Part shown: positions 1 to 64,000 of the stretch, piece after piece | How positions within the stretch are numbered: the first letter of the stretch is position 1 | Layout of the letters: each line of letters opens with the position of its first letter | From: Chitinophagales bacterium 33-2 | GTDB lineage: Bacteria; Bacteroidota; Bacteroidia; Chitinophagales; Chitinophagaceae | Assembly: GCA_002050435.1 (NCBI GenBank) | Contig: MWYV01000045.1 | Location: 1-64,000, forward strand | Length of the DNA: 64,000 nt | Direction: 5' to 3' | The notes under the pieces: generated by a model | The model's input: the letters and a program-made list of their open reading frames with translations, nothing else | Told to the model about the DNA's origin: nothing | Databases searched by the model: none | Translations under genes and position numbers: made by a program

Positions 1-199
1 GCGTTGCAAATCCGGACGTTTTTTTCTTACTAAACGAAATATTTTTGTATCGGCTTTTCCATTTGTGAAAATTACCAGCGTTAATAGAATGCTGATTGCA
101 AAAATCCTTTACAGTGGTGTTTGATTTTTTAAACTCATGTAATAAATCCTGAATCTGCTGCTTACTGCGCCTCCGCCTGGGTGAAATTTGAGTGTCCAT
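1..199 (-). CDS. IS66-type accessory transposition protein (TnpA-like), partial
   Basis: An open frame of 66 codons starts with ATG at 199 and runs off the left edge, so only the N-terminal part is visible. It begins with a basic stretch (PRRRRSK at residues 7-13). A helix-turn-helix-like segment follows, with VKDFCNQHSI at 30-39 and NFHKWKSRY at 43-51. This pattern (TVxxFCxQHxI...F..W) is typical of the small accessory protein of IS66-type elements and of IS3-type OrfA. No transposase catalytic domain lies in the window, and the IS family is inferred from the HTH pattern only. It is the only mobile-element gene seen. Confidence 0.6.
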   Translation of the reverse strand, partial: MDTQISPRRRRSKQQIQDLLHEFKKSNTTVKDFCNQHSINAGNFHKWKSRYKNISFSKKKTSGFAT

Positions 200-258
200 A
201 CTTCAAACATTGATGAAGAGCAAATTTATCAGCCAGGTGCATTCAAATCAAGGTGTAG

Positions 259-489
259 TTAGCCGTGGGGATACGTTCTAATAGCTGGATTACCTAAATT
301 TCCTACAATAATATTTAAGGTAAATTTCTTAAATGCTTCTGGATCTGAGGGTCCAGGGACACTTGCATCTCCTACTTGTATAGCTTCTTCTGGTTCAACA
401 TTAAGAGGGATATATGAGGGATAGGTGTTAGGGTTAGGTGTAGTATTTAAAGATATAGAGGCAAGGAAACTTACCTGTTCTAGAATGGG
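259..489 (-). pseudogene. Start-less open frame, possible gene remnant
   Basis: A stop-free frame of 76 codons ends in TAA at 259 and is bounded upstream by an in-frame stop at 490-492. It has no ATG, GTG or TTG start. The translation is Pro/Asn/Thr-rich and ends NPAIRTYPHG. I do not recognise it. It lies between the IS66-like gene and the susD terminator, so it may be the 3' remnant of a gene cut during insertion, or chance. Nothing else is evident between 200 and 568. Confidence 0.2.
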
Positions 490-561
490 TTAAATGGGTT
501 TTTGCTTTTAACGCATACTTCAGCAAATAACAAGTGGAATGATTGAATATACTGGCGAGGC

Positions 562-605
562 ATAAAAAAACTAAGGCTGTATACAATATGTACTCAGCCT
601 TAGTT
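562..605 (-). terminator. Intrinsic terminator of the susCD unit
   Basis: An 11-bp perfect stem (569-579 with 595-605, arms AACTAAGGCTG and CAGCCTTAGTT) encloses a 15-nt loop. On the minus strand a run of Ts follows (the A-run at 564-570 on the plus strand). It lies 27 nt after the susD stop, as expected for a transcript ending there. Confidence 0.85.
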
Positions 606-631
606 ATATAAAAAACGATACTTTTGCTTAT

Positions 632-2146
632 CTAATTTTGAACTGCATTAGGATTGCCCTGGAGTTCGAACTGAGGCAATACAAATACGAACCTGTCATC
701 ACCTGCAGGTACCTGCATCGTACCGCCAACAGATGAAGAAACATAATTTGGAACAACAGATCTATCCAGGGGAAGATTTAATCTCTTCAGATCAAAAAAC
801 CTGAAGCCTTCTCCCCAAAGTTCAATTCTTCGCTGAATCAATATTTCATCAATCAATGCCGGACCTGAATTTGCGCTCAAAATATATTGAGGATCTCTAT
901 TTTTTGCCAATGTAAACAAAGCTTGTCTTGCATCTCCTTCCCTGCCAGCTGTTCTTGCATAGGCTTCGGCCAGTATCAAATACATTTCGGCTAAACGGAT
1001 GTAAGGAACATCGCCAATTGTTGGCGCACTTCTGGTTTTAAATTTCCTGCTCATGTAAGGCTCTCTTACATAAGTACTAAGCGGCAAAGGAAAGTTGGTG
1101 GCATTAGGTGCCGGTTCCCACATAGTTTTTCTTATATCTGTTGAAGCAATCTGGTTGTATAAGGCAGAATTAATGCGCTTGGGCTGAGACCTTATATAAG
1201 TTGTATTACCATTCCATGAAATTTGTGCATGGAATGCCCCAAAGGCATCGCCCTGGTCATCCGCCATAAAAAAGCCCCAGATCCACTCCGGATTTGAAAG
1301 ATCATTAAAGCCACTACTGTATTGCGTATTTGACATTAATGAAAAAGTTCCTGCCTCTATTACCTGCTTGGCAAAATCTGCAGCCATAACATAGTTACCC
1401 TGTACTAATGCTGCCCTGGCTTTGATGGCTTTTGCAGCATTCAGGCTAAGATGTGATTTTACATTAGCTGCTGAAGCAGATACATTGACCGGTAGGTTAG
1501 ATCCGGTGGCAAACAAAGCAATTGCTTCGTCCAGATCCTTATGTATCTGAGTATACACTTCTTCCACCGTTGAGCGGGGAAGCTTTACATCACTAGCGCT
1601 CAGTGGCATTGAAACACCTAACTGTGTATTATTGGTACCAGGGACATATCTTTTTGCAAAGAGCTGTACCAGGTTAAGGTAACCAAAGGCACGAAAGCTT
1701 AGTGCTTCGGCCTTTAGCCTGTTCTTATTGGCGTCACTGCCTGTTGAATTATCTATATTATCTAACAGTGCATTAGAATTTCCGATAACACGATAGTACA
1801 AACGGAATGGATAGGTAACCCAGACACTAGCAGCATTTCTATTGGTTACATAATTTGCAGTTCCATTTCCTGAACTTGTATACCAATTGCTGGCAGACTG
1901 GTGGATATCTTCGCCCATAAAATCAAGCGTCAGCATCATACCACCATGCCCCGGCTGATTCTGGTTTTGAAACCTGGAGGCAAAATACCGGTAAGAACCA
2001 TTGATTACATTTGCGGCATTCGTAGTGGTGGCAAAAATTGTTGCGTCATCAGCAGATCCTGTTGAAGCAGTGTCTAAGAATTCTTTTTTACAGGATGTTA
2101 TTGCGAACAAAAAAGCAATAGCAAGAAATATTTTATTTTTTTTCAT
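632..2146 (-). CDS. SusD/RagB family starch-binding-type outer-membrane lipoprotein
   Basis: The 504-residue protein opens with a lipoprotein signal, with the lipobox FAITSC placing the lipidated Cys at residue 19. The body has the TPR-like layout of the SusD family: repeated acidic or aromatic helices with AEALSFRAFGYLNLVQLF in the first half and AEMYLILAEAYAR in the second. The C-terminal RRIELWGEGFRFFDLKRLNL is characteristic. In this family the protein caps a SusC channel and captures glycan at the cell surface. It lies 36 nt downstream of the SusC gene, forming the usual pair, and ends in a strong terminator. Substrate cannot be read from sequence. Nearby amylase and glycogen genes make alpha-glucans plausible, but that is inference. 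Confidence 0.93.
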   Translation of the reverse strand: MKKNKIFLAIAFLFAITSCKKEFLDTASTGSADDATIFATTTNAANVINGSYRYFASRFQNQNQPGHGGMMLTLDFMGEDIHQSASNWYTSSGNGTANYVTNRNAASVWVTYPFRLYYRVIGNSNALLDNIDNSTGSDANKNRLKAEALSFRAFGYLNLVQLFAKRYVPGTNNTQLGVSMPLSASDVKLPRSTVEEVYTQIHKDLDEAIALFATGSNLPVNVSASAANVKSHLSLNAAKAIKARAALVQGNYVMAADFAKQVIEAGTFSLMSNTQYSSGFNDLSNPEWIWGFFMADDQGDAFGAFHAQISWNGNTTYIRSQPKRINSALYNQIASTDIRKTMWEPAPNATNFPLPLSTYVREPYMSRKFKTRSAPTIGDVPYIRLAEMYLILAEAYARTAGREGDARQALFTLAKNRDPQYILSANSGPALIDEILIQRRIELWGEGFRFFDLKRLNLPLDRSVVPNYVSSSVGGTMQVPAGDDRFVFVLPQFELQGNPNAVQN

Positions 2147-2182
2147 TGTAATGTTTTGACTATTAAAAACACGGTAACCTAA

Positions 2183-5100
2183 TTAAAATGTAACGTTCAC
2201 ACCTGCACTCAATACCCGGTTTGGTGTATACACATTTGAATTAGTTCCTGAAAATGCCTCTGAAGGATTCAAACCTTTACGCTTGGAAAACATTGCCAGG
2301 TTCTCTCCTATAATTGAAAATCTGACCTGGTTCATCTTTAGTTTGCTTAATAGATTCCTGTTCAGGCTATAGGATAAATTAACGGTACGAACGCTTAGGT
2401 ACGAAGCGTCAATTAACCAACGATTAGACGCGGAATTAAAAAAGCCGGAGCTGGTGATATCCAGTCTGGGTATATCTGTTATATCCCCGGGGTTTTTCCA
2501 TGAATTCAATACATCAGCATGAAGCGATCCACCATAGCTAGGCGCCATTAAGCTTGCATAGTTATTATCATAGTATTTACCACCCAATTGATAATTAAGC
2601 TGAAAAGAAAATGAAAATCCTTTATATTCCACGGTACTGCCAATTCCACCAAAAAGTTTTGGAATAGCAGAACCAGAACGAGCAAACAAAGCACTGGTAG
2701 GATTGGTAACTACTGTATCGCCTTTTGCGGTAACTCTGTAACCGCTTGAAATTCCTGGAAGAGCATAGAAAAGACCGGCACCATCAGTTGGGTCCACGCC
2801 ATACCACTGCCTTAGCCAAAATTGATATACATCGTGTCCTTCTTCCCACCTTTTCGTGCCGCTTATTTGAGTCTCGCCATTTGGCATTTCAGTAATCTTA
2901 TTTTTTAAATGCGTTGCGTTCAACTGAATATCCCAACTGAAATTTCTTGAACGAATGATGCCACCATTTAACTGAACCTCTATACCCCTATTGTACATGG
3001 CGCCGATGTTTTCATTTCTGGTAGTAACCAAACCAGAATAACCTTGCGACACATTGAACAGCAAATCTTTAGAACCCCTGTGGAATAGTTCAATAGAACC
3101 AGAAACACGGTTTTTGAATAATCCAAAATCCAACCCAAGGTTTATACTCTGATTCACCTCCCATGTAAGATCTGGTGTTGGTAACCTCAATGCAATCGCA
3201 CCAGGTTCCTGTGCATTGTTATTGCCCGAACCTAAGTCATATATTGCAGGATAGGCATAATAAACACTGTTGCCATCTCCATCCAATACATCATCATTAC
3301 CCGTTGTACCATAAGCTGCCCTAAATCTTAAATCATTAATCCACGTGATAGGGTCGAGGAAGGATTCACGCTTGATATTCCATGAAGCACCAACCGAATA
3401 AAAATTACCCCAACGGGATTGTGGTGAAAAACGGGATGATGCATCCCTTCTATACCCAAGTTCCAGGAAGTATTTTTTATCCCAATTATACATTACACGG
3501 GAAAAATAGCCTTCCCTGTTCAATTCTTCTGTTGACCCGCTAATTCCATTTATCGTAACAAAGTTTATAAGTTCAACATTCCCTTCGAGGTTCATTCCCC
3601 TTCTGCTACCACTGAAATAAGTTTCATCTCTCTTTGTACTTTCATGGCCCAATAAAACACCAAGTTCGTGACGCCTGAAGTTTTTCCTATAATTCAAAAG
3701 CTGGTTCATTGTAATTGTTCTGTATTCGTTGGAGGAACGTATTGCAAGCCCACCAGTAGTAACTCCATCTCCTACGATCTTATTGCGAAATTCTTGCGTT
3801 CTGTGGTCATTTAAATCAAGACCCATATTTGCCGTGAAGGTGAAATCCTGCAGAAATGTTGCTTCAAGATAAGCACGGCTAATCACCGTGTTTCTTTTCG
3901 TAATATTCTCGTTCAGCTGTGTTTCATAAACGATATGCCGACCTGAATTAGCACTAGTGGGCCTATTAATAGCCCCTGGATGTTGCCCATAATCGTAAAA
4001 ATGATTGCCACTAGCGTCTAAAACAGGTCGCCCGAGCGTATCATAGGCACGAACAGGATAAATCGGACCAATGCCCCTGGCAAAGTTAAAAGCATTTCCA
4101 AGAGCATTGTTTGATGTACTTAAGGGGTTGTTATAGTTTAGAAAAATTCCATTGACGTTCAATCCAGACTTCAACCAATCTTTATGCTGGGTATTAACGC
4201 CTACCCTCGCAGATACTCTTTGAAAATCAGTTTCAATTAAAAATCCTGCATCTTTTACATAATTGAGACTAAAATAATAATCTGACCTGCCCACTTTTGC
4301 CGACGTACTTAAATTCGCTTCAGTTCTGGGGCCATTATTGATCAAAGGGCTGAACCAGTCAAAATCATTATACATCAAGGTAGCATTCGGATTTAATTTT
4401 CCGTCTGCTCCAACAAGACTTGCAGTTGGAACACTAAAAGGATTGTAACGTAATTCGTTACCAATGGTTGCTGATGCCTGTGCAGCAGCAGCTGCTTCCG
4501 ATAAACCCGTACCAATTTGAGGATACATGAGGCTATTCTTTAAAGCCCGCCACATAACCGGATAATAATCATAAGCCCCTACCATATCATATTCGGGTAT
4601 ACCTCTTTGGGAGTACCCGCGGGTTAAACTTAGGGTTACTTTTGGCTGTGCTGTCTTTCCTCTTTTTGTTGTGATCATTATAACCCCATTCGCTGCACGC
4701 GCCCCGTACAAGGCGGTAGAAGAAGCATCCTTTAAAACTGAAATGTTTTCAATATCATCAGGATTGATGTCTGCCAGAAATCCATCATAAGGAAAACCAT
4801 CAACCACATAAAGAGGAGCAGCTCCATGATTAATAGAACCAAAACCTCTCACCCGAATTGCAGCACTACTCCCAGGTGCTCCACTTCCTGAAGTGGCAGA
4901 TATGCCAGGAACTGAACCAGCTAAAGCTTGTGATATATTTGTCACCATCCTTTTTTCCAACTGCTCGGCTCCTATGGTACTTACAGCACCTGTAATAGAT
5001 CCTCTTCTTTGCGTACCATATGCCACTACCACTACCTCGTCTAAGCTTTTATCACCCTGGACAAGGGTTACTGCCAGTTGCCCCTGGGCCGGAATAGCAA

Positions 5101-5344
5101 CAGTTTGTGGTTCAAAACCTACATAGGATATCTCTAAACTTGTTGCATTTTGAGGAACAGTTAAAGTAAACGCACCTCTTGAATCTGTGGTAGTAGCAGC
5201 ATTGCTACCAACAGCTCTTACTGTAACACCAGGTAATAGTTGTCCATTATTATCTTGAATGGTACCTGATACGTTTCGGGTCTGTGCCAGGAGCTGTAGA
5301 CTCATTGTCAGCACACCCACTAATAACAATAGAATTTTTCTCAT
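2183..5344 (-). CDS. SusC/RagA family TonB-linked outer-membrane transporter
   Basis: This 1053-residue protein has a signal peptide (1-20, ending LLAQ) and a carboxypeptidase-regulatory-like beta domain (about 22-100). A TonB-box region DEVVVVAYGTQRRG follows near residue 102, then the plug domain (LEKRMVTNISQALAGSVPG, VRGFGSINHGAAPLYVVDG) and a long beta-barrel ending in a C-terminal phenylalanine. Length and order match full SusC transporters, which import oligosaccharides with energy from TonB-ExbBD. It is first in the susCD unit. No SusE/F-like binding protein and no dedicated regulator (HTCS, SusR, sigma/anti-sigma pair) lies beside it. Confidence 0.95.
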   Translation of the reverse strand: MRKILLLLVGVLTMSLQLLAQTRNVSGTIQDNNGQLLPGVTVRAVGSNAATTTDSRGAFTLTVPQNATSLEISYVGFEPQTVAIPAQGQLAVTLVQGDKSLDEVVVVAYGTQRRGSITGAVSTIGAEQLEKRMVTNISQALAGSVPGISATSGSGAPGSSAAIRVRGFGSINHGAAPLYVVDGFPYDGFLADINPDDIENISVLKDASSTALYGARAANGVIMITTKRGKTAQPKVTLSLTRGYSQRGIPEYDMVGAYDYYPVMWRALKNSLMYPQIGTGLSEAAAAAQASATIGNELRYNPFSVPTASLVGADGKLNPNATLMYNDFDWFSPLINNGPRTEANLSTSAKVGRSDYYFSLNYVKDAGFLIETDFQRVSARVGVNTQHKDWLKSGLNVNGIFLNYNNPLSTSNNALGNAFNFARGIGPIYPVRAYDTLGRPVLDASGNHFYDYGQHPGAINRPTSANSGRHIVYETQLNENITKRNTVISRAYLEATFLQDFTFTANMGLDLNDHRTQEFRNKIVGDGVTTGGLAIRSSNEYRTITMNQLLNYRKNFRRHELGVLLGHESTKRDETYFSGSRRGMNLEGNVELINFVTINGISGSTEELNREGYFSRVMYNWDKKYFLELGYRRDASSRFSPQSRWGNFYSVGASWNIKRESFLDPITWINDLRFRAAYGTTGNDDVLDGDGNSVYYAYPAIYDLGSGNNNAQEPGAIALRLPTPDLTWEVNQSINLGLDFGLFKNRVSGSIELFHRGSKDLLFNVSQGYSGLVTTRNENIGAMYNRGIEVQLNGGIIRSRNFSWDIQLNATHLKNKITEMPNGETQISGTKRWEEGHDVYQFWLRQWYGVDPTDGAGLFYALPGISSGYRVTAKGDTVVTNPTSALFARSGSAIPKLFGGIGSTVEYKGFSFSFQLNYQLGGKYYDNNYASLMAPSYGGSLHADVLNSWKNPGDITDIPRLDITSSGFFNSASNRWLIDASYLSVRTVNLSYSLNRNLLSKLKMNQVRFSIIGENLAMFSKRKGLNPSEAFSGTNSNVYTPNRVLSAGVNVTF

Positions 5345-6113
5345 GATTATTAACAGTTTTATATGAAGACAACCAAAGTATGTATTTAACAGTTTTAAAA
5401 TTAAGTTTGGTATTGAAACATGAATTCAAATAGATGAAGCATGGTAAAATAAACCTGAAATATTTTAAAGGATGAATGAGATGAAAAAATTAATGTTTGA
5501 GCTATTCTTCCTGCGACTACGGGTTACTATTTGGCCTATGGGTACCCTTAAAATAAAAACAGGTGGTAGAAACCGCCCAACTATTGCTTTCTAAATTTTT
5601 TGAAAACCAGCTGAGAACATCCGGTTATGCTTATGAAAGTACCAGGGTAGACGCATAATAATTTTTACCAAATACGATTTGCTTATTACTCTATAACGAA
5701 ATTTAAAATAAAAGTTTTGGCCTGAATATTTTAATGTGTTGTTTACGGGTATGAATTTTTCTCTCGGGTAAAAATGAATCAATGAAAGTATGCGCACCTG
5801 TAACCAGGTTTATGAGAAGAAATGGAATACATCATTCTTATCAAGCAGAAGAAGACTCTGATGAAATCCATTCCCTTGATTTTCCAGTAGGATTTGCTGA
5901 ATAGATACTTAGGTAAAGTTTTAATAACTTCCGTTCCAACCGTATGTAATTGGAAATTGTATTTGAGTTGAATAAGGAAAATAGAAGGAATTATAAAATA
6001 GAAAATATTAAGAAGCCCAGAATTGTAAATACCGGCTTGTCCCATACGTACTCCCTCTTTTACTAATGCATGAAGAGTGTATGAGCGAGGGGTTAGAGGT
6101 TAGAGTGTAAGGT
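5345..6113. other. Intergenic stretch upstream of susC with possible gene debris
   Basis: There is no convincing gene in these 769 bases. The leader next to susC contains ATACTTTGG on the minus strand (5367-5375), close to a Bacteroidota -7 element but one base short of the TAnnTTTG spacing. Two short minus-strand frames at 5591-5797 (68 codons) and 5779-6045 (88 codons) overlap in different frames. The start of the degenerate repeat cluster (6088 onward) lies at the right end. Confidence 0.4.
5591..6045 (-). pseudogene. Possible remnant of an unrecognised gene in two frames
   Basis: Two open frames (88 codons, 5779-6045; 68 codons, 5591-5797) overlap by 19 nt in different frames. Read end to end they would give about 150 residues rich in aromatic and basic residues (for example LIHFYPREKF, MRLPWYFHKHNRMF), as if one coding sequence had been frameshifted. 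No family is recognised. They could equally be chance frames in AT-rich DNA. Confidence 0.2.
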
Positions 6114-6572
6114 TTAGAGGGAGGCTGTTCTACTTGTACCTTGAACCTTGAACCTTGAACCTAAAACCTTAATTCCCCTATTTCTCCCTTGGTCAATACT
6201 ATAACGGCCTGCTCCTTCAAAAAAGAAAACCAGGCTGGAGAAAAAAATGGCTAAAGCAGGCGTCATTAATTCAAAGCCCCTGGGTAATTCAATATAACTG
6301 GCCACTAAAAAGTTGATGGTCATAATTATTCCTGCCCATCTTATTTTCCAACCAATCAAAATAAGAATGCCGCAAATAAACTGGGCATACACTGAAACAA
6401 CGGCACTGATCAATGGAACGATAAATCCCTGGCTTGCTAGAAAACTTTCAAATTCCTTCATCCGGTCCCAATCCAAAATATTATCGATTGTTCCATAGAT
6501 CAATCTTACACCGACGAACAACCGAAGCAAAAAAATTCCTGATCCAGTATTAAAAAGCCTGCTTTTAAACAT
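6114..6572 (-). CDS. DoxX-like membrane protein with a repeat-derived C-terminus
   Basis: The 152-residue protein has four hydrophobic segments (about 12-28, 50-72, 76-94 and 102-118). The first has the DoxX-type LLRLFVGVRLIYG pattern, and CGILILIGWKIRWAG lies in the middle. DoxX proteins are small four-helix membrane proteins of poorly defined, often redox-related, function. The last residues after about 133 (IKVLGSRFKVQGTS) are encoded by an intergenic repeat built from ACCTTGAA units. The reading frame therefore seems to have lost its old stop and run into the repeat. It stands alone between glgB and susC on the same strand. Confidence 0.75.
   Translation of the reverse strand: MFKSRLFNTGSGIFLLRLFVGVRLIYGTIDNILDWDRMKEFESFLASQGFIVPLISAVVSVYAQFICGILILIGWKIRWAGIIMTINFLVASYIELPRGFELMTPALAIFFSSLVFFFEGAGRYSIDQGRNRGIKVLGSRFKVQGTSRTASL
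6137..6171. repeat. Degenerate ACCTTGAA tandem repeat
   Basis: Four short units of the type ACCTTGAACCTTGAA stand in tandem and overlap the 3' end of the DoxX-like gene. Related words recur in other spacers: near 6686-6712 (CACCTTGTCCCTCGAACCTT) and 12463-12488 (CCTGAACCTCGTACCTAAACC). Confidence 0.65.
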
Positions 6573-6723
6573 AAGAACATTTAAGTTCTAAAATACCAAC
6601 TTAGCAACGCCTTATGTTACCGTTCAAACAATTCTTATTTGTTCTTGCCACTTCAAAATCCGGTCTCCCAAACTTTTGGCTGTTCTTCTTGCACCTTGTC
6701 CCTCGAACCTTTAAACGCCCCAC

Positions 6724-6748
6724 TAACAGCTAAAAGCTAACAGCTAAC
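6724..6748. repeat. AACAGCTAAAAGCTAACAGCTAAC-type repeat
   Basis: Three tandem copies of a (A)ACAGCTA unit lie just downstream of the glgB stop. The reverse complement (GCTGTTAGCTGTTAGCT) occurs at 12246-12264 in the spacer between the MFS gene and glgC, so this is an interspersed repeat and not local slippage. Confidence 0.6.
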
Positions 6749-6756
6749 ATCCCTCC

Positions 6757-8745
6757 TCACTTAATTATGATTGCAGCAAGTGGCGGTAGATTCAATGTTA
6801 ACCGGTAGCTTTTTTCTGTTTTATCCATCACTTCCTGCCTGATGATCGAATTAAAAACATTACCGGTTCCTCCAAATTTTTTATCATCTGAATTGAAAAT
6901 TTCTTTTGTAAATTTTTTCCCCTTTACAGATACGAGCCAGTCTTCTCTTATCACCGGTGTCATATTTAAAACGATGAGCAAATCATCTTTCATTTTTTTA
7001 CCTTTGCGCATAAAGCTCATAACAGATTCCTGCCTGTGATCAAGATCTACCCATTCAAATCCGTTTTTTGAAAACTGGCTTTCATGCAATGCCTTTTCTT
7101 CTTTTAATAAACGGTTCAATTCCTGTATGCATAGTTGCAACTGGCTGTGCAGGTCAAATTGCAACAGTGCCCAGTTCAATTCAGTTTTATAATTCCACTC
7201 GGTTGTTTGTCCGAATTCATTTCCCATGAACAAAAGCTTGGCACCGGGGTGTGTCCACATGTAAGCATAAAGGGTACGCAGGCCTGCAAATTTCTGCCAT
7301 TCATCACCTGGCATTTTGTAAAGCATGGGTGATTTCCCATGCACAACTTCATCATGACTTAAAGGAAGCATGAAATTTTCGTCGTTATAATACACCATGC
7401 TGAAAGTAAACTTGTCCTGGTGTTCTTTTCTGTACAATGGATCAACTTTGAAGTAATCCAGTGTATCATGCATCCATCCCATCATCCATTTCATTCCAAA
7501 ACCCAATCCACCGGAAAATGTAGGGTTGGTGATGCCGGGCCAGTCGGTAGCTTCTTCGGCTATGGTTTGCACATCAGGAAAATCGCGGTAAATGGTTTCA
7601 TTCAAATCTTTAATAAAAGCGATGGCTTCAAGATTTCCATTACCCCCAAATTCATTGGGTTCCCATGCGCCTTCTTCCCTAGAATAATCCAGTTTCAGCA
7701 TAGAGGAAACCGCATCCACCCGTATGCCATCAATATGAAAAAGATCAAACCAGAAACGTGCGCTGCTGATCAGAAATGATTTGACCTCTCCCCTTTTATA
7801 ATTAAAAATATAACTGTTCCAGTCCGGGTGAAAGCCTTTGCGCATGTCTGCATATTCATAAGTATGTGTACCGTCAAACATGAACAGTCCGTGCGCATCA
7901 TAAGGAAAATGTGAAGGCACCCAGTCCAGTATCACACCAATGTCTGCCTGGTGCAACTGATCTACCAGGTACATGAAATCTTCAGGTGTACCAAACCTTG
8001 ATGTAGGTGCAAAAAATCCTGTGCATTGATAACCCCAGCTGCCATCAAATGGATGTTCCATTACCGGCATGAATTCCACATGAGTGAAACCCATCTTTCT
8101 CACATAAGGCACTAATAATTTTGCGATTTGTTTATAGCTGTTGTAAGATTCTTCATTTGGTTCGGGGCGCATCCAACTGGCGAGGTGTACTTCATAAACA
8201 CTCCATGGTGCATCCAGTGCATTCTGCACCTTTCTTTTTTTCATCCAGCTTTCATCCTCCCATGCATAATCAAATTCCCATGTAATGGTTGAAGTAGCCG
8301 GACGTTTTTCCCAGTAATTGCCAAAGGGATCGCCTTTCTCTGTAAGTAATCCTTTATATCCTTTGATCTGGTATTTATATAAACTTCCTTTTTGAACACC
8401 TGGAATAAAACCTTCCCAGATCCCGCTGTTGTCCCACCTGGGTTGAAGCAGGTGAAGCGATGGATCCCAGTTATTGAACTCTCCGATCACGGCAACTTTG
8501 GTAGCATTAGGCGCCCATACACTGAAATAATATCCTTCCTTATCTAAAACAGTGATGCGCTTAGATCCGAATTTTTTGTACAGTGTATAATGGGTGCCGT
8601 TGTGAAAGGTGGTTATGTCATCATCGTAAAAAATGGAATAATTCCAGACAGGCTGGCTGGTATCAATAAAATTCCCTTTTTCATATTTATCCGAAGAAAC
8701 AGGATTTCCCAACTGCCGCTCATTATCAGGTGTTTTATCCTCCAT
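6757..8745 (-). CDS. glgB: 1,4-alpha-glucan (glycogen) branching enzyme
   Basis: This 662-residue GH13 enzyme makes alpha-1,6 branches in glycogen. A CBM48-type beta domain spans about 70-150 (YYFSVWAPNATKVAVIGEFN). The catalytic barrel follows, with the nucleophile in GIRVDAV (Asp344), the acid/base in TIAEEATDWP (Glu397/398) and the transition-state Asp in SHDEVVHGK (Asp465). GMKWMMGWMHDTLDY at about 417-431 is typical of branching enzymes. It is slightly shorter at the N-terminus than forms with a doubled N-domain. It lies on the same strand as glgA, glgC and the amylase. The start at 8745 is the only sensible ATG. Confidence 0.95.
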   Translation of the reverse strand: MEDKTPDNERQLGNPVSSDKYEKGNFIDTSQPVWNYSIFYDDDITTFHNGTHYTLYKKFGSKRITVLDKEGYYFSVWAPNATKVAVIGEFNNWDPSLHLLQPRWDNSGIWEGFIPGVQKGSLYKYQIKGYKGLLTEKGDPFGNYWEKRPATSTITWEFDYAWEDESWMKKRKVQNALDAPWSVYEVHLASWMRPEPNEESYNSYKQIAKLLVPYVRKMGFTHVEFMPVMEHPFDGSWGYQCTGFFAPTSRFGTPEDFMYLVDQLHQADIGVILDWVPSHFPYDAHGLFMFDGTHTYEYADMRKGFHPDWNSYIFNYKRGEVKSFLISSARFWFDLFHIDGIRVDAVSSMLKLDYSREEGAWEPNEFGGNGNLEAIAFIKDLNETIYRDFPDVQTIAEEATDWPGITNPTFSGGLGFGMKWMMGWMHDTLDYFKVDPLYRKEHQDKFTFSMVYYNDENFMLPLSHDEVVHGKSPMLYKMPGDEWQKFAGLRTLYAYMWTHPGAKLLFMGNEFGQTTEWNYKTELNWALLQFDLHSQLQLCIQELNRLLKEEKALHESQFSKNGFEWVDLDHRQESVMSFMRKGKKMKDDLLIVLNMTPVIREDWLVSVKGKKFTKEIFNSDDKKFGGTGNVFNSIIRQEVMDKTEKSYRLTLNLPPLAAIIIK

Positions 8746-8904
8746 ACCACTAGATTTTCCGTTTAGGTAAAGTTAGCAAGTCGTGAGTATAACAGTCTTT
8801 TATTGTTGAAAGCAGAACAATAAGCTGGTGAATGGCGTGAGAATCAAGGTGCAGGTTGTAATCTGTACCTAAAAACTAAAAACCGAACATCTTCATCACT
8901 ACAT

Positions 8905-10743
8905 CTACTTCACCAACGTCATCACCCAGATGGATTTTGGTGGAATGACAGGGTCTTCGTTTAGATGAATAATTGCGTTGGTCACAATGTTTTTTGCAAT
9001 ACGGAATCCTTTTGCATGCTCCTCATAACGGCTTAACTGTACTGCCTGTTCTTTTTGTGAAGTGTTCATCACCACCATTACAGTTTCCTGGCTGTTGAAG
9101 CGGAAATAAGTATACAGTCCGTCCTGTGGAACATATTGTGCAAATTTTCCTGTTTTTAAAGCACTGGAATTTTTTCTGAAGTTTGCAAGCGTGCGCACAT
9201 AATTAAATGCTTCATGCTCCCTTTCCGTTCTTCCTGCCATTTCAAATTTATTGGCAGCATCACCTGTCCAGCCACCGGGAAAATCAAGCCGCACCCAGCC
9301 ATCAGGATTGGAAACACCTTTCATTAAAATTTCTGTACCGTAATACATCTGGGGTATTCCACGTGCTGTCATTAACCAGCCTACACCCATCTTAAACTTT
9401 TCAAAATCCTCTCCCACTTCTGAAAAGAATCTTGTTTTGTCGTGGTTGTCCAGAAAGTTCACATGCTTCATTGGGTCGCGATAAACAAAATCCTGCGCAA
9501 GTGTATTGTATAATTTATTTACGCCTTCCGTCCAGCCAAAATTTTCATTCAGGGCAGGAATAATGCCATACAGGTGTGTCTGAAAATCGGTTACAGCCGG
9601 AAGATTGCTTTTAAAGGGAATATTAAAATGATTCTGTGTAAAGAAAGCCTGGTTGATCACTCCATGCACCCAGGTTTCTCCAAACAAATGCAGTTTTGGA
9701 TATTCATCGATTAAAGCCTTGTTGCACCGGTTCATAAAATCAAGATCATTGTATGCATAAGTATCGATGCGCCATCCATCCAGTCCAAATTCTTCAGTTG
9801 ACCAGATGGCATGTTGAATCAGGAAGTTGGCAAAGAGTGGATTTTTCTGGTTGATGTCGGGCATGGCAGTTACAAACCATCCATCGCTCATGATCTTTTT
9901 ATCAATTGCGGATGCATAAGGATCAAATAATGGCTGGTCCTTGTAAGAGGTTTGAGTGTACTTCGGCCAGCGATGAAACCAGGTACTATCAGGCATGTCG
10001 CGAAAGAGAAAATGTTCGATACCTGTATGGTTGTACACTGCATCCTGGATGATCTTCATCCCTCGTTTGTGCAGGTCGGTGATCAGGTCATGGTATGCCT
10101 TTTCTCCACCCAACCTGCGGTCGATGCGGTAATGATTGGTGAAGGCATAACCGTGTTCCGTGCGGTTCGGCATATCATTTTCAATCACAGGATTCAGCCA
10201 CAAAGCAGTTACACCCAGGTCTACCAGGTAATTCAATTTGTTTTGAATGCCTTTAAGATCGCCGCCATGTCTTTCAAAAATCGTATCGCGGTTGAGCGAC
10301 TGATCTCTCATTCCAGGTACGCGGTCGTTGGATAGGTCGCCATTACTAAAACGGTCTGGCATGATCAGGTAAATGAAATCTTCAGCTGTTACACCTTTAA
10401 TTCTTGACTTTCCATTTTCGCTGCTGCGCGCTTTTAACTGGTAAGTAATTGATTGATGTCCGGGTATGTTTATCGTAAATGTTCCGGGCTTTGCGGCAGG
10501 TGCAATGTTGAGGTCAAGGAACAGGTAATTTTTATTGTCAACCCTTGTAACTTTCTGAATCGACACTCCGGGATATTGTACTGAAGCTTTTGTATGCATT
10601 CCAATACCCGAATCCCTGATCATGAGCTGGATCTTATTGTATTTCATTCCTGTCCACCAATGCGTGGGATAGACTTCCGGCTGTTGTGCAAACGATGCAG
10701 ACACAACAAATACGAATACGATAAACAGTATTGATTTTCTCAT
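8905..10743 (-). CDS. Secreted GH13 amylase, neopullulanase/cyclomaltodextrinase type (SusA-like)
   Basis: The 612-residue protein has a signal peptide (1-20, SASFAQ). An N-terminal Ig-like domain of the cyclomaltodextrinase/neopullulanase group spans about 22-105. The GH13 barrel carries the full triad: Asp327 in GWRIDTYAYND, Glu356 in LFGETWVHG and Asp435 in FLDNHDKTRF. VYNHTG at 236-241 is conserved region I. Such enzymes cut maltodextrins, cyclodextrins or pullulan in the periplasm. The start overlaps the upstream transporter stop by 4 nt (ATGA), so the two are probably translated together. Substrate preference cannot be fixed from sequence. Confidence 0.92.
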   Translation of the reverse strand: MRKSILFIVFVFVVSASFAQQPEVYPTHWWTGMKYNKIQLMIRDSGIGMHTKASVQYPGVSIQKVTRVDNKNYLFLDLNIAPAAKPGTFTINIPGHQSITYQLKARSSENGKSRIKGVTAEDFIYLIMPDRFSNGDLSNDRVPGMRDQSLNRDTIFERHGGDLKGIQNKLNYLVDLGVTALWLNPVIENDMPNRTEHGYAFTNHYRIDRRLGGEKAYHDLITDLHKRGMKIIQDAVYNHTGIEHFLFRDMPDSTWFHRWPKYTQTSYKDQPLFDPYASAIDKKIMSDGWFVTAMPDINQKNPLFANFLIQHAIWSTEEFGLDGWRIDTYAYNDLDFMNRCNKALIDEYPKLHLFGETWVHGVINQAFFTQNHFNIPFKSNLPAVTDFQTHLYGIIPALNENFGWTEGVNKLYNTLAQDFVYRDPMKHVNFLDNHDKTRFFSEVGEDFEKFKMGVGWLMTARGIPQMYYGTEILMKGVSNPDGWVRLDFPGGWTGDAANKFEMAGRTEREHEAFNYVRTLANFRKNSSALKTGKFAQYVPQDGLYTYFRFNSQETVMVVMNTSQKEQAVQLSRYEEHAKGFRIAKNIVTNAIIHLNEDPVIPPKSIWVMTLVK

Positions 10744-12140
10744 ACGTTTGAAATTGGTCTTTGTTCAAATTCCATTAGATCATCTACGATTTGCTCTGCA
10801 GAATCATTATGGTTGTCCTTTACAATAAAATTCAAAAAACCCGCAATCACCATGGAAACGCCGCCCACAACAAGGGCATAAATGGCCTGGTTGTCAAAAA
10901 AAGTATTTATGAAAAAACCCAGGATGGCTGCCGCCACGATCTGGGGTATAACAATAAAGAAATTAAAGACGCCCATGTAGAAGCCCATTTTATTTGCAGG
11001 TAGCGCACCTGCAAGAATTGCATAAGGCATGGTGAGCGTGGATGCCCAGGCCAGTCCAACTGCGATCATTGGTAGCAGCAACATCATGGGTGATGTAATA
11101 AAGAAGATGCTGATCAATCCTAAACCGCCGATAATAAGGCAAAACATGTGCGTGAATCTTCTGCTTGTTTTGGATGCAACAATGGGAAGTAAAAATGCTG
11201 CCAGTGCAGAAGTGCCGTTATAGACCATGAACATGATGCCCACCCAGTCCCCCGCATCCTGAAAGTTTTTGGATGTAGTATCATTGGTACCATAAGCGTT
11301 TTGGGCAACGCCAGAGGTGGTATAGATCCACATGGAAAAAAATGCAAGCCAGGTAAAAAATTGCACTACGGCCAGTTGCAACATGGTTTTCGGCATGGTG
11401 CCGATACCAGTTACGATCTCTTTAAAACCATTGAACAATCCTTCAGTCTGAAGTTTTTCCTGTTCCCATTTTTTAATGTCCTCAGGAGGAAATTCTTTAG
11501 TAGTGAATACGGTCCATAAAACAGCCACCAGGAATACTGCACCGCCAATGTAAAACGAATATTTTACAGAATCAGGGATCACACCTTCGGCAGCGGTATT
11601 ACTAAATCCCAGGTAGTTGGTGAAGAAGTAAGGCAATAAAGAAGCGATAACGGCACCTAACCCGATAAAGAAGGTTTGCATGGCAAAGCCTGTGGTACGC
11701 TGAGAGGGAGGCAGCTTATCACCCACAAATGCACGGAAAGGTTCCATTGAAATGTTGATGGAAGCATCCAATACCCATAAAAGAACAGCAGCCATCCATA
11801 ATACGGAGGAATTGGGCATCAGGAAAAGTGCAATGGAAGAAAGCACAGCACCAATAAAAAAGAAAGGGCGGCGTCTGCCCCACCATGGATGCCATGTACG
11901 GTCGCTGATATACCCAATAATGGGTTGAACCAGCAATCCTGTTACGGGAGCTGCGATCCACAGGAAGGCGATGTTATTGATGTCTGCACCCAGCGTCTGA
12001 AATATCCGGCTGACATTGGCATTTTGCAGAGCAAAACCAAACTGGATCCCGAAAAATCCAAAACTCATATTCCAAAGCTGAGAGAAACTAAGCCGCGGTC
12101 GTTTTATTGTTGGATGAATATCCACCAAGCTGTTAGCCAT
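10740..12140 (-). CDS. MFS sugar transporter, probably for maltose or maltodextrin
   Basis: The protein has 12 predicted membrane segments and the loop-2 motif GYISDRTWHPWWGRRRPFFF of the GPH/SLC45-like branch of the major facilitator superfamily. The ATG at 12140 (MANSLVD) is chosen over a TTG two codons earlier. It overlaps the amylase start by 4 nt. The pairing suggests that periplasmic amylase products are carried across the inner membrane. Specificity for maltose is inferred from context alone. Confidence 0.85.
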   Translation of the reverse strand: MANSLVDIHPTIKRPRLSFSQLWNMSFGFFGIQFGFALQNANVSRIFQTLGADINNIAFLWIAAPVTGLLVQPIIGYISDRTWHPWWGRRRPFFFIGAVLSSIALFLMPNSSVLWMAAVLLWVLDASINISMEPFRAFVGDKLPPSQRTTGFAMQTFFIGLGAVIASLLPYFFTNYLGFSNTAAEGVIPDSVKYSFYIGGAVFLVAVLWTVFTTKEFPPEDIKKWEQEKLQTEGLFNGFKEIVTGIGTMPKTMLQLAVVQFFTWLAFFSMWIYTTSGVAQNAYGTNDTTSKNFQDAGDWVGIMFMVYNGTSALAAFLLPIVASKTSRRFTHMFCLIIGGLGLISIFFITSPMMLLLPMIAVGLAWASTLTMPYAILAGALPANKMGFYMGVFNFFIVIPQIVAAAILGFFINTFFDNQAIYALVVGGVSMVIAGFLNFIVKDNHNDSAEQIVDDLMEFEQRPISNV

Positions 12141-12300
12141 AAGCAATCATTAGCGTTTGATTGCTGAAAGTTAATAAGGAATAAGATACAATGTGTAGGT
12201 GGGACACATTTTGTTTTGAGGGAGGAAAGAGCTAGAGGAGCTTTTGGCTGTTAGCTGTTAGCTGGGGAAACATTTCTTGATTTTGAAATTCCTTCGTGGA

Positions 12301-12445
12301 AGCCTTTCTTGTTGCCCGCAAAAATTTCGGATGAACGCAAAAGATCCATCTGCGAAAATCTGCTAATCTGCGGGAAGCCTTTCCGTTGCTCCCAGATCTT
12401 GGATGAACGCATCTGCGAAAATCTGCGTAATCTGCGGGAGACCTT
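12301..12445. repeat. Direct repeat of about 75 bp in the MFS-glgC spacer
   Basis: Two imperfect copies start with AGCCTTTC at about 12301 and 12377. Each contains GGATGAACGCA and then a TCTGCGAAAATCTGC...TAATCTGCGGGA segment. The spacer 12147-12498 also holds a GCTGTTAGCTGTTAGCT repeat (12246-12264) and an ACCT-rich run near its right end. No gene is visible in it. Confidence 0.65.
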
Positions 12446-12498
12446 ACATGACGAAACCCTCCTCCCTGAACCTCGTACCTAAACCTTGCCGCTACCGC

Positions 12499-13770
12499 CT
12501 ACCCAATACTGTAGCCATTTGGCAACACTGCTCCTTTTTTAATCACCACAATTCCTTCCTTCACCGTGTACAAAGGCGTATCTATATCCGCCAGCGACGC
12601 TCCTCCAATAATTTGCACATTGTCACCGATCCTGCAGTTTTTATCTATGATCGCATTCTGAATCACACAGTCGGATCCAACACCCAGTTGCGGAATCCCC
12701 TGTTCAAGGTCAAGCGCAATATCTTCCAGGGTTTCATAATAATCACTGCCCATTATATAAGTATTGATCAGCGTTGAACCATGCCCGATCCGCGACCGGA
12801 TACCTATGACCGAGTGATCAAGTTTTGCTGCATTGATGATACATCCATCGGCAATGATGCTGTGATTGAATAAAGTACCGCTGATCTTAGCGGGCGGCAA
12901 CATCCTTGCCCTTGTATAAATGGTTTTCGTATTATCAAAAAGGTTGAATTCAGGAATGTCTTTTGTTAGCCCGATATTGGCGTGAAAAAAAGCGGGGATG
13001 TTACCAATGTCCTCCCAATAACCTTCATACTGGTAAGAGGCCACCCTGTATTTTTCAATGGACTGTGGAATGATCTCTTTACCAAAATCAGTTGCATCTT
13101 TAAATTCATTCTGTAGCATATCAAACATCAGGGCCCGGTTAAAAATGTATATGCCCATTGATGCCAGGTAAACTTTTCCTTTATTAAGCATTTCATCACC
13201 TGTATCACTCACCCAGTTTTCAAGACCGGATTTCGGTTTTTCCGTGAAGGAAGTGATCATGCCTTCCTCGATCTTGAGGATGCCAAAATCAGAAGCTTCT
13301 TTTTCAGTAACCGGAATGGTGGCAATGGTAATATCAGCATTCTTCTCTTTGTGCTCTGCAAGCATTTCCTGGAAGTCGATTTGATACAACTGGTCGCCGG
13401 AAAGTATCAGGATATATTCACTGTCGAATGGTGCAATATGCCTTAAACCCTGTCTTACTGCATCGGCCGTTCCCTGGAACCATGTTGGATTATCGGGGGT
13501 TTGTTCTGCAGCAAGAATGTCAACAAAAGCAGAACTGAATACACTGAAGTGATAGGTATTTTTTATATGCCTGTTGAGGGAAGCAGAATTGTACATGGTC
13601 AGCACAAACATCCTGGTGATCCCTGAATTTAAACAGTTGGAAATAGGAATATCAACCAGCCTGTATTTTCCTGCGATCGGAACGGCGGGTTTCGAGCGGC
13701 TGGATGTAAGTGGTGACAACCTGGTTCCTGCCCCGCCTCCTAATATTACTGACAACATTTGTTTGCTCAT
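12499..13770 (-). CDS. glgC: Glucose-1-phosphate adenylyltransferase (ADP-glucose pyrophosphorylase)
   Basis: This 423-residue enzyme makes ADP-glucose, the donor for glycogen synthase. It shows the nucleotide-binding start GGGAGTRLSPLT (11-22) with SKPAVPIAGKYRLVD, then ILSGDQLYQIDF, FTEKPKSG and YEGYWEDIG, all family hallmarks. A left-handed beta-helix C-terminal half follows (ISGTLFNHSIIADGC, VIGIRSRIGHGS). It lies 101 nt downstream of glgA on the same strand and ends in the repeat-rich spacer before the transporter. Allosteric effectors cannot be predicted. Confidence 0.95.
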   Translation of the reverse strand: MSKQMLSVILGGGAGTRLSPLTSSRSKPAVPIAGKYRLVDIPISNCLNSGITRMFVLTMYNSASLNRHIKNTYHFSVFSSAFVDILAAEQTPDNPTWFQGTADAVRQGLRHIAPFDSEYILILSGDQLYQIDFQEMLAEHKEKNADITIATIPVTEKEASDFGILKIEEGMITSFTEKPKSGLENWVSDTGDEMLNKGKVYLASMGIYIFNRALMFDMLQNEFKDATDFGKEIIPQSIEKYRVASYQYEGYWEDIGNIPAFFHANIGLTKDIPEFNLFDNTKTIYTRARMLPPAKISGTLFNHSIIADGCIINAAKLDHSVIGIRSRIGHGSTLINTYIMGSDYYETLEDIALDLEQGIPQLGVGSDCVIQNAIIDKNCRIGDNVQIIGGASLADIDTPLYTVKEGIVVIKKGAVLPNGYSIG

Positions 13771-13828
13771 AATCTTAATTTTCTTTGGTTCCTAAATCTT
13801 CAACCTACCATTTCTGATTATACAAGAA

Positions 13829-13836
13829 CAAAAATA
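13829..13836 (-). promoter_or_regulatory. Candidate -7 element for glgC
   Basis: TATTTTTG on the minus strand fits TAnnTTTG and lies 58 nt upstream of the glgC ATG. No clear TTTG is seen at the -33 distance, so support is partial. It would allow glgC to be transcribed independently of glgA. Confidence 0.35.
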
Positions 13837-13871
13837 GCCATTCATTGCTATCTGCATGCAGGTGTCATTCA

Positions 13872-15290
13872 TCACTGCAGCGACTGGTACAATTGAATAT
13901 AATCTTTAGCAGAAGCATCCCAGGAATTATCGAGGTGCATCATGTACGTCCGCATCCAATTGTATAGGTCTTTTTTATTATGGTAAAGATCGATGGCTCT
14001 TCCAACAGAATAAGTGATGTCGTTAACATCAGCATTATTGAACCTGATACCATAACCCTGCCAGTCACCAAAATCCTTCACCGTATCTTTTAAACCACCT
14101 GTACTGCGCACCATGGGAATGGTACCATATCGCAAGGCATACATCTGGTTCAAACCACAAGGTTCTACCCTGCTGGGCATCAGCAAAAAATCTGCCCCGG
14201 CATACATCAGGTGACTCAATGACTCATTGTATCCCATATAAGTATTTACGTAACCGTTGAACTGGTGTTTCACTTCATCAAGCCTGTTTTCTACTTGCGC
14301 ATCACCTGATCCTAAAACCAGGAAATTCGCATTGCCATGGTGCTGGTAAATGGAATTGCGTATGGCGTCTGGCAATATATCTGCAGCTTTTTCTCCCACC
14401 AGACGACCAATAAAAGCAATCAGCGGTTTGTCTGGATCCAGTCCAAAATGACCGGCCAGTTCTTTTTTGTTTTTTCGCTTTCCTTCCTTCACCATGTGAT
14501 CATCATAGTTCTTCACGATCATGCTGTCTTTGGAAGGATCCCATACATCGGCATCAATACCATTTAATATGCCCACACTTTTTCCTCTTTCATATTGCAT
14601 AAGGTTTTCAATTCCATTGGCGGACTGCCGCAATTCATCGAGATAACTCGGACTCACAGTGGTTACCTTCCAGGCGCATTTAATGGCGCAGGCCAGCGGA
14701 TTGATGGCATGATCCCAGTCGAGCAATCCCCACTGGGCGGTATCATAAGGTGGAAGCAGGTAAAATTTTTCCCAGCCAAACTGTCCCTGGTATTGGGCAT
14801 TGTGAATGGTAAAAACTGTTGGAACAGACGCCAGGTGCCTGAATGCAAATGCATATTTGATAAAGAAGGGAATGAGTCCTGTATGGTAATCATGACAATG
14901 AATGACACCGGGCTTGTGAAGCCATTTGCTGATCCAGTCGCAGACAGCAATCTGGAAAGCCAGAAATCTTTCCGTATCATCATCATATCCATAGATCTTT
15001 TCCCTGTCAAGCAATCCATTAATATCTACGAGGTACAATTCAAAACCCAGTGTATTGTTCTTTTCTTTAATAACAGCATAATTAAATGCATGCTGGCCCA
15101 TTTGCTGTTGGCCTTCGTGTACCAGTTCCCATTCATTGCTGAATAAAAATTTTGTACGGTACATGGGCATGACCACTTTCGACTGTTGCCCATGTTCGTT
15201 CTGGTATTTTGGCAAGGCACCCACTACATCCCCCAACCCGCCTGCTTTTGCCACCGGATAACATTCTGCTGAAACATGAATAATTTCCAT
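13872..15290 (-). CDS. glgA: Glycogen synthase (ADP-glucose type, GT5)
   Basis: This 472-residue GT5 enzyme elongates alpha-1,4-glucan from ADP-glucose. The N-terminal substrate loop is AKAGGLGDVVGALP (14-27) with Lys15 in the KxGGL motif. The C-terminal Rossmann half contains FIGRLVGEKAADIL and PSRVEPCGLNQMYALRYG, with the conserved Glu in the latter, then STGGLKDTV. It is the first gene of the leftward glycogen/maltodextrin block and is divergent from the hexose permease gene (111 nt between starts). Confidence 0.95.
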   Translation of the reverse strand: MEIIHVSAECYPVAKAGGLGDVVGALPKYQNEHGQQSKVVMPMYRTKFLFSNEWELVHEGQQQMGQHAFNYAVIKEKNNTLGFELYLVDINGLLDREKIYGYDDDTERFLAFQIAVCDWISKWLHKPGVIHCHDYHTGLIPFFIKYAFAFRHLASVPTVFTIHNAQYQGQFGWEKFYLLPPYDTAQWGLLDWDHAINPLACAIKCAWKVTTVSPSYLDELRQSANGIENLMQYERGKSVGILNGIDADVWDPSKDSMIVKNYDDHMVKEGKRKNKKELAGHFGLDPDKPLIAFIGRLVGEKAADILPDAIRNSIYQHHGNANFLVLGSGDAQVENRLDEVKHQFNGYVNTYMGYNESLSHLMYAGADFLLMPSRVEPCGLNQMYALRYGTIPMVRSTGGLKDTVKDFGDWQGYGIRFNNADVNDITYSVGRAIDLYHNKKDLYNWMRTYMMHLDNSWDASAKDYIQLYQSLQ

Positions 15291-15338
15291 ACATCAATTC
15301 AATCTGGTTGAAGGTAGGTTAAAATCTTTTTTAACTTA

Positions 15339-15372
15339 TTTGTACTCCTTGTTTTTCTATAGGTAAACTTTG
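15339..15372 (+). promoter_or_regulatory. Promoter of the hexose permease-glucokinase unit
   Basis: TTTG at 15339-15342 and TAAACTTTG at 15364-15372 are separated by 21 nt. The layout is that of Bacteroidota housekeeping promoters, with one extra base in the -7 element. The ATG of the permease follows 29 nt later. Confidence 0.5.
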
Positions 15373-15401
15373 GTATTTTCAGCTTTAATAAAAAAATAAT
15401 A

Positions 15402-17180
15402 ATGGCAACATCCATGGGACCGCAAAGGACCACAGCTTCAACAACCAAAACTGCACCGATTCCTACGAACTATGGTGCACTTGGCACCCTTGTCACTGTT
15501 TTTTTCTTTTGGGGATTTATTGCTGCCGGAAACAGCGTATTCATTCCTTTTTGTAAGAGCTATTTTAGTTTAGACCAGTTTCAGAGCCAGTTAGTTGATT
15601 TTGCTTTCTATACTGCTTATTACCTGGGTGCACTTGTTCTTTTTGCCTATGGCGCTTTTGGAGGTAAAGACCTCGTTGCAAAATGGGGTTATAAAAAAAG
15701 TATTGTTTATGGTTTGCTGTTTTCCGCACTAGGTGCAATTGCTATGATCATTGCTGTGAATGCAAACACCTTTGAAGGGATGTTATTCGGGCTCTTTATT
15801 GTTGCATTGGGTTTTTCTTTACAGCAAACCGCTGCCCAGCCTTTTTCTATCAGCCTTGGCGATCCTTCCACAGGCACGAGCCGTGTGAATTTGGGCGGTG
15901 GTGTCAATTCCTTTGGAACCATGATCGGGCCTATCATTGTTGCATTTGCTCTGTTCGGAACAACTGCGGCCATTACAGATGATATGATCCAGACGCTCAG
16001 CCTGGAAAAAGTGGTGATCTTATATGCAGGCGTAGGCGCGCTGTTTATTGGTGCAGCCGCTTTATTTTATTTCTCAAAAAAAGTGCCTGCAGGAATTTCT
16101 ACTGAAAAAACCGAATCTGCAAACAAAGCATTGTACGCATTGTTGATCATGACCGGATTGCTGATCGTCATGTTTGTTCCTGTTTTTAATAGTTATAAGA
16201 TAGATCCCGCAAACCTGAATGATTTTGAAAAACATGACCTGGAAACCTACAGGATGAAATGGCTGTTTGGTGCGCTGGTAGTGGTGGTGGGAGGATTATT
16301 GCTTAGCAATGCACTTGCAAAGAAAAACAGTGATGGATGGGGTGCGATGAAATATCCGCAACTGGTTCTGGGTATGCTGGGCATTTTTGTTTATGTAGGT
16401 GTCGAGGTTTCCATTGTTAGTAATTTAAGTGAGTTATTGAGTCAGCCGGATTTTGGCGGCTACCCTTCTTCGCAGGTGGCGCCCTTCATCTCGATGTATT
16501 GGGGTAGTTTAATGATCGGAAGGTGGACCGGAGCCATATCAGCTTTTGAATTTAAAAGTGCTACAAAAAAGATCCTGATGCTGGTGGTTCCCATCATTGC
16601 TTTTGGGATCGTATTGGCAGTGAATGCAATTTCCAAATATGATGTAACGCCGCTTATTTATTATATCGTTTGTGTTTTAGTGCAGATCGCTGCTTTTTAT
16701 TTAAGCAAGGATAAGCCTGCGCGCACATTGCTGATCTTCTCCGGGTTAGGATTGCTTGCCATGGTCATTGGTATTCTTTCCACCGGAACTGTGGCTATCT
16801 ATGCATTCCTGAGTGGTGGATTGTTTTGTTCAATCATGTGGCCAGCCATTTTTAATCTTTCATTGTTAGGACTTGGAAAATACACAACACAAGGTTCCGC
16901 ATTTTTGATCATGATGATCCTGGGTGGCGGTATCATTCCACCGATACAAGGCAAGCTTGCAGATTATATTCAAACACAATCTGATGTACCTGGAGAAGGT
17001 ATTCACCAGTCGTACTGGGTAGCGGTTGCCTGTTTTGCTTACCTTGCTTTCTTTGCATTTATTGTACGCGGCATTTTACGCAGGCAGGGAATTGATTATG
17101 AAAGAATTGCTGATGAAGACCTTGAACCTTTAACCACTTCACCTCAAAGTGCTTTGGATGTTATAGACCCAAAAAATTAA
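15402..17180 (+). CDS. FHS-family sugar permease (GluP/FucP type) with extra membrane segments
   Basis: The 592-residue major facilitator shows FHS-type signatures: [17 protein letters not shown] at the first helix, [42 protein letters not shown] and, near the C-terminus, [20 protein letters not shown]. Typical members have about 430 residues. The surplus lies in two insertions, at about 245-310 and 415-460, each holding hydrophobic helices, so 14 or more membrane segments are likely. It is 3 nt upstream of the ROK kinase and presumably brings glucose or a related hexose into the cytoplasm for phosphorylation. Confidence 0.88.
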
Positions 17181-17183
17181 ATC

Positions 17184-18155
17184 ATGATCGATTTGTCAAA
17201 TGAATTTGCTATAGGAATTGATATTGGAGGAACCAACACAAAATGGGGCATTGTCAATCATCGTGGGGATATCACCGAAAAAGGTGAATTGAAAACCGAT
17301 GGATATCCAACTATTGAATCTTTTGTTGACAAACTTTATGAAACGCTTTCGCCCATTATTCAGCGTCATGCAACAATTGGTAAGATCAAGGGCATTGGTA
17401 TTGGTGCACCCAATGGAAATTTTTATACCGGAACGATTGAATATGCACCCAACCTGCACTGGAAAGGGATCATTCCTTTGACGAAACTGGTAACTGCACG
17501 TTTTAGCTTACCATCTTTGCTTACCAATGATGCAAATGCTGCAGCTGTTGGTGAAATGATGTATGGAGCAGCACGCGGCATGAAAGATTTTATCATGATC
17601 ACATTGGGCACCGGCGTTGGTAGTGGCATTGTGGCCAATGGATCTGTGATCTATGGACATGATGGATTTGCAGGTGAACTCGGACATACCATCATCAGAC
17701 CGGGAGGAAGAAAACACTGGTCAACAGATCTTGTGGGTTCACTTGAAGCATATTGTTCGGCTACCGGCATTGTACTTTCTGCAATGGAATTGCTGGAACA
17801 ATCAACAGCAGATAGTTTATTAAGACAATTTGCTCCCGAAACAATTGATTCAAAAAAAGTGTACGAATGCGCAGTACAGGGTGATGCGATCGCAAAAGAA
17901 GCCTATCGTTTTACCGGACAAATCCTTGGTGAAGCACTGGCTAATTTTGTAATGTTTTCTTCGCCCGAATCCATCATATTATTTGGTGGCGTAATCAAGG
18001 CCGGCGACTTGATTATGCAACCTACAAAAGAACACATGGAAAAAAATGTACTGCCGATCTTCCGCAACAAAATAAAGCTCATCTTCAGTGAACTGAAAGA
18101 AGCCGATGCTGCCATACTTGGCGCCAGTGCACTCGTTTGGGAAATGCGTGACTAA
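17184..18155 (+). CDS. ROK-family glucokinase lacking the zinc cysteines
   Basis: This 323-residue sugar kinase has the ATP-binding GIDIGGTNTKWG (11-22), the catalytic Asp116 in TNDANAAAVGE, the phosphate loop ITLGTGVGSGIV (139-150) and GELGH (164-168). The usual CxCGxxGCxE zinc motif is replaced by GRKHWSTDLVGSLEAY (175-190), with no cysteine at the three metal positions. His168 is retained. It follows the permease by 3 nt, so import and ATP-dependent phosphorylation of glucose are likely coupled. The 3' end overlaps the convergent GNAT-nitrilase gene by 4 nt. Confidence 0.88.
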   Translation: MIDLSNEFAIGIDIGGTNTKWGIVNHRGDITEKGELKTDGYPTIESFVDKLYETLSPIIQRHATIGKIKGIGIGAPNGNFYTGTIEYAPNLHWKGIIPLTKLVTARFSLPSLLTNDANAAAVGEMMYGAARGMKDFIMITLGTGVGSGIVANGSVIYGHDGFAGELGHTIIRPGGRKHWSTDLVGSLEAYCSATGIVLSAMELLEQSTADSLLRQFAPETIDSKKVYECAVQGDAIAKEAYRFTGQILGEALANFVMFSSPESIILFGGVIKAGDLIMQPTKEHMEKNVLPIFRNKIKLIFSELKEADAAILGASALVWEMRD

Positions 18156-19678
18156 GATTTGTTCTTCCTGTGACAGATCACTTCAAAAAGATCTTTCCGG
18201 CGGTCTGTAAGGTTTTTTACACTTCCAAAACTGTGCAGGTCATCCAGTAGGGTCAGGTCAACATCTACCACGAGGATCATTTCTGTATTTGGAGTGGATT
18301 CACCTTTGATCCCGTTGCTCGGAAATGCAAAATCACATGGTGTAAACACAGCGGATTGCGCATATTGAATATCCATGTTTTTTACTCTGGGTAAATTTCC
18401 TACACTGCCTGCAATGGCAACAAAACATTCATTTTCTATGGCCCTGGCCTGCGCACAATGCCGCACCCTCGAATAAGCTGTTTGTGTATCGGTAAGAAAG
18501 GGCACAAAAAGAATTTTCATTCCTTCATCTGCCAGCACCCTGGCCAATTCGGGAAACTCCACATCATAACAAATCAGGATCCCAATCTTTCCGCAATCTG
18601 TTTCATACGCTGTTAACGTATCACCACCCAGCAATCCCCATGCTTTTGATTCATCAGGCGTAACATGCAGCTTTTCATACCTGTCGATCATACCATTCCT
18701 GTGGCATAAAAAGCCCACATTCAGCAAGTGATTGTTCACATTTTCCGGCATGCTGCCGGTGATGATATTGATATTGTATTTTATAGAAAGTTCGCTGAAA
18801 AATTGGGTTATGTCCTTGGTGTACTGGCTTAATTTCCGAATGGCTTCCAGTTCGCTCAGTTCATTTTCATCAGCCATCAGCGGGGCATGAAACAATTCAG
18901 GGAACAATGCAAAATCGGCCTTGTATGCCGCAAGTGCATCAATGAAATATTCGATCTGTTGTTTCAGGTCATCAAAAGAAGAAAAGATGCGCATTTGCCA
19001 TTGCACAAGTCCAAGCCGCACATATTGTTTATTTGCACCCAGCTGCCTTCCTCCTTTCTGGTATGAAATATTATCCCACCGCATCAGCACCGCAAATTCT
19101 CCCGATTCCATATCACCCGGCATGTAGCCTTTTAATACCTTGGTCACGTGAAAATCATTTGATAACTGGAAGGTCAGCGTAAGATCATGCAACTCACGGC
19201 CCTTGACTTTCTGGATATATTCTTTGGGTGTTAATTTATCAACATGAGCATGATAGCCCGGGATCCTTCCACCAAAAACAATGGCCTCAAGATTTAAATT
19301 TTCACAGAGTTCTTTTCTGGCATCATACAATCTTCGACCAAGTCGCATACCCCTGTAATCAGTTCGGATAAAAACTTCAATACCATACAAGGTATCGCCA
19401 AGCGGATTATGTGTGTTGAAAGTATAATTACCGGTAATCTCTTTAAAACTGTGATCAATTTTAAATTTATCCAGGTCAACAATTATGGAAAGCGCGCAGC
19501 CCACCACCACTTCATTTACGGTGATTGCAATCTGGCCTTCAGGGAAAATTTCAAGCAATTTCTGAATCTGCTCTTCCTTCCAGTAAGCGCCCCACCTTCC
19601 ATACGCTTCCAGCATGGCTTCTTTCAGCTGTTTGTAATCGTTGAAAGTAAGGTGTCTTATTTTTATAATATCGGTCAT
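18152..19678 (-). CDS. Bifunctional GNAT acetyltransferase / carbon-nitrogen hydrolase (nitrilase) fusion
   Basis: The 508-residue protein has two domains. Residues 1-200 are a GNAT fold, with the acetyl-CoA loop TDYRGMRLGRRLYDAR at 106-121. Residues 220-505 are a nitrilase-superfamily domain with the full catalytic set: Glu261 in LFPELF, Lys336 in YEKLHVTPDE and Cys370 in ILICYDVEFPE. The combination is a known but functionally unassigned architecture, suggesting acetylation and amide hydrolysis of related small molecules. It is last in a probable lipA, glycosidase, fusion unit (24-nt gap). No substrate can be named. Confidence 0.9.
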   Translation of the reverse strand: MTDIIKIRHLTFNDYKQLKEAMLEAYGRWGAYWKEEQIQKLLEIFPEGQIAITVNEVVVGCALSIIVDLDKFKIDHSFKEITGNYTFNTHNPLGDTLYGIEVFIRTDYRGMRLGRRLYDARKELCENLNLEAIVFGGRIPGYHAHVDKLTPKEYIQKVKGRELHDLTLTFQLSNDFHVTKVLKGYMPGDMESGEFAVLMRWDNISYQKGGRQLGANKQYVRLGLVQWQMRIFSSFDDLKQQIEYFIDALAAYKADFALFPELFHAPLMADENELSELEAIRKLSQYTKDITQFFSELSIKYNINIITGSMPENVNNHLLNVGFLCHRNGMIDRYEKLHVTPDESKAWGLLGGDTLTAYETDCGKIGILICYDVEFPELARVLADEGMKILFVPFLTDTQTAYSRVRHCAQARAIENECFVAIAGSVGNLPRVKNMDIQYAQSAVFTPCDFAFPSNGIKGESTPNTEMILVVDVDLTLLDDLHSFGSVKNLTDRRKDLFEVICHRKNKS

Positions 19679-19702
19679 GAATCTTTTTCTTTTCTTTAAA
19701 GT

Positions 19703-20656
19703 TTAATCGGCCTTTTTGATCATAAAAACAGCAGGCACCGGCCTCTGTCCTTCCTTATCAGAAGGCCGGATCGTTTCTTTTCCATTCACAAGCAAACAAC
19801 TACTCCCGCCGCCATCGAGGTTCATGGCTTCAATGCACCCCAGTTCCTGTAGTATCCCGGCGAGTTGTGGAAGGCTTGCGCCGGAAGCTTCTGGATTTCT
19901 TCCTTCAACTGCAAGTATGACCAGTTTACCATCGGCTGTATAACCCATTGCAGTGCGTGGATGTTTGTCGTACAATCCTTTGCCTCCAAATTTTCTTTCC
20001 TCGTTATTGGTGATTAGCTGATTTCCATTTTGTATCAAAACAGGTCCGCCACCAATGGAGGTATGCATTGCCCATGGCTCAAAATATACCGGAAGATCGC
20101 CATCCGACATTTCGAGTTTCATCATTTGTTTCTTTACTGCAATCTTATTGGTAGGCACCTGGGTGGCATACACTGTGTTCTCCGTGCTGTCTGTCATCAC
20201 CCATGCAATATCTGCCTGCCTTCCTGCTGTAATGCCAATGGCACTTGAATAAAAGAATTTTTCAATAGTATCTTTTGCAGGTTTGCGGTGAATAAATGGA
20301 TTGTGACTGAGGATATTCCCATCCTTCATCACCAGGTTCAGATTGCGATTGGTTTGAAATGAAAAAAAAGTGCCGTTCACCACCAGTAGCGGTGCATGAT
20401 GGCGCTCATGGAATTCAGATGGTTTTAATCTCCGGTTCCAGGTGGTGTCAGTGGTAAAGTCAAGCGCCCTGTCACCCAGGTCCACAATTACATAATATGC
20501 TCTGAATGGAGCTGTATCAATCTTCTGATCTGTAAAAAAAATATTGATTGAAGCAGGAAGTTCACCAAATGAATGGTTTACCTGTTTCCACTGCAATTGT
20601 GCATTTATGGAAAAACTGTAAAAGAGGCATAGAATGAAAATGGCAATGCGCATCAT
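19703..20656 (-). CDS. Secreted phosphodiester glycosidase (NAGPA-like domain)
   Basis: This 317-residue protein carries a signal peptide (1-19, SFSINA). The remainder resembles the phosphodiester glycosidase domain named for mammalian uncovering enzyme (NAGPA). Conserved parts are LLVVNGTFFSF, PRTAMGYTADGKLVILAVEG and the glycine-rich AMNLDGGGSSCLLVNG near the C-terminus. In bacteria such proteins are linked to exopolysaccharide or wall sugar phosphodiesters. It starts 2 nt after the lipA stop, so it is probably co-transcribed, though no functional tie to lipoylation is evident. Confidence 0.8.
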   Translation of the reverse strand: MMRIAIFILCLFYSFSINAQLQWKQVNHSFGELPASINIFFTDQKIDTAPFRAYYVIVDLGDRALDFTTDTTWNRRLKPSEFHERHHAPLLVVNGTFFSFQTNRNLNLVMKDGNILSHNPFIHRKPAKDTIEKFFYSSAIGITAGRQADIAWVMTDSTENTVYATQVPTNKIAVKKQMMKLEMSDGDLPVYFEPWAMHTSIGGGPVLIQNGNQLITNNEERKFGGKGLYDKHPRTAMGYTADGKLVILAVEGRNPEASGASLPQLAGILQELGCIEAMNLDGGGSSCLLVNGKETIRPSDKEGQRPVPAVFMIKKAD

Positions 20657-20658
20657 AT

Positions 20659-21588
20659 TCAGGAAATAATTGCTTCTTTCTCTTTAAGCCAGGCATTCTT
20701 TCCATAACCCGGAATAACATGTCGTTCGCTATGGTAGGAAGATCGAACGAGTGGACCACTTTCAACATAGTCCAGTCCTGCTTCATACCCTGCTTCCCTG
20801 AATTCGGCAAATTCGTCGGGATGTACAAAACGATGAACGGGAAGATGTTTTTTTGATGGTTGAAGATATTGGCCGATGGTTACTACATCACAACCAGCAG
20901 TGGCGAGGTCTTTTATGGTTTGAATGACTTCCTCTTTTTTCTCTCCAAGTCCGAGCATGATGCCACTTTTAGTACGCATGCCACCTTCTTTTAATATTTT
21001 GATCACTTCCATACTGCGCCAGTATTTTGCCTGTATCCTTACCTGGCGTGTAAGCCTTTCAACTGTTTCAATATTGTGTGAGACCACTTCAGGTGCCGCA
21101 TCAATGATGCGTTGAATATTTTCTTTCTGACCTTTAAAATCAGGTATCAGTGTTTCGAGAGTTGTGTTAGGATTCAGTGACTTTACAGCTTTGATGGTAT
21201 TGTACCAGATGATGGACCCGCCATCTTTGACCTCATCGCGGTCAACAGAGGTAATCACTGCGTGTTTCACTTTCATTAGGTGAATGGCTTCTGCTACACG
21301 TTGGGGTTCATCCCAGTCAATGGCTTCTGGCCTGCCGGTAGCTACTGCACAAAATCCGCAGCTGCGCGTACAGATATTACCCAGAATCATGAAGGTTGCC
21401 GTACCTGCGCCCCAGCACTCGCCCATATTCGGGCAATTACCGCTTTCACAGATCGTATGCAGCTTATGCGTATCTACCAGGTTGCGCACATGCTTATAGC
21501 TTTCTCCAATGGGAAGCTTTACACGAAGCCAATCGGGCTTTGTTCTTTTAGGGAGTTCCTGAGCACTAACTACGGCCAGTTCAATCAT
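20659..21588 (-). CDS. lipA: Lipoyl synthase
   Basis: This 309-residue radical-SAM enzyme inserts two sulfurs into protein-bound octanoyl groups. Both iron-sulfur motifs are intact. The auxiliary cluster cysteines are Cys47, Cys52 and Cys58 ([12 protein letters not shown]), and the radical-SAM cluster is CTRSCGFC (73, 77, 80). The C-terminal RSSY motif that completes the auxiliary cluster is present in [11 protein letters not shown]. Length is normal. It is followed at 2 nt by the glycosidase gene. Its likely clients include the 2-oxoacid dehydrogenase complexes, one subunit of which is encoded at 37.9 kb. Confidence 0.96.
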
Positions 21589-21679
21589 TCTTGTTTCTTT
21601 AATCCTGTTGGAGGGCTGCCCGGCAAATTTCCAAATAATCTGTCAAACGGCGAAAAGCATTCGTGTTAAAGATGCAATG

Positions 21680-22492
21680 CTATTTTCTTCTTCCAAAAAC
21701 AAAGGCAATATGACCCTGGTAAAATAGTCGTTGCGGCCCGGCAGCCGTCTTATCTGAAGTAACGGGTGCCATAATGTTGATCTCTTTAGAATAGCCTTCC
21801 ACGCTTAAACCGATCTCAATTGCCTGAACAGATTCGTTGAACCTTCCAAAATCAAATCGCAACCCGGTTTTAACAAAAATTCCCGGACGAAATTCAAGTT
21901 CCTTCCAGCCCTTTGTGAAGCCTGCCGCGGAATTATTGGGGTTATAGGTAAGAAACACCGTGCTGTCGCTGGATGAAAACCGAATGGTTTGTTCCTGTCC
22001 TGAACTGTTGGTATGAATATAATATGGTTTCAAAAATCCGAGTGCAATACCGGCCTGTGCCAGTCCAATCACGGCAATTCCATTTTTATTGCCTTTTTGT
22101 CCGAAAATATATTGTTGTCCAAAACCAAGTTTTGCCTGGTAAAAATTATTGACCTTACCAAAAATGTAGGGGGCCTGGAAAAAGGTGCCACCGCTTTTTT
22201 CTTCCTTGGGATGTTTGATCTCGGTGATCTCTATGGAATAGGTGTTGGTAAATCGCTGTGAACGGCGTCTGCCCAGTTCAAAAAATAATCCGTATCCGTT
22301 GGTGCGGAGCTGAAGGCCAAAACCTGTTTGCTTTACATAGGCAAGGTTTCCTTCTTCTTCCTGCTTCATCATGTTGTTCAGCCTTTCCTTTTTTTCTTCC
22401 TTGCTGAGCTGAGCCGCATTCTTTTTTTCTTCCTGGGCCTCAGTCATAACAAAAGGAAGCAGGAAGAAAAGGATCAATAATAGTTTTTTCAC
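21680..22492 (-). CDS. Exported protein of unknown function, probable outer-membrane protein
   Basis: I do not recognise a named family. The 270-residue protein has a signal peptide (1-19, MTEAQ) and a charged helical stretch (EEKKNAAQLSKEEKKERL, 21-38). After about residue 55 come alternating hydrophobic/polar segments ending in HIAFVFGRRK, as expected of a small beta-barrel. It lies 91 nt upstream of lipA on the same strand. Confidence 0.7.
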   Translation of the reverse strand: MKKLLLILFFLLPFVMTEAQEEKKNAAQLSKEEKKERLNNMMKQEEEGNLAYVKQTGFGLQLRTNGYGLFFELGRRRSQRFTNTYSIEITEIKHPKEEKSGGTFFQAPYIFGKVNNFYQAKLGFGQQYIFGQKGNKNGIAVIGLAQAGIALGFLKPYYIHTNSSGQEQTIRFSSSDSTVFLTYNPNNSAAGFTKGWKELEFRPGIFVKTGLRFDFGRFNESVQAIEIGLSVEGYSKEINIMAPVTSDKTAAGPQRLFYQGHIAFVFGRRK

Positions 22493-22539
22493 TTATATAA
22501 TTATGTTAGTAAGTAGAACGTAAATTTAGGCAAAAAAGT

Positions 22540-22971
22540 ATGACTTCCACCGTGGTATATAATAGCGAACTCAGAACAACCTGTACCCATCTTCGATCCG
22601 GATCGGAGTTTGAAACCGATGCCCCGACAGATAACAACGGAAAGGGCGAAAGGTTTTCTCCCACCGACCTGATGGCTACCTCCCTGGCCACCTGCATGAT
22701 CACGGTAATGGGAATAAAAGCCAGGTCTATGAATATTGAACTGGATGGAATTAAAATAAATGTCGAAAAGATCATGAAAGCCGAACCCAGGCGGGTTGGA
22801 GGTATTCATCTTTTTTTCCATATTCCGGAATCCCTTCAGCATCTTGAAGAAAAATCCATACATATTTTAAAGCAAACCGGGATCAATTGCCCTGTACAAT
22901 TCAGCTTGCACCCTGATATTGAAGTGAATATAGACTGGGGTAACTGGGAAAAGGAAAATCCTTCCGGGTAA
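22540..22971 (+). CDS. OsmC/Ohr-family protein
   Basis: The 143-residue protein matches the OsmC fold: FSPTDLMATSLATCMITVMG (48-67) carries the first redox Cys, and INCPVQFSL near residue 113 carries the second. Both cysteines of the thiol peroxidase pair are therefore present. Related proteins reduce organic hydroperoxides. This short, mid-sequence type is common in Bacteroidota, and its substrate is unknown. It is divergent from the exported protein at 21680-22492, with 47 nt between start codons. Confidence 0.88.
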   Translation: MTSTVVYNSELRTTCTHLRSGSEFETDAPTDNNGKGERFSPTDLMATSLATCMITVMGIKARSMNIELDGIKINVEKIMKAEPRRVGGIHLFFHIPESLQHLEEKSIHILKQTGINCPVQFSLHPDIEVNIDWGNWEKENPSG

Positions 22972-23006
22972 GGGCTTTTACGATTTTATTTTGAAAATAT
23001 TCATTT

Positions 23007-23014
23007 TAGTTTTG
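23007..23014 (+). promoter_or_regulatory. Candidate -7 element for the small lipoprotein gene
   Basis: TAGTTTTG fits TAnnTTTG exactly. The -33 region is only T-rich. The predicted transcript start would lie about 8 nt before the ATG at 23029, giving a very short leader. Confidence 0.4.
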
Positions 23015-23028
23015 CGCAAACCTTATCT

Positions 23029-23145
23029 ATGAGAATGTTTGTTGCATTACTACTTGCCACCATCGTGATTTCATCTTGCGCCAGGTCGGTAACCCCTTCT
23101 GAAGCGGCCAGCGGTAAATACAAAAAATGCAGGGGCGTTATGTAA
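23029..23145 (+). CDS. 38-residue lipoprotein
   Basis: This short frame encodes 38 residues: MRM, a hydrophobic stretch (FVALLLATIVI) and the lipobox ISSC with Cys at residue 17. A tail of about 20 residues follows, with a second Cys in KYKKCRGVM. A signal-lipobox arrangement in so short a frame, directly behind a good -7 element, argues for a real micro-lipoprotein. Its 3' end overlaps the convergent DUF2851-like gene by 8 nt. Function is unknown. Entericidin-like membrane lipoproteins are similar in size, but no homology is claimed. Confidence 0.6.
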   Translation: MRMFVALLLATIVISSCARSVTPSEAASGKYKKCRGVM

Positions 23146-24430
23146 TGCCCTTCCTTAGTAGCTGGTAACCCACAGAACACTCAAGACATTTTTTAGCGCT
23201 ACAATATTGATTCAACAATTCATACAGTGCCTGGGAATGAAAAGCTGTTCTATTGGGTACACCCAGTTGTGTGAATTTTTTAGTAACGGAATTCACTTCA
23301 GCATCAAGTTCATTCAGCAGCCGTACGGCTTTTTGTTTTAAATGATCATCCTTATGGTATTGTCCATACATAAAAACAAAGGGGATTATTGTATTTATAA
23401 TAATGTTGTCTATTGTTTCTTTTCCAAGGTTTTTCTTTTTGTAAGATGATGGTTCATCCAGCATGTAGTGGTAAAGCCAGAAATCATTGGGGGTAAGATT
23501 AAAAAAAGCGCGCAGGCTTTTAAGGTCTTCCGTCTTCATAAAAAAATCCATGAAAATATCCTGCTGATGTAATAACATGGCCAGTTGTGCCAGCCTGAGC
23601 GAAGGAAAATTTCCCGGGCGCATTCTTAAAAAATGAACAGGTGTGGCAACAGGAATGAGGTTATATTTCTTTTGTAGAAAAAAATATTCCCTTGCCAGCA
23701 ATCGTGGATACGATTCAGAGAAATCATTTCTTAACAAATTCGCCTGCCCTAATAACAAAGCTTCCAGATGGTGAATCTGTGTGCGGTGTTTCGTGAGCAG
23801 ATTAAATGGTAAACTCGTTGCAATGGCCTCAAAAGCGTCGCCATTCACACGGCTTCCAAAATTTCTTGCCAGTAATCTCCAGAAAACTTCTTCCCAATGA
23901 TACTTTGTTTGCTCTAACAGTTTGGTAATGTCCAGCGCCTTTCTTGTCAATCGTTCCGCAACCAGTCTTTCGATCCATTTCATCCATACCAGTTCATTGA
24001 TCTCTGCAATGTTTCCTGAACAATGAATCGGTTGCTGATCCATCATCAGTGAGCGGTATTTTTGAAGGAGGCCATTGGAAATTCTGGGCTCCAGTTCCAG
24101 TACGGGGATCAAAGGATCGCTGTCCGTTTTGTCGTGCAGGTAAACCACATGGAGGATCACGTTGTTATAATTTTCATCATCGCTGTGCCCATGAGCATCC
24201 CACTGCGAAGTCAGGCAATGGATTTCCAAAGATCCGGCAAGAACTGTTTGACCAATTTTTATTTGCGCATGGAGAAAATCGGGGCCCTGGTTTTTATTAA
24301 ACGTTCCGGCATGAATGATACAGATCTCCTCGCCACCGACAGCGCACAATTCCTGCAAATTAAAATATTGGAACTGCCATATAAACTGAAGCAACTTTTC
24401 ATCAATATGCTCCGGCATTTTTTTGTTCAT
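23138..24430 (-). CDS. DUF2851-like protein of unknown function
   Basis: The protein of about 430 residues resembles the DUF2851 family of Bacteroidota. Supporting segments near the start are LLQFIWQFQYFNLQEL, HAGTFNKNQGPDFLHAQIKI and GSLEIHCLTSQWDAHGH, with VFWRLLARNFGSRVN in the middle. The family has no established function. The C-terminus has a Cys cluster (YCSAKKCLECSVG). I chose the ATG at 24430 (MNKKMPEHID) over one 12 codons upstream. An ATG at 24418 is also possible. The gene is 88 nt downstream of maf on the same strand. Confidence 0.8.
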   Translation of the reverse strand: MNKKMPEHIDEKLLQFIWQFQYFNLQELCAVGGEEICIIHAGTFNKNQGPDFLHAQIKIGQTVLAGSLEIHCLTSQWDAHGHSDDENYNNVILHVVYLHDKTDSDPLIPVLELEPRISNGLLQKYRSLMMDQQPIHCSGNIAEINELVWMKWIERLVAERLTRKALDITKLLEQTKYHWEEVFWRLLARNFGSRVNGDAFEAIATSLPFNLLTKHRTQIHHLEALLLGQANLLRNDFSESYPRLLAREYFFLQKKYNLIPVATPVHFLRMRPGNFPSLRLAQLAMLLHQQDIFMDFFMKTEDLKSLRAFFNLTPNDFWLYHYMLDEPSSYKKKNLGKETIDNIIINTIIPFVFMYGQYHKDDHLKQKAVRLLNELDAEVNSVTKKFTQLGVPNRTAFHSQALYELLNQYCSAKKCLECSVGYQLLRKGIT

Positions 24431-24518
24431 GCGCGAAATCGCACATTTGCTGACCTTTTCATTCATCCATCCAAACTAACAAGCTGAAAAGAAAAACCGT
24501 TGTATATTTTCACCGATT

Positions 24519-25082
24519 TCAGGAAGAAAATTCTTTTAACGCCTGCATTACCCTGCTTACAGGCAAGCCCATTACATTGTAAAAATCTCCCCTGATGGAT
24601 TTAATTCCGGTTACCCCGATCCATTCCTGTATCGCATAGGCACCTGCCTTGTCGTATGGCTGATATTTGTCCACATAAAATTGAATTTGTGCGGTATCGA
24701 GCGGATGGAATTCAACATCTGTAATATCAGAAAATGCTATTGTTTTGGAACCCTTCATGATCACCACGCCTGTGATCACCCGGTGTGTGTTCCCGCTCAG
24801 TTTTGTCAACATTCGGATGGCATCTTCCCTATCTTTTGGTTTGTTGATGATCTCTTCTGATAAAACCACCACGGTATCTGCAGCAATAATGATTTTATTT
24901 TTGGCCTGCGCCAGCACGGCCTTTGCTTTATTAAGGGCAATATGTAAAGGAATGGCTTCTGCTGAAAGTTCAACAGGAAAACTTTCATCCGTTGGTTCAA
25001 CCAGAACATCGAACTCCAGTTCTGCCCATTCCAGTAATTGTTTGCGCCGTGGTGATTGGGATGCAAGAATAATTTCAGCCAT
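24519..25082 (-). CDS. maf: Maf-like nucleoside triphosphate pyrophosphatase
   Basis: This 187-residue protein has the Maf signature ILASQSPRRKQLL (5-17), the AADTVVVL metal-site strand and GDFYNVMGLPVSRV at the C-terminus. Maf enzymes hydrolyse dTTP/UTP or modified nucleotides to monophosphates. The ATG overlaps the upstream prenyltransferase stop by 8 nt, so the two are translationally linked. It ends the DUF2520, KdsC, UbiA, Maf cluster. Confidence 0.92.
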   Translation of the reverse strand: MAEIILASQSPRRKQLLEWAELEFDVLVEPTDESFPVELSAEAIPLHIALNKAKAVLAQAKNKIIIAADTVVVLSEEIINKPKDREDAIRMLTKLSGNTHRVITGVVIMKGSKTIAFSDITDVEFHPLDTAQIQFYVDKYQPYDKAGAYAIQEWIGVTGIKSIRGDFYNVMGLPVSRVMQALKEFSS

Positions 25083-26001
25083 AATTAAAATAGATTCTGA
25101 AAAAGATCATCGAAGCAATACCGGTAAACATGATAAATTTTGTAAGGCGGCTTAAAAAAGCAAAATCATTTGAACTTTGTGCTTTCGACAATTTGAAGAG
25201 CACATATACCAGCGGTACTATAATAAAGATGCTATTATAAATAACAGCGAGCCACCACTTGAACATCAAAACGTAAAGTTGTAAAATGATCATGGAACCC
25301 AGGAGCACTACCAGCCACACAATGGTATAAATTTTTGTAGTTCGGACACCGGAAACAATAGGCAGCGTTTTACAACCATAACGTGCATCGCCTTCAATAT
25401 CCTGCATATCTTTAATGGCTTCACGAATAAGTGAGATCACAAATGCAAAACCAGCATAGAGGAAAGCGACGCGAAAAAACTTCACTGCAGTATCTCCACC
25501 CGATCCAAGGGCATCATAAGGAGTTGTAAATGCAAAAAACAATATCAGCACCGTCCATGCGGTAAGTATGGAGATCACAATATTGCCGATCAGCAGCTGC
25601 TTTTTAAAAGAAGTGGAATAAAACCATAATAGCAGTACAACAAAAATATTTGCGGCTATCAGGTACCATTTTGTAAGTCCCACTGCAAGTGCGGTTGCCA
25701 GTATGCCCATGAAGCTAAATAAAAAATGCCAGAGGATAGCCCAGCGCCGGTTGACCGATCTTACAAAAACATTTTCCTGCGGTTTATTTATCTGGTCGAT
25801 GTTAAGGTCAAAATAATCATTGATGATGTAACCGGCAGCTGCGATCAGAACAGAAGCAGATATCAGCCACACAAGTGTACGCAGATCATTTGACCCGTAT
25901 AAGGGCTGAAATACACAGAAATAAAATAATAACTGCGTTAGGATAATAAATACCAGGTTTGGCCAGCGGATCAGTTTAAAAAAAGCACGAATCAGTTTCA
26001 T
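25075..26001 (-). CDS. UbiA-family prenyltransferase
   Basis: This integral membrane enzyme has about eight hydrophobic helices. Both Asp-rich prenyl-diphosphate motifs are present: NDYFDLNIDQINKP after the second helix and KDMQDIEGDARYGCKTLPI in the central loop. Bacteroidota homologues are often labelled geranylgeranylglycerol-phosphate geranylgeranyltransferase, but the acceptor cannot be told here. I chose the ATG at 26001 (MKLIRAFFKLIRWPN). The longer frame to 26046 would run 41 nt into the upstream phosphatase gene. It overlaps maf by 8 nt. Confidence 0.85.
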   Translation of the reverse strand: MKLIRAFFKLIRWPNLVFIILTQLLFYFCVFQPLYGSNDLRTLVWLISASVLIAAAGYIINDYFDLNIDQINKPQENVFVRSVNRRWAILWHFLFSFMGILATALAVGLTKWYLIAANIFVVLLLWFYSTSFKKQLLIGNIVISILTAWTVLILFFAFTTPYDALGSGGDTAVKFFRVAFLYAGFAFVISLIREAIKDMQDIEGDARYGCKTLPIVSGVRTTKIYTIVWLVVLLGSMIILQLYVLMFKWWLAVIYNSIFIIVPLVYVLFKLSKAQSSNDFAFLSRLTKFIMFTGIASMIFFRIYFNYG

Positions 26002-26005
26002 GCAC

Positions 26006-26527
26006 TTATCTTGAGGAGATGCTGGTATTATAATGCCAGTGCCCATTCAGCTTTAATACTTTTTCAATCACATCACGCACACAACCCATTCCGCCGGGCA
26101 GCGGAGCGATATAATGACTTACTTCCTTCACTTCATCTGCAGCATCGGCAGGACAACAGGCAAATCCTGCTTTTTGCAAAACCGGAACATCGGGAAGGTC
26201 ATCACCCATGAACAGGATCTCCTCCCATTTCAAACCATTTATTTCCAGGAAATGTTCCATGAATTTCAGTTTATCGCTGATGCCCAGGTGTGCTTCTTCA
26301 ACTCCCAGGTACTGAAACCTCCTGATCACAGGTTCTGAAGTTGCACCTGAAAGAATAATGACCTTGTAAGCCTGCTTCACTGCCATTTGCAATGCAAGTC
26401 CATCCTTAATATGCATTTGCCTTGCCTGAAGCCCGTTTTCCAGCAGCAGCACGGTGCCGTTGGTCAGCACGCCATCCACATCAAATACAAAAACCCTGAT
26501 ATTTTTAAACTTCTCCAATACGTTCAT
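26006..26527 (-). CDS. kdsC: HAD phosphatase, KdsC type (KDO 8-phosphate phosphatase)
   Basis: This 173-residue HAD-superfamily enzyme lacks a cap domain, as KdsC does. Motif I is VFDVDGVLTNG (13-23) with the nucleophile Asp15, motif II ILSGATSEPV, and motif IV GDDLPDVPVL. KdsC removes phosphate from KDO-8-P in LPS core synthesis. A related sialic-acid-type phosphatase cannot be excluded. The UbiA start follows 4 nt later, and the DUF2520 gene lies 69 nt upstream. Confidence 0.82.
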   Translation of the reverse strand: MNVLEKFKNIRVFVFDVDGVLTNGTVLLLENGLQARQMHIKDGLALQMAVKQAYKVIILSGATSEPVIRRFQYLGVEEAHLGISDKLKFMEHFLEINGLKWEEILFMGDDLPDVPVLQKAGFACCPADAADEVKEVSHYIAPLPGGMGCVRDVIEKVLKLNGHWHYNTSISSR

Positions 26528-26596
26528 GCCAGTGAATTAGGAAACCTGAATCTTCCTGCAAATGTAACCAGAGAAAATTAAGCTACACAGCAATTA

Positions 26597-27355
26597 TCAG
26601 CGTTGGTTGTAGATGCTTTCAGAAAGCAGTTCATAAATTTTTTTCATGTGGGGATGGTGTTCCAGCAGGCTTACATGTTTTTCCATGGTGCTTCTGTCGT
26701 TCCTGATTGCCGGTCCCGTCTGTGTTTGAGAGGGCGGCACATCATCCAGTCTTGCTGCTGTTTCCCTGATCAGCGGAAGCAGCATATAAAAGTCGATACC
26801 TTCATCTTTACAATATTTTTCAGCCATTGTATATAGATGGTTCACAAAATTATTACAGAACACCGCTGCCAGGTGGAGCTTCATTCTTTGCGCATCATCT
26901 GCACGGATCACTTTATCGGAAATAGTATGCGCGAGTGTATCCAGTTCTTTCATAGTGGCTTCATCACTGGCATCAATGATCACGGGAATCTCCGGCAGGT
27001 AGGTCAGGCCTTTTCGTAAACTTTGCAGCGGGTAGAAAACACCAAAATGATTGGTAGCGTTTTTCAAAACTTCCTTCGATACGGATGCTGCGGTGTGCAC
27101 TACTGTTTTTCCCTGCAGGTTTAATTCTACCAGCACTTCTTCCACAGCAATATCAGAAACGGCGATAATATAAATATCCGCATCTTTCACAACCACGTTC
27201 CAGTAATTGGTGGATTCTGTTCCCAGGTCATAGGCCAGTTCACTGGCTTTCATTGAGTCTCTGCCAAACACCTGCACGATCCTGTGCCCTGCTGCCTGCA
27301 GTTTTCTTCCCAGTACGGCAGCAGTGTTCCCTGTTCCAATAATTACAATTTCCAT
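26597..27355 (-). CDS. Rossmann/DUF2520 oxidoreductase-like protein
   Basis: The 252-residue protein begins with a NAD(P)-binding Rossmann motif (IIGTGNTAAVLGRKL, 5-19) and a beta-alpha-beta half resembling ProC. A helical C-terminal domain (HLAAVFCNNFVNHLYTMAEK) is typical of the DUF2520 family. Members resemble pyrroline-5-carboxylate reductase but have no proven reaction. It is first in the leftward cluster with kdsC, ubiA and maf. Confidence 0.85.
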   Translation of the reverse strand: MEIVIIGTGNTAAVLGRKLQAAGHRIVQVFGRDSMKASELAYDLGTESTNYWNVVVKDADIYIIAVSDIAVEEVLVELNLQGKTVVHTAASVSKEVLKNATNHFGVFYPLQSLRKGLTYLPEIPVIIDASDEATMKELDTLAHTISDKVIRADDAQRMKLHLAAVFCNNFVNHLYTMAEKYCKDEGIDFYMLLPLIRETAARLDDVPPSQTQTGPAIRNDRSTMEKHVSLLEHHPHMKKIYELLSESIYNQR

Positions 27356-27420
27356 CTTATATCTTTATATTTCCTGTTTAAAGTTAACTGCAATTTTCAA
27401 TAAGACAGATCAATTAGCAC

Positions 27421-28263
27421 ATGGGCCCTGCAAACAAACTGGCAATAAAATATATAAAAGGAAAGTTCCGGTTACTTTCTGCTTTATCAAAAAGGAAAGC
27501 TGCTGAAAAAGCCTTTCAGCTTTTTTGCACACCGCAATTCCGGAATAAGAAAAAAATACCGGCTGTATTTGAAAGCGGAGAAAAAATAAACCTTACCATA
27601 AACAATGATACAGTCAGGGGCTACCGGTTCAACCATCCTTCTGATAAAAAATTGATCATCTGCCATGGGTATGAATCCAGCATCATCAACTTCGACAGGT
27701 ACATCAAACCGCTTGTAAAAAAAGGATATGAAGTGCTGGCATTTGACGCGCCTGCCCACGGGCGCAGTTCAGGAAAGCGGATCAATGCCCTTATTTATAA
27801 GAATATGCTTTTAGCGATCGATAAACAATATGGGCCAATCAAAAATTTTATCGGGCATTCGCTTGGCGGACTTGCACTTAGTCTTTTTCTGGAAGAAACA
27901 CCACATGATGAAGCATATAAATTGGTGTTGATCGCCCCCGCTACCAGCACCACAACGGCGGTCAATCATTTTTTTAAATTTCTTGAACTGGATGAAGGGG
28001 TGCGAACGGCCTTTGACAACAAAATAAAAGAGATCAACAACCATCCGCCCTCCTGGTATTCTGTGGCAAGGGCAGCAGACTACATTAGGGCAGAGGTATT
28101 GTTTTTGCAGGATAAAAATGATGAAATGACGCCCTTGTCTGATGTGAAACCCATCATCAATAAAAATTATCCGAATTTCAGGTTTATAATATCCGAAGGT
28201 TTGGGGCACAGGAGGATTTACCGGGACAGCGGCTCATTTACATCCATCATTGAATTTTTCTAA
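27421..28263 (+). CDS. Alpha/beta-hydrolase
   Basis: This 280-residue alpha/beta-hydrolase has the nucleophile elbow GHSLGGLALSLF (142-153, Ser144), the oxyanion-side DAPAHGRSSG, a probable acidic residue in QDKNDEMTP, and the catalytic His in GLGHRRIYRD near the C-terminus. There is no signal peptide, so it is cytoplasmic. Its substrate is unknown. It is divergent from the DUF2520 gene and 17 nt upstream of the SGNH hydrolase gene, so these two may form one transcript. Confidence 0.85.
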   Translation: MGPANKLAIKYIKGKFRLLSALSKRKAAEKAFQLFCTPQFRNKKKIPAVFESGEKINLTINNDTVRGYRFNHPSDKKLIICHGYESSIINFDRYIKPLVKKGYEVLAFDAPAHGRSSGKRINALIYKNMLLAIDKQYGPIKNFIGHSLGGLALSLFLEETPHDEAYKLVLIAPATSTTTAVNHFFKFLELDEGVRTAFDNKIKEINNHPPSWYSVARAADYIRAEVLFLQDKNDEMTPLSDVKPIINKNYPNFRFIISEGLGHRRIYRDSGSFTSIIEFF

Positions 28264-28280
28264 TTTTTTCAATCATTCAG

Positions 28281-28889
28281 ATGCAGCAATTATATTCTTT
28301 TCTGGCACTCGGGGATTCCTATACGATCGGCGAAGCTTTACCGCTGTCAGAAAGTTTTCCATACCAGGCGGTGCAAATGCTGAGAAAGAAAGGTCTGGAT
28401 TTTGCCGCTCCGGAGATCATTGCAAAAACAGGCTGGACCACGGATGAATTGCAAAATTCCATTTCAAAATACAAATTTCAACCCAGGTATGATTTTGTTT
28501 CGCTGCTGATTGGAGTGAATAACCAGTATCGTGGAAGGGAAGCAATGTCGTACAAAATGGAATTTGAAAAACTGATGAAGAGATCGATCAGTCTAGCCAA
28601 CGAAAAGCCCTCCCATGTTTTTGTGATTTCCATTCCGGATTATAGCGTTACGCCTTTCGCTTCGGCTATGGATATTGAAAAGATCGCCAGAGAGATCGAC
28701 ATTTTCAACAATATCAACAAAGCTGTTTCCATTCAATACAAAACCCAATACATCGATATCACCCCAGGATCAAAAGAAGCCGCTAATGATGAAGCGCTGG
28801 TTGCACCGGACAAGCTGCACCCCTCCTCAAAAGAGTATAAAAAATGGGCGCTGAAAGTTTCAGGAAAAATCGCCAGACTGTTAAAATAG
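28281..28889 (+). CDS. SGNH/GDSL-family hydrolase
   Basis: The 202-residue protein opens with block I FLALGDSYTIGEA (Ser13 in GDSY). Block III is the GVNNQYRG segment and block V DKLHPSSKEY carries the catalytic Asp and His. No signal peptide is seen, so an intracellular esterase or lysophospholipase-like role is possible. Its substrate is unknown. It is paired with the alpha/beta-hydrolase 17 nt upstream. Confidence 0.85.
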   Translation: MQQLYSFLALGDSYTIGEALPLSESFPYQAVQMLRKKGLDFAAPEIIAKTGWTTDELQNSISKYKFQPRYDFVSLLIGVNNQYRGREAMSYKMEFEKLMKRSISLANEKPSHVFVISIPDYSVTPFASAMDIEKIAREIDIFNNINKAVSIQYKTQYIDITPGSKEAANDEALVAPDKLHPSSKEYKKWALKVSGKIARLLK

Positions 28890-28983
28890 CCCATGGGCGA
28901 CTGCCCCGCTTTTATAATAATTAATATACTTGCCTTATACTTGCATGTCCGCAGTACTAAAAAAAGGACTGAATTAAAAGCTT

Positions 28984-31587
28984 ATGCCGAAGAATTTGTT
29001 GATAGTGGAGTCGCCAGCAAAGGCTAAAACCATAGAAAAAATTTTGGGCAGCGATTTCGAAGTAAAGAGCTGTTATGGACACATCCGCGACCTTGAAAAA
29101 GACGATATGGGCATTGATGTAAAAAATCATTTCAAACCCCGATATATCGTTCCCGATGATAAGAAAAAAGTGGTGAATGATCTGAAAGCCCTTGCTAAAA
29201 AAAGCACTGAAGTATGGCTGGCAACGGATGAGGACCGCGAAGGTGAGGCCATCAGCTGGCATCTTTGCGAAGTACTTGGACTGGATCCTGAAAAAACAAA
29301 AAGGATCGTTTTTCATGAGATCACCAAACCCGCTATTCAAAAAGCGGTGCAGAATCCCCGGACAGTTAATATGAACCTTGTGAATGCACAGCAGGCACGC
29401 CGCGTGCTTGACAGGATCGTAGGGTTTGAATTAAGCCCGGTGTTATGGCGCAAGATCAGTATGAAGAATAACCTGAGCGCCGGAAGGGTTCAAAGTGTGG
29501 CGGTAAGACTGATTGCAGAAAGAGAGCGCGAGATCAATGCCTTTACGCCTCAGAGCAGCTTTAAAGTGGAAGCGCTTTTAACGGCCACCGATGATAATGG
29601 TAAGGCCATGATGTTTAAAGCAGAAGGAACCAGGTTCCCGAAATCTGAAGATGCTGCAGATTTTTTAAATCAATGCATTGGGGCTAAATATTCTGTTAAG
29701 GACATACAGGTGAAACCTGCCAGAAGAAGTCCGGCAGCACCTTTTACCACTTCCACCCTGCAGCAGGAAGCCAGCAGGAAACTAGGCTATGGTGTAAGCC
29801 GCACAATGCTGCTTGCGCAGAAACTTTACGAGAACGGACACATATCTTATATGCGTACCGATAGTGTAAGTCTGAGCGAAACAGCAATGGATGATATCAG
29901 GAAAAACATCAGCGGCTCATTTGGTGACAGGTATTTCCAGGCGCGAAAGTTTAAAAACAAAAACGAATCTGCACAGGAAGCGCATGAGGCCATTCGCCCA
30001 ACATATATGTCGAAGACAACGGTGAGCGATCCTGATACAGGAAAATTGTATGAACTGATATGGAAAAGAACCATGGCCAGCCAGATGGCTGATGCCGAAC
30101 TGGAAAAAACAATTGCCAGGATCCATGTTTCAACCAATAGTGCTGAATTGACCGCACAGGGAGAAGTAATGAAGTTTGAAGGATTCATGAAAGTGTATAA
30201 GGAAGATGTAGATGATGATGAGATCGATGAAACAAAAGAACAGGACCAGGAAGGCATGCTGCCACCATTGAAACCCGGACAAACACTAGGCTTCAGGGAA
30301 ATGAGGGCCATTCAACGATTTACCCGCGCCAATCCAAGATATACAGAAGCCTCATTGGTAAAGAAACTGGAAGAACTGGGCATTGGAAGACCATCCACCT
30401 TTGCGCCTACCATTTCTACGATCCTTAAAAGAGGATATGTAGAAAAGCGCGATAAAGAAGGTGTGCAAAGGACTTACGAAGTGTTTGCATTAAAAGAAGA
30501 CCAGGTTACCAAAAAAACAGAAACGGAAAACACGGGGGCAGAAAAATCCAAACTGTTCCCTACCGATCTTGGTTTGGTGGTGACGGATTTTTTAAAACAG
30601 CATTTTGATGAGATCATGGATTATGGTTTCACTGCCCGCATCGAAGAAGAATTTGATGATGTTGCCAGGGGGAAGATCGTATGGAGTAAAATGATCAATG
30701 ATTTTTACAGTCCGTTTAAAGTAGATGTTGATAAAACAATTGAAACTGCAGAACGCATCCGGGGAGAAAGAGAACTTGGAAATGATCCGGTAACAGGAAA
30801 ACCTGTAATTGCCAGGATGGGCAGGTATGGACCGATGGTACAGATAGGAAAAACAGAAGATGAAGAAAAACCCAAATTTGCCAGGCTGAAGCAGAACCAG
30901 AGCATTGAAACGATCTCGCTTGAGGAAGCCATGGATCTTTTCAGGCTGCCTTTATCACTTGGTGAATATGAAGGACAGGAAATCAGTGTGAATTCAGGCA
31001 GGTTCGGACCTTATATAAAAATGGGTGAACAATTTATTTCTCTGCCGAAGGGAACTGAACCACTGGAAGTGGATATGGAAAAAGCCATAGTGCTTATCAG
31101 TGAAAAACAGAAAGCAGATGCGCCGGTTGCCCACTATGAAGGGCTTCCTGTTACAAAAGGAAAAGGAAGGTTTGGACCATTTATTAAGTGGAATGATCTT
31201 TATATTAATGTGCCAAGGGCTTATAACTTTGATACACTGACCGAACCCGAAATGCGGGAGCTGATTGAAAAGAAAGTTGAAAAAGAATCCAACAGGTTCA
31301 TTCAGCAATGGCCTTCAGAAAAGATCTCGATTGAAAATGGCAGATGGGGTCCATTCATCAGGTTCAACAAAAAAATGCTGAAACTGGGCCGGAAAAAAGA
31401 TGGAGAGAAATATACGGCTGAAGAACTGACGACCATTGCTGTGGAGGATATAAAAAAAATGATTGAAGATCAGGTGCCAGGTGCGTTTACAAAAAAAGCA
31501 GCTGCAAAAAAATCACCAGCAAAGAAAGCAGCAGCAAAAAAGGCAGCACCTAAAAAAGCCGCTACAAAAAAAAGACCTAAAAAATAG
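28984..31587 (+). CDS. topA: DNA topoisomerase I with Lys/Ala-rich tail
   Basis: This 867-residue type IA topoisomerase relaxes negative supercoils. The TOPRIM domain begins LLIVESPAKAKTIEKIL (5-21), with TDEDREGEAISWHL at 81-94. The active Tyr289 is in HISYMRTDS. The C-terminal third contains repeats of the form GRFGPFIKWND/GRYGPMVQIG in place of Cys4 zinc fingers; no zinc-finger cysteine clusters are present. The last 30 or so residues are Lys/Ala/Pro-rich repeats, a histone H1-like tail that probably adds nonspecific DNA binding. It heads a rightward run with the next three genes. Confidence 0.96.
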   Translation: MPKNLLIVESPAKAKTIEKILGSDFEVKSCYGHIRDLEKDDMGIDVKNHFKPRYIVPDDKKKVVNDLKALAKKSTEVWLATDEDREGEAISWHLCEVLGLDPEKTKRIVFHEITKPAIQKAVQNPRTVNMNLVNAQQARRVLDRIVGFELSPVLWRKISMKNNLSAGRVQSVAVRLIAEREREINAFTPQSSFKVEALLTATDDNGKAMMFKAEGTRFPKSEDAADFLNQCIGAKYSVKDIQVKPARRSPAAPFTTSTLQQEASRKLGYGVSRTMLLAQKLYENGHISYMRTDSVSLSETAMDDIRKNISGSFGDRYFQARKFKNKNESAQEAHEAIRPTYMSKTTVSDPDTGKLYELIWKRTMASQMADAELEKTIARIHVSTNSAELTAQGEVMKFEGFMKVYKEDVDDDEIDETKEQDQEGMLPPLKPGQTLGFREMRAIQRFTRANPRYTEASLVKKLEELGIGRPSTFAPTISTILKRGYVEKRDKEGVQRTYEVFALKEDQVTKKTETENTGAEKSKLFPTDLGLVVTDFLKQHFDEIMDYGFTARIEEEFDDVARGKIVWSKMINDFYSPFKVDVDKTIETAERIRGERELGNDPVTGKPVIARMGRYGPMVQIGKTEDEEKPKFARLKQNQSIETISLEEAMDLFRLPLSLGEYEGQEISVNSGRFGPYIKMGEQFISLPKGTEPLEVDMEKAIVLISEKQKADAPVAHYEGLPVTKGKGRFGPFIKWNDLYINVPRAYNFDTLTEPEMRELIEKKVEKESNRFIQQWPSEKISIENGRWGPFIRFNKKMLKLGRKKDGEKYTAEELTTIAVEDIKKMIEDQVPGAFTKKAAAKKSPAKKAAAKKAAPKKAATKKRPKK

Positions 31588-31612
31588 GCACAATAATTTT
31601 AGCACAGTGTGA

Positions 31613-32482
31613 ATGGAGGAGACCAAAGAAATATCAGCTTTATTGACCCTCATCGATGATCCCGATGAAGAAGTGTTTGGTGCTGTTACCAGTAAGATCA
31701 TCAATTTAGGCCGAACCATTATTCCCAACCTCGAACATCTTTGGGAAACCACACCCGATGAGCAGATACAGGAAAGAATTGAACTGATCATTCACAAACT
31801 GCATTTTAATGACCTGGAAGAAGATTTCCGTCAATGGTCATTATCCGGCCACCATGATCTTCTTGTTGGCGGTTTGCTTGTTTCAAAATTTCAATACCCG
31901 GACCTAACCACAAGTGCTGTTTTACTGGAGGTTGAAAAGATCCGGCGCAATATCTGGCTGGAGCTGAATAATTATCTTACTCCACTTGAACAGGTAAGGA
32001 TCATTACCGGCATTTTATATAGCTATTACAGTTTAAAAGGCAGTGAAGTTACCTATAAAGATATCAATGATTTCCTGATTCATAAAGTGCTGGAATCAAA
32101 AAGAGGCAACCAGTTGAGCAATGGTATTGTTTATCTCATCCTTTGCGATTTACTGGATGTTCCCGTAAAAGCCATTGGAGTACCCCGACAATTTGTGCTT
32201 GCATATTTCAAACCGGGTTACAGCACTGAATCCACCAGTGACTATTCAGAAAAGATCGAATTCTTTATTGATCCTTCCAGCGGGATGGTGTTTTCACATA
32301 AGGATATCGAAAATTATTTTAAAAGAATTTCGGTACCGCCTGTTGATGCTTATTTTAAACCGCTTACCAATAAACGCGTGATACAGTACCTGCTTGAAGA
32401 AAGCGCGCGTTGTTTTGATAATGAAAAAGAAGGTTACAAACAAGAAGAATTACTCAAACTCGCTATCTTGCTTGATCAATAA
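31613..32482 (+). CDS. SirB1/transglutaminase-like family protein
   Basis: The 289-residue protein lies 25 nt after topA. An N-terminal helical part (1-75, with VTSKIINLGRTIIPNLEHLW) resembles a HEAT-like start. The centre (about 95-215) follows the SirB1-type transglutaminase-like fold (LEQVRIITGILYSYYSLKG, NQLSNGIVYLILCDLLDVP, IGVPRQFVLAYFK). The usual PGHF His segment reads PRQF, so catalytic activity is doubtful. Function is unknown. Confidence 0.72.
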   Translation: MEETKEISALLTLIDDPDEEVFGAVTSKIINLGRTIIPNLEHLWETTPDEQIQERIELIIHKLHFNDLEEDFRQWSLSGHHDLLVGGLLVSKFQYPDLTTSAVLLEVEKIRRNIWLELNNYLTPLEQVRIITGILYSYYSLKGSEVTYKDINDFLIHKVLESKRGNQLSNGIVYLILCDLLDVPVKAIGVPRQFVLAYFKPGYSTESTSDYSEKIEFFIDPSSGMVFSHKDIENYFKRISVPPVDAYFKPLTNKRVIQYLLEESARCFDNEKEGYKQEELLKLAILLDQ

Positions 32483-32487
32483 ATTAC

Positions 32488-32823
32488 ATGGAAACCATCA
32501 GCTGGTACGACTTTGAAAAAATCGATATACGCGTTGGTACCATCATCGATGTAAAACCTTTTCCGAAAGCAAAAAAGCCCGCTTACCAGTTAAGGATCGA
32601 TTTTGGCAACCTGGGTGAAAAGCAATCTTCAGCGCAAATCACAGCACATTATTCCATAGAAGACCTGGTCAATAAACAGGTGATCGCCATTGTAAATTTT
32701 CCACCAAAACAGATCGCCAACTTTTTAAGTGAATGTCTTGTCCTTGGTATTTATGATGAATCAAATGAGGTGGTACTTTTGTCACCCGAACGATCTGTAT
32801 CCAATGGATTAAAAATCGGCTGA
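32488..32823 (+). CDS. csaA: CsaA-type tRNA-binding domain protein
   Basis: This 111-residue protein consists of a single tRNA-binding OB fold (FEKIDIRVGTIIDVKPFP near the start, IVNFPPKQIANFLSECLVLG in the second half), the form found in CsaA. CsaA binds tRNA-like structures and has been reported to have chaperone activity. It starts 5 nt after the transglutaminase-like gene, and its stop overlaps the ogt start by one base (TGATG). Confidence 0.88.
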   Translation: METISWYDFEKIDIRVGTIIDVKPFPKAKKPAYQLRIDFGNLGEKQSSAQITAHYSIEDLVNKQVIAIVNFPPKQIANFLSECLVLGIYDESNEVVLLSPERSVSNGLKIG

Positions 32824-33305
32824 TGTCTTTGTATGCTTCCATAATTCCTTCACCGCTTGGTCCTGTTTCGGTCAGGTGCACCGATACGGCCATTCAGGAG
32901 ATTAGATTCCTTGAAGAAGGTGCCTTAATAAAAATAGAAAAACATCCTTTGCTGGATGCATGCACCACACAGTTGCAGGCTTATTTTGAAGGAAAACTTA
33001 AAAACTTTGATCTTCCGGTAGCGCAAACCGGAACCGACTTTCAGCAAAAGGTCTGGGCGCTTTTATTGAAGGTTCCCTATGGAAAAACACAAACCTACCT
33101 GCATCTTTCAAATACCTACGGAGATGTAAAAGCCATAAGAGCTGTGGCTGCTGCCAATGGCAAAAACAATATTGCAATTGTAATTCCCTGTCATCGTATT
33201 ATAGGAAGTAATGGATCACTTACAGGTTATGCCGGCGGACTTTATAGAAAAAAATGGCTGCTGGAACATGAAATAAAAACCAAACAGACCCTTCTGCATT
33301 TCTAA
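32823..33305 (+). CDS. ogt: Methylated-DNA-protein-cysteine methyltransferase
   Basis: This 160-residue suicide repair protein removes O6-alkyl groups from guanine. The acceptor is Cys123 in IPCHRIIGSNGSLTGYAGGL, the family signature, and the HTH-like FQQKVWALLLKVPYGKT precedes it. Its length matches the short Ogt form without an Ada N-terminal domain. It is the last gene of the topA-led run and is followed by the 10-bp tandem repeat. Confidence 0.94.
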   Translation: MSLYASIIPSPLGPVSVRCTDTAIQEIRFLEEGALIKIEKHPLLDACTTQLQAYFEGKLKNFDLPVAQTGTDFQQKVWALLLKVPYGKTQTYLHLSNTYGDVKAIRAVAAANGKNNIAIVIPCHRIIGSNGSLTGYAGGLYRKKWLLEHEIKTKQTLLHF

Positions 33306-33330
33306 CCCCCTTCTTCTACCACATATAACC

Positions 33331-33390
33331 ACATTCAACAATCTTCAACAACATTCAACCATGTTCAACAACATTCAACGCCATTCATCC
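33331..33390. repeat. 10-bp tandem repeat, six units
   Basis: Six consecutive decamers follow the consensus ACATTCAACA with changes at positions 1-3 and 10 (ACATTCAACA, ATCTTCAACA, ACATTCAACC, ATGTTCAACA, ACATTCAACG, CCATTCATCC). The array lies between the convergent ends of ogt and cdd and ends one base before the cdd stop codon. Confidence 0.8.
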
Positions 33391-33391
33391 C

Positions 33392-33883
33392 CTACCCTCC
33401 ATTCAACTCACTGCTTGTAAACGCCAATGGCAACAGTTTGCTGGCACTTTCGATAACATAAACAGGTCCTGACATTCCGCCAAGCACCAGTTGCACCCGG
33501 TGATTCACCCGTGATTCAAATTCCTGTAACGACTGACGGCAAATGCCACAGGGGGAAATAGGATGGTCGCTTTTATGATTTTCACTTTTATAGCTGATCG
33601 CTATCGTCTCGATCGGAATTTTTGGAAAAAGAGATGATGCAGCAGCGAGCAAAACTCTTTCAGCACAAAGTCCAACCGGGAATGAAGCATTTTCCTGGTT
33701 GCTTCCAGCAACGATCTCTCCATTCGCCAGTTTGGCAACAGCACCCACCTGGAAATTAGAATAGGGTGCATAGGCCTGTGCAGTCACTGCTCTTGCCTCG
33801 CTTAACAGCCATTGTTGTTCTTCTGGTAATTCTTCAAGGTTCTCGTAAACACGATAACTGAATTCAAACTTGTTTTCTTTCAT
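33392..33883 (-). CDS. cdd: Cytidine deaminase
   Basis: This 163-residue zinc enzyme converts cytidine and deoxycytidine to uridine forms. The active site is GLCAERVLLA, with zinc ligand Cys73 and catalytic Glu75, and PCGICRQSL with Cys112 and Cys115. This three-cysteine arrangement is that of the homotetrameric class. YAPYSNFQVGAVA is the conserved substrate strand. The lepB terminator lies just upstream, so cdd is probably transcribed alone. Confidence 0.94.
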   Translation of the reverse strand: MKENKFEFSYRVYENLEELPEEQQWLLSEARAVTAQAYAPYSNFQVGAVAKLANGEIVAGSNQENASFPVGLCAERVLLAAASSLFPKIPIETIAISYKSENHKSDHPISPCGICRQSLQEFESRVNHRVQLVLGGMSGPVYVIESASKLLPLAFTSSELNGG

Positions 33884-33890
33884 AATAAAA

Positions 33891-33913
33891 AAAATGTCCC
33901 GCTGGTGCGGGAC
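33891..33913 (-). terminator. Intrinsic terminator after lepB
   Basis: A 7-bp stem GTCCCGC/GCGGGAC (33896-33902 with 33907-33913) has a 4-nt loop. On the minus strand a T-rich run follows, which crosses the cdd start region. It lies 13 nt after the lepB stop. Confidence 0.85.
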
Positions 33914-33926
33914 GGCTAAAGGTAAT

Positions 33927-35456
33927 TTATTTTACAGTGCGGAACAACCTGCTCCATCTGGGTCCGCCTTCCCAACTGAACCAGATCAGCCAGGCTTTTC
34001 CTACAATTCGGTCTTCAGGAACAAAACCCCAGTAACGAGAATCCTGTGATCCCTGCCGGTTATCTCCCATCATCCAGTAATAATTCATTTTAAATGTATA
34101 ACTGCTGGTTTCCTGTCCATTCAATAAAAACTTGCCATTCACCATTTCAAACTGGTTGCCTTCATATACACGAATCGCTCTTTCATACAAGGCATAATTT
34201 TCTGGAGTGAGTTGCAGACTCTCGCCTTTCCTGGGAATCCAGATGGGCCCATAATTATCCCTTGTCCAGTTTTCATGATAGCTGTCATAAGGAAATACAA
34301 TACCGCCACTTGCCTCGGTATTGGCCGCCACCTTTCTTGCAATACCATTTTTGATGAGGGCTATTCTTGCCGTTTCCGTGAGTGTCATGTTGTACACGTT
34401 GGGTTGATTGCCCTGGGTGAATTCACCACGATCCACATCAACATTGTATTCATCTTTCATAGCCTCTGCATCCAGACGCTGTCCATTTGTAACAACGGTA
34501 TATCTGATAAGCGATGCAGAGGGAATATTTTCCTGTTGTCCGTTTACATACACCACATTTTCCTTCACTTCGATTATATCTCCTGAAATGCCCACACATC
34601 TTTTAATGTAATTATCTGATTTATCAACGGGATGAACAGCAAGCGGATATTCCTCCGGATGGTCAAGAATGTATTTTGATGTAGGGTCCCCAGCCTGTGC
34701 CAGCCTTTTAATATCATAATAGGGAATGGCAGATTGGAAATCTGGATGATTGATTACCGTATCACCTGCAGGAAAATTAAATACAACCACATCTCCCCTT
34801 TCCACCGGCGAAGTAAACCAGCGGATATATGGAATCGAGACAGCTTGAGTATAGGATTTACGGCTGCTGCCCGGAACATAATTATGCACAAATGGAATAG
34901 ACAGTGGTGTGTTGGGAATGCGCGGGCCATAACTGAATTTGCTAACAAAAAGAAAATCATTCACCAGCAGGGTTTTTTCCATGGAACCGGAGGGAATCGT
35001 ATAAGCTTCAAAAACAAAGGTCCTGATAAGCGTTGCGGCAACAATCGCGAATACCGCTGCATCCACCCATTCTCTCCAGGCCGGCTTTTTATAATGTTTT
35101 ACCCCTTCCGGACCTATATAACGCACTTTATCGGAATAGCCCAGGTAAGGAAAATACAAGGGTGCAAAGAGCGCAGCCAGTGTATGATCAACAAAACCAA
35201 ATTTGCCATAGAGTTTTACAAATTCAATGAAAATGCCCGGAGTGATAAACCAGCCTACTACTGGAATAAATTGCCAGAACACCCAGTGCTTGGGCCTTTG
35301 GGCAAGTTCCTGCATGATCCAGGTATTATAAAAAGGAACAAATGCTTTCCATTGGGGTACACCAGCTTTTTCAAACATCTTTGCCAGACCGAAGGAAGGT
35401 AAAAAAACGAGCAGGAATGAAATCAGGTAAACAATAAAGACATGATAAGCCGGCAT
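33927..35456 (-). CDS. lepB: Signal peptidase I, long form
   Basis: The 509-residue membrane protease cleaves signal peptides on the outer face of the inner membrane. The nucleophile is Ser158 in IPSGSMEKTLLVND, and the general base is Lys285 in YIKRCVGISGDIIEV. Later conserved boxes are YYWMMGDNRQGSQDSRYWG and VPEDRIVGKAWLIW. It is longer than most because of three N-terminal hydrophobic segments (about 6-25, 58-80, 92-106) before the usual anchor at 131-147, plus an insertion between the Ser and Lys boxes. A -7 element lies upstream and a terminator follows, so it is likely monocistronic. Confidence 0.93.
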   Translation of the reverse strand: MPAYHVFIVYLISFLLVFLPSFGLAKMFEKAGVPQWKAFVPFYNTWIMQELAQRPKHWVFWQFIPVVGWFITPGIFIEFVKLYGKFGFVDHTLAALFAPLYFPYLGYSDKVRYIGPEGVKHYKKPAWREWVDAAVFAIVAATLIRTFVFEAYTIPSGSMEKTLLVNDFLFVSKFSYGPRIPNTPLSIPFVHNYVPGSSRKSYTQAVSIPYIRWFTSPVERGDVVVFNFPAGDTVINHPDFQSAIPYYDIKRLAQAGDPTSKYILDHPEEYPLAVHPVDKSDNYIKRCVGISGDIIEVKENVVYVNGQQENIPSASLIRYTVVTNGQRLDAEAMKDEYNVDVDRGEFTQGNQPNVYNMTLTETARIALIKNGIARKVAANTEASGGIVFPYDSYHENWTRDNYGPIWIPRKGESLQLTPENYALYERAIRVYEGNQFEMVNGKFLLNGQETSSYTFKMNYYWMMGDNRQGSQDSRYWGFVPEDRIVGKAWLIWFSWEGGPRWSRLFRTVK

Positions 35457-35476
35457 TCTTTTATTTTTAAAAGAGA

Positions 35477-35484
35477 CAAATGTA
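35477..35484 (-). promoter_or_regulatory. Candidate -7 element for lepB
   Basis: TACATTTG on the minus strand fits TAnnTTTG exactly, 20 nt before the lepB ATG. No good TTTG is found at the -33 spacing. Confidence 0.4.
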
Positions 35485-35560
35485 TTATTTTAAAGATGTA
35501 GTGGTTGGCAATGTAAGCAAAGTTTTTGCTAAAGTATATAAAAGGCAAATATCATAAAGC

Positions 35561-36448
35561 ATGCAGGAATTTACAATACGTGATATAGAAAATCTTACAG
35601 GAATCAAGGCGCATACACTTCGGATCTGGGAAGTGCGCTACAAGATGCTCCGTCCGAAAAGAAAAGATAGTTTGCACAGGGTTTATGATAACGAAGATCT
35701 CAAACACATGCTGCGGGTTTCTTTTCTTTACCACAACGGTTGGAAAATTTCCAAGATCGCTTCATTAGATCCTGCCAATGTTGAAGAAGAGGTGCGTAAA
35801 GTTACCATGGTTACAGACGTCCCTTCAACATTTATCAATCAACTGCTGGAAGCAGCGGTTGATTTTGATGAATATAAATTCACAAAGATCCTGAACAGCA
35901 TAATTGCGTCAATAGGATTTGAAAAAACGATGACAGAAGTATGTTATCCCTACCTCACCAAATTGGGTCACCTCTGGTCAACCAATAATGTAATTCCAGC
36001 CCAGGAACATTTTTCAAGTTATATGGTGCAGAACAGGGTTATTTCAGAAACGGAACAACTTGCTGTAAAAGGGAAAAAACCAGAAATCATTTTACTCTGT
36101 CCCCAGGGAGAATACCATGAACTTCCATTGCTGTTCATCAATTACCTGCTCAAAAAAAATGGATGGGGCACATTGTACCTCGGAGCCTCGGTAAGTTTAA
36201 AAGAACTATCAGAAGTCGTTGCAATTCCGGGTATCCGTTACATTTATATTCACCTGATCACAAACTTTACAGGTTTTGAACTGCAAGAGCTTATGGAAAG
36301 AATCTGCACCTCTTACCGTGATAAAGAGATCATTGCTTCAGGAAATGGTTTCCGGTTGTTGCAAAGAAGTTTTACCAACCTGACCGTATTGTTGAATGAT
36401 GCAGCTATTTATTCGTTTGTACGCAGAGATCATTTGGGAAGTACATAA
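35561..36448 (+). CDS. MerR-family regulator with CarH/LitR-like cobalamin-binding half
   Basis: The 295-residue protein joins a MerR winged-helix DNA-binding domain (FTIRDIENLTGIKAHTLRIW, 4-23) to a C-terminal half like the light-sensing CarH/LitR regulators. A W-x9-EH motif (Trp139, Glu149, His150) marks the helical bundle that cradles adenosylcobalamin. His186 in QGEYHELPLL corresponds to the lower axial ligand in the ExHxxG motif, although the last Gly is Pro here. GWGTLYLGASVSLKEL continues the B12 fold. By analogy it would repress in the dark and release DNA in light. No carotenoid genes adjoin it. The 3' end overlaps the convergent response regulator by 19 nt. Confidence 0.85.
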   Translation: MQEFTIRDIENLTGIKAHTLRIWEVRYKMLRPKRKDSLHRVYDNEDLKHMLRVSFLYHNGWKISKIASLDPANVEEEVRKVTMVTDVPSTFINQLLEAAVDFDEYKFTKILNSIIASIGFEKTMTEVCYPYLTKLGHLWSTNNVIPAQEHFSSYMVQNRVISETEQLAVKGKKPEIILLCPQGEYHELPLLFINYLLKKNGWGTLYLGASVSLKELSEVVAIPGIRYIYIHLITNFTGFELQELMERICTSYRDKEIIASGNGFRLLQRSFTNLTVLLNDAAIYSFVRRDHLGST

Positions 36449-37590
36449 AGCCGGATATCTTCCTTAGTAATGCCTTTCCCGGAGAGGATCACCAGTCGTT
36501 CCACCACGTTTCTTAATTCCCTGATGTTTCCTGTCCAGTTGTATTCCTGAAGCAATTTCAGCGCATCATCCGAAATCATTTTTCTTGAAATGCCATAGTC
36601 TTCACATATATCATCCAGAAAACTTTCTACCAGCATGGGAATGTCTTCCCTTCTTTCATTTAAAGAAGGCACATGAACAAGAATGACACTTAACCGATGG
36701 TAAAGATCGAGTCTGAAGGTCTTTGCTTCCACTTCTTTCATCAGGTCTTTATTGGTGGCTGCGATCACTCTTACATCAACAGTGATATCCTTATCGGCGC
36801 CAACCCTGGTGATTTTCCCCTCCTGCAATGCCCGCAATACCTTGGCTTGTGCATTCAGGCTCATATCTCCTATTTCATCCAGGAAAAGCGTACCGCCATT
36901 CGCCTGTTCAAATTTTCCAATTCTTTGTTTGATGGCTGAGGTAAAAGATCCTTTTTCATGACCGAATAATTCACTTTCAATCAATTCTCCTGGAATCGCC
37001 GCACAGTTAACTTCCACCAGTGCATTTCCAGCACGGTTGCTTTTTTCGTGAAGCCAGCGGGCAACCAGTTCTTTTCCTACTCCATTGTCACCGGTAATGA
37101 GTACACGTGCTTCAGTTGGACCTACTTTCTCTATAGTGTCTTTTATTTTTTTAACAGGCTCGGAGCCGCCGATCATTTCCTGCACCTTAAAGACACGACG
37201 CTTTAAGGTTTTTGCTTCATTAACCAGACTGTTTCTTTCCATCGCATTACGGATGGTGATCAGCAAACGGTTAAGGTCAGGTGGTTTTTGAATGAAATCA
37301 TAAGCGCCCTTTTTAACCGCTTCAACAGCCGTTTCAATATTTCCATGTCCTGAGATCATAATGATCGGAACATCGGGATTGGATTCAACAGCCCGCTGTA
37401 AGAAATCAATACCATCGATCTTGGGCATTTTAATATCACAAAGCACTACATCAAAGGTTTTCTCCTTAAATTTTCTCAGGCCTTCTTCACCATCAGAGGC
37501 TTCTTCAATTTTATATCCTTCAAACGAAAGTATTTCAATCAATGTTTTACGAATCGCCTTTTCATCATCAATGATCAGTATTGTGGCCAT
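36430..37590 (-). CDS. NtrC-like sigma54 response regulator lacking the DNA-binding domain
   Basis: The 386-residue protein has a receiver domain (phosphoacceptor Asp52 in VVLCDIKMPKIDG). An AAA+ sigma54-activator domain follows, with Walker A GDNGVGKE (167-174), Walker B TLFLDEIGDM (234-243) and the C-terminal WTGNIRELRNVVERLVIL. The loop that touches sigma54 reads GSFTSA (214-219) in place of GAFTGA. The protein ends about 15 residues after the AAA+ lid, so the Fis-type helix-turn-helix of NtrC is missing. It may act from solution on sigma54 holoenzyme. No partner kinase is adjacent. Confidence 0.9.
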   Translation of the reverse strand: MATILIIDDEKAIRKTLIEILSFEGYKIEEASDGEEGLRKFKEKTFDVVLCDIKMPKIDGIDFLQRAVESNPDVPIIMISGHGNIETAVEAVKKGAYDFIQKPPDLNRLLITIRNAMERNSLVNEAKTLKRRVFKVQEMIGGSEPVKKIKDTIEKVGPTEARVLITGDNGVGKELVARWLHEKSNRAGNALVEVNCAAIPGELIESELFGHEKGSFTSAIKQRIGKFEQANGGTLFLDEIGDMSLNAQAKVLRALQEGKITRVGADKDITVDVRVIAATNKDLMKEVEAKTFRLDLYHRLSVILVHVPSLNERREDIPMLVESFLDDICEDYGISRKMISDDALKLLQEYNWTGNIRELRNVVERLVILSGKGITKEDIRLYVLPK

Positions 37591-37656
37591 ATGGGGTTTT
37601 GAATGAAGCGCAAAGAAACAAAATAGAACTTAGAAAAATGAAGTGAGGGCGGTGGG

Positions 37657-37685
37657 AAAAAAAAAGGCCGGATAGAAATCCAGCC
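37657..37685 (-). terminator. Strong intrinsic terminator upstream of the NtrC-like gene
   Basis: On the minus strand an 8-bp stem GGCTGGAT/ATCCGGCC (one G-U pair) has a 4-nt loop and is followed by nine Ts. It lies between the promoter at 37721-37751 and the regulator gene. Confidence 0.85.
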
Positions 37686-37715
37686 TCGTGTAAAATCCAA
37701 TATCCTATGAAAAAC
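37657..37715 (-). ncRNA. Candidate small RNA (or attenuated leader), about 59 nt
   Basis: A near-perfect promoter (37721-37751) is followed about 30 nt later by a strong terminator (37657-37685), with no room for an ordinary gene. The predicted transcript would start near 37715 and carry a short unstructured 5' part (including CATAGGATATTGGATTTT) before the terminator hairpin. It lies between pdhB and the NtrC-like gene, both on this strand. It could be a free small RNA or a premature-termination leader for the regulator, whose ATG is 67 nt further on. Confidence 0.5.
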
Positions 37716-37720
37716 CGAGA

Positions 37721-37751
37721 CAAAGATGTGGTCTATATTTCAGATTTCAAA
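37721..37751 (-). promoter_or_regulatory. Bacteroidota-type promoter for the small RNA
   Basis: On the minus strand TTTG (37748-37751) and CATCTTTG (37721-37728; one mismatch to TAnnTTTG) are separated by exactly 19 nt, the expected spacing for the Bacteroidota primary sigma factor. Confidence 0.6.
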
Positions 37752-37830
37752 ACTTATTTTAAAATTTCTTTAAGAAAAATTGAACAATTGATAATGAATC
37801 TTTTATGTCGTTTATATAAATAAACAAATA

Positions 37831-37851
37831 AACCCGCAACTGGTGCGGGTT
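37831..37851 (-). terminator. Terminator hairpin after pdhB
   Basis: A 7-bp stem AACCCGC/GCGGGTT with a 7-nt loop lies 22 nt after the pdhB stop. The T-tract on the minus strand is weak (TATTTG); on the plus strand it reads GGGTTTTAT, so it may work in both directions. Confidence 0.65.
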
Positions 37852-37872
37852 TTATAAAAAGTTTCAATAGAA

Positions 37873-38859
37873 TTACTTGTTCATGTACATAACTTCCTTT
37901 ACCAGCTTTACAGTTCTTGGCACATCGGGAAGGGCTGCGGCCACCAGGTTGGGTGCATAGTGTAAAGGAGCATCGGCAGCGGTGATCCTACGGATGGGCG
38001 CATCCAGGTAATCAAAGCCTTCTTTCTGGATCCTGTAAGTAATCTCGGATGAGATGGAAGCAAAAGGCCATTGTTCTTCAACGATCACCAAACGGTTGGT
38101 TTTCTTAACGCTTTCAAGAATGGTCATCCAGTCCAGCGGACGGATGGTTCTAAGATCAATCACCTCCGCACTTATGCCTTCTTTTTCCAGCTCCGCCGCA
38201 GCTCCCAGCGCTACTTTCATCATTTTATTAAAAGAAACAATGGTTACATCATCACCCTTTCGCTTAATATCCGCTTTACCCAGTTCAATATAATATTCCT
38301 CTTCAGGCACTTCAAACTTCTCGCCATACATCACCTCGCTTTCCATAAAAACCACAGGGTCTTCTTCATACCGAATGGCCTGCTTCAATAATCCTTTGGC
38401 ATCATAACCATTGCTTACAGACACCACTTTTAAACCGGGAATGTTCGCATACAAAGATTCAAATGCGGTGGAATGCTGCGCACCTAATTGGCCAGCAGAG
38501 CCATTCGGCCCACGAAAAACAATAGGACAAGAAATTTGTCCCCCACTCATAGCCAGCATTTTTGATGCGGTATTCAGGATCTGGTCCAACGCCAATACTG
38601 CGAAATTCCAGGTCATGAATTCCAGTACAGGACGTAAACCATTTTGGGCGGCACCTACCCCAACAGCGGTAAACCCTAGTTCGGAAATTGGCGTATCAAT
38701 TACCCGCTTCGGCCCGAATTCGGCAAGCATACCCTGGCTCACCTTGTAAGCTCCATTGTATTCAGCCACTTCCTCCCCCATTAAAAATACGCGCTCATCC
38801 CTGCGCATTTCTTCGTTCATGGCTTCACGGATGGCTTCGCGAAATGGTATTTGTCTCAT
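37873..38859 (-). CDS. pdhB: Pyruvate dehydrogenase E1 component, beta subunit
   Basis: The 328-residue protein is the beta half of a heterotetrameric E1 of the 2-oxoacid dehydrogenase group. It has the start FREAIREAMNEEMRRDERVFLMGEEV, shown here in part as FREAIREAMNEEM (5-17). It continues with KRVIDTPISELGFTAVGVGA (50-69) and QLGAQHSTAFESLYANIPGL, and has a C-terminal transketolase-type domain (VIVEEQWPFASISSEI). It needs an alpha subunit and a lipoylated E2, neither of which is in the window. Branched-chain E1-beta is a close alternative, though the short length and wording favour pyruvate. It has its own -7 element and terminator. Confidence 0.88.
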   Translation of the reverse strand: MRQIPFREAIREAMNEEMRRDERVFLMGEEVAEYNGAYKVSQGMLAEFGPKRVIDTPISELGFTAVGVGAAQNGLRPVLEFMTWNFAVLALDQILNTASKMLAMSGGQISCPIVFRGPNGSAGQLGAQHSTAFESLYANIPGLKVVSVSNGYDAKGLLKQAIRYEEDPVVFMESEVMYGEKFEVPEEEYYIELGKADIKRKGDDVTIVSFNKMMKVALGAAAELEKEGISAEVIDLRTIRPLDWMTILESVKKTNRLVIVEEQWPFASISSEITYRIQKEGFDYLDAPIRRITAADAPLHYAPNLVAAALPDVPRTVKLVKEVMYMNK

Positions 38860-38884
38860 GTAAAAATGATTGTTTTAAGCCGGG

Positions 38885-38892
38885 CAAATTTA
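38885..38892 (-). promoter_or_regulatory. -7 element for pdhB
   Basis: TAAATTTG on the minus strand fits TAnnTTTG. A TTAG sequence lies 20 nt upstream, one mismatch from the -33 TTTG. The pdhB ATG is 25 nt downstream. Confidence 0.55.
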
Positions 38893-38920
38893 GCAGACTG
38901 CACCCAATTTACCTAAAATG

Positions 38921-38947
38921 AAAAAGTCCTGCAGGGTGCAGGACTTT
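38921..38947 (-). terminator. Intrinsic terminator after the small lipoprotein gene
   Basis: An 11-bp stem AAAGTCCTGCA/TGCAGGACTTT with a 3-nt loop is followed on the minus strand by Ts. It separates the lipoprotein gene (stop at 38966) from the pdhB promoter. Confidence 0.85.
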
Positions 38948-38965
38948 CCAATATAAATCAGGCTC

Positions 38966-39283
38966 TTAGTCGCCCACGCAATCCTTTGCCCACAGATTAA
39001 CCTGGTCCACGGTCATTTTACCACCGGCCTCTTTAAAGTCGGGGTAAACAGACTGCGCTTTGGTAAGTACACAGGCACAATATTTCTGCGCGCTGTCTCG
39101 ACTGATATTTCTTCCTGCTTCTTCTATGCAATCATTCATAAAATTCACCTGGTCTTCATTTGACCATGGTTTTCCGCCATTTGTCTGGGTGGCGTTCTTT
39201 TCATCGGAATTCGTTTCCTTATTATTTCCACTGTTGCATGCGAGCAGTGAAAATGAACAAAACAGTAGGAACAGGTACTTCAT
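38966..39283 (-). CDS. Small lipoprotein of unknown function
   Basis: The 105-residue protein has a lipoprotein signal with lipobox SLLAC (Cys16). A polar, Asn/Glu/Lys-rich linker (17-38) and a compact domain with four cysteines (FMNDCIEEAG, KYCACVLTKA, LWAKDCVGD) follow. The Cys spacing suggests two disulfides in a small periplasmic or surface domain. No family is recognised. It ends in its own terminator and is divergent from the SemiSWEET gene, 89 nt away. Confidence 0.8.
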   Translation of the reverse strand: MKYLFLLFCSFSLLACNSGNNKETNSDEKNATQTNGGKPWSNEDQVNFMNDCIEEAGRNISRDSAQKYCACVLTKAQSVYPDFKEAGGKMTVDQVNLWAKDCVGD

Positions 39284-39372
39284 TTTTAATTGGTTTATGG
39301 TTAAAGGTAGTGTTGCAAAAAATCTACCACACAGGGAAATCAGGAATGGCGAAAGATTTGCAGCATTGAGGC

Positions 39373-39648
39373 ATGAATGGAATTCAAATTCTTGGATTGG
39401 CAGCAGGAATACTTACGGCAAGCTCTCTGATTCCTCAGGTGATTAAAACTTATAAGGCAAAAAGCGCTGAAGATGTGTCGATAGTAATGCTGCTGGTGTT
39501 ACAGGCCGGTATTATTTTATGGGTGCTTTACGGAATAAAAAGAGAAGATCTACCTATTATTGTCACCAATTCTTTTTCTCTCCTGGTAAATATTACAATG
39601 GTGGTATTGGGAATAAAGTATAAAAACGCCCCTCGAAAGGGGCAATAA
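39373..39648 (+). CDS. SemiSWEET-type PQ-loop sugar transporter
   Basis: The 91-residue membrane protein has three helices and the PQ-loop pattern GLAAGILTASSLIPQVIKTYK (positions 8-28; the core is SLIPQV). This matches bacterial SemiSWEETs, which dimerise to move sugars such as sucrose or glucose along their gradient. Conserved features include KSAEDVSIVML at the loop before helix 2 and WVLYGIKREDLP after it. It stands alone and converges on the thiolase gene, with the two coding ends separated by a single base and a shared hairpin. Confidence 0.88.
   Translation: MNGIQILGLAAGILTASSLIPQVIKTYKAKSAEDVSIVMLLVLQAGIILWVLYGIKREDLPIIVTNSFSLLVNITMVVLGIKYKNAPRKGQ
39622..39643 (-). terminator. Terminator of the thiolase gene, inside the SemiSWEET 3' end
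   Basis: A 6-bp GC stem GCCCCT/AGGGGC (39628-39633 with 39638-39643) with a 4-nt loop is followed on the minus strand by a T-run. It lies within the last codons of the SemiSWEET gene, 7 nt past the thiolase stop. Confidence 0.7.
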
Positions 39649-39649
39649 A

Positions 39650-40831
39650 TTATCCGGCATTTTCTATAACCATGGCAGAAGCGCCCCCGCCTCCGTTACA
39701 AATGCCTGCGGCCCCGTACCGGCCCTTGTTTTGTTTTAATACATTTATTAAACTTACAATGATTCTTGCCCCACTGCATCCCAGCGGGTGACCAAGAGAA
39801 ACAGCCCCGCCATTCACATTTACACGTGCAGGATCCAGATCCATTTTCCTGGTGTTCACAATGCCCACAACACTGAAGGCTTCATTCAATTCAACAAAAT
39901 CCACATCTTTCATTTCAATGCCTGCTCTTTTTACAGCAATCGGAACGGCAATGCTGGGCGTAGTTGTAAACCAGGTAGGTTCCTGCTCTGCATCCGCATA
40001 ACCCCTGATGATGGCAATTGGTTGAATGCCAAGCGCTTCTGCTTTTTCACGACTCATCAGCACAACAGCGGCTGCACCGTCATTCATCGTGCTGGCATTG
40101 GCGGCAGTAACGGTGCCTTCTTTTCCAAAAGCAGGTTTAAGTCCTGGTATCTTATCAAATTTTACATTCCAGGGCTCTTCATCCTTGGAAAAAATCACAG
40201 GATCTCCTTTCCTGGAAGGGATTTCCACCGGCACGATCTCATTTGAAAATTTCCCAGCTTCCGAGGCAGCCTGGCTTCTTTTATAACTTTCAATTGCAAA
40301 AGCATCCTGCTCTTCGCGGCTCACCTGGTTTTCTGTTGCACATATATCTGCCGCGCAACCCATAGCAAAATTGCTGTAGCAATCAGTTAAACCGTCTTTT
40401 GCCAAACCATCTATAAGACTTGAATTACCATATTTATTTCCCCATCTCAGGTTTTCAACATAAAAGGGCACATTGCTCATGCTTTCCATTCCACCTGCAA
40501 CCACCACTTCGGCATCTCCAAGTAAAATGCTTTGTGCTCCCTGCGCAATGGCTTTCATTCCGCTGGCACAAACCTTATTAACCGTAGTACAAACCACCGC
40601 GTCCGGAAGTCCCGCCATTTTTGCTGCCTGCCTTGCAGGAGCCTGTCCAAGGTTGGACTGGATCACACAACCCATCAACACTTCATTGACCAATTCGGGT
40701 GCAATACCTGCTTTCTCTACAGCCGCCTTTATGGCAATTGCACCGAGTTTTGTTGCAGGAACATCTTTCAACATACCCCCAAAACTTCCGATAGGTGTGC
40801 GCACTGCGGAAACAATATATACTTCTTTCAT
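39650..40831 (-). CDS. Thiolase (acetyl-CoA C-acyltransferase)
   Basis: This 393-residue thiolase has the acyl-accepting Cys88 in TVNKVCASGMKAI. The C-terminal His is in GGAVSLGHPLGCSGAR and the second catalytic Cys in GICNGGGGASAMV. NEAFSVV is the conserved NEAF box. It may act in fatty-acid breakdown or in condensation of two acetyl-CoA; sequence alone does not separate these. It stands alone with its own -7 element and terminator. The HMG-CoA lyase at 60.5 kb would yield acetoacetate and acetyl-CoA, compounds linked to the same chemistry. Confidence 0.92.
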   Translation of the reverse strand: MKEVYIVSAVRTPIGSFGGMLKDVPATKLGAIAIKAAVEKAGIAPELVNEVLMGCVIQSNLGQAPARQAAKMAGLPDAVVCTTVNKVCASGMKAIAQGAQSILLGDAEVVVAGGMESMSNVPFYVENLRWGNKYGNSSLIDGLAKDGLTDCYSNFAMGCAADICATENQVSREEQDAFAIESYKRSQAASEAGKFSNEIVPVEIPSRKGDPVIFSKDEEPWNVKFDKIPGLKPAFGKEGTVTAANASTMNDGAAAVVLMSREKAEALGIQPIAIIRGYADAEQEPTWFTTTPSIAVPIAVKRAGIEMKDVDFVELNEAFSVVGIVNTRKMDLDPARVNVNGGAVSLGHPLGCSGARIIVSLINVLKQNKGRYGAAGICNGGGGASAMVIENAG

Positions 40832-40849
40832 ATAGCGTATTTAGCGCCG

Positions 40850-40857
40850 CAAAGATA
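40850..40857 (-). promoter_or_regulatory. -7 element for the thiolase gene
   Basis: TATCTTTG on the minus strand is an exact TAnnTTTG match, 18 nt before the ATG. No strong -33 TTTG is seen. Confidence 0.45.
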
Positions 40858-40911
40858 GATTTTTAATTGATGCTGAATGGCATCTTAACGCTCCTCCTTA
40901 TCTCTTCCCAA

Positions 40912-40943
40912 TTTGGATGCGTTGTGGTTTTGGGATACTTTCG
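40912..40943 (+). promoter_or_regulatory. Promoter of the T9SS-secreted protein gene
   Basis: TTTG (40912-40915) and TACTTTCG (40936-40943; one mismatch to TAnnTTTG) are separated by 20 nt. The expected transcript start falls just before ATG 40960, which supports that ATG over the upstream one at 40867. Confidence 0.55.
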
Positions 40944-40959
40944 CGGCTACGCACTGCTG

Positions 40960-42840
40960 ATGGTTCCCTTTTATAAAAAATGTTTACTGGCCCTGGTATT
41001 TATTTCAATCGCTTTTTTTTCCACAGCAGAGGCACAATGCATCGCACCAACCCAGGCCGCCCCTTATTCAGAAAATTTTGAAAACAATAATGGAAACTGG
41101 GTGCCGGGCGGAACGGCTTCCGAATGGTCCTGGGGAACACCTATTAAAACAGTGATCAATGGAGCAGCCAGCGGAAGTAAATGCTGGATCACAGGTACCT
41201 TAACTCAATCTTCCTACAGCAATAACCAGAATTCAACGCTTACAAGTCCCTGTTTCAATTTTTCAGGACTTTCAAATCCTTTTATAAGGTTCTCTGTTTT
41301 TTGGGAAACGGAAAGAAAATATGATGGTGCAACGCTTCAATATTCTGTAAATGGTGGCAATACCTGGCAGATGTTGGGCGCTCATGCAGACTTTACCTCC
41401 TGCCCAACCTCCAACTGGTTTAATACAACTTCCATTACAGCACTTGGATCTGATGGATGGTCGGGGAATATCCAGTCCAATGCACCTTGCCCTGGTGGTG
41501 CTGGTAGTGGAAGTGGCCAATGGGTTACTGCGCAAAAATCAATTGCATTTTTGGGAGGACAAACAAATGTGCGTTTTCGTTTCAGGTTTGCTGCAGGAAG
41601 TGTTTGTAATAATTATGATGGTTTTGCGGTTGATGATATCTGGATTGGGGAAGCGCTGCCATCGAATGCAGATTTTAATTATGATTGCGGCAATTCGAAC
41701 ATGGTAAATTTCACCTCCATTCCTACGGTATGCAACCCTTCCTATTCATGGAACTTTGGCGATCCTGCATCAGGCGCATCCAATATTTCCACCTTATCCA
41801 ACCCTGAACATTTTTATTCTGACCCGGGTGAATACACGGTAACATTAATTGTGAGTTCCTCTCAGTCTGCAACCATTTCCATTCAGAAAAAATTAAAAAT
41901 TCTGGAAGTAAGTATTGTATTGGAACAACCTGTTTTATGTCACGGAGATAATATAGGTAGAATTAAAGCCACTGTTTTTCCTGCGGGCAATTATTCATAC
42001 AGCTGGAATACCAACCCGCAGCAGTTTACACCCACACTCAATAACCTGCTGACAGGAACTTATACCGTTACAGTTAGTGGCGATCAGGCATGCAGATCTT
42101 CGGAAACCATTACCCTTACTTCACCTCCGATTCTGCAAATTGTTGATATTGTCAATCACCCCACATGCGGAAAGCAAAATGGACGCATAGAAGTGCAGCT
42201 ATCTGGTGGTACTCCGGGATACAGTTTTTTATGGTATACTGTACCTGGAGATTCTATTCTAACTGGATTGGGCCCGGGTTCATATAATTTATTTGTACAT
42301 GATCAGTTGGGCTGTGGCTCTGCTTATGATATCATCCTTTTTGACCAGAACCCGGTACAGTTGGATCTTGGAGAAGATACCCTGGTTTGTAATGGAACAG
42401 GATTTACATTGTCACCCGGGAATTTTCAATCCTATAAATGGCAGGATGGTTCTGTATTGCCGGAATTTAATGTCCCTGAAACGGGTATGTATTCGGTTAC
42501 GGTTGGCAATGGAGATGGGTGCTTTGCCAGTGACAGCGTATTTATAAAATTCGGGTGTGCCGAATTGTTTTTTCCAAATGCAATGACACCGAACAAAGAC
42601 GGAAAGAATGAAAGTTTTGGGGCACTTGGAGATCTGGCCGCTGTACAAAATTATTTGCTCGAAATTTTTGACCGATGGGGACAAAAGGTTTTTACCACTA
42701 CTGATCCGGCAAAAAAATGGGACGGCAGGATCAATGGGAAAATGCATTCCTCTGGTAGTTTTGTATGGCTGGCCAGGTACCGGTTAACCGGAGGAGAAGG
42801 AACGCAATTAAAAAAAGGGACAATAACGGTTATCCGGTAA
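40960..42840 (+). CDS. Secreted PKD-domain protein with gliding-motility (T9SS type B) sorting domain
   Basis: The start at 40960 gives a clean signal peptide (MVPFYKKCLLALVFISIAFF, then AEAQ). A longer frame begins at 40867 but would put 31 unlikely residues in front. Domains in order are a MAM-like/lectin-like beta domain (about 25-230, AAPYSENFENNNGNWVPGG), a PKD domain (YSWNFGDPASG, PGEYTVTLIVSS), two SprB-like repeats (SYSWNTNPQQFTPTLNNLLT) and a C-terminal CHU_C-type sorting domain (FFPNAMTPNKDGKNESF, IFDRWGQKVF). Such proteins are exported by the type IX system to the surface or medium. The ligand is unknown. No T9SS components are in the window. Confidence 0.88.
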   Translation: MVPFYKKCLLALVFISIAFFSTAEAQCIAPTQAAPYSENFENNNGNWVPGGTASEWSWGTPIKTVINGAASGSKCWITGTLTQSSYSNNQNSTLTSPCFNFSGLSNPFIRFSVFWETERKYDGATLQYSVNGGNTWQMLGAHADFTSCPTSNWFNTTSITALGSDGWSGNIQSNAPCPGGAGSGSGQWVTAQKSIAFLGGQTNVRFRFRFAAGSVCNNYDGFAVDDIWIGEALPSNADFNYDCGNSNMVNFTSIPTVCNPSYSWNFGDPASGASNISTLSNPEHFYSDPGEYTVTLIVSSSQSATISIQKKLKILEVSIVLEQPVLCHGDNIGRIKATVFPAGNYSYSWNTNPQQFTPTLNNLLTGTYTVTVSGDQACRSSETITLTSPPILQIVDIVNHPTCGKQNGRIEVQLSGGTPGYSFLWYTVPGDSILTGLGPGSYNLFVHDQLGCGSAYDIILFDQNPVQLDLGEDTLVCNGTGFTLSPGNFQSYKWQDGSVLPEFNVPETGMYSVTVGNGDGCFASDSVFIKFGCAELFFPNAMTPNKDGKNESFGALGDLAAVQNYLLEIFDRWGQKVFTTTDPAKKWDGRINGKMHSSGSFVWLARYRLTGGEGTQLKKGTITVIR

Positions 42841-42987
42841 TTCAAATGGTGGATGCCATTAAACAGACTTGCAAAAGCACTGCCCTGCACTATGATTAAA
42901 AAAAACGCATAACAGCTCCCATCCAATAATAAAAGAAGGAGTAAGAAATAACAGGCAGCCATTGTTCCTGACTGGATGAAAAGAAAT

Positions 42988-43260
42988 TTAATCTTCAGCC
43001 TTATTGCTGACCAGTGATAACTTTGCAAAATCTGAACCTGCAAAGATCCTGGCCAGGTTGATGTCATTTGTTTTCTGGTAAGCTGCAAGGTTGGTCTGGG
43101 TAACGATTCTCCAGAAATTTTTGGCCTTAAGATCGTTATAATCTCTGCCCTTAACTATAAGTCCGCGAACGGGGTTTCTTTTTTTCAATTCAAAACGAAT
43201 AATCTTGCCCTGGGGAATGGCTTCCTTAGCTAAAAATGTTTCAATTTGCTCTACTGTCAT
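42988..43260 (-). CDS. Small conserved-looking protein of unknown function
   Basis: I do not recognise this 90-residue soluble protein. It has a balanced mix of charged and hydrophobic residues (KIIRFELKKRNPVRGLIVKG, AKNFWRIVTQTNLAAYQKTN) and no signal or membrane segment. It stands alone between the convergent end of the T9SS protein gene and the yceI remnant. Codon usage resembles its neighbours, which favours a real gene. Confidence 0.6.
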   Translation of the reverse strand: MTVEQIETFLAKEAIPQGKIIRFELKKRNPVRGLIVKGRDYNDLKAKNFWRIVTQTNLAAYQKTNDINLARIFAGSDFAKLSLVSNKAED

Positions 43261-43368
43261 AGCGGGCTAAGGTAAGGGTTTAGCACATTCAATGAGATGT
43301 GTAAAAGTTAAAAAAATCAGAACTCAGCTGAAGTGTCAGCACTAAAGCATATACTTAAAGCACTTTTA

Positions 43369-43764
43369 TTATTGCCTGATCAACTGAATTTCAGCATACA
43401 GCCTGATCTCATCAGATACCACTACATGACCGGCTTCTGTTATAGCACTCCAAACCAAACCAAACTCTTTCCTGCTGATCTTTCCTGATACTATAAATCC
43501 AGCTTTGGTCTGGCCATAAGGATCTACCACAATGCCCCCAAATTTCTCTTTTACCGTAACAGGACGGATATTGCCTCTGATCGTCAAAGTTCCATTAAGA
43601 TGAGCATTGTCACCTTTTTCCTCGTATTCCGTTCCCGAAAATTTTAGTTGCTTGTTGATTTTCAGCGTCAAAAAAATCAGTAGATTTTAGATGCGTATCC
43701 CTTTGAAGATGATTCGTATCAAATGAATCAATGTCAGCAGTGAAATCAATTTTAATTTTCTTTT
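43369..43764 (-). pseudogene. yceI-like gene, truncated and frameshifted
   Basis: The 3' part (43369-43671) encodes a normal YceI ending (LKFSGTEYEEKGDNAHLNGT, KEFGLVWSAITEAG). It has only a TTG at its head. The preceding YceI segment (RDTHLKSTDFFDAEN) is present upstream at about 43670-43740, but in another frame. One base change near 43645-43660 would join them. The first 50 or so residues, including any signal peptide, are absent, because the metallophosphoesterase stop codon abuts the remnant. YceI proteins are periplasmic lipocalin-like lipid binders. This copy should be inactive. Confidence 0.7.
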
Positions 43765-44415
43765 TTAAGATGGATTTAAATCTTTTGCAACTAATTCAAA
43801 AAGGACGGGTTTATTAACCAGGTTGTACTGTTCATTCAATAAACTGGCATTGATAAATCGAATGCCCCCGATTTTATTGGTGCCAAAAGCTTCATGAATA
43901 TGGCCAAACACATGAACTTGTGGTTTAATTGTCATTATCCGCTCCAACAGGTCTTTATCTCCCACCTCCTGTTCATTCATCACCTGGTCTAAAATGCCTT
44001 TTGGTGGACCATGCGTGATCAGCAGGTCAGTATGGGCAGGAATCAGATCCCAGTGTTTACGAATGGCTTCTCCCCTTGCGCGGTTGAAAGCCCAGTTATA
44101 AAATCTGGGTGTTATTGGAGAACCCCAGATATGAATATCCTGGATCGTAATTCCTGAATCTTCAAGGTAGACTACATCATCCGGCAGTATTTTTTTGATT
44201 TGAACCGGCTTTTCTTTTTCGAAAAAAAAATCGTGGTTCCCTGCTATGAAAATTTTATGTGCAAATTTTTGCTTGCTGAACCAGTCAAGAAAATCTTCCA
44301 CCTCCGACTTTCTTCCACGAAAAGAAACATCTCCTGCGTGAATCAAAACATCGCCAGGGGGAAGTTTTACATGATGATGGCGGCCATGCGTATCCGCTAT
44401 TGCAACAAACTTCAA
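43765..44415 (-). CDS. Calcineurin-like metallophosphoesterase
   Basis: The 216-residue protein shows all metallophosphoesterase motifs: IADTHGRH (6-13), GDVLIHAGDVSFRG (22-35), FIAGNHDFFF (56-65), LLITHGPPKG (131-140) and HVFGHIHEA (168-176). The short form resembles the MPPED1/2-like group of cytoplasmic phosphodiesterases. Its substrate is unknown. The coding end directly adjoins the yceI remnant. Confidence 0.88.
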   Translation of the reverse strand: MKFVAIADTHGRHHHVKLPPGDVLIHAGDVSFRGRKSEVEDFLDWFSKQKFAHKIFIAGNHDFFFEKEKPVQIKKILPDDVVYLEDSGITIQDIHIWGSPITPRFYNWAFNRARGEAIRKHWDLIPAHTDLLITHGPPKGILDQVMNEQEVGDKDLLERIMTIKPQVHVFGHIHEAFGTNKIGGIRFINASLLNEQYNLVNKPVLFELVAKDLNPS

Positions 44416-44438
44416 TTTTTTATTATTATAAAATCATT

Positions 44439-44655
44439 TCAGATCGGAAGATCATCAGCATGCGGATCGATTCCGGTTGGCCTCCTGGTCCTGGTTTTTT
44501 GGCTGTGGCTTAGATGGCTTCCCACCAGTTTGCTCACCATGATTTGTTTTCCGTTGATCACCTTCCTGTCCAAATGGCTGATTACTTTGATTTGCTGCTC
44601 CTCTTCCTGAGCTAACTGATTTGTTATGATCACTTCTTCCTGGCATAGTTATCAT
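44439..44655 (-). pseudogene. Small hydrophilic protein gene with apparent frameshift
   Basis: The ATG-started frame (44655 or 44646) encodes a disordered, Gln/Asn/Gly/Lys-rich protein (for example GEQTGGKPSKPQPKNQDQ) that stops early at 44455. The overlapping frame continues to 44439 with IDPHADDLPI, which looks like a natural acidic ending. Removing one A in the GGAATCG near 44470 joins EANR to IDPHADDLPI. This may be a real frameshift, or a sequencing error in a functional gene of about 70 codons. No function is known. Confidence 0.45.
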
Positions 44656-44691
44656 TTTTTAGTTAATATTGATCATTAAATTTTACATGAA

Positions 44692-46770
44692 TTGTGCCAT
44701 GATAACCCACTGTTGAACTTTAGGCCGCTACGGTTCTTCCTCTTTTTCTTATTGCTTTCCTATAATACGGTTTTAATTGCGCAGTCAAAAGATACTACGC
44801 TTCCCGGTGAACTTGAAGAAGTGATCATCAGGGCTTATGAACAGGGAAAAAATCTGCACAGGTTACCGGCCGCTGTTGGTTATGTAGGCAATGCTGAACT
44901 CAAACGTTTTAATACCGCCTCCATCCTTATGGCCGTGAACACTACACCAGGTGTGAGAATGGAAGAACGGTCTCCCGGCAGTTACAGGATCAACATCCGG
45001 GGTAGTGCCTTACGCGCTCCATTTGGTGTGCGGAATGTGAAAGTATATTTTAATGAACTGCCTTATACAGACCCGGGTGGACATACCTATCTTAACCAGC
45101 TTGGGTTTTATGATTTCGGATCGCTGGAGATCATTAAAGGTCCGGGCAGTAGTTTGTATGGTTCGGGAACCGGAGGCGTGTTGTTGATTGAAAGTATGAC
45201 CGCAAATGCGCTGCCCTCCGTCCAGGTAGAATATACAGGCGGCAGTTTTGGCTACAATCACTTGTTTGGAGCAGTGAACCTGGGAGATGAACATCATACC
45301 AGCAGGTTTGCCCTCCATCACCTTCAGACAGAAGGTTACAGGGATCATGCAAGCGTGGAACGCACCGTGTTTAACTGGAATGGAAAATTTAACCTGGGTA
45401 GTAAAACCCAGTTAAAAACCAGTTTCCTGCTGGGTGATTTGCAATACCAGACACCGGGCGCTCTTAAGCTGGATGAATTTAAAATCAATCCCAGAAGTTC
45501 AAGGCCACGCGTTGGAACAGTTGCTGGTTCAGCAGAAAAACAAGCAGCCATAATGCAAAAAACTTTTTTGGCCGGCGCTTCATTACTTCATGTGATGGAT
45601 TCGAATTTTCAAAACAGGATCAGCATCTACGGTATGTTTACTGAATTGAATAATCCTTCTATTCGGAATTATGGGAAAAACAAAGATCCTCATACTGGTA
45701 TCAGAAACACACTTCATTACCAAAGGACCTTTAACAGGATGCACTTGGATCTGGATGTGGGAGCCGAAGTGCAGATCGGTTTTCCTACAGTTGATATTCA
45801 TGTGAACAATAATGGAAATGCAGAAACCCTTCAATCGCACGATGAACTGGACACAAGGCAACATTTTTTCTTTGGCCAGTCAACCCTCGCTTATTCAGGA
45901 TGGTCGTTAACCGCCGGGTTGAGTATTAACAATTACAAATTGAGTCTTCAACGTTTTTCACCCTCTGCGGGTCCCATGCTACGGAAGGAATTTAAAAATG
46001 TACTCGCTCCAAGAATTGTTTTGTCAAAACAACTCAACCAGTTCCTGGTGTATGGTGGAGCAGCCAGAGGCTTTTCACCTCCTGCAACATCGGAATTAGC
46101 GCCTTCGGGTAGTGCCATTAATACCAGCCTGGAACCTGAATACGGAATGAATTATGATGCTGGGATTAAAACAAAAAAGGCTAACGGATTGCTGATCGAT
46201 ATCAATGCATTTCATTTCATTTTAGAAAACACGCTTGTACAAAGAAGAGACGCCGCAGGTGGTGAATTTTTTATCAACAGCGGTAGTGCAAAACAATCGG
46301 GAATAGAAACTTCTATTTCATTTCCTTTTAAGCAACAAAAATTGCAAAGGTATATGGCCTGGGTCAGTCACACCTGGCACCATTTCAGGTATGTTGATTT
46401 CAAACAGGTCAATAACGATTTCTCAGGCAAACAGATGCCCGGCAATCCAAAGCATACGATCGCTTCCGGTATTGAAATGCAGCGTGCGGCTTTTTCTGCA
46501 AACATCAATTATTTTTTTGCTGGAAAGCTGCCATTGAACGATGCAAATTCAGCTTATGCTGATGCCTATCATTTACTGGGTTTTAAAATGGGTTGGGAAA
46601 AAATGGTGAACCGTTCTTTTATTATAAAAATTTCAACGGGGGCTGAAAATATACTGAACCAGGTTTACAGCCTTGGAAATGATATAAATGGATTTGGTGG
46701 TAGATATTATAATGCTGCCCCCGGAAGAAATTTTTTCGCTTCTGTAGCACTGCAATGGTTCTATAAATAA
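44692..46770 (+). CDS. TonB-dependent outer-membrane receptor without an ATG start
   Basis: This receptor of about 690 residues has a signal-like stretch (LRFFLFFLLLSYNTVLIAQ), a TonB-box region (LEEVIIRAYEQ), a plug domain (MAVNTTPGVRMEERSPGSY, LEIIKGPGSSLYGSGTGGV) and a barrel ending in aromatic residues (ASVALQWFYK). Its size fits siderophore, cobalamin or metal receptors and not SusC. The frame has no ATG: an in-frame TAA lies at 44677-44679, and TTG at 44692 or 44713 would have to serve. ATGs at 44687 and 44699 are out of frame, so a one-base error at the 5' end is possible. No SusD or periplasmic binding protein adjoins it. Confidence 0.88.
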   Translation: MCHDNPLLNFRPLRFFLFFLLLSYNTVLIAQSKDTTLPGELEEVIIRAYEQGKNLHRLPAAVGYVGNAELKRFNTASILMAVNTTPGVRMEERSPGSYRINIRGSALRAPFGVRNVKVYFNELPYTDPGGHTYLNQLGFYDFGSLEIIKGPGSSLYGSGTGGVLLIESMTANALPSVQVEYTGGSFGYNHLFGAVNLGDEHHTSRFALHHLQTEGYRDHASVERTVFNWNGKFNLGSKTQLKTSFLLGDLQYQTPGALKLDEFKINPRSSRPRVGTVAGSAEKQAAIMQKTFLAGASLLHVMDSNFQNRISIYGMFTELNNPSIRNYGKNKDPHTGIRNTLHYQRTFNRMHLDLDVGAEVQIGFPTVDIHVNNNGNAETLQSHDELDTRQHFFFGQSTLAYSGWSLTAGLSINNYKLSLQRFSPSAGPMLRKEFKNVLAPRIVLSKQLNQFLVYGGAARGFSPPATSELAPSGSAINTSLEPEYGMNYDAGIKTKKANGLLIDINAFHFILENTLVQRRDAAGGEFFINSGSAKQSGIETSISFPFKQQKLQRYMAWVSHTWHHFRYVDFKQVNNDFSGKQMPGNPKHTIASGIEMQRAAFSANINYFFAGKLPLNDANSAYADAYHLLGFKMGWEKMVNRSFIIKISTGAENILNQVYSLGNDINGFGGRYYNAAPGRNFFASVALQWFYK

Positions 46771-46799
46771 AAAGTGGAACGCTTATCTGCAGTTCCACT
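46767..46799 (-). terminator. Terminator at the convergent TonB receptor/membrane protein ends
   Basis: An 8-bp stem AGTGGAAC/GTTCCACT (46773-46780 with 46792-46799) has an 11-nt loop, with a T-rich run on the minus strand. It serves the minus-strand membrane protein gene and may also stop the receptor transcript. Confidence 0.65.
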
Positions 46800-46806
46800 G
46801 TTGTCT

Positions 46807-47301
46807 TCAGGCCATTGAGGAAGTAACAAGTTTTTGTTCCCAATCCTTGTTTTGTTTGTGTTTCTTCCTGTCCAGCCATTTCATTACAGCCGCTGCAACC
46901 AATCCGCCTGCCACATATAAACCAATGGTCAATAATTTAGTTTCTGTTGTGCGTGCAGATGGGCCTTCAGGCAAACCAAAGGGTTTTGGCAATAATACAG
47001 CGCCAAGTCCGGCCAATAATCCCAACCCGGCACCTCTTGCAAGGGCATTTTCTTTATTACCAATGCCGGCGAAACTATAGAAAAGGCTGTTGCTTATGAT
47101 ATCTCCCGTTAAGGACAAGCCGTACAATTTTCTTTCGTCCGGGGTTTTGGCACCTAATACTTTAAGACCTTTGGACAAAGCATTCATACCTAATAAATCC
47201 ATCCTGGGTGCGCCGGGAATGGCTCTTTTTATGCTTTCATGTATCAATGTTAATGCTGCGGCGCCTGCCACACCACCCTCCAGGGCATATAAGGCTTTCA
47301 T
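46807..47301 (-). CDS. Small Gly/Ala-rich membrane protein of unknown function
   Basis: No family is recognised. The protein has hydrophobic segments at about 5-20 (LEGGVAGAAALTLIHE), 63-80, 85-100 (GAGLGLLAGLGAVLLP) and 122-138 (LLTIGLYVAGGLVAAAVMKW), joined by short loops, and a basic tail (DRKKHKQNKD). I prefer the ATG at 47301 (MKALYALEGG) over one six codons earlier. Confidence 0.7.
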   Translation of the reverse strand: MKALYALEGGVAGAAALTLIHESIKRAIPGAPRMDLLGMNALSKGLKVLGAKTPDERKLYGLSLTGDIISNSLFYSFAGIGNKENALARGAGLGLLAGLGAVLLPKPFGLPEGPSARTTETKLLTIGLYVAGGLVAAAVMKWLDRKKHKQNKDWEQKLVTSSMA

Positions 47302-47408
47302 CTTTAATATTTTGATCAACCATTATCAATAAAAAATCAATGCCAGCCATAAAATCGGCTTTTCTGCCCCCTGAAAATTAAAAATGATGAATTCAGTAAC
47401 CATAACAG

Positions 47409-49436
47409 CTACCTGATGACAACAGAACCGATCTTTTTGGAAAGATCTACTTCAAGTTTTTTAAGATGTACATGGGTTAGAAATAAATTCTCTATTTCTG
47501 CAGGACTGGCTTTTTCCATATCTGCCTGGTTTTGCATCAACATCTTTTTTACTTTCCTGAGTTTTAAATAATTCACAGAGCTTTCCACTTCTTCATTGGT
47601 CGTATCTTTTTGCATGTTGAGATAATTCAACAGCTTTTCTTCGTTCTCCGGCTTTAGTGTTTCTATGAAACTTTCATAATCCTGTTCAAAAAGGGATTTC
47701 TGAAAACCAGTAGAATGGCTTAATTCTTTTTTCCAGTGGGAACTGACTTCATAAGGGAAGTACAGCAAAGAAACTGCGAGTGAACTTATAGCGGTATCCG
47801 GATGATAAAGAAAAATATTCCTGTCAGGATTTATCTGGTTGTTTCTTAACTGTCGGAATTCCTCAATAAATTTAAGGACCACCTGGTTATCGAAAAGATC
47901 ATCTTCAGGAAGTTCGGTAATCACATAGTCTGCAACCAGTTTTTCAACATCCCATTTTTTATTTCCATGTTCCAGTAAGATCCTCGCCACTTCTTTCTCC
48001 TGCAATTCATCTTTAAATAACAAAGCGAATGTCTGATCACTGTAATCACCAGCTGATGCTTTTTTTGCATTTTCCTCATGCACCTTTGCCTCATCGAATG
48101 GAATCTTTTTTTCCTCCAGTGAGATCCTGTTCCTGATAAACTTATTTACAAGATTGGTGAAGCCTGATTCATCTACGCTTAATAATTGTGAAGCCTGGCG
48201 GATGTAATCCTGTTGCCTTGTAAAATCTTCTGTTTTATCAATTTTAGAAATGGTTTCAGCGATCTGGCTAACCAGCCCCGCTTTCTTATTCGCATCATCT
48301 CCTGATTCATTCAATGCCACTTCGATCTGAAAAAGAATAACATCTTTTTTATTGTGCTGCACAAAATTTTTAAATGCCACAGCACCCAGTTTTTTTACAT
48401 AGCTGTCCGGATCTTCATTGTCGGGTATTAAAACGAGTTTTACTGATAAGCTTTCTTCGAGTGCCATATCCAGTCCTCGCGTAGCAGCTTTGATACCGGC
48501 AGCATCTCCATCATAAATAATCGTAAGGTTGCGGCTGTATTTTTTAATGAGGCGCAGCTGGTCCTGTGTAAGTGCAGTACCACCGCTTGCCACAACATTT
48601 TCAATGCCTGCCTGTTGAAGCGATACAACATCAGTATAACCTTCCACTAAAAAACATTCATCAGCTTTGTCAATAGCATGCCTTGCAAAATAAGTTCCGT
48701 AAAGGATCTTACTTTTTACATACAATTCATTTTCCGGTGTGTTGATATATTTGGGCGACTTGTCATTTTTTTTAATCTGCCGTGCACCAAATCCAATAAC
48801 ACGTCCACTATTGTTATGAATTGGAAAGATGATCCTGTCGCGGTAGTTATCAAAATATTGTCCGTTTCTTTCAACGATCAATCCTGCCTTTATTAAAAGT
48901 TCAGGATTGTATTTTTTGCTGATCGCTTCTTTTGCAAATACATCTTTTTTATCAGGCGCAAACCCAACCTGGAATTTGTGCAAAATATCATCTGAAAAGC
49001 CTCTTTCCGATAAATAGCTTTGCGCAATCTCAGTACCGTCGTCGGTTTCCCAAAGCTGGTTTGCATAAAACTCCTGGGCAAAATGATTGATGATCAGCAA
49101 ACTTTCATTCGTTTGCTGCACCAGTTTTTTTTCAGGGGAAAGTTCCGTTTCCTCCACATCGATATTGTACCGGCGTGCAATCCATTTTAAAGTTTCAACG
49201 TAAGAAAGCTTTTCATGCTCCATGATAAAGCTGATACTGTTGCCACTTTTACCACAACCAAAACATTTAAAAATTTCTTTGACAGGAGAAACAGTAAACG
49301 AAGGCGTTTTTTCATGATGAAATGGACACAGCCCAAGGTAATTGGCACCCCGGCGTTTCAGTTTTACAAAATTTCCGACGATGTCGAGCACATCTATGCG
49401 AGATAATACTTGTTGTATGGTGTTCTGACTGATCAA
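47409..49436 (-). CDS. dnaG: DNA primase
   Basis: The 675-residue primase lays RNA primers for replication. An N-terminal CHC2 zinc finger (Cys37, His40, Cys58, Cys61; LCPFHHEKTPSF and FKCFGCGKSG) precedes the RNA polymerase domain (FPIHNNSGRVIGFGARQI) and the TOPRIM motifs (LVEGYTDVVSLQQAG, IIYDGDAAGIKAATRG). The C-terminal helicase-binding part ends in a long helix. It is not flanked by rpsU or rpoD, unlike the classical macromolecular synthesis operon. Confidence 0.95.
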   Translation of the reverse strand: MISQNTIQQVLSRIDVLDIVGNFVKLKRRGANYLGLCPFHHEKTPSFTVSPVKEIFKCFGCGKSGNSISFIMEHEKLSYVETLKWIARRYNIDVEETELSPEKKLVQQTNESLLIINHFAQEFYANQLWETDDGTEIAQSYLSERGFSDDILHKFQVGFAPDKKDVFAKEAISKKYNPELLIKAGLIVERNGQYFDNYRDRIIFPIHNNSGRVIGFGARQIKKNDKSPKYINTPENELYVKSKILYGTYFARHAIDKADECFLVEGYTDVVSLQQAGIENVVASGGTALTQDQLRLIKKYSRNLTIIYDGDAAGIKAATRGLDMALEESLSVKLVLIPDNEDPDSYVKKLGAVAFKNFVQHNKKDVILFQIEVALNESGDDANKKAGLVSQIAETISKIDKTEDFTRQQDYIRQASQLLSVDESGFTNLVNKFIRNRISLEEKKIPFDEAKVHEENAKKASAGDYSDQTFALLFKDELQEKEVARILLEHGNKKWDVEKLVADYVITELPEDDLFDNQVVLKFIEEFRQLRNNQINPDRNIFLYHPDTAISSLAVSLLYFPYEVSSHWKKELSHSTGFQKSLFEQDYESFIETLKPENEEKLLNYLNMQKDTTNEEVESSVNYLKLRKVKKMLMQNQADMEKASPAEIENLFLTHVHLKKLEVDLSKKIGSVVIR

Positions 49437-49602
49437 GAGGGCAAATATGGGTAAAGATTCCTTAGGGTGGATTTTTAATTTAAGATTTTTATTTCAAAGA
49501 AAAATCTTCTTTTTTCTGGATGGACACAGTAAATTTAAGTACCATCCTTTACCCGGGAAATATGAAGTTGAATCCTTTTTTTAACCTTTAAATCTTCATC
49601 CC

Positions 49603-49971
49603 ATGGTTCAAACAGATCTCTCACAGCTTTCTTCGGAGTGCGCAGAATGGCGGCAGATCCTCCGAAACCACAAAGAAGAACTCCAGGAAAACAGAAGACT
49701 ACTCCAGGAGCTTTGCAAAAAAACGCTTCCCAAAGATGCTTACCAGCAGGTGGAACATTTCGACAACCAGTTTCACATCCAATTGATCAACATTCACGAT
49801 CTCAAACAATCAATTAAATACCACGATAAAAAGATCCAGTTCGAAGGCGACAATATTCCTGAGGGACGCTATATAGAACATGAATCGCTTTTGTCTGAAT
49901 TCCTGAACCTTGAGCAGATGCTCCTCGAGATCAGGAATAAATTTAAAACTTTTATCAGCACCATCAGCTGA
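49603..49971 (+). CDS. Coiled-coil protein of unknown function
   Basis: The 122-residue protein is almost wholly helical and charged, with heptad-like runs (WRQILRNHKEELQENRRLLQ at 17-36; ESLLSEFLNLEQMLLEIRNK near the end), suggesting a dimeric coiled coil. There is no signal peptide. It lies 76 nt upstream of the EF-G-like gene on the same strand and may be co-transcribed. No family is recognised. Confidence 0.65.
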   Translation: MVQTDLSQLSSECAEWRQILRNHKEELQENRRLLQELCKKTLPKDAYQQVEHFDNQFHIQLINIHDLKQSIKYHDKKIQFEGDNIPEGRYIEHESLLSEFLNLEQMLLEIRNKFKTFISTIS

Positions 49972-50047
49972 TAGCGCCTGGCGCTCCGTTACTTGTGGCG
50001 TACCTGGTGTGCCTGGCCCTTTATTGCCCAACACTAAAACATTTTTT

Positions 50048-52183
50048 ATGGCTGAATTTGATACCTCCCATGTAAAAAATATTGTTTTGCTTGGCCATGC
50101 CGGCTCAGGCAAAACAACCCTTGCGGAATGCATGTTATTTGAAGCCGGAATTATTAACCGCCGCGGAACGGTTTATGAAAACAATACCGTTGGCGATTTT
50201 CATCCGCTGGAGCACGAAAGATCAAATTCAATTTTTTCAAAATTAATGCACACCAAATGGCGTGGCTATAAGATCAACATCCTGGATACCCCCGGTTACG
50301 ATGATTTTGTGGGAGAAGTATTGTCTGCCCTCCGTGTGGCCGATACCGGCGTATTAATGATCAACGCTTCGATGGGGGTTGAAATTGGAACAGATATCAT
50401 CTGGGAATACACTGAAAAATTTAAAACGCCCATGATCATTGCAGTAAACAGGCTGGATGATGACCTTTCTGATTTTGATAAGGCAGTGCAGGAGGCAAAA
50501 GACCATTTTGGAAATAATGTTACTGTAGTACAATATCCGCGGCAACAGGGAGCAGGTTTCCACGAGATCATTGATGTATTGCGTATGGTAATGTATAAAT
50601 TTAAGGACACAGGCGGCAAGCCTGAAAAATTGGAAATTCCGGAAGAAGAGAAAGAAAAGGCGGATCGCCTGCACCAGGAACTGGTAGAGGCCATAGCCAG
50701 CAATGATGAAGGGCTGATGGAACAATATTTTGACCAGGGAGAACTGAGTGAAGACCAAATGAAAGAGGGCTTAAAAAAATCCATGATCCGGCATGAGCTT
50801 TTTCCGTTGTTCTGCCTGAGTGCAGAAAGAAATATGGGAAGTGGAAGACTAATGGGTTTTATTGATAATGTTTGTCCAAGTGCCAACGAAATGCCACCCC
50901 AACAAACGATTTCTGGCGAACCCCTCAGTTGTGAAGCCACTGGTGCGCCCTGTATTTTTGTTTACAAAACAATTACTGAACCTCATGTAGGTGACCTTTC
51001 CTTTTTCAAAGTGTTTTCGGGTACCATAAAAACAGGAATGGAGCTGGTAAATGGATCAAACGGCGTCATTGAAAAGATCAACCAGCTTTTCCTAATGGAA
51101 GGGAATAAAAGAATACCTGTACACGAACTGGTGGCAGGTGACATTGGGGCCACATTGAAACTACGCAACACCCATATCAATAACACCCTGCACGCAAAGG
51201 GTAAAAAAATGGAACTTCCACCCATACAGTTTCCTTCTTCAAACATGACGGTCTGTATTGAACCGGTTAATAAAGGAGAAGAAGAAAAAGTAGCAATTGC
51301 GCTGCACCAGTTAAAAGAAGAAGATCCTACGCTGATTATTGAAGTTTCACCAGAACTCAAACAAACCCTGGTACACTGCCAGGGTGATATGCACCTTGCT
51401 GTTGCCAAATGGAAGATTGAAAATTTCCATAAAGTAGCTGTAAAGTTTACCCGTCCGCGTATTCCATACCGGGAAACGATCCGCAAAATGGCAGAAGCTC
51501 ATTACCGGCATAAAAAACAATCCGGTGGAGCAGGCCAGTTTGGTGAAGTTTACCTGAGAGTAGAACCATTTTATGAGGGCATGCCTGAACCCGCAGGGCT
51601 GAATGTCCGAACAAGAGAAATATTCAACCTTGACTGGGGCGGAAAACTGGTTTTTTATAACTGCATTTTTGGTGGAGCCATAGATAACAGGTTCCTGCCC
51701 TCGATCTTAAAAGGCATTATGGAAAAAATGCATGAAGGTCCGCTGACCGGATCTTATGTGCGTGATGTGCGGGTTTCTGTTTACGATGGTAAAATGCACG
51801 CAGTGGATTCAAACGACATTTCATTTAAGATCGCGGGTATCATGGCATTCAAACAAGCGTTTCAGCAGGCTGATCCGCAAATAATGGAACCAATATACCA
51901 GGTGGAAGTGCACACTCCTGAAGACCTCACTGGTGCGGTAATGGGGGATTTGCAAAGTAGGCGGGGCATGGTGGAAGGCATGGATACTGAAGGACATTTT
52001 CAGAAGATCATTTCCAGGGTACCACTGGCTGAAATGTATGATTTTTCATCTTCGTTGAGGTCGATCAGCCAGGGCCGGGCCAAATTTAAAATGCATTTCG
52101 ACTGCTATCAGCCTTTATCTTACGAGCTTCAGAAAAAATTAATGGATGCGTATAGCCGCATCGATTCTGAAATATTGGCCTGA
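50048..52183 (+). CDS. Elongation factor G-like GTPase (EF-G paralogue with altered G3)
   Basis: From the ATG at 50048 the protein has 711 residues; a frame opening at 49910 has no homology upstream. It has all EF-G domains: G1 GHAGSGKT (16-23), G3 DTPGYDDF (80-87), G4 AVNRLDDD, then domain II and the C-terminal domains IV/V (RKMAEAHYRHKKQSGGAGQF, SIRGRAKF-like SISQGRAKFKMHF). The G3 His that activates water in EF-G (DTPGH) is Tyr84 here. G4 is NRLD, not NKxD. These features place it with EF-G-like/FusA2 proteins instead of the main translocase. It ends in a 12-bp-stem terminator. Confidence 0.9.
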   Translation: MAEFDTSHVKNIVLLGHAGSGKTTLAECMLFEAGIINRRGTVYENNTVGDFHPLEHERSNSIFSKLMHTKWRGYKINILDTPGYDDFVGEVLSALRVADTGVLMINASMGVEIGTDIIWEYTEKFKTPMIIAVNRLDDDLSDFDKAVQEAKDHFGNNVTVVQYPRQQGAGFHEIIDVLRMVMYKFKDTGGKPEKLEIPEEEKEKADRLHQELVEAIASNDEGLMEQYFDQGELSEDQMKEGLKKSMIRHELFPLFCLSAERNMGSGRLMGFIDNVCPSANEMPPQQTISGEPLSCEATGAPCIFVYKTITEPHVGDLSFFKVFSGTIKTGMELVNGSNGVIEKINQLFLMEGNKRIPVHELVAGDIGATLKLRNTHINNTLHAKGKKMELPPIQFPSSNMTVCIEPVNKGEEEKVAIALHQLKEEDPTLIIEVSPELKQTLVHCQGDMHLAVAKWKIENFHKVAVKFTRPRIPYRETIRKMAEAHYRHKKQSGGAGQFGEVYLRVEPFYEGMPEPAGLNVRTREIFNLDWGGKLVFYNCIFGGAIDNRFLPSILKGIMEKMHEGPLTGSYVRDVRVSVYDGKMHAVDSNDISFKIAGIMAFKQAFQQADPQIMEPIYQVEVHTPEDLTGAVMGDLQSRRGMVEGMDTEGHFQKIISRVPLAEMYDFSSSLRSISQGRAKFKMHFDCYQPLSYELQKKLMDAYSRIDSEILA

Positions 52184-52206
52184 TCTAAACGATTGACATT
52201 TAAACC

Positions 52207-52246
52207 AAACCGCTCACCGAACATCTGAGGTGAGCGGTTTATTTTT
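52207..52246 (+). terminator. Strong terminator after the EF-G-like gene
   Basis: A perfect 12-bp stem AAACCGCTCACC/GGTGAGCGGTTT with a 10-nt loop is followed by TTTATTTTT, 24 nt after the stop codon. Confidence 0.92.
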
Positions 52247-52347
52247 ATTGCCCTTTCATCGAAAATGAGCCCATCATTAGGATTTATCAAAGAATTCTTA
52301 TTAATTTGGAAAAGTAAAGCTACCAATAACCTTAAATTCTATCTCCT

Positions 52348-52599
52348 ATGCATGCCTACTTCCGCAACCACCAATTGTATCTGGCCGAAAGGTCGGAGTG
52401 GCTCGACCGCCATGTTATAAAAACCAGCAAACGTGCGCTGATGAAGATCGAAAGCTGGAAGCTCATAGCCCAGTCTGGCGACCACGACAATCAACTTAAA
52501 CTTGTAGAAAAACTGGTAAAAGACTCACTTCTTACAGCAGTGCCCAATAACACTGTACTGCATAAAGAAGGTTTTTTCCTGTCGAATCTTAAGAATTAA
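52348..52599 (+). CDS. Small protein of unknown function (83 residues)
   Basis: This is a helical, charged protein without signal or membrane segment (HQLYLAERSEWLDRHVIKTS, LVEKLVKDSLLTAVPNNTVL). It lies after the EF-G-like terminator and 48 nt before the next small gene, so the pair may form a separate unit. I do not recognise it. Confidence 0.6.
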   Translation: MHAYFRNHQLYLAERSEWLDRHVIKTSKRALMKIESWKLIAQSGDHDNQLKLVEKLVKDSLLTAVPNNTVLHKEGFFLSNLKN

Positions 52600-52647
52600 G
52601 GTTCGCCTTAATGCCTCCTATCCTATTTATAACCAAAATCCAAAATC

Positions 52648-52893
52648 ATGGGAACTCTAAGTTTACCCAGTAAATTTAAAATCGATTACCCCTATTATGG
52701 GCTATTCGGTACGGCAAATGTGAACGTTGTAGAAGCCGAAGGCGATGTAGTTTATGAATGCCAATTATTAAATGGTGGCATCGTCTGTCTTAAAAAGACC
52801 ATTAAATGGCTGGATGTCAATTGTGGAGATGAAACTCCCCTGGCCAGGTTATTAGGAACCTATATTGAAGAATACATGAAAGAAAGAAAATAA
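52648..52893 (+). CDS. Small protein of unknown function (81 residues)
   Basis: The protein looks like a small beta-rich domain (FGTANVNVVEAEGDVVYECQ, GGIVCLKKTIKWLDVNCGDE) with a charged helical end (LLGTYIEEYMKERK). Three cysteines are present. It has no signal peptide and no recognised family. It follows the 83-residue gene and ends in a bidirectional terminator. Confidence 0.6.
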   Translation: MGTLSLPSKFKIDYPYYGLFGTANVNVVEAEGDVVYECQLLNGGIVCLKKTIKWLDVNCGDETPLARLLGTYIEEYMKERK

Positions 52894-52918
52894 AAAGAGG
52901 ACCAAAAGTCCTCTTTTT
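52892..52918. terminator. Bidirectional terminator
   Basis: An 11-bp stem AAAAAGAGGAC/GTCCTCTTTTT with a 5-nt loop has T-runs on both strands. It lies between the convergent small gene (ending 52893) and the DUF3052-like gene (ending 52926). Confidence 0.9.
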
Positions 52919-52925
52919 ATGCTTA

Positions 52926-53390
52926 TCAGACTGTGGCCAGCCTTGATTTCCTTTTTATGACCAAGGTTGTGGCTTCGGTTTCTTCCAGTAGGATTTCTTC
53001 CAGGATGTCATTCTTTTTAAAGAATACAGCATGCCAGACGTGGTCAAGCGAAACCTGTTCTGCACTTTCATAATCAGCATCTGAAAGCTTACTCCAGCTT
53101 CCGTCCCTGTTAAGGTCGGTAGTGATCTTTGAAGTAACTTTAGGATAGGCCACCCATAATTTCGAATCTTCCCTCAATGCAGGCATAATATCTTCTAAAA
53201 TGCCATTCAGCTGGTTTTCACTAACTGCAAAGACTAACGCAAATTCAATCTTTCTTGCACGTAACAATGGTGTAAGGTTCTTGGCAAAAGAAATCTTACA
53301 AAACTGTTTTTCAATTGAAGATGGAAGTCCCTGGATCAGAATGTTCTTTTCGTTTTTGAGCTGGAGCTTTTCTAAAATTGTTTGTGACAT
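52926..53390 (-). CDS. DUF3052-like protein of unknown function
   Basis: The 154-residue soluble protein resembles DUF3052-type proteins: an N-terminal part predicted to form a Rossmann-like beta-alpha fold (KNEKNILIQGLPSSIEKQF, EFALVFAVSENQLNGILEDI) and the shared motif LWVAYPKVTSKITTDLNRDG. In the C-terminal third a VWHAVFFKK segment is typical. No reaction is known. It stands alone between terminators. Confidence 0.68.
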   Translation of the reverse strand: MSQTILEKLQLKNEKNILIQGLPSSIEKQFCKISFAKNLTPLLRARKIEFALVFAVSENQLNGILEDIMPALREDSKLWVAYPKVTSKITTDLNRDGSWSKLSDADYESAEQVSLDHVWHAVFFKKNDILEEILLEETEATTLVIKRKSRLATV

Positions 53391-53501
53391 ACAGGTATAT
53401 CTGTTTTTTTTAAACTGGTGAAGAAGTAACTAAAGGTTTTTCACACAAACAGGTGGAGCAAAATTACGCATTTTCACGCGTAACCCAAGGCAATAGACAA
53501 T

Positions 53502-53538
53502 AAAAAACCCGCAAAATGAGTGATTTAGCGGGTTTTTT
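53502..53538. terminator. Bidirectional-type terminator after the M48 protease gene
   Basis: An 11-bp stem AAAAAACCCGC/GCGGGTTTTTT with a 15-nt loop has T-runs on both strands, 22 nt past the M48 stop (minus strand). Confidence 0.88.
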
Positions 53539-53560
53539 AGCATTATCAGCAATGAATTAT

Positions 53561-54370
53561 CTACTTCCCTGGCTTATAATATTTCAAGGCTTCAGGTAAA
53601 TATTTTTCCAATTGTGCTTTTCTTCTTCCTTCTGAAGGGTGCGTACTTAAAAATTCAGGAGGTTTATTTCCGTTTGAGGCCGCTTCCATCCTTTCCCAAA
53701 GAGCGATCGCTTCTCTTGGATTATACCCGGCCATGGCCGCAAAAATCATCCCGTACCTGTCTGATTCCAATTCTTGTTTTCTGCCAAAAGGAAGCAAAAC
53801 ACCAACGGTTGTACCTACACCAAATGCCTGATTAAATATATTTTGAGTTGCCGCAGGCTTATTGGCCAGTGCAACAGCAAGTCCAGTTCCCAGTCCCTGT
53901 GCAGCCAGCCCCTGGCTCATTCTTTCATTACCATGTTGAAATAAAGCATGTGCAATTTCATGACCCATTACATTGGCCAGCGCGGCTTCGTTACGGGTTA
54001 TTGGTAAAAGCCCTGTGTAAATCGCAACCTTACCTCCTGGCATGGCCCAGGCATTGGCAGCAGGGTCGCGGATGAGGTTGAATTCCCATTTGTATCCTTC
54101 CAGTTTACTTGCCAGTCCCTGTTGTTTGTAAAAATTTGTAACGGCCGTTGCAATCCTGTTGCCTACTCTCCTAACCATTTCCGCATCGCGGTCACCTGAA
54201 GGACTTACCACCTTACTCTCAGTTAAAAATTGCCTGTATTGCTGGTTGGCCATTGACTGAAGTTCAGATTCCGGCACAAGTGATAATTGACTTCTTCCTG
54301 TAATGGGATTTGTAGAACAAGCTACCAAAACCGAAGCTGCGAGGAATATCCCTAATATATAGCGTACCAT
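53561..54370 (-). CDS. M48-family metallopeptidase, lipoprotein
   Basis: With the ATG at 54370 the protein begins with a lipoprotein signal whose lipobox is LVAC (Cys18); the longer frame to 54397 would spoil this. The zinc site is HEIAH (137-141), with the third ligand Glu in ELESDRYGM. Such M48 lipoproteins (BepA/LoiP-like) act as proteases in envelope quality control. The TPR tail of BepA is absent, so it is a short form. It is monocistronic, with its own terminator. Confidence 0.9.
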   Translation of the reverse strand: MVRYILGIFLAASVLVACSTNPITGRSQLSLVPESELQSMANQQYRQFLTESKVVSPSGDRDAEMVRRVGNRIATAVTNFYKQQGLASKLEGYKWEFNLIRDPAANAWAMPGGKVAIYTGLLPITRNEAALANVMGHEIAHALFQHGNERMSQGLAAQGLGTGLAVALANKPAATQNIFNQAFGVGTTVGVLLPFGRKQELESDRYGMIFAAMAGYNPREAIALWERMEAASNGNKPPEFLSTHPSEGRRKAQLEKYLPEALKYYKPGK

Positions 54371-54463
54371 ATTTATTCTTTTTTGAGTTAAAACCAATGA
54401 TTATACCAAAACAGGCAATAAGAATAAAGTTGGCTAAAAGGGATTAAGCATCAGGTGTTAAAA

Positions 54464-55105
54464 CTATTTCCGGCCTTTTTTCCGGTCCCGATGCTTGAGA
54501 ATGGGCACTTTGCTTTCGCTGCCATCTATCAAACGACCAATATTTTTTTGGTGTGTAAGTAAAACAAGCATGGCCACTGTGATGGCAAAAACCCGGTAAA
54601 GTTCTTCAGGTTCATTAAATATAACAAGAATAAATACCGGGAAAGCGATGCTGGCGAGAATGGAACTTAGAGAAACCCAGCGGGTTAGATAGAGCACAAG
54701 AATAAAAACACCTACGCAGCACAGCGCTACATTTGGCTGAATGCCCAGCACCATCCCAAAAAGCGTAGCCACACCTTTTCCGCCCCTGAATTCTGCCCAT
54801 ATTGGAAAAATATGACCCAATACGGCAGCCAATCCAAGCCCGATCTGTAAATTCACTGTTGCATCACCACCATTATAGCCGGGAAGTAAGTAAACAAGTT
54901 TAACTGCGATAATGGCCTTTAGCATATCCATGATCATCACAAAACTTCCCCATTTTGCCCCTAAAACCCGGTAAGTATTGGTTGCTCCGGAATTACCACT
55001 TCCATAATTTCGAATATCAAATCCAAAGAAAATTTTACTGACCCAGACCGCTGTGGGAATGCTACCCAGGAGGTAAGCCATTATAACCAGAAAAATTTCA
55101 TCCAT
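54464..55105 (-). CDS. plsY: Acyl-phosphate glycerol-3-phosphate acyltransferase
   Basis: The 213-residue membrane enzyme makes lysophosphatidic acid, the first step of phospholipid synthesis, from acyl-phosphate (made by PlsX, not in the window). Motifs are GSGNSGATNTYRVLG (36-50) and FRGGKGVAT (about 107-115), which bind glycerol phosphate and acyl-phosphate. Six membrane helices are visible, and there is a basic C-terminal tail (HRDRKKGRK). It is 69 nt downstream of prmA on the same strand. Confidence 0.95.
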   Translation of the reverse strand: MDEIFLVIMAYLLGSIPTAVWVSKIFFGFDIRNYGSGNSGATNTYRVLGAKWGSFVMIMDMLKAIIAVKLVYLLPGYNGGDATVNLQIGLGLAAVLGHIFPIWAEFRGGKGVATLFGMVLGIQPNVALCCVGVFILVLYLTRWVSLSSILASIAFPVFILVIFNEPEELYRVFAITVAMLVLLTHQKNIGRLIDGSESKVPILKHRDRKKGRK

Positions 55106-55174
55106 AGAATAAAGAATTGAGCAAAGGCAAATTTACGTAAAAACCAAAGATATAAGCTCAAGAGGAACCTAACT

Positions 55175-55972
55175 TTAAGCGGAGCAACAGAGCGCAATCC
55201 AGTTGTCCTTTTCTTCCCGCTTTAATAATTTCAATTTTCCGGTGAAGGCTTGCATGATTTCCTGTTCATCGGAAATCATTAACCCACTAAACAATATAAT
55301 GCTCCCCGGATTTAAAAGCGCCACAAGATCTTCAAGATAATCCAGGATTACATTGCGGTTTATATTGGCAAGCACCACATCAAATTTCATTGCTGGAAGT
55401 ACTGTTGTTTTTTCAAACCTGATTTTACTACATTGATTTTTATCCCCGTTTTCTACAGCATTGCAAATGCTCCATTCATCAATATCGATGGCTTCAACAG
55501 TAGCGGCGCCCATTTTTTCAGCAAGAATGGCTAAAATACCAGTACCGGTTCCAAAATCAAAAACCTGTTTATTCCCGAGGTCAAGATCTTTCATCTGGCG
55601 GATCATCATATAAGTGGTAGCATGATGACCGGTTCCGAAACTCATTTTGGGTGTGATCAGGATCTCGTGAGTATAACCCTGATCCGGAGGATGAAAATCT
55701 GCGCGCACATAACAAAATCGTTCTATAGCAACAGGAGGAAAATTGCTTTCCCACAATGCATTCCAATTTTGTTCATGTATGATCGTACTAACAAACTGGT
55801 ATCCCTGAAGCAGACTATTTACTTCGTAGCTGTTAAAATTCAGTTCGGGAAAATAAGCGATAAGAACCTCTTCTTTTTGTTCGAAACCTATTGATCCAAG
55901 ATCTTCCAAATCGCTGATTAGAATTTCCTGTGCTTCACCGCTGACTGTTATTGATATACTGATGGTATTCAT
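55175..55972 (-). CDS. prmA: Ribosomal protein L11 methyltransferase
   Basis: The 265-residue SAM-dependent methyltransferase modifies L11. Its substrate-recognition N-terminal domain is followed by the Rossmann fold. Motif I is VFDFGTGTGILAILAEKMGA, the acidic end of strand 2 is EAIDIDEWS, and the NPPF-like motif reads VLANINRNVI. The upstream FGTGHHATTYMMIRQM box is typical of PrmA. It is read after the pnp terminator, with the ATG 1 nt past the T-run. Confidence 0.92.
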   Translation of the reverse strand: MNTISISITVSGEAQEILISDLEDLGSIGFEQKEEVLIAYFPELNFNSYEVNSLLQGYQFVSTIIHEQNWNALWESNFPPVAIERFCYVRADFHPPDQGYTHEILITPKMSFGTGHHATTYMMIRQMKDLDLGNKQVFDFGTGTGILAILAEKMGAATVEAIDIDEWSICNAVENGDKNQCSKIRFEKTTVLPAMKFDVVLANINRNVILDYLEDLVALLNPGSIILFSGLMISDEQEIMQAFTGKLKLLKREEKDNWIALCCSA

Positions 55973-55999
55973 AAAAAAAAGGCTGTCAGAGACAGCCTT
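55973..55999 (-). terminator. Terminator after pnp
   Basis: A 9-bp stem AAGGCTGTC/GACAGCCTT with a 3-nt loop is followed on the minus strand by eight Ts. It lies between the pnp stop (56009) and the prmA ATG. Confidence 0.9.
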
Positions 56000-56008
56000 C
56001 CAGATTTA

Positions 56009-58264
56009 TTATTCGTTCTGTCCGGAGGTTTGACCACCTCCAGGGTTTCTTTCCAGTTTGGGTCTGTCTGTTCTTGGTCCTTCATTCCTTGGGGCAGATT
56101 CTTCGCGCGGACGCTCTTCTCTCATTCCTTCGGGCTTTGGCAATAATGCTTTCCGGCTCAGTTTGAATTTACCAGTTTTAGGATCTGTACCTGTAAGCTT
56201 TACTTTCACTTTATCTCCTTCATTCAATACACCTTCCAGTGTTTCCAGTCTTTTCCAGCTTACTTCAGAAATATGAAGCAATCCTTGTTTGCCAGGCAGG
56301 AATTCAATAAACGCTCCGTAAGGCATGATGGATTTAACCGTAGCCTCGTATTCATCTCCAACACTTGGTACCGCAACGATACCCTTGATCCAGTTATGGG
56401 CTCTTTCCACTTTTTCTTTTTCCGTTCCAAATATGCTTACCTCACCCATATCGTTTTTCTCCTCCAGGTTAATGGTGGTTCCGGTTTCACGCTGAATTTC
56501 CTGGATGATCTTTCCACCTGGTCCGATCACTGCACCAATGAATTCTCTGTCGATATAGAGTTTCACCATACGAGGAGCATGTGGCTTCACTTCGTTGCGT
56601 GCTTCAGGGAAGCAGGCATACATGGCATCAAGAATATGCATTCTACCCCTGCGCGCCTGGTCAAGTGCCTTGCGCATCACCTCCATACTCAGTCCATCTA
56701 CTTTAATATCCATTTGGATACCACAGATACCGTCTTTCGTTCCGGTTACTTTAAAATCCATATCACCCAGGTGATCTTCATCTCCCAATATATCTGTTAA
56801 AACAGCAAAATCACCCCCTTCAGAAATCAATCCCATCGCTACACCGGCAACATGCTTTTTCATGGGCACACCAGCATCCATCAGGGCAAGTGAACCTGCA
56901 CAAACGGTAGCCATTGATGATGAACCATTACTTTCAAGAATGTCGCTCACAACACGAACCGTATAAGGATAATCAGCGCCTGGCATCATTTGTTTCAAAG
57001 AACGCTGTGCGAGATTTCCATGTCCAACTTCGCGCCGGCCAGGACCTCTTAAAAACTTTACTTCACCTGTTGAATATGGAGGGAAATTATAATGTAGAAT
57101 GAATTTGGAGTATTCAGATTTTGCTGCACTTTCTACCAGCAATTCATCAAGTGGTGTTCCTAATGTAACCGTGGTGAGTGATTGTGTTTCTCCTCTTGTA
57201 AATAAGGCAGCACCATGTGGTGTAGGCAGAATATCTACTTCCATATCCAGCGCACGAACATCTTCCAGTCCCCTGCCATCCAAACGCACCTTATCTTTCA
57301 GCATCATTTCCCTTACCACGTGGTATTGCAGATCGGCCATGTAATTTTTGGCCAGCTTCTTTTTATCTTCCGGTAATTCTTCTCCTTCTTGTAAACCGGC
57401 TTCTTTGGCAAGATGCAGTTTTAGATCATCAAACAATTTTTTGTATTCCTCCTTCCGTTGTGCTTTCGGATAATTTGCCCTGCTTTGTTGGGCCAGGGGC
57501 TCTTTTGCAAAATTCTGAACCGTTTGTTTTAATGCTTCATCAACTACCGGTTTTGGATAGTCGCGTTTTTTACCTGCTCCAACCAGGTCTCTCAGTTCTT
57601 CCTGAGCTTTGATCTGGCGGCGAATTGCTTCGTGGCCAATTTCCAATGCCTGCACAAGATCTTCCTCGCTGCATTCTTTCGCCTCGCCTTCCACCATCAT
57701 AATATTATGCTCTGTAGCGGCAATGATGAAATCAAGGTCTGAACGCTCCATTTCGCTGCGGGTTGGATTGATCCTGAAAGCCCCATCCACCCTGCTCACT
57801 CTGACCTCAGAAATAATTTCCTGGATCGGAACATCAGAAACAGCAAGCGCTGCCGAAGCAGCCAAACAAGCCATGGCATCAGGCATCACTTCTTTGTCTG
57901 ACGAAATAAGGTTGATGATCACCTGTACTTCGCAGAAGTAATCTTCAGGAAAAAGTGGTCTGAGTGCCCTGTCAACAATACGGGAAACCAGGATCTCGCT
58001 ATCGTTTATACGACCTTCTCTTTTAAAGAATGAACCGGGAATGCGACCGGCAGAAGCAAATTTTTCCTGGTAGTCTACACTCAGGGGAAAAAATTCCTGG
58101 CCGGGCTTTGGTTCGTCGGTGGCTACAACTGTAGCAAGTAAAATGCAATTTCCGATTTTTACGGTAACGGATCCGTCGGCCTGGCGGGCAATTCTTCCTG
58201 TTTCCAGGGTGATCTCGCGGCCATCGCCTATATCAAATGATTTGCTGAATTTTTGAGATAACAT
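56009..58264 (-). CDS. pnp: Polyribonucleotide nucleotidyltransferase (PNPase)
   Basis: This 751-residue phosphorolytic 3'-5' exoribonuclease is central to RNA decay. Two RNase PH domains (about 1-145 and 330-470; FKREGRINDSEILVSRIVDR, FLRGPGRREVGHGNLAQRSL) are joined by a helical linker. A KH domain (FIGAVIGPGGKIIQEIQRET) and an S1 domain (GDEYEATVKSIMPYGAFIEF) follow. After the S1 domain comes an Arg/Glu/Pro-rich tail of about 40 residues. The gene lies 99 nt downstream of rpsO, the order seen in many bacteria, but with a hairpin between them. Confidence 0.96.
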   Translation of the reverse strand: MLSQKFSKSFDIGDGREITLETGRIARQADGSVTVKIGNCILLATVVATDEPKPGQEFFPLSVDYQEKFASAGRIPGSFFKREGRINDSEILVSRIVDRALRPLFPEDYFCEVQVIINLISSDKEVMPDAMACLAASAALAVSDVPIQEIISEVRVSRVDGAFRINPTRSEMERSDLDFIIAATEHNIMMVEGEAKECSEEDLVQALEIGHEAIRRQIKAQEELRDLVGAGKKRDYPKPVVDEALKQTVQNFAKEPLAQQSRANYPKAQRKEEYKKLFDDLKLHLAKEAGLQEGEELPEDKKKLAKNYMADLQYHVVREMMLKDKVRLDGRGLEDVRALDMEVDILPTPHGAALFTRGETQSLTTVTLGTPLDELLVESAAKSEYSKFILHYNFPPYSTGEVKFLRGPGRREVGHGNLAQRSLKQMMPGADYPYTVRVVSDILESNGSSSMATVCAGSLALMDAGVPMKKHVAGVAMGLISEGGDFAVLTDILGDEDHLGDMDFKVTGTKDGICGIQMDIKVDGLSMEVMRKALDQARRGRMHILDAMYACFPEARNEVKPHAPRMVKLYIDREFIGAVIGPGGKIIQEIQRETGTTINLEEKNDMGEVSIFGTEKEKVERAHNWIKGIVAVPSVGDEYEATVKSIMPYGAFIEFLPGKQGLLHISEVSWKRLETLEGVLNEGDKVKVKLTGTDPKTGKFKLSRKALLPKPEGMREERPREESAPRNEGPRTDRPKLERNPGGGQTSGQNE

Positions 58265-58321
58265 ACTATGAATTTGAAGGTTATACAGAGCAACGAAAAT
58301 ACAATCCTATAAAAGCCAAAA

Positions 58322-58339
58322 CCCAACTGGTGAGTTGGG
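58322..58339 (-). terminator. Hairpin between rpsO and pnp
   Basis: A 7-bp stem CCCAACT/AGTTGGG with a 4-nt loop is followed on the minus strand by TTTTGG. This is weak as a terminator; it could partly end rpsO transcripts or be an RNA-processing hairpin. Confidence 0.5.
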
Positions 58340-58363
58340 AGGTAGCTTATATTATAAACGATG

Positions 58364-58633
58364 TTATTTCCTGATTCCTAATTTCTCAATAAGAGAACGA
58401 TATCCCTGAAGGTTGTGCTTTTGAAGATAATTCAAAAGACGGCGACGTCTTCCTACCAGCTGCATAAGCCCGCGGTGTGTAGAGAAATCTTTTTTATTTT
58501 GCTGCAGATGTGCAGAGATCTGGGCCATACGCTCTGTGATAAGAGCGATCTGACCTTCAATTGAACCGGTATTTGTTTCAGCTCCGGCGAAGTTGGCAAA
58601 AATGGTTGCTTTTTTTTCTTTTGTTAATGGCAT
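58364..58633 (-). CDS. rpsO: 30S ribosomal protein S15
   Basis: The 89-residue protein has normal S15 length and motifs (NTGSIEGQIALITERMAQIS at 21-40, DFSTHRGLMQLVGRRRRLLN at 49-68, and YLQKHNLQGYRSLIEKLGIR). It binds 16S rRNA in the small-subunit platform. It is preceded by a near-consensus -7 element and followed by pnp. Confidence 0.97.
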   Translation of the reverse strand: MPLTKEKKATIFANFAGAETNTGSIEGQIALITERMAQISAHLQQNKKDFSTHRGLMQLVGRRRRLLNYLQKHNLQGYRSLIEKLGIRK

Positions 58634-58685
58634 CGTGAAATTTTTAAAATTGCATCCGATTAGATAGCTTATATATATTTGGCGG

Positions 58686-58693
58686 CAAAGGTA
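58686..58693 (-). promoter_or_regulatory. -7 element for rpsO
   Basis: TACCTTTG on the minus strand (followed by CCGCC) is an exact TAnnTTTG. The nearest upstream TTTG is 25 nt away, longer than usual. The leader to the rpsO ATG would be about 45 nt, enough for S15 autoregulation, though no such structure was identified. Confidence 0.5.
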
Positions 58694-58807
58694 AGGAAAT
58701 CCTCATAAATTCTTTTACCAAATCTCTTATTAGCATGGGATTCGCTTTTGTTGCTATGGATTGATTCTCAGTTGTAAAACAATTTCTTACGAAAGGAAGC
58801 TAAAATT

Positions 58808-59422
58808 ATGGACGAAACGATATCAAACGAAGCCAGGTCTATTTTGGGTCTCAGGTTAAGTACCGATCCGCGCTGGGTGAACCTGGCTGAAATTTCCATT
58901 GAAGCCATACTTACCGACCACGCTTACTGCGAACAAAAAGCCGCCGTATCCTGTATTTCCCTGGTCCAGCGTTATAACCAGAAACCTGCCCTGGTTAAAG
59001 CACTTGCACCCATTGTAACAGAAGAATGGGGGCATTTTCGCATGGTGTTGGCAGAACTTGAAAAACGCGGAATGCAACTTGGCTTGCAACGAAAAGATGT
59101 TTATGTAAATGCACTGCTCAAATTTGTACAAACAGGCGGTGCTGAAGAAGGCAGGCTGCTTGACCAGTTGCTATTTATGGCCATGATCGAGGCGCGCAGC
59201 TGCGAAAGATTTAAACGACTCAGCGAAGGACTTGCGGATCCTTACCTTCAGAAATTCTATCGCCGGTTTATGGAAAGCGAAGCGGGTCACTATTCACTGT
59301 TCATTGAACTTGCTGAAACCTATATCAACAAAGATAAAGTGAAGCACAGGTGGAAGGAATGGCTCGAATATGAATCCGAAATGATGAACAGTATTGAAAT
59401 CAGGGGCGACAGGATCCACTAG
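58808..59422 (+). CDS. miaE: tRNA-(ms2io6A37)-hydroxylase, MiaE type
   Basis: The 204-residue di-iron, ferritin-like protein hydroxylates the isopentenyl group of ms2i6A37 in tRNA. Metal ligands fall in three helices: the first Glu near ILTDHAYCEQKA, Glu/His in TEEWGHFRMVLAELE, and Glu/His in FMESEAGHYSLFIEL, with EARSCERFKRLSEG between them. It stands alone and is divergent from rpsO. Confidence 0.9.
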   Translation: MDETISNEARSILGLRLSTDPRWVNLAEISIEAILTDHAYCEQKAAVSCISLVQRYNQKPALVKALAPIVTEEWGHFRMVLAELEKRGMQLGLQRKDVYVNALLKFVQTGGAEEGRLLDQLLFMAMIEARSCERFKRLSEGLADPYLQKFYRRFMESEAGHYSLFIELAETYINKDKVKHRWKEWLEYESEMMNSIEIRGDRIH

Positions 59423-59457
59423 GTAATCATTCTTACAACTTTATACTACACCTGGAT

Positions 59458-60459
59458 TCAATCTGCATTTTTGAAAAAAAGGAGTTCCTCTGAAAAATCA
59501 AGGTAAGGATGTTGCTGTTGCAGGCGCAATGTTTTTTTATAAAATGAAGTCAGGAATTTTTTATGCAGGCTGGATGAAGGATTAAATGCCCTGTGCTTAT
59601 GTGCAAGATGAACAGCGTGAATTTCTTCCATAAGTTTCCTGGTTGATTCATCCATACATGCCTGAACAAATTTATTCCACACATATTCTGTAGCAGCATA
59701 ATTGGGATGCACCAGATCTTCAGCATAAAATCTGTAATCACGCAGGTCATCGATGACCAGTTCATAAGAAGGAAAATAATAAAGTCCTTCAAACTTATCT
59801 ACAAGATGATGCACCGCCTGGATCAATACCGCTTTGCTTCGGTTATTCTCTACCACGCCTTCACGCAAATGTCTTACAGGACTAATGGTAAATATGATTT
59901 TGATCCCGGGACTGAAAAAAAACAACCGGTGGATCATGTTATCCAGTACGTGCAATACTTCTTCGGCTAACATTAATTTTTTCCGGAACCAGCCTGCCGG
60001 TGCTTTATGATTATTGGCTGCCACAGCACCTGCTTTTCCCTGCACCACTTCATCCGTTAGCGTATAGATCCATGCCGAACCCAGGGTGATCAGCAAATAA
60101 TCTGTTTTCATCAATGCATCGTGTGTGGTTTGAATGGAAAGGTTGATCTTTTTTAAAACATCTTCCTTTACAACACCTGAAAACCTGCTATGATGTTTCC
60201 AGCTGTGCCAGCCCTCATTGAAATCAAACAAATCTGTAGCATTGTATTGTTTGTTTTCTATATAATCGGTTACCGCTTCGGCCACACTTACCGGATTGAA
60301 TAAAATTCCATGTGGATTTTCAATGATACGAAACTTGTGTTTTTTTAATTTTTCACCAATGTTTTCAGTAAAGCAGGAACCAATCAGCAGGAGCTGGTGA
60401 CTGTGTTGAACCGGCCATGGTAATTTCTTAATATCAAACTCAAAATGAAACTTCATCAT
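59458..60459 (-). CDS. GSCFA-domain protein
   Basis: The 333-residue protein has the family-naming motif LLIGSCFTENIGEKL (25-39). It also shows HGILFNPVSVAEAVTDYIEN, LLITLGSAWIYTL, FTISPVRHLREGVVENNRSK and FYAEDLVHPNYAATEYVWNK. The DxxH (DLVH) and GSCF residues make an SGNH-hydrolase-like active site likely. Function is not established. The ATG overlaps the HMG-CoA lyase-like gene by 4 nt, so the two are translated together. Confidence 0.88.
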   Translation of the reverse strand: MMKFHFEFDIKKLPWPVQHSHQLLLIGSCFTENIGEKLKKHKFRIIENPHGILFNPVSVAEAVTDYIENKQYNATDLFDFNEGWHSWKHHSRFSGVVKEDVLKKINLSIQTTHDALMKTDYLLITLGSAWIYTLTDEVVQGKAGAVAANNHKAPAGWFRKKLMLAEEVLHVLDNMIHRLFFFSPGIKIIFTISPVRHLREGVVENNRSKAVLIQAVHHLVDKFEGLYYFPSYELVIDDLRDYRFYAEDLVHPNYAATEYVWNKFVQACMDESTRKLMEEIHAVHLAHKHRAFNPSSSLHKKFLTSFYKKTLRLQQQHPYLDFSEELLFFKNAD

Positions 60460-61310
60460 TCAAAAATTTCACCTGCAAACGCAAGACATTCATCAAGCGC
60501 TTCATCATTCAATAACTGCATTTTTCCGTTTTGCCTGAACCAGTCAATGATCTTTTCTGTATTCATATTTCCAATCAGTTCATCCTGTGCCATTGGGCAG
60601 CCGCCAATTCCTTTTAAGGCGCCATCAAATCTTTTACATCCTGCCTCTGTTGCGGCTTTGAGCTTTGCATGAAAATTATGTGGGGCAGAATGAAGATGCA
60701 CACCAATCTCTATTCCCGGGTATTTTGGAATGAGCGTTTCAAGCGCTAGGGTGATCTGCTCAGGAGTGGCCAGTCCAACCGTATCTGCAAGTGAAAGAAT
60801 TTTTATTCCATGATCCACCATCTTGTCTGCCCAGTGGATCAAAATCTTTTCATTATAAAGATCTCCATAAGGATTACCAAAACCCATACTCAGATAAACA
60901 ACCATTTGTTTTTGTTGCTGAACACAAATTTCCTGGATCTGCTGTACCCTGTTGAGACTTTCTTCAATGGTGCTGTTGGCATTTCTTTGCTGAAAGGTGG
61001 GTGAAACAGAGAAAGGAAAACCCAGGTAATCTATCTGGCCAAATTCCACTGCTTCTTCAGCGCCTCTTACATTTGCAACAATGGCCAGGAGTTTTGAATG
61101 TGAACCATTTATATCAATTTCTGCCAGCACTTCTTTTGTATCTGCCATTTGCGGAATGGCTTTGGGTGAAACAAAGGATCCAAAATCAATGGTGTGAAAT
61201 CCAACTTTTAAAAGCGCATTGATATAGGAGATCTTTTTATCGGTGGGAATAAAATGCTTCCATCCCTGCATGGCATCTCTCGGACATTCAATGAGTTTAA
61301 TATCATTCAT
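60456..61310 (-). CDS. Hydroxymethylglutaryl-CoA lyase
   Basis: This 284-residue enzyme of the DRE-TIM/HMGL group cleaves HMG-CoA to acetyl-CoA and acetoacetate. Seen are the N-terminal IECPRDAMQGW (metal-binding Asp12), GVHLHSAPHNF (His205/207) and the catalytic Cys238 in GGCPMAQDELIGN. It ends in an ATGA overlap with the GSCFA gene. HMGL could serve leucine breakdown; other leucine-pathway genes are not in the window. Confidence 0.85.
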   Translation of the reverse strand: MNDIKLIECPRDAMQGWKHFIPTDKKISYINALLKVGFHTIDFGSFVSPKAIPQMADTKEVLAEIDINGSHSKLLAIVANVRGAEEAVEFGQIDYLGFPFSVSPTFQQRNANSTIEESLNRVQQIQEICVQQQKQMVVYLSMGFGNPYGDLYNEKILIHWADKMVDHGIKILSLADTVGLATPEQITLALETLIPKYPGIEIGVHLHSAPHNFHAKLKAATEAGCKRFDGALKGIGGCPMAQDELIGNMNTEKIIDWFRQNGKMQLLNDEALDECLAFAGEIFE

Positions 61311-61332
61311 ACAACAAGGATTGATGCCTGAA

Positions 61333-62097
61333 TTAAAAATTGCGTTGTTTCATAATTTCATAAAGAACCATTCCTGTTGCAACAGAAACATTCAGTGATT
61401 CAAAATCGCCTGACATAGGTATTTTAAATTGTTCATCACAGATCTTCATTAATGCGGGATGGATTCCTTTTTCTTCACTTCCCAATATGATGGCAACCGG
61501 TTCTTTAAAATCCAGATCAAATACATGTTTACCTGCTTTCATTTCACTTGCCATTACCCTGATACCATTCAGGTGTAATTCGTCTACGGTCTTCATCAGG
61601 CTGTTCACCCTGCAGATCGTGATTTTTTCCAATGCTCCAGCTGAAGTAAGTATGGCATCTTCATTTAAAGCGCCTACGCCTTTATCAGGAATGATGATGG
61701 CATGCACACCGGTGCAATAGGCTGTACGTGCTATGCCTCCTATGTTCCTGATGTCTGTGATACCGTCAAGAATTAAAAACAATGGAACTTCTCCTTTTTC
61801 CACCACCCAGCTGATCACCTGTTGCAGATCCTGGTAATGCACTTTGGATTTTAATGCCACACATCCTTCATGGTCATCTACATTAAAACCATCGATCTTT
61901 TCAACCGGCACATAATTTATAGGAATATGGTGTTCTGTTGCAGCTTTTCTTAAATGGTGCACCATTTCACCAACCGCTTTTGTGCTGAGGTAAATCCTGT
62001 CGATGGCCACACCTGATTTTATGGCATCAAGCACGGCTTGCCTACCTGCTACAAGCGTAGATTTTTTTGGTCGCTGAGGAGATCTGAAATTTTTCAC
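61333..62097 (-). CDS. rlmB: 23S rRNA 2'-O-methyltransferase, RlmB/SpoU family
   Basis: The 254-residue protein has an N-terminal substrate domain (GRQAVLDAIKSGVAIDRIYL at 18-37) and a SpoU-type trefoil knot. Motif 1 is LILDGITDIRNIGGIARTAY, motif 2 AIILGSEEKGIHP and motif 3 LNVSVATGMVLYEIM. It probably methylates G2251 of 23S rRNA, but related SpoU enzymes cannot be excluded. It begins with a short basic leader (SPQRPKKS) and lies 22 nt upstream of the HMG-CoA lyase gene. Confidence 0.9.
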   Translation of the reverse strand: MKNFRSPQRPKKSTLVAGRQAVLDAIKSGVAIDRIYLSTKAVGEMVHHLRKAATEHHIPINYVPVEKIDGFNVDDHEGCVALKSKVHYQDLQQVISWVVEKGEVPLFLILDGITDIRNIGGIARTAYCTGVHAIIIPDKGVGALNEDAILTSAGALEKITICRVNSLMKTVDELHLNGIRVMASEMKAGKHVFDLDFKEPVAIILGSEEKGIHPALMKICDEQFKIPMSGDFESLNVSVATGMVLYEIMKQRNF

Positions 62098-62129
62098 CCT
62101 TCAAAAATACTTCTAATGCCCGCTTCTTT

Positions 62130-62270
62130 TCAAGTTTTTAATATCATAAAGGGAATAGTGGTAATAATATACAGAAGACATAACCCTGCCAACAAAAAAT
62201 TGAGCAGTGCTACGATCAATACTACATTGAGCAACCACGGATCAAACCGACTCTGGAAGATCATCAGCAT
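62130..62270 (-). CDS. 46-residue membrane protein, candidate
   Basis: In the 321-nt spacer between metK and rlmB a frame starts at ATG 62270 and codes 46 residues. A short polar start (MLMIFQSRFDPW) precedes one long or two close hydrophobic segments (LLNVVLIVALLNFLLAGLCL, YIITTIPFMILK). It resembles small inner-membrane proteins, but no family or promoter is recognised. It could be chance. The rest of the spacer (62271-62391) shows nothing clear. Confidence 0.35.
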   Translation of the reverse strand: MLMIFQSRFDPWLLNVVLIVALLNFLLAGLCLLYIITTIPFMILKT

Positions 62271-62385
62271 CTGGAAATTTCCAGCATATCATATGCACTG
62301 CAGCAACCGCGCTTGTTAATGCCCATTTACCAAAAACAAAGATTAAAGTTGCTTAAAAGAGCAATTGAGGCAACCAATAATTCGT

Positions 62386-62414
62386 AAAAAAAAACCCTGC
62401 ATGGCGCAGGGTTT
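62386..62414 (-). terminator. Terminator after metK
   Basis: A 9-bp stem AAACCCTGC/GCAGGGTTT with a 5-nt loop is followed on the minus strand by a run of Ts, 4 nt past the metK stop. Confidence 0.9.
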
Positions 62415-62418
62415 CAAT

Positions 62419-63672
62419 TTATCTTAATCCAAAAGCTTTTTTGACTTTAGGAACATAATCCAGTTTCTCCCAAGTGAACAGCTCTACCTTTTTCTTCACG
62501 ACTTTCCCATCGGGCGTTGCAAATTCTTTAGTAACCACTTCCGGTTTACGGCCCATGTGTCCATAGGCTGCAGTTTCCGAATAGATCGGGTTACGCAGTT
62601 TTAGTCTTTGCTCAATAAAATAAGGACGCATATCAAACAATTCCCTTACAATATTACCAATCTCGCTGTCATTCATATCCACCGTTGCTGTACCATAAGT
62701 ATTTACATTAATACTTGTAGGCTGTGCAACACCAATTGCGTAGGAAACCTGTACAAGCACTTCATCACAAAGGCCAGCAGCAACTAAATTCTTTGCAATA
62801 TGCCTGGTTGCATACGCTGCGGAACGGTCAACCTTGGAAGGATCTTTCCCGCTGAAAGCCCCACCACCGTGCGCACCTTTACCACCATAGGTATCCACAA
62901 TGATTTTACGGCCGGTCAAACCGGTATCTCCGTGTGGTCCGCCGATCACGAATTTACCAGTTGGGTTGATGTGGAAAGTGATGTTGTTATTAAATAATTT
63001 GGCGTATTTCTTATACTTTGCTTTTACGCGCGGGATCAGAATATTTACAATGTCTTTTTTAATACGATCCAGCATTTTTTTTTCTGTATCAAAATCATCA
63101 TGCTGGGTAGAAACCACGATCGCATCAATTCTCACCGGTTTGTTGTTATCATCATACTCAAGCGTTACCTGTGATTTGGCATCAGGTCGCAGGTATTTGA
63201 TCTGTTTGTTCTCGCGGCGGAGTGCGGCTAGTTCGATCAGTAGTTTATGTGAAAGATCCAATGCCAGTGGCATATAATCTTCTGTTTCATTGGAAGCATA
63301 ACCAAACATCATTCCCTGGTCGCCGGCGCCTTGTTCTTCTTTCTTCTTCCTGTCTACACCCTGGTTGATGTCCGAAGACTGTTCGTGAATGGCAGAAAGA
63401 ATACCACATGAATTCGCTTCAAACATGTATTCACTTTTGGTGTAACCGATTCTGCGGATCACCTGGCGCGCAATTTCCTGAACGTCGAGGTAAGCCTTTG
63501 ATTTAACTTCACCTGCCAGCACCACTTGTCCTGTAGTAACCAGCGTTTCACAGGCAACTTTGGAATTAGGGTCAAAAGCAAGGAAATGATCAATTAAAGC
63601 ATCGGAGATTTGGTCTGCAACTTTATCAGGGTGTCCTTCAGAAACACTTTCAGAGGTAAATAAATACGGCAT
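62419..63672 (-). CDS. metK: S-adenosylmethionine synthase
   Basis: This 417-residue enzyme makes SAM from methionine and ATP. The ATP motif [20 protein letters not shown] (14-33) is intact, as are [12 protein letters not shown] (about 114-125), the loop [20 protein letters not shown] and [20 protein letters not shown]. Normal bacterial length is about 385-420. The gene lies between two terminators and is likely transcribed alone. The short leader (63673-63705) leaves no room for a SAM riboswitch, and none is seen. Its product feeds LipA, PrmA and RlmB in this window. Confidence 0.97.
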
Positions 63673-63705
63673 TTGCTAAGAAAAATTTGGTTATGGTAAG
63701 CAATG

Positions 63706-63732
63706 AAAATCGGGTGCAAATATAGCACCCGA
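63706..63732 (-). terminator. Terminator after the DUF4270-like gene
   Basis: An 8-bp stem TCGGGTGC/GCACCCGA with a 7-nt loop is followed on the minus strand by TTTTC, 9 nt past the stop at 63742. Confidence 0.78.
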
Positions 63733-63741
63733 CTTTCAATA

Positions 63742-64000
63742 TTAAAGATTTGAATAAACAAGCCGCAATCGCATGGGCGTTACCGGGTGACTTCCACCGG
63801 CTACCACTACCCTGCCTTTCGCAATTTCATCAATTACGGAAACCAGTTGTCGCTGATTGAAGTTTTTGTCAAAAAGAATCACCCTGTATGGAGCATGCAG
63901 CCTGAGTGTATCATTGGATTCCTTCCTGGTAACAATGCCCTGCACATGCCTGGTGATGACAAAATTATAGGTATTGCCTAACTTCAGCAGTCCGCCAAAA
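63742..64000 (-). CDS. C-terminal end of a DUF4270-like protein, partial
   Basis: The open frame continues through the right edge, so the start lies outside the window. The visible 85 codons include NTYNFVITRHVQGIVTRKES, then a beta-rich end with IAKGRVVVAGGSHP and a final MRLRLVYSNL. This ending resembles the DUF4270 family, lipoproteins of Bacteroidota with unknown function. A GTG at 63945 in the frame is not the start, since coding continues upstream. It precedes metK on the same strand and has its own terminator. Confidence 0.7.
   Translation of the reverse strand, partial: FGGLLKLGNTYNFVITRHVQGIVTRKESNDTLRLHAPYRVILFDKNFNQRQLVSVIDEIAKGRVVVAGGSHPVTPMRLRLVYSNL

Follow-up and report, generated by a model that had tools for sequence, protein, structure and literature searches.

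A putative multicopy small RNA family of Chitinophagaceae whose conserved 5' seed is complementary to gldK and PorG-like translation starts

A short intergenic unit in the window (the whole stretch of 64,000 nucleotides that was analysed) probably encodes a member of a multicopy family of trans-acting small RNAs, the seed of which would pair at the start codons of gldK and of PorG-like genes and block their translation. Control by small RNAs in the Bacteroidota is best known from Bacteroides, and the copies described here appear, from comparison of their sequences, to form an apparently undescribed multicopy family of the Chitinophagaceae; searches of the open-access literature turned up no report of this family, nor of small RNA control of gldK. 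The gene family itself, the invariance of its seed, the covariation of its stem and its complementarity to start codons were all computed, and since translation of gldK, a type IX secretion gene, and of the PorG-like genes, which encode an outer-membrane protein, begins at sites that match the fixed 5' end, the RNA probably tunes their production.

Anatomy of the intergenic unit

The intergenic stretch in question lies on the minus strand between pdhB (pyruvate dehydrogenase E1 beta; 37873..38859, minus strand), the product of which scores 493 bits against NCBIfam NF006667 (cut-off 321), and a gene for an NtrC/NtrX-like sigma54 response regulator (36430..37590, minus strand) that matches the Pfam domains Sigma54_activat and Response_reg; both neighbours are syntenic in relatives. 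A promoter, a 5' part, a linker, a hairpin and a U9 tract follow one another in this stretch, at coordinates that were checked, and the TTTG, the 19-nucleotide spacer, the CATCTTTG element and the U9 reported in an initial annotation of this DNA were all located on that strand. The -33 TTTG (37748..37751, minus strand) corresponds to a Bacteroidota-type promoter and is equally placed, as TTTTG or TTTG, in several copies from the genus; 19 nucleotides separate it from the -7 element CATCTTTG (37721..37728, minus strand), which is kept as (G)CATCTTTG in the copies between pdhB and ntrC, the consensus over all copies being TAnnTTTG-like.

The small RNA gene is placed at 37657..37716 (minus strand, about 60 nucleotides), on the grounds of the limits of the conserved block in relatives (positions 157-216 of the intergenic query), the promoter spacing, the terminator and the fold. 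Its 5' end is predicted at or near 37716 (GG), where the RNA would begin with GGUUUUUCAU; the initial annotation had proposed a transcript of about 59 nucleotides starting near 37715, an estimate that is slightly amended by the beginning of the conserved block at 37716. An invariant, A/U-rich and single-stranded 5' seed of 24 nucleotides, GGUUUUUCAUAGGAUAUUGGAUUU (37693..37716, minus strand), defined by its conservation across copies, is followed by a short linker (37688..37692, minus strand), the place of which is taken in other copies by a variable A-rich linker of ACG type. Next comes the terminator hairpin (37664..37687, minus strand), with 10 pairs and a UUCU loop, which is indicated both by the fold and by covariation in relatives, and then the U9 tract of the intrinsic terminator (37657..37665, minus strand), with a T run also found in the copies of relatives. 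The near-perfect terminator described earlier was borne out in its hairpin and its U9, and its stem is corrected from 8 to 10 pairs; the separate hairpin that had been assigned to pdhB was likewise recovered by hairpin prediction, at 37830..37852 on the minus strand.

A 62-nucleotide unit folds at -16.7 kcal/mol (z -3.3), which beats 199 of 200 shuffles, and its centroid structure consists of the hairpin alone. Terminator-like sites are enriched in the surrounding region (12 between 36400 and 39600, versus 2.9 in shuffles). The bare promoter pattern, when allowed one mismatch, occurs at chance level across the 64-kb window (15 matches versus 16.4 expected), and the case for a small RNA gene therefore rests on conservation. 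An antisense open reading frame on the plus strand, running across the seed, would enter the promoter region, which varies among copies.

Distribution, conservation and setting of the copies

Of 98 genomes searched with the intergenic stretch as query, 47 gave matches (own genome included), and the matches listed, bar one, fell within query positions 100-227 and were centred on 145-216, that is, on the -7 box and the 60-nucleotide unit. Within the Chitinophagaceae, 96 of 147 genomes, representing 65 of 100 genera (own included), carry between 1 and 10 seed matches at no more than two mismatches, and 51 lack the seed pattern at that threshold; the reversed pattern, used as a control in these genomes, gave a single hit. 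Among the 150 seed matches listed from this search, 126 were exact; the remaining 24 include 12 that depart from the seed in the last base only. A scan of named genomes identified at least 119 stretches with the seed, and the named records among the matches listed include Chitinophagaceae, Ferruginibacter, Niastella, Flavihumibacter, Puia, Cnuella and Flavisolibacter, together with other Bacteroidota and unclassified MAGs. Viral contigs contained no exact match to a 22-nucleotide seed stretch, and phage and plasmid records yielded no match.

The window strain has three such places, of which the two further ones are 96% and 78% identical to the intergenic stretch; in the latter (contig C34:1494-1548) the seed is decayed and the hairpin is good-looking. 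Tandem pairs of copies, about 130-200 nucleotides apart, were observed at five loci (L027, L076, L079, L149 and L150), the seed of one partner sometimes being diverged. At another site (L286, G002:C1:3076559) the other strand reads GGCTTTTCATAGAATATTGGATGTTACACCGGGC, which is probably a diverged copy missed by the exact pattern. One apparent match, in an uncultured Bacteroidales genome (L057:4120, minus strand), proved to be a translation start, that of a small lipoprotein gene, with a sequence exactly complementary to the 22-nucleotide seed core; that genome contains no other exact match to the seed core and one site with three mismatches. The locus was rejected as a small RNA copy, and was removed from the counts of neighbours, promoters and folds.

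Each of seed positions 1-24 is at least 0.98 conserved over 153 aligned places, which comprise 152 small RNA copies and the false lipoprotein locus (the latter being absent from the exact-seed set); because an exact 22-mer had been used to retrieve most of the aligned loci, the mismatch search in Chitinophagaceae provides the less biased figure for conservation. The linker and hairpin are variable, with 123 distinct hairpin stretches in 144 exact-seed copies. A hairpin below -8 kcal/mol stands downstream of the seed in 99.3% of 147 copies, as against 16.8% of block-shuffled sequences, and a T run is present in 143 of the 147. In 37 copies chosen for diversity, both sides had changed in five of six inner pairs of the stem, and the covariation score of 0.357 (versus 0.175) was reached by none of 500 shuffles and was lost when the pairing partner was slid; 89.6% of the cells in that alignment are paired, the pair formed by columns 37-50 being unpaired in 19 of the 37 copies. 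The initial annotation had looked to the Chitinophagaceae for compensatory stem changes beside a conserved 5' region, and had made its case depend on conservation of promoter and hairpin in relatives; conservation of both, and the compensatory changes, were found.

The promoters of the copies differ from one another. A rough sorting of 151 copies by pattern gives 92 that have only a TAnnTTTG-like -7 element and 39 that belong to none of the classes considered, while an upstream TACC-N-GGTAT palindrome is added in 11 (with more by eye) and ECF-like promoters take the place of TAnnTTTG in 9. The palindrome, in the form TACC(C)-N-(G)GGTAT(TG) and about 30-50 nucleotides upstream of the RNA start, was noted at L055, L062, L066, L083, L102, L112, L118 and others; several of the copies bearing it sit at gldN-uvrC and recA-side positions, and it is possibly the operator of some transcription factor. 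Boxes reading TGCAACGTTT...GTCTAA or ACAATTTATT...CGTTA precede the copies at L027:1704, L096, L131, L140, L150 and L154, and we take promoters of the TGCAACGTTT/ACAATTTATT type to be of an ECF-sigma-like class.

The order pdhB-sRNA-ntrC, in constant orientation, is retained at 19 of the 21 loci that best match the intergenic query (of these 21, the genus supplies 16 and other genera 5), as well as in several named records. A second syntenic position, gldKLMN-sRNA-uvrC, in which the copy lies directly behind gldN, was observed in 12 of 15 genus flanks around such copies; at locus L123 GldK, GldL, GldM and GldN each exceed their NCBIfam cut-offs, and 25 homologous proteins encoded upstream of copies across the Chitinophagaceae are read, from sequence, as GldN. 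Judged by sequence, RecQ and RecA also appear to recur beside copies. In 49 of 152 copies the upstream gene shares their strand and the downstream gene is convergent; 31 lie between two same-strand genes, and 34 overlap a mechanically called open reading frame.

These observations separate the two readings that the initial annotation had placed side by side, an independent small RNA and a leader that halts transcription before the NtrC-like gene. Genome comparison strongly supports the former: the terminator has been conserved jointly with the 5' part, both following a promoter, the stem shows covariation, and the unit occupies many unrelated loci. The latter, to which may be joined the idea of a second terminator for pdhB, can point to a unit that stands upstream of the NtrC-like gene, in the same direction and in conserved order; as a general function it nevertheless finds no support and is extremely unlikely, because copies at many unrelated loci, with other neighbours and often with a convergent downstream gene, do not suit an ntrC leader, because pdhB has its own terminator, and because the conserved block comprises the -7 box and the 60-nucleotide unit, not the remainder of the ntrC leader. 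The multicopy, dispersed character of the unit and its tandem pairs at some loci might also suggest a DNA repeat or mobile element without RNA function, but this is almost certainly wrong given a covarying stem, promoter-like elements kept in register, orthologous positions across genera, and the results obtained with viral contigs and with phage and plasmid records.

Complementarity of the seed to translation starts

The complement of the seed reads ...AATCCAATATCCTATGAAAAACC and resembles the region of a start codon. Pairing energies (in kcal/mol throughout) were computed with target accessibility ignored, and orthologs, being related by descent, are not independent observations. Two seed strings were employed: the 30 nucleotides of the window copy for the scan of its own genome and for the SusC, PorG-like, pdhB and ntrC runs, and a 31-nucleotide string with the family's commoner linker for the scan of 1,022 starts and for the gldK/L/M/N, paralog, wider-regulon, 19-family and background runs. 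Background energies averaged -10.6 over 1017 starts, of which 4 reached -19.4 or lower and 12 reached -18 or lower, gldK starts included. Control starts of related loci gave means of -9.0 for pdhB and -10.2 for ntrC (14 starts each), and the absence of notable complementarity in the latter is a further argument against the leader reading. When mean start energies were compared for 19 gene families with at least 6 members, the PorG-like genes ranked first (-19.3) and gldK second (-16.6), the remaining 17 ranging from -14.5 (gldM) to -8.9.

The predicted PorG-like target was the second-best gene in the own-genome scan (L228:9574, 326 aa), and an 18-mer search of the genus, made independently, hit orthologs of it twice. 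The outer-membrane protein that it encodes is DUF6089/PorG-like, reaching 78 bits against the NCBIfam PorG model (cut-off 130) in the window strain, and of 18 genomes from the genus, 17 contain an ortholog at E <=1e-45 (own included). All 16 readable starts (that of L337 being left out) pair strongly, at -17.3 to -25.3 over positions -40 to +25, and over -35 to +25 their mean of -19.7 compares with -11.0 for shuffled seeds (0 of 300). Three of the 16 had first been noticed through complementarity; the other 13, which form a held-out set, have a mean of -19.4 and range from -16.4 to -22.8. Dinucleotide-shuffled versions of the PorG-like starts average -12.5 (sd 0.76), the lowest of 100 being -14.8. 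A 40-nucleotide window, slid along these genes, reaches a trough of -18.8 exactly at the start codon, with values of -7 to -12 beyond -40 to +20. The DUF6089 paralogs are not complementary to the seed (7 starts, -9.4 to -15.3, the start of L343 being doubtful), and one of them, L344, passes the NCBIfam PorG cut-off yet has no seed complementarity.

Evidence for gldK originated in the start-region scan, in which three gldK starts fell within the 25 best of 1,022 and constitute the discovery set; the gldK starts scored are those of relatives of the window strain. The mean over 26 readable starts is -18.05 (L113 and L347 represent one gene twice, with the same sequence), and over 22 starts, with the three discovery genes and the duplicate removed, it is -17.9. 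Twelve starts from the genus, none of them from the discovery set, average -19.4, as compared with a mean of -10.3 for shuffled seeds (sd 2.0; lowest of 200, -17.8). In 14 starts from outside the genus the complementarity weakens to a mean of -16.9, and the starts of L078 and L142 reach only -11.7, though both loci carry the small RNA. Other starts of the same operon gave -12.1 for gldL (n=30) and -12.7 for gldN (n=34), and the value for gldM, -15.4 (n=17), blurs the contrast within the operon. In a typical pairing, AUGAAAAACC, located at codons 1-4 or 3-6, faces nucleotides 1-10 of the RNA, and CCC and CCAAUA, which directly follow the TATATTTG promoter box, face nucleotides 11-20; AUGAAAAACC encodes M-K-N in gldK, and constraint on the protein thus contributes to the complementarity.

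Broader searches returned several null results. Across 343 starts of the own genome, start regions as a class paired no better with the seed than with its shuffled versions, and a search of that genome at up to three mismatches to a 19-mer recovered only two copies and a single site that lacks a start codon. The word TATCCT-ATG-AAA was found 8 times in the 1,022 starts, against a permutation mean of 9.6, which represents no enrichment. Near-complements of an 18-mer gave 191 hits in 18 genus genomes (the sum of the table), versus 48 for the reversed pattern, about 80 of the hits being copies by estimate from the matches listed. From those matches, with G012, G015 and part of G006 left out, 40 stretches with 39 ATG-keeping sites and 5 more gave 44 such sites (the probable diverged copy L286 included); 14 of the 44 lie at gene starts, versus 8.7 expected from a start-region model that assumes 4200 genes per genome, and a wider regulon is unsupported by this count. 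Two further genes of the own genome, L237 and L238, with N-termini MKNPDTVIKVAIADDH... and MTAQIIKVAIADDH..., are among the top ten of the 343 starts in seed complementarity; read by eye, these N-termini appear response-regulator-like.

Starts of susC were also scored, because FopS, a small RNA family of Bacteroides, pairs with such starts. Thirty-six SusC starts in three genomes showed no complementarity above background (mean -9.8 versus -10.7, p = 0.96), and SusC/TonB genes were ruled out as targets.

Proposed role and relation to known small RNAs

In the reading that we prefer, a housekeeping-type promoter would give rise to an RNA of about 60 nucleotides, in which a fixed and unstructured 24-nucleotide seed is joined by a short linker to the hairpin of an intrinsic terminator. 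In a small number of mRNAs, among which those of gldK and the PorG-like/DUF6089 genes are the best-supported candidates, the seed would pair with the 5' leader and the initial codons, and by covering the start codon it would impede ribosome entry and lower output, by analogy to the action of FopS-10 on susC as described in excerpts of PMC11697453. Paralogs under different promoters would allow several signals to feed one seed. Transcription, repression, the signals and a protein partner of the RRM/RbpB type are what we infer here; the genome of the window strain encodes five RRM_1 proteins, the class to which RbpB belongs, and an RbpB-like partner is thus possible. Since gldK heads gldKLMN, the operon for the motor and ring of the type IX secretion system (T9SS), and one syntenic copy lies directly behind gldN, the family might more specifically form a dedicated post-transcriptional layer of control over T9SS and gliding in Chitinophagaceae, with joint repression of gldK and PorG-like genes, a feedback loop through the copy behind gldKLMN, and varied promoters (housekeeping, palindrome-associated and ECF-like). 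This extension is a tentative one, to which we give slightly less than even chances.

A genuine multicopy small RNA family could instead act mainly elsewhere, on other mRNAs or through binding of an RRM protein, with both complementarities minor or incidental. The seed is more invariant than a single pairing seems to need, the gldK starts of some genomes are weak, and the five RRM_1 proteins recall the binding of the FopS 5' part by the RRM-1 protein RbpB (excerpts of PMC11697453); such a role is nevertheless unlikely, as two unrelated gene families display complementarity centred on the start codon, in held-out orthologs, and against both shuffle and gene controls. Membership of the FopS family itself, with repression of SusC-like transporters, is very unlikely. 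It would accord with the multiple copies, the canonical promoters and the start-complementary 5' end, and the 5' ends of the window RNA and FopS are indeed alike (7 of 20,000 shuffles were equally good), but the similarity is not significant once the anti-start UUUUUCAU part is set aside (2,873 of 20,000 shuffles), so that descent from a common ancestor and convergence on AUGAAAAAC starts are indistinguishable. The window RNA also fails the Rfam model RF04319 (16.7 bits, gathering cut-off 56), no genome among 19 from the strain's genus and order (own included) has a hit above that model's cut-off, and the 36 SusC starts stand at background. In 14 control genomes, three responded to RF04319, Bacteroides ihuae among them, and one exceeded the cut-off. 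The Rfam scan of the locus found no family over its cut-off, and the top matches (Trp_leader, MicC, SorY, Arrc14 and others) look like chance hits to a hairpin followed by U residues.

The degenerate pattern TTTTTCATRGN{0,2}TATTNGATTT occurs in 21 genomes out of 395 from the Bacteroidota, and the control gave no hits. The 21 comprise 11 of 14 sampled Chitinophagaceae, all in the GGATATTGG form; five genomes from two other families in the FopS form, where six of seven tested loci pass RF04319; and five in other families with a single hit each, all of which fall short of that model's cut-off. The singletons from other lineages (L178-L182) do not match FopS, and a strong hairpin with a T run was observed only in L180.

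If the preferred reading, of start-codon pairing at gldK and PorG-like genes, is correct, the Bacteroidota would possess a second, separately recognisable multicopy small RNA family in a large lineage, the seed of which hardly varies across 65 of the 100 genera sampled. Its match to the head of the T9SS operon would suggest that paralogous small RNAs that block start codons are a general strategy of the Bacteroidota for surface proteins, and the family offers a directly testable candidate regulator of T9SS and gliding.

Among known systems, GibS of Bacteroides thetaiotaomicron, as presented in excerpts of PMC11697453, has two seeds, R1 and R2, and resembles the present family in that R1 pairs to translation starts; it differs in being a single gene, in its two seeds and in its promoter class. 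Rfp18 of Flavobacterium psychrophilum, in the portions of PMC9723704 drawn upon here, is likewise a Bacteroidota small RNA, conserved in its genus and with predicted targets among secreted proteins; by its description, unlike the present family, it pairs through a stem-loop and its targets are metalloproteases and an adhesin, and two target mRNAs fall, instead of rising, when it is deleted. The closest parallel is FopS, described in excerpts of PMC11697453 as a family of paralogous Bacteroides small RNAs (Rfam RF04319, BTncRNA_FopS) that targets SusC-class starts in sugar uptake, its member FopS-10 lowering susC translation. The two families share many paralogs per genome, a length of about 65-70 nucleotides (in FopS), a canonical Bacteroidota promoter, and a layout of 5'-terminal anti-start seed, linker and terminator hairpin, and both seeds hold GUUUUUCAU..G..UAUUrGAUUU; the several paralogs per genome, the canonical promoter and the intrinsic terminator are found in the present family, with not every copy's promoter fitting. 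The present family is distinguished by a 2-nucleotide insertion in the seed, another linker and hairpin, a separate lineage, and predicted targets in gldK and the PorG-like genes in place of SusC. It is, on sequence grounds, a family that resembles FopS in layout, and it is not classed as FopS.
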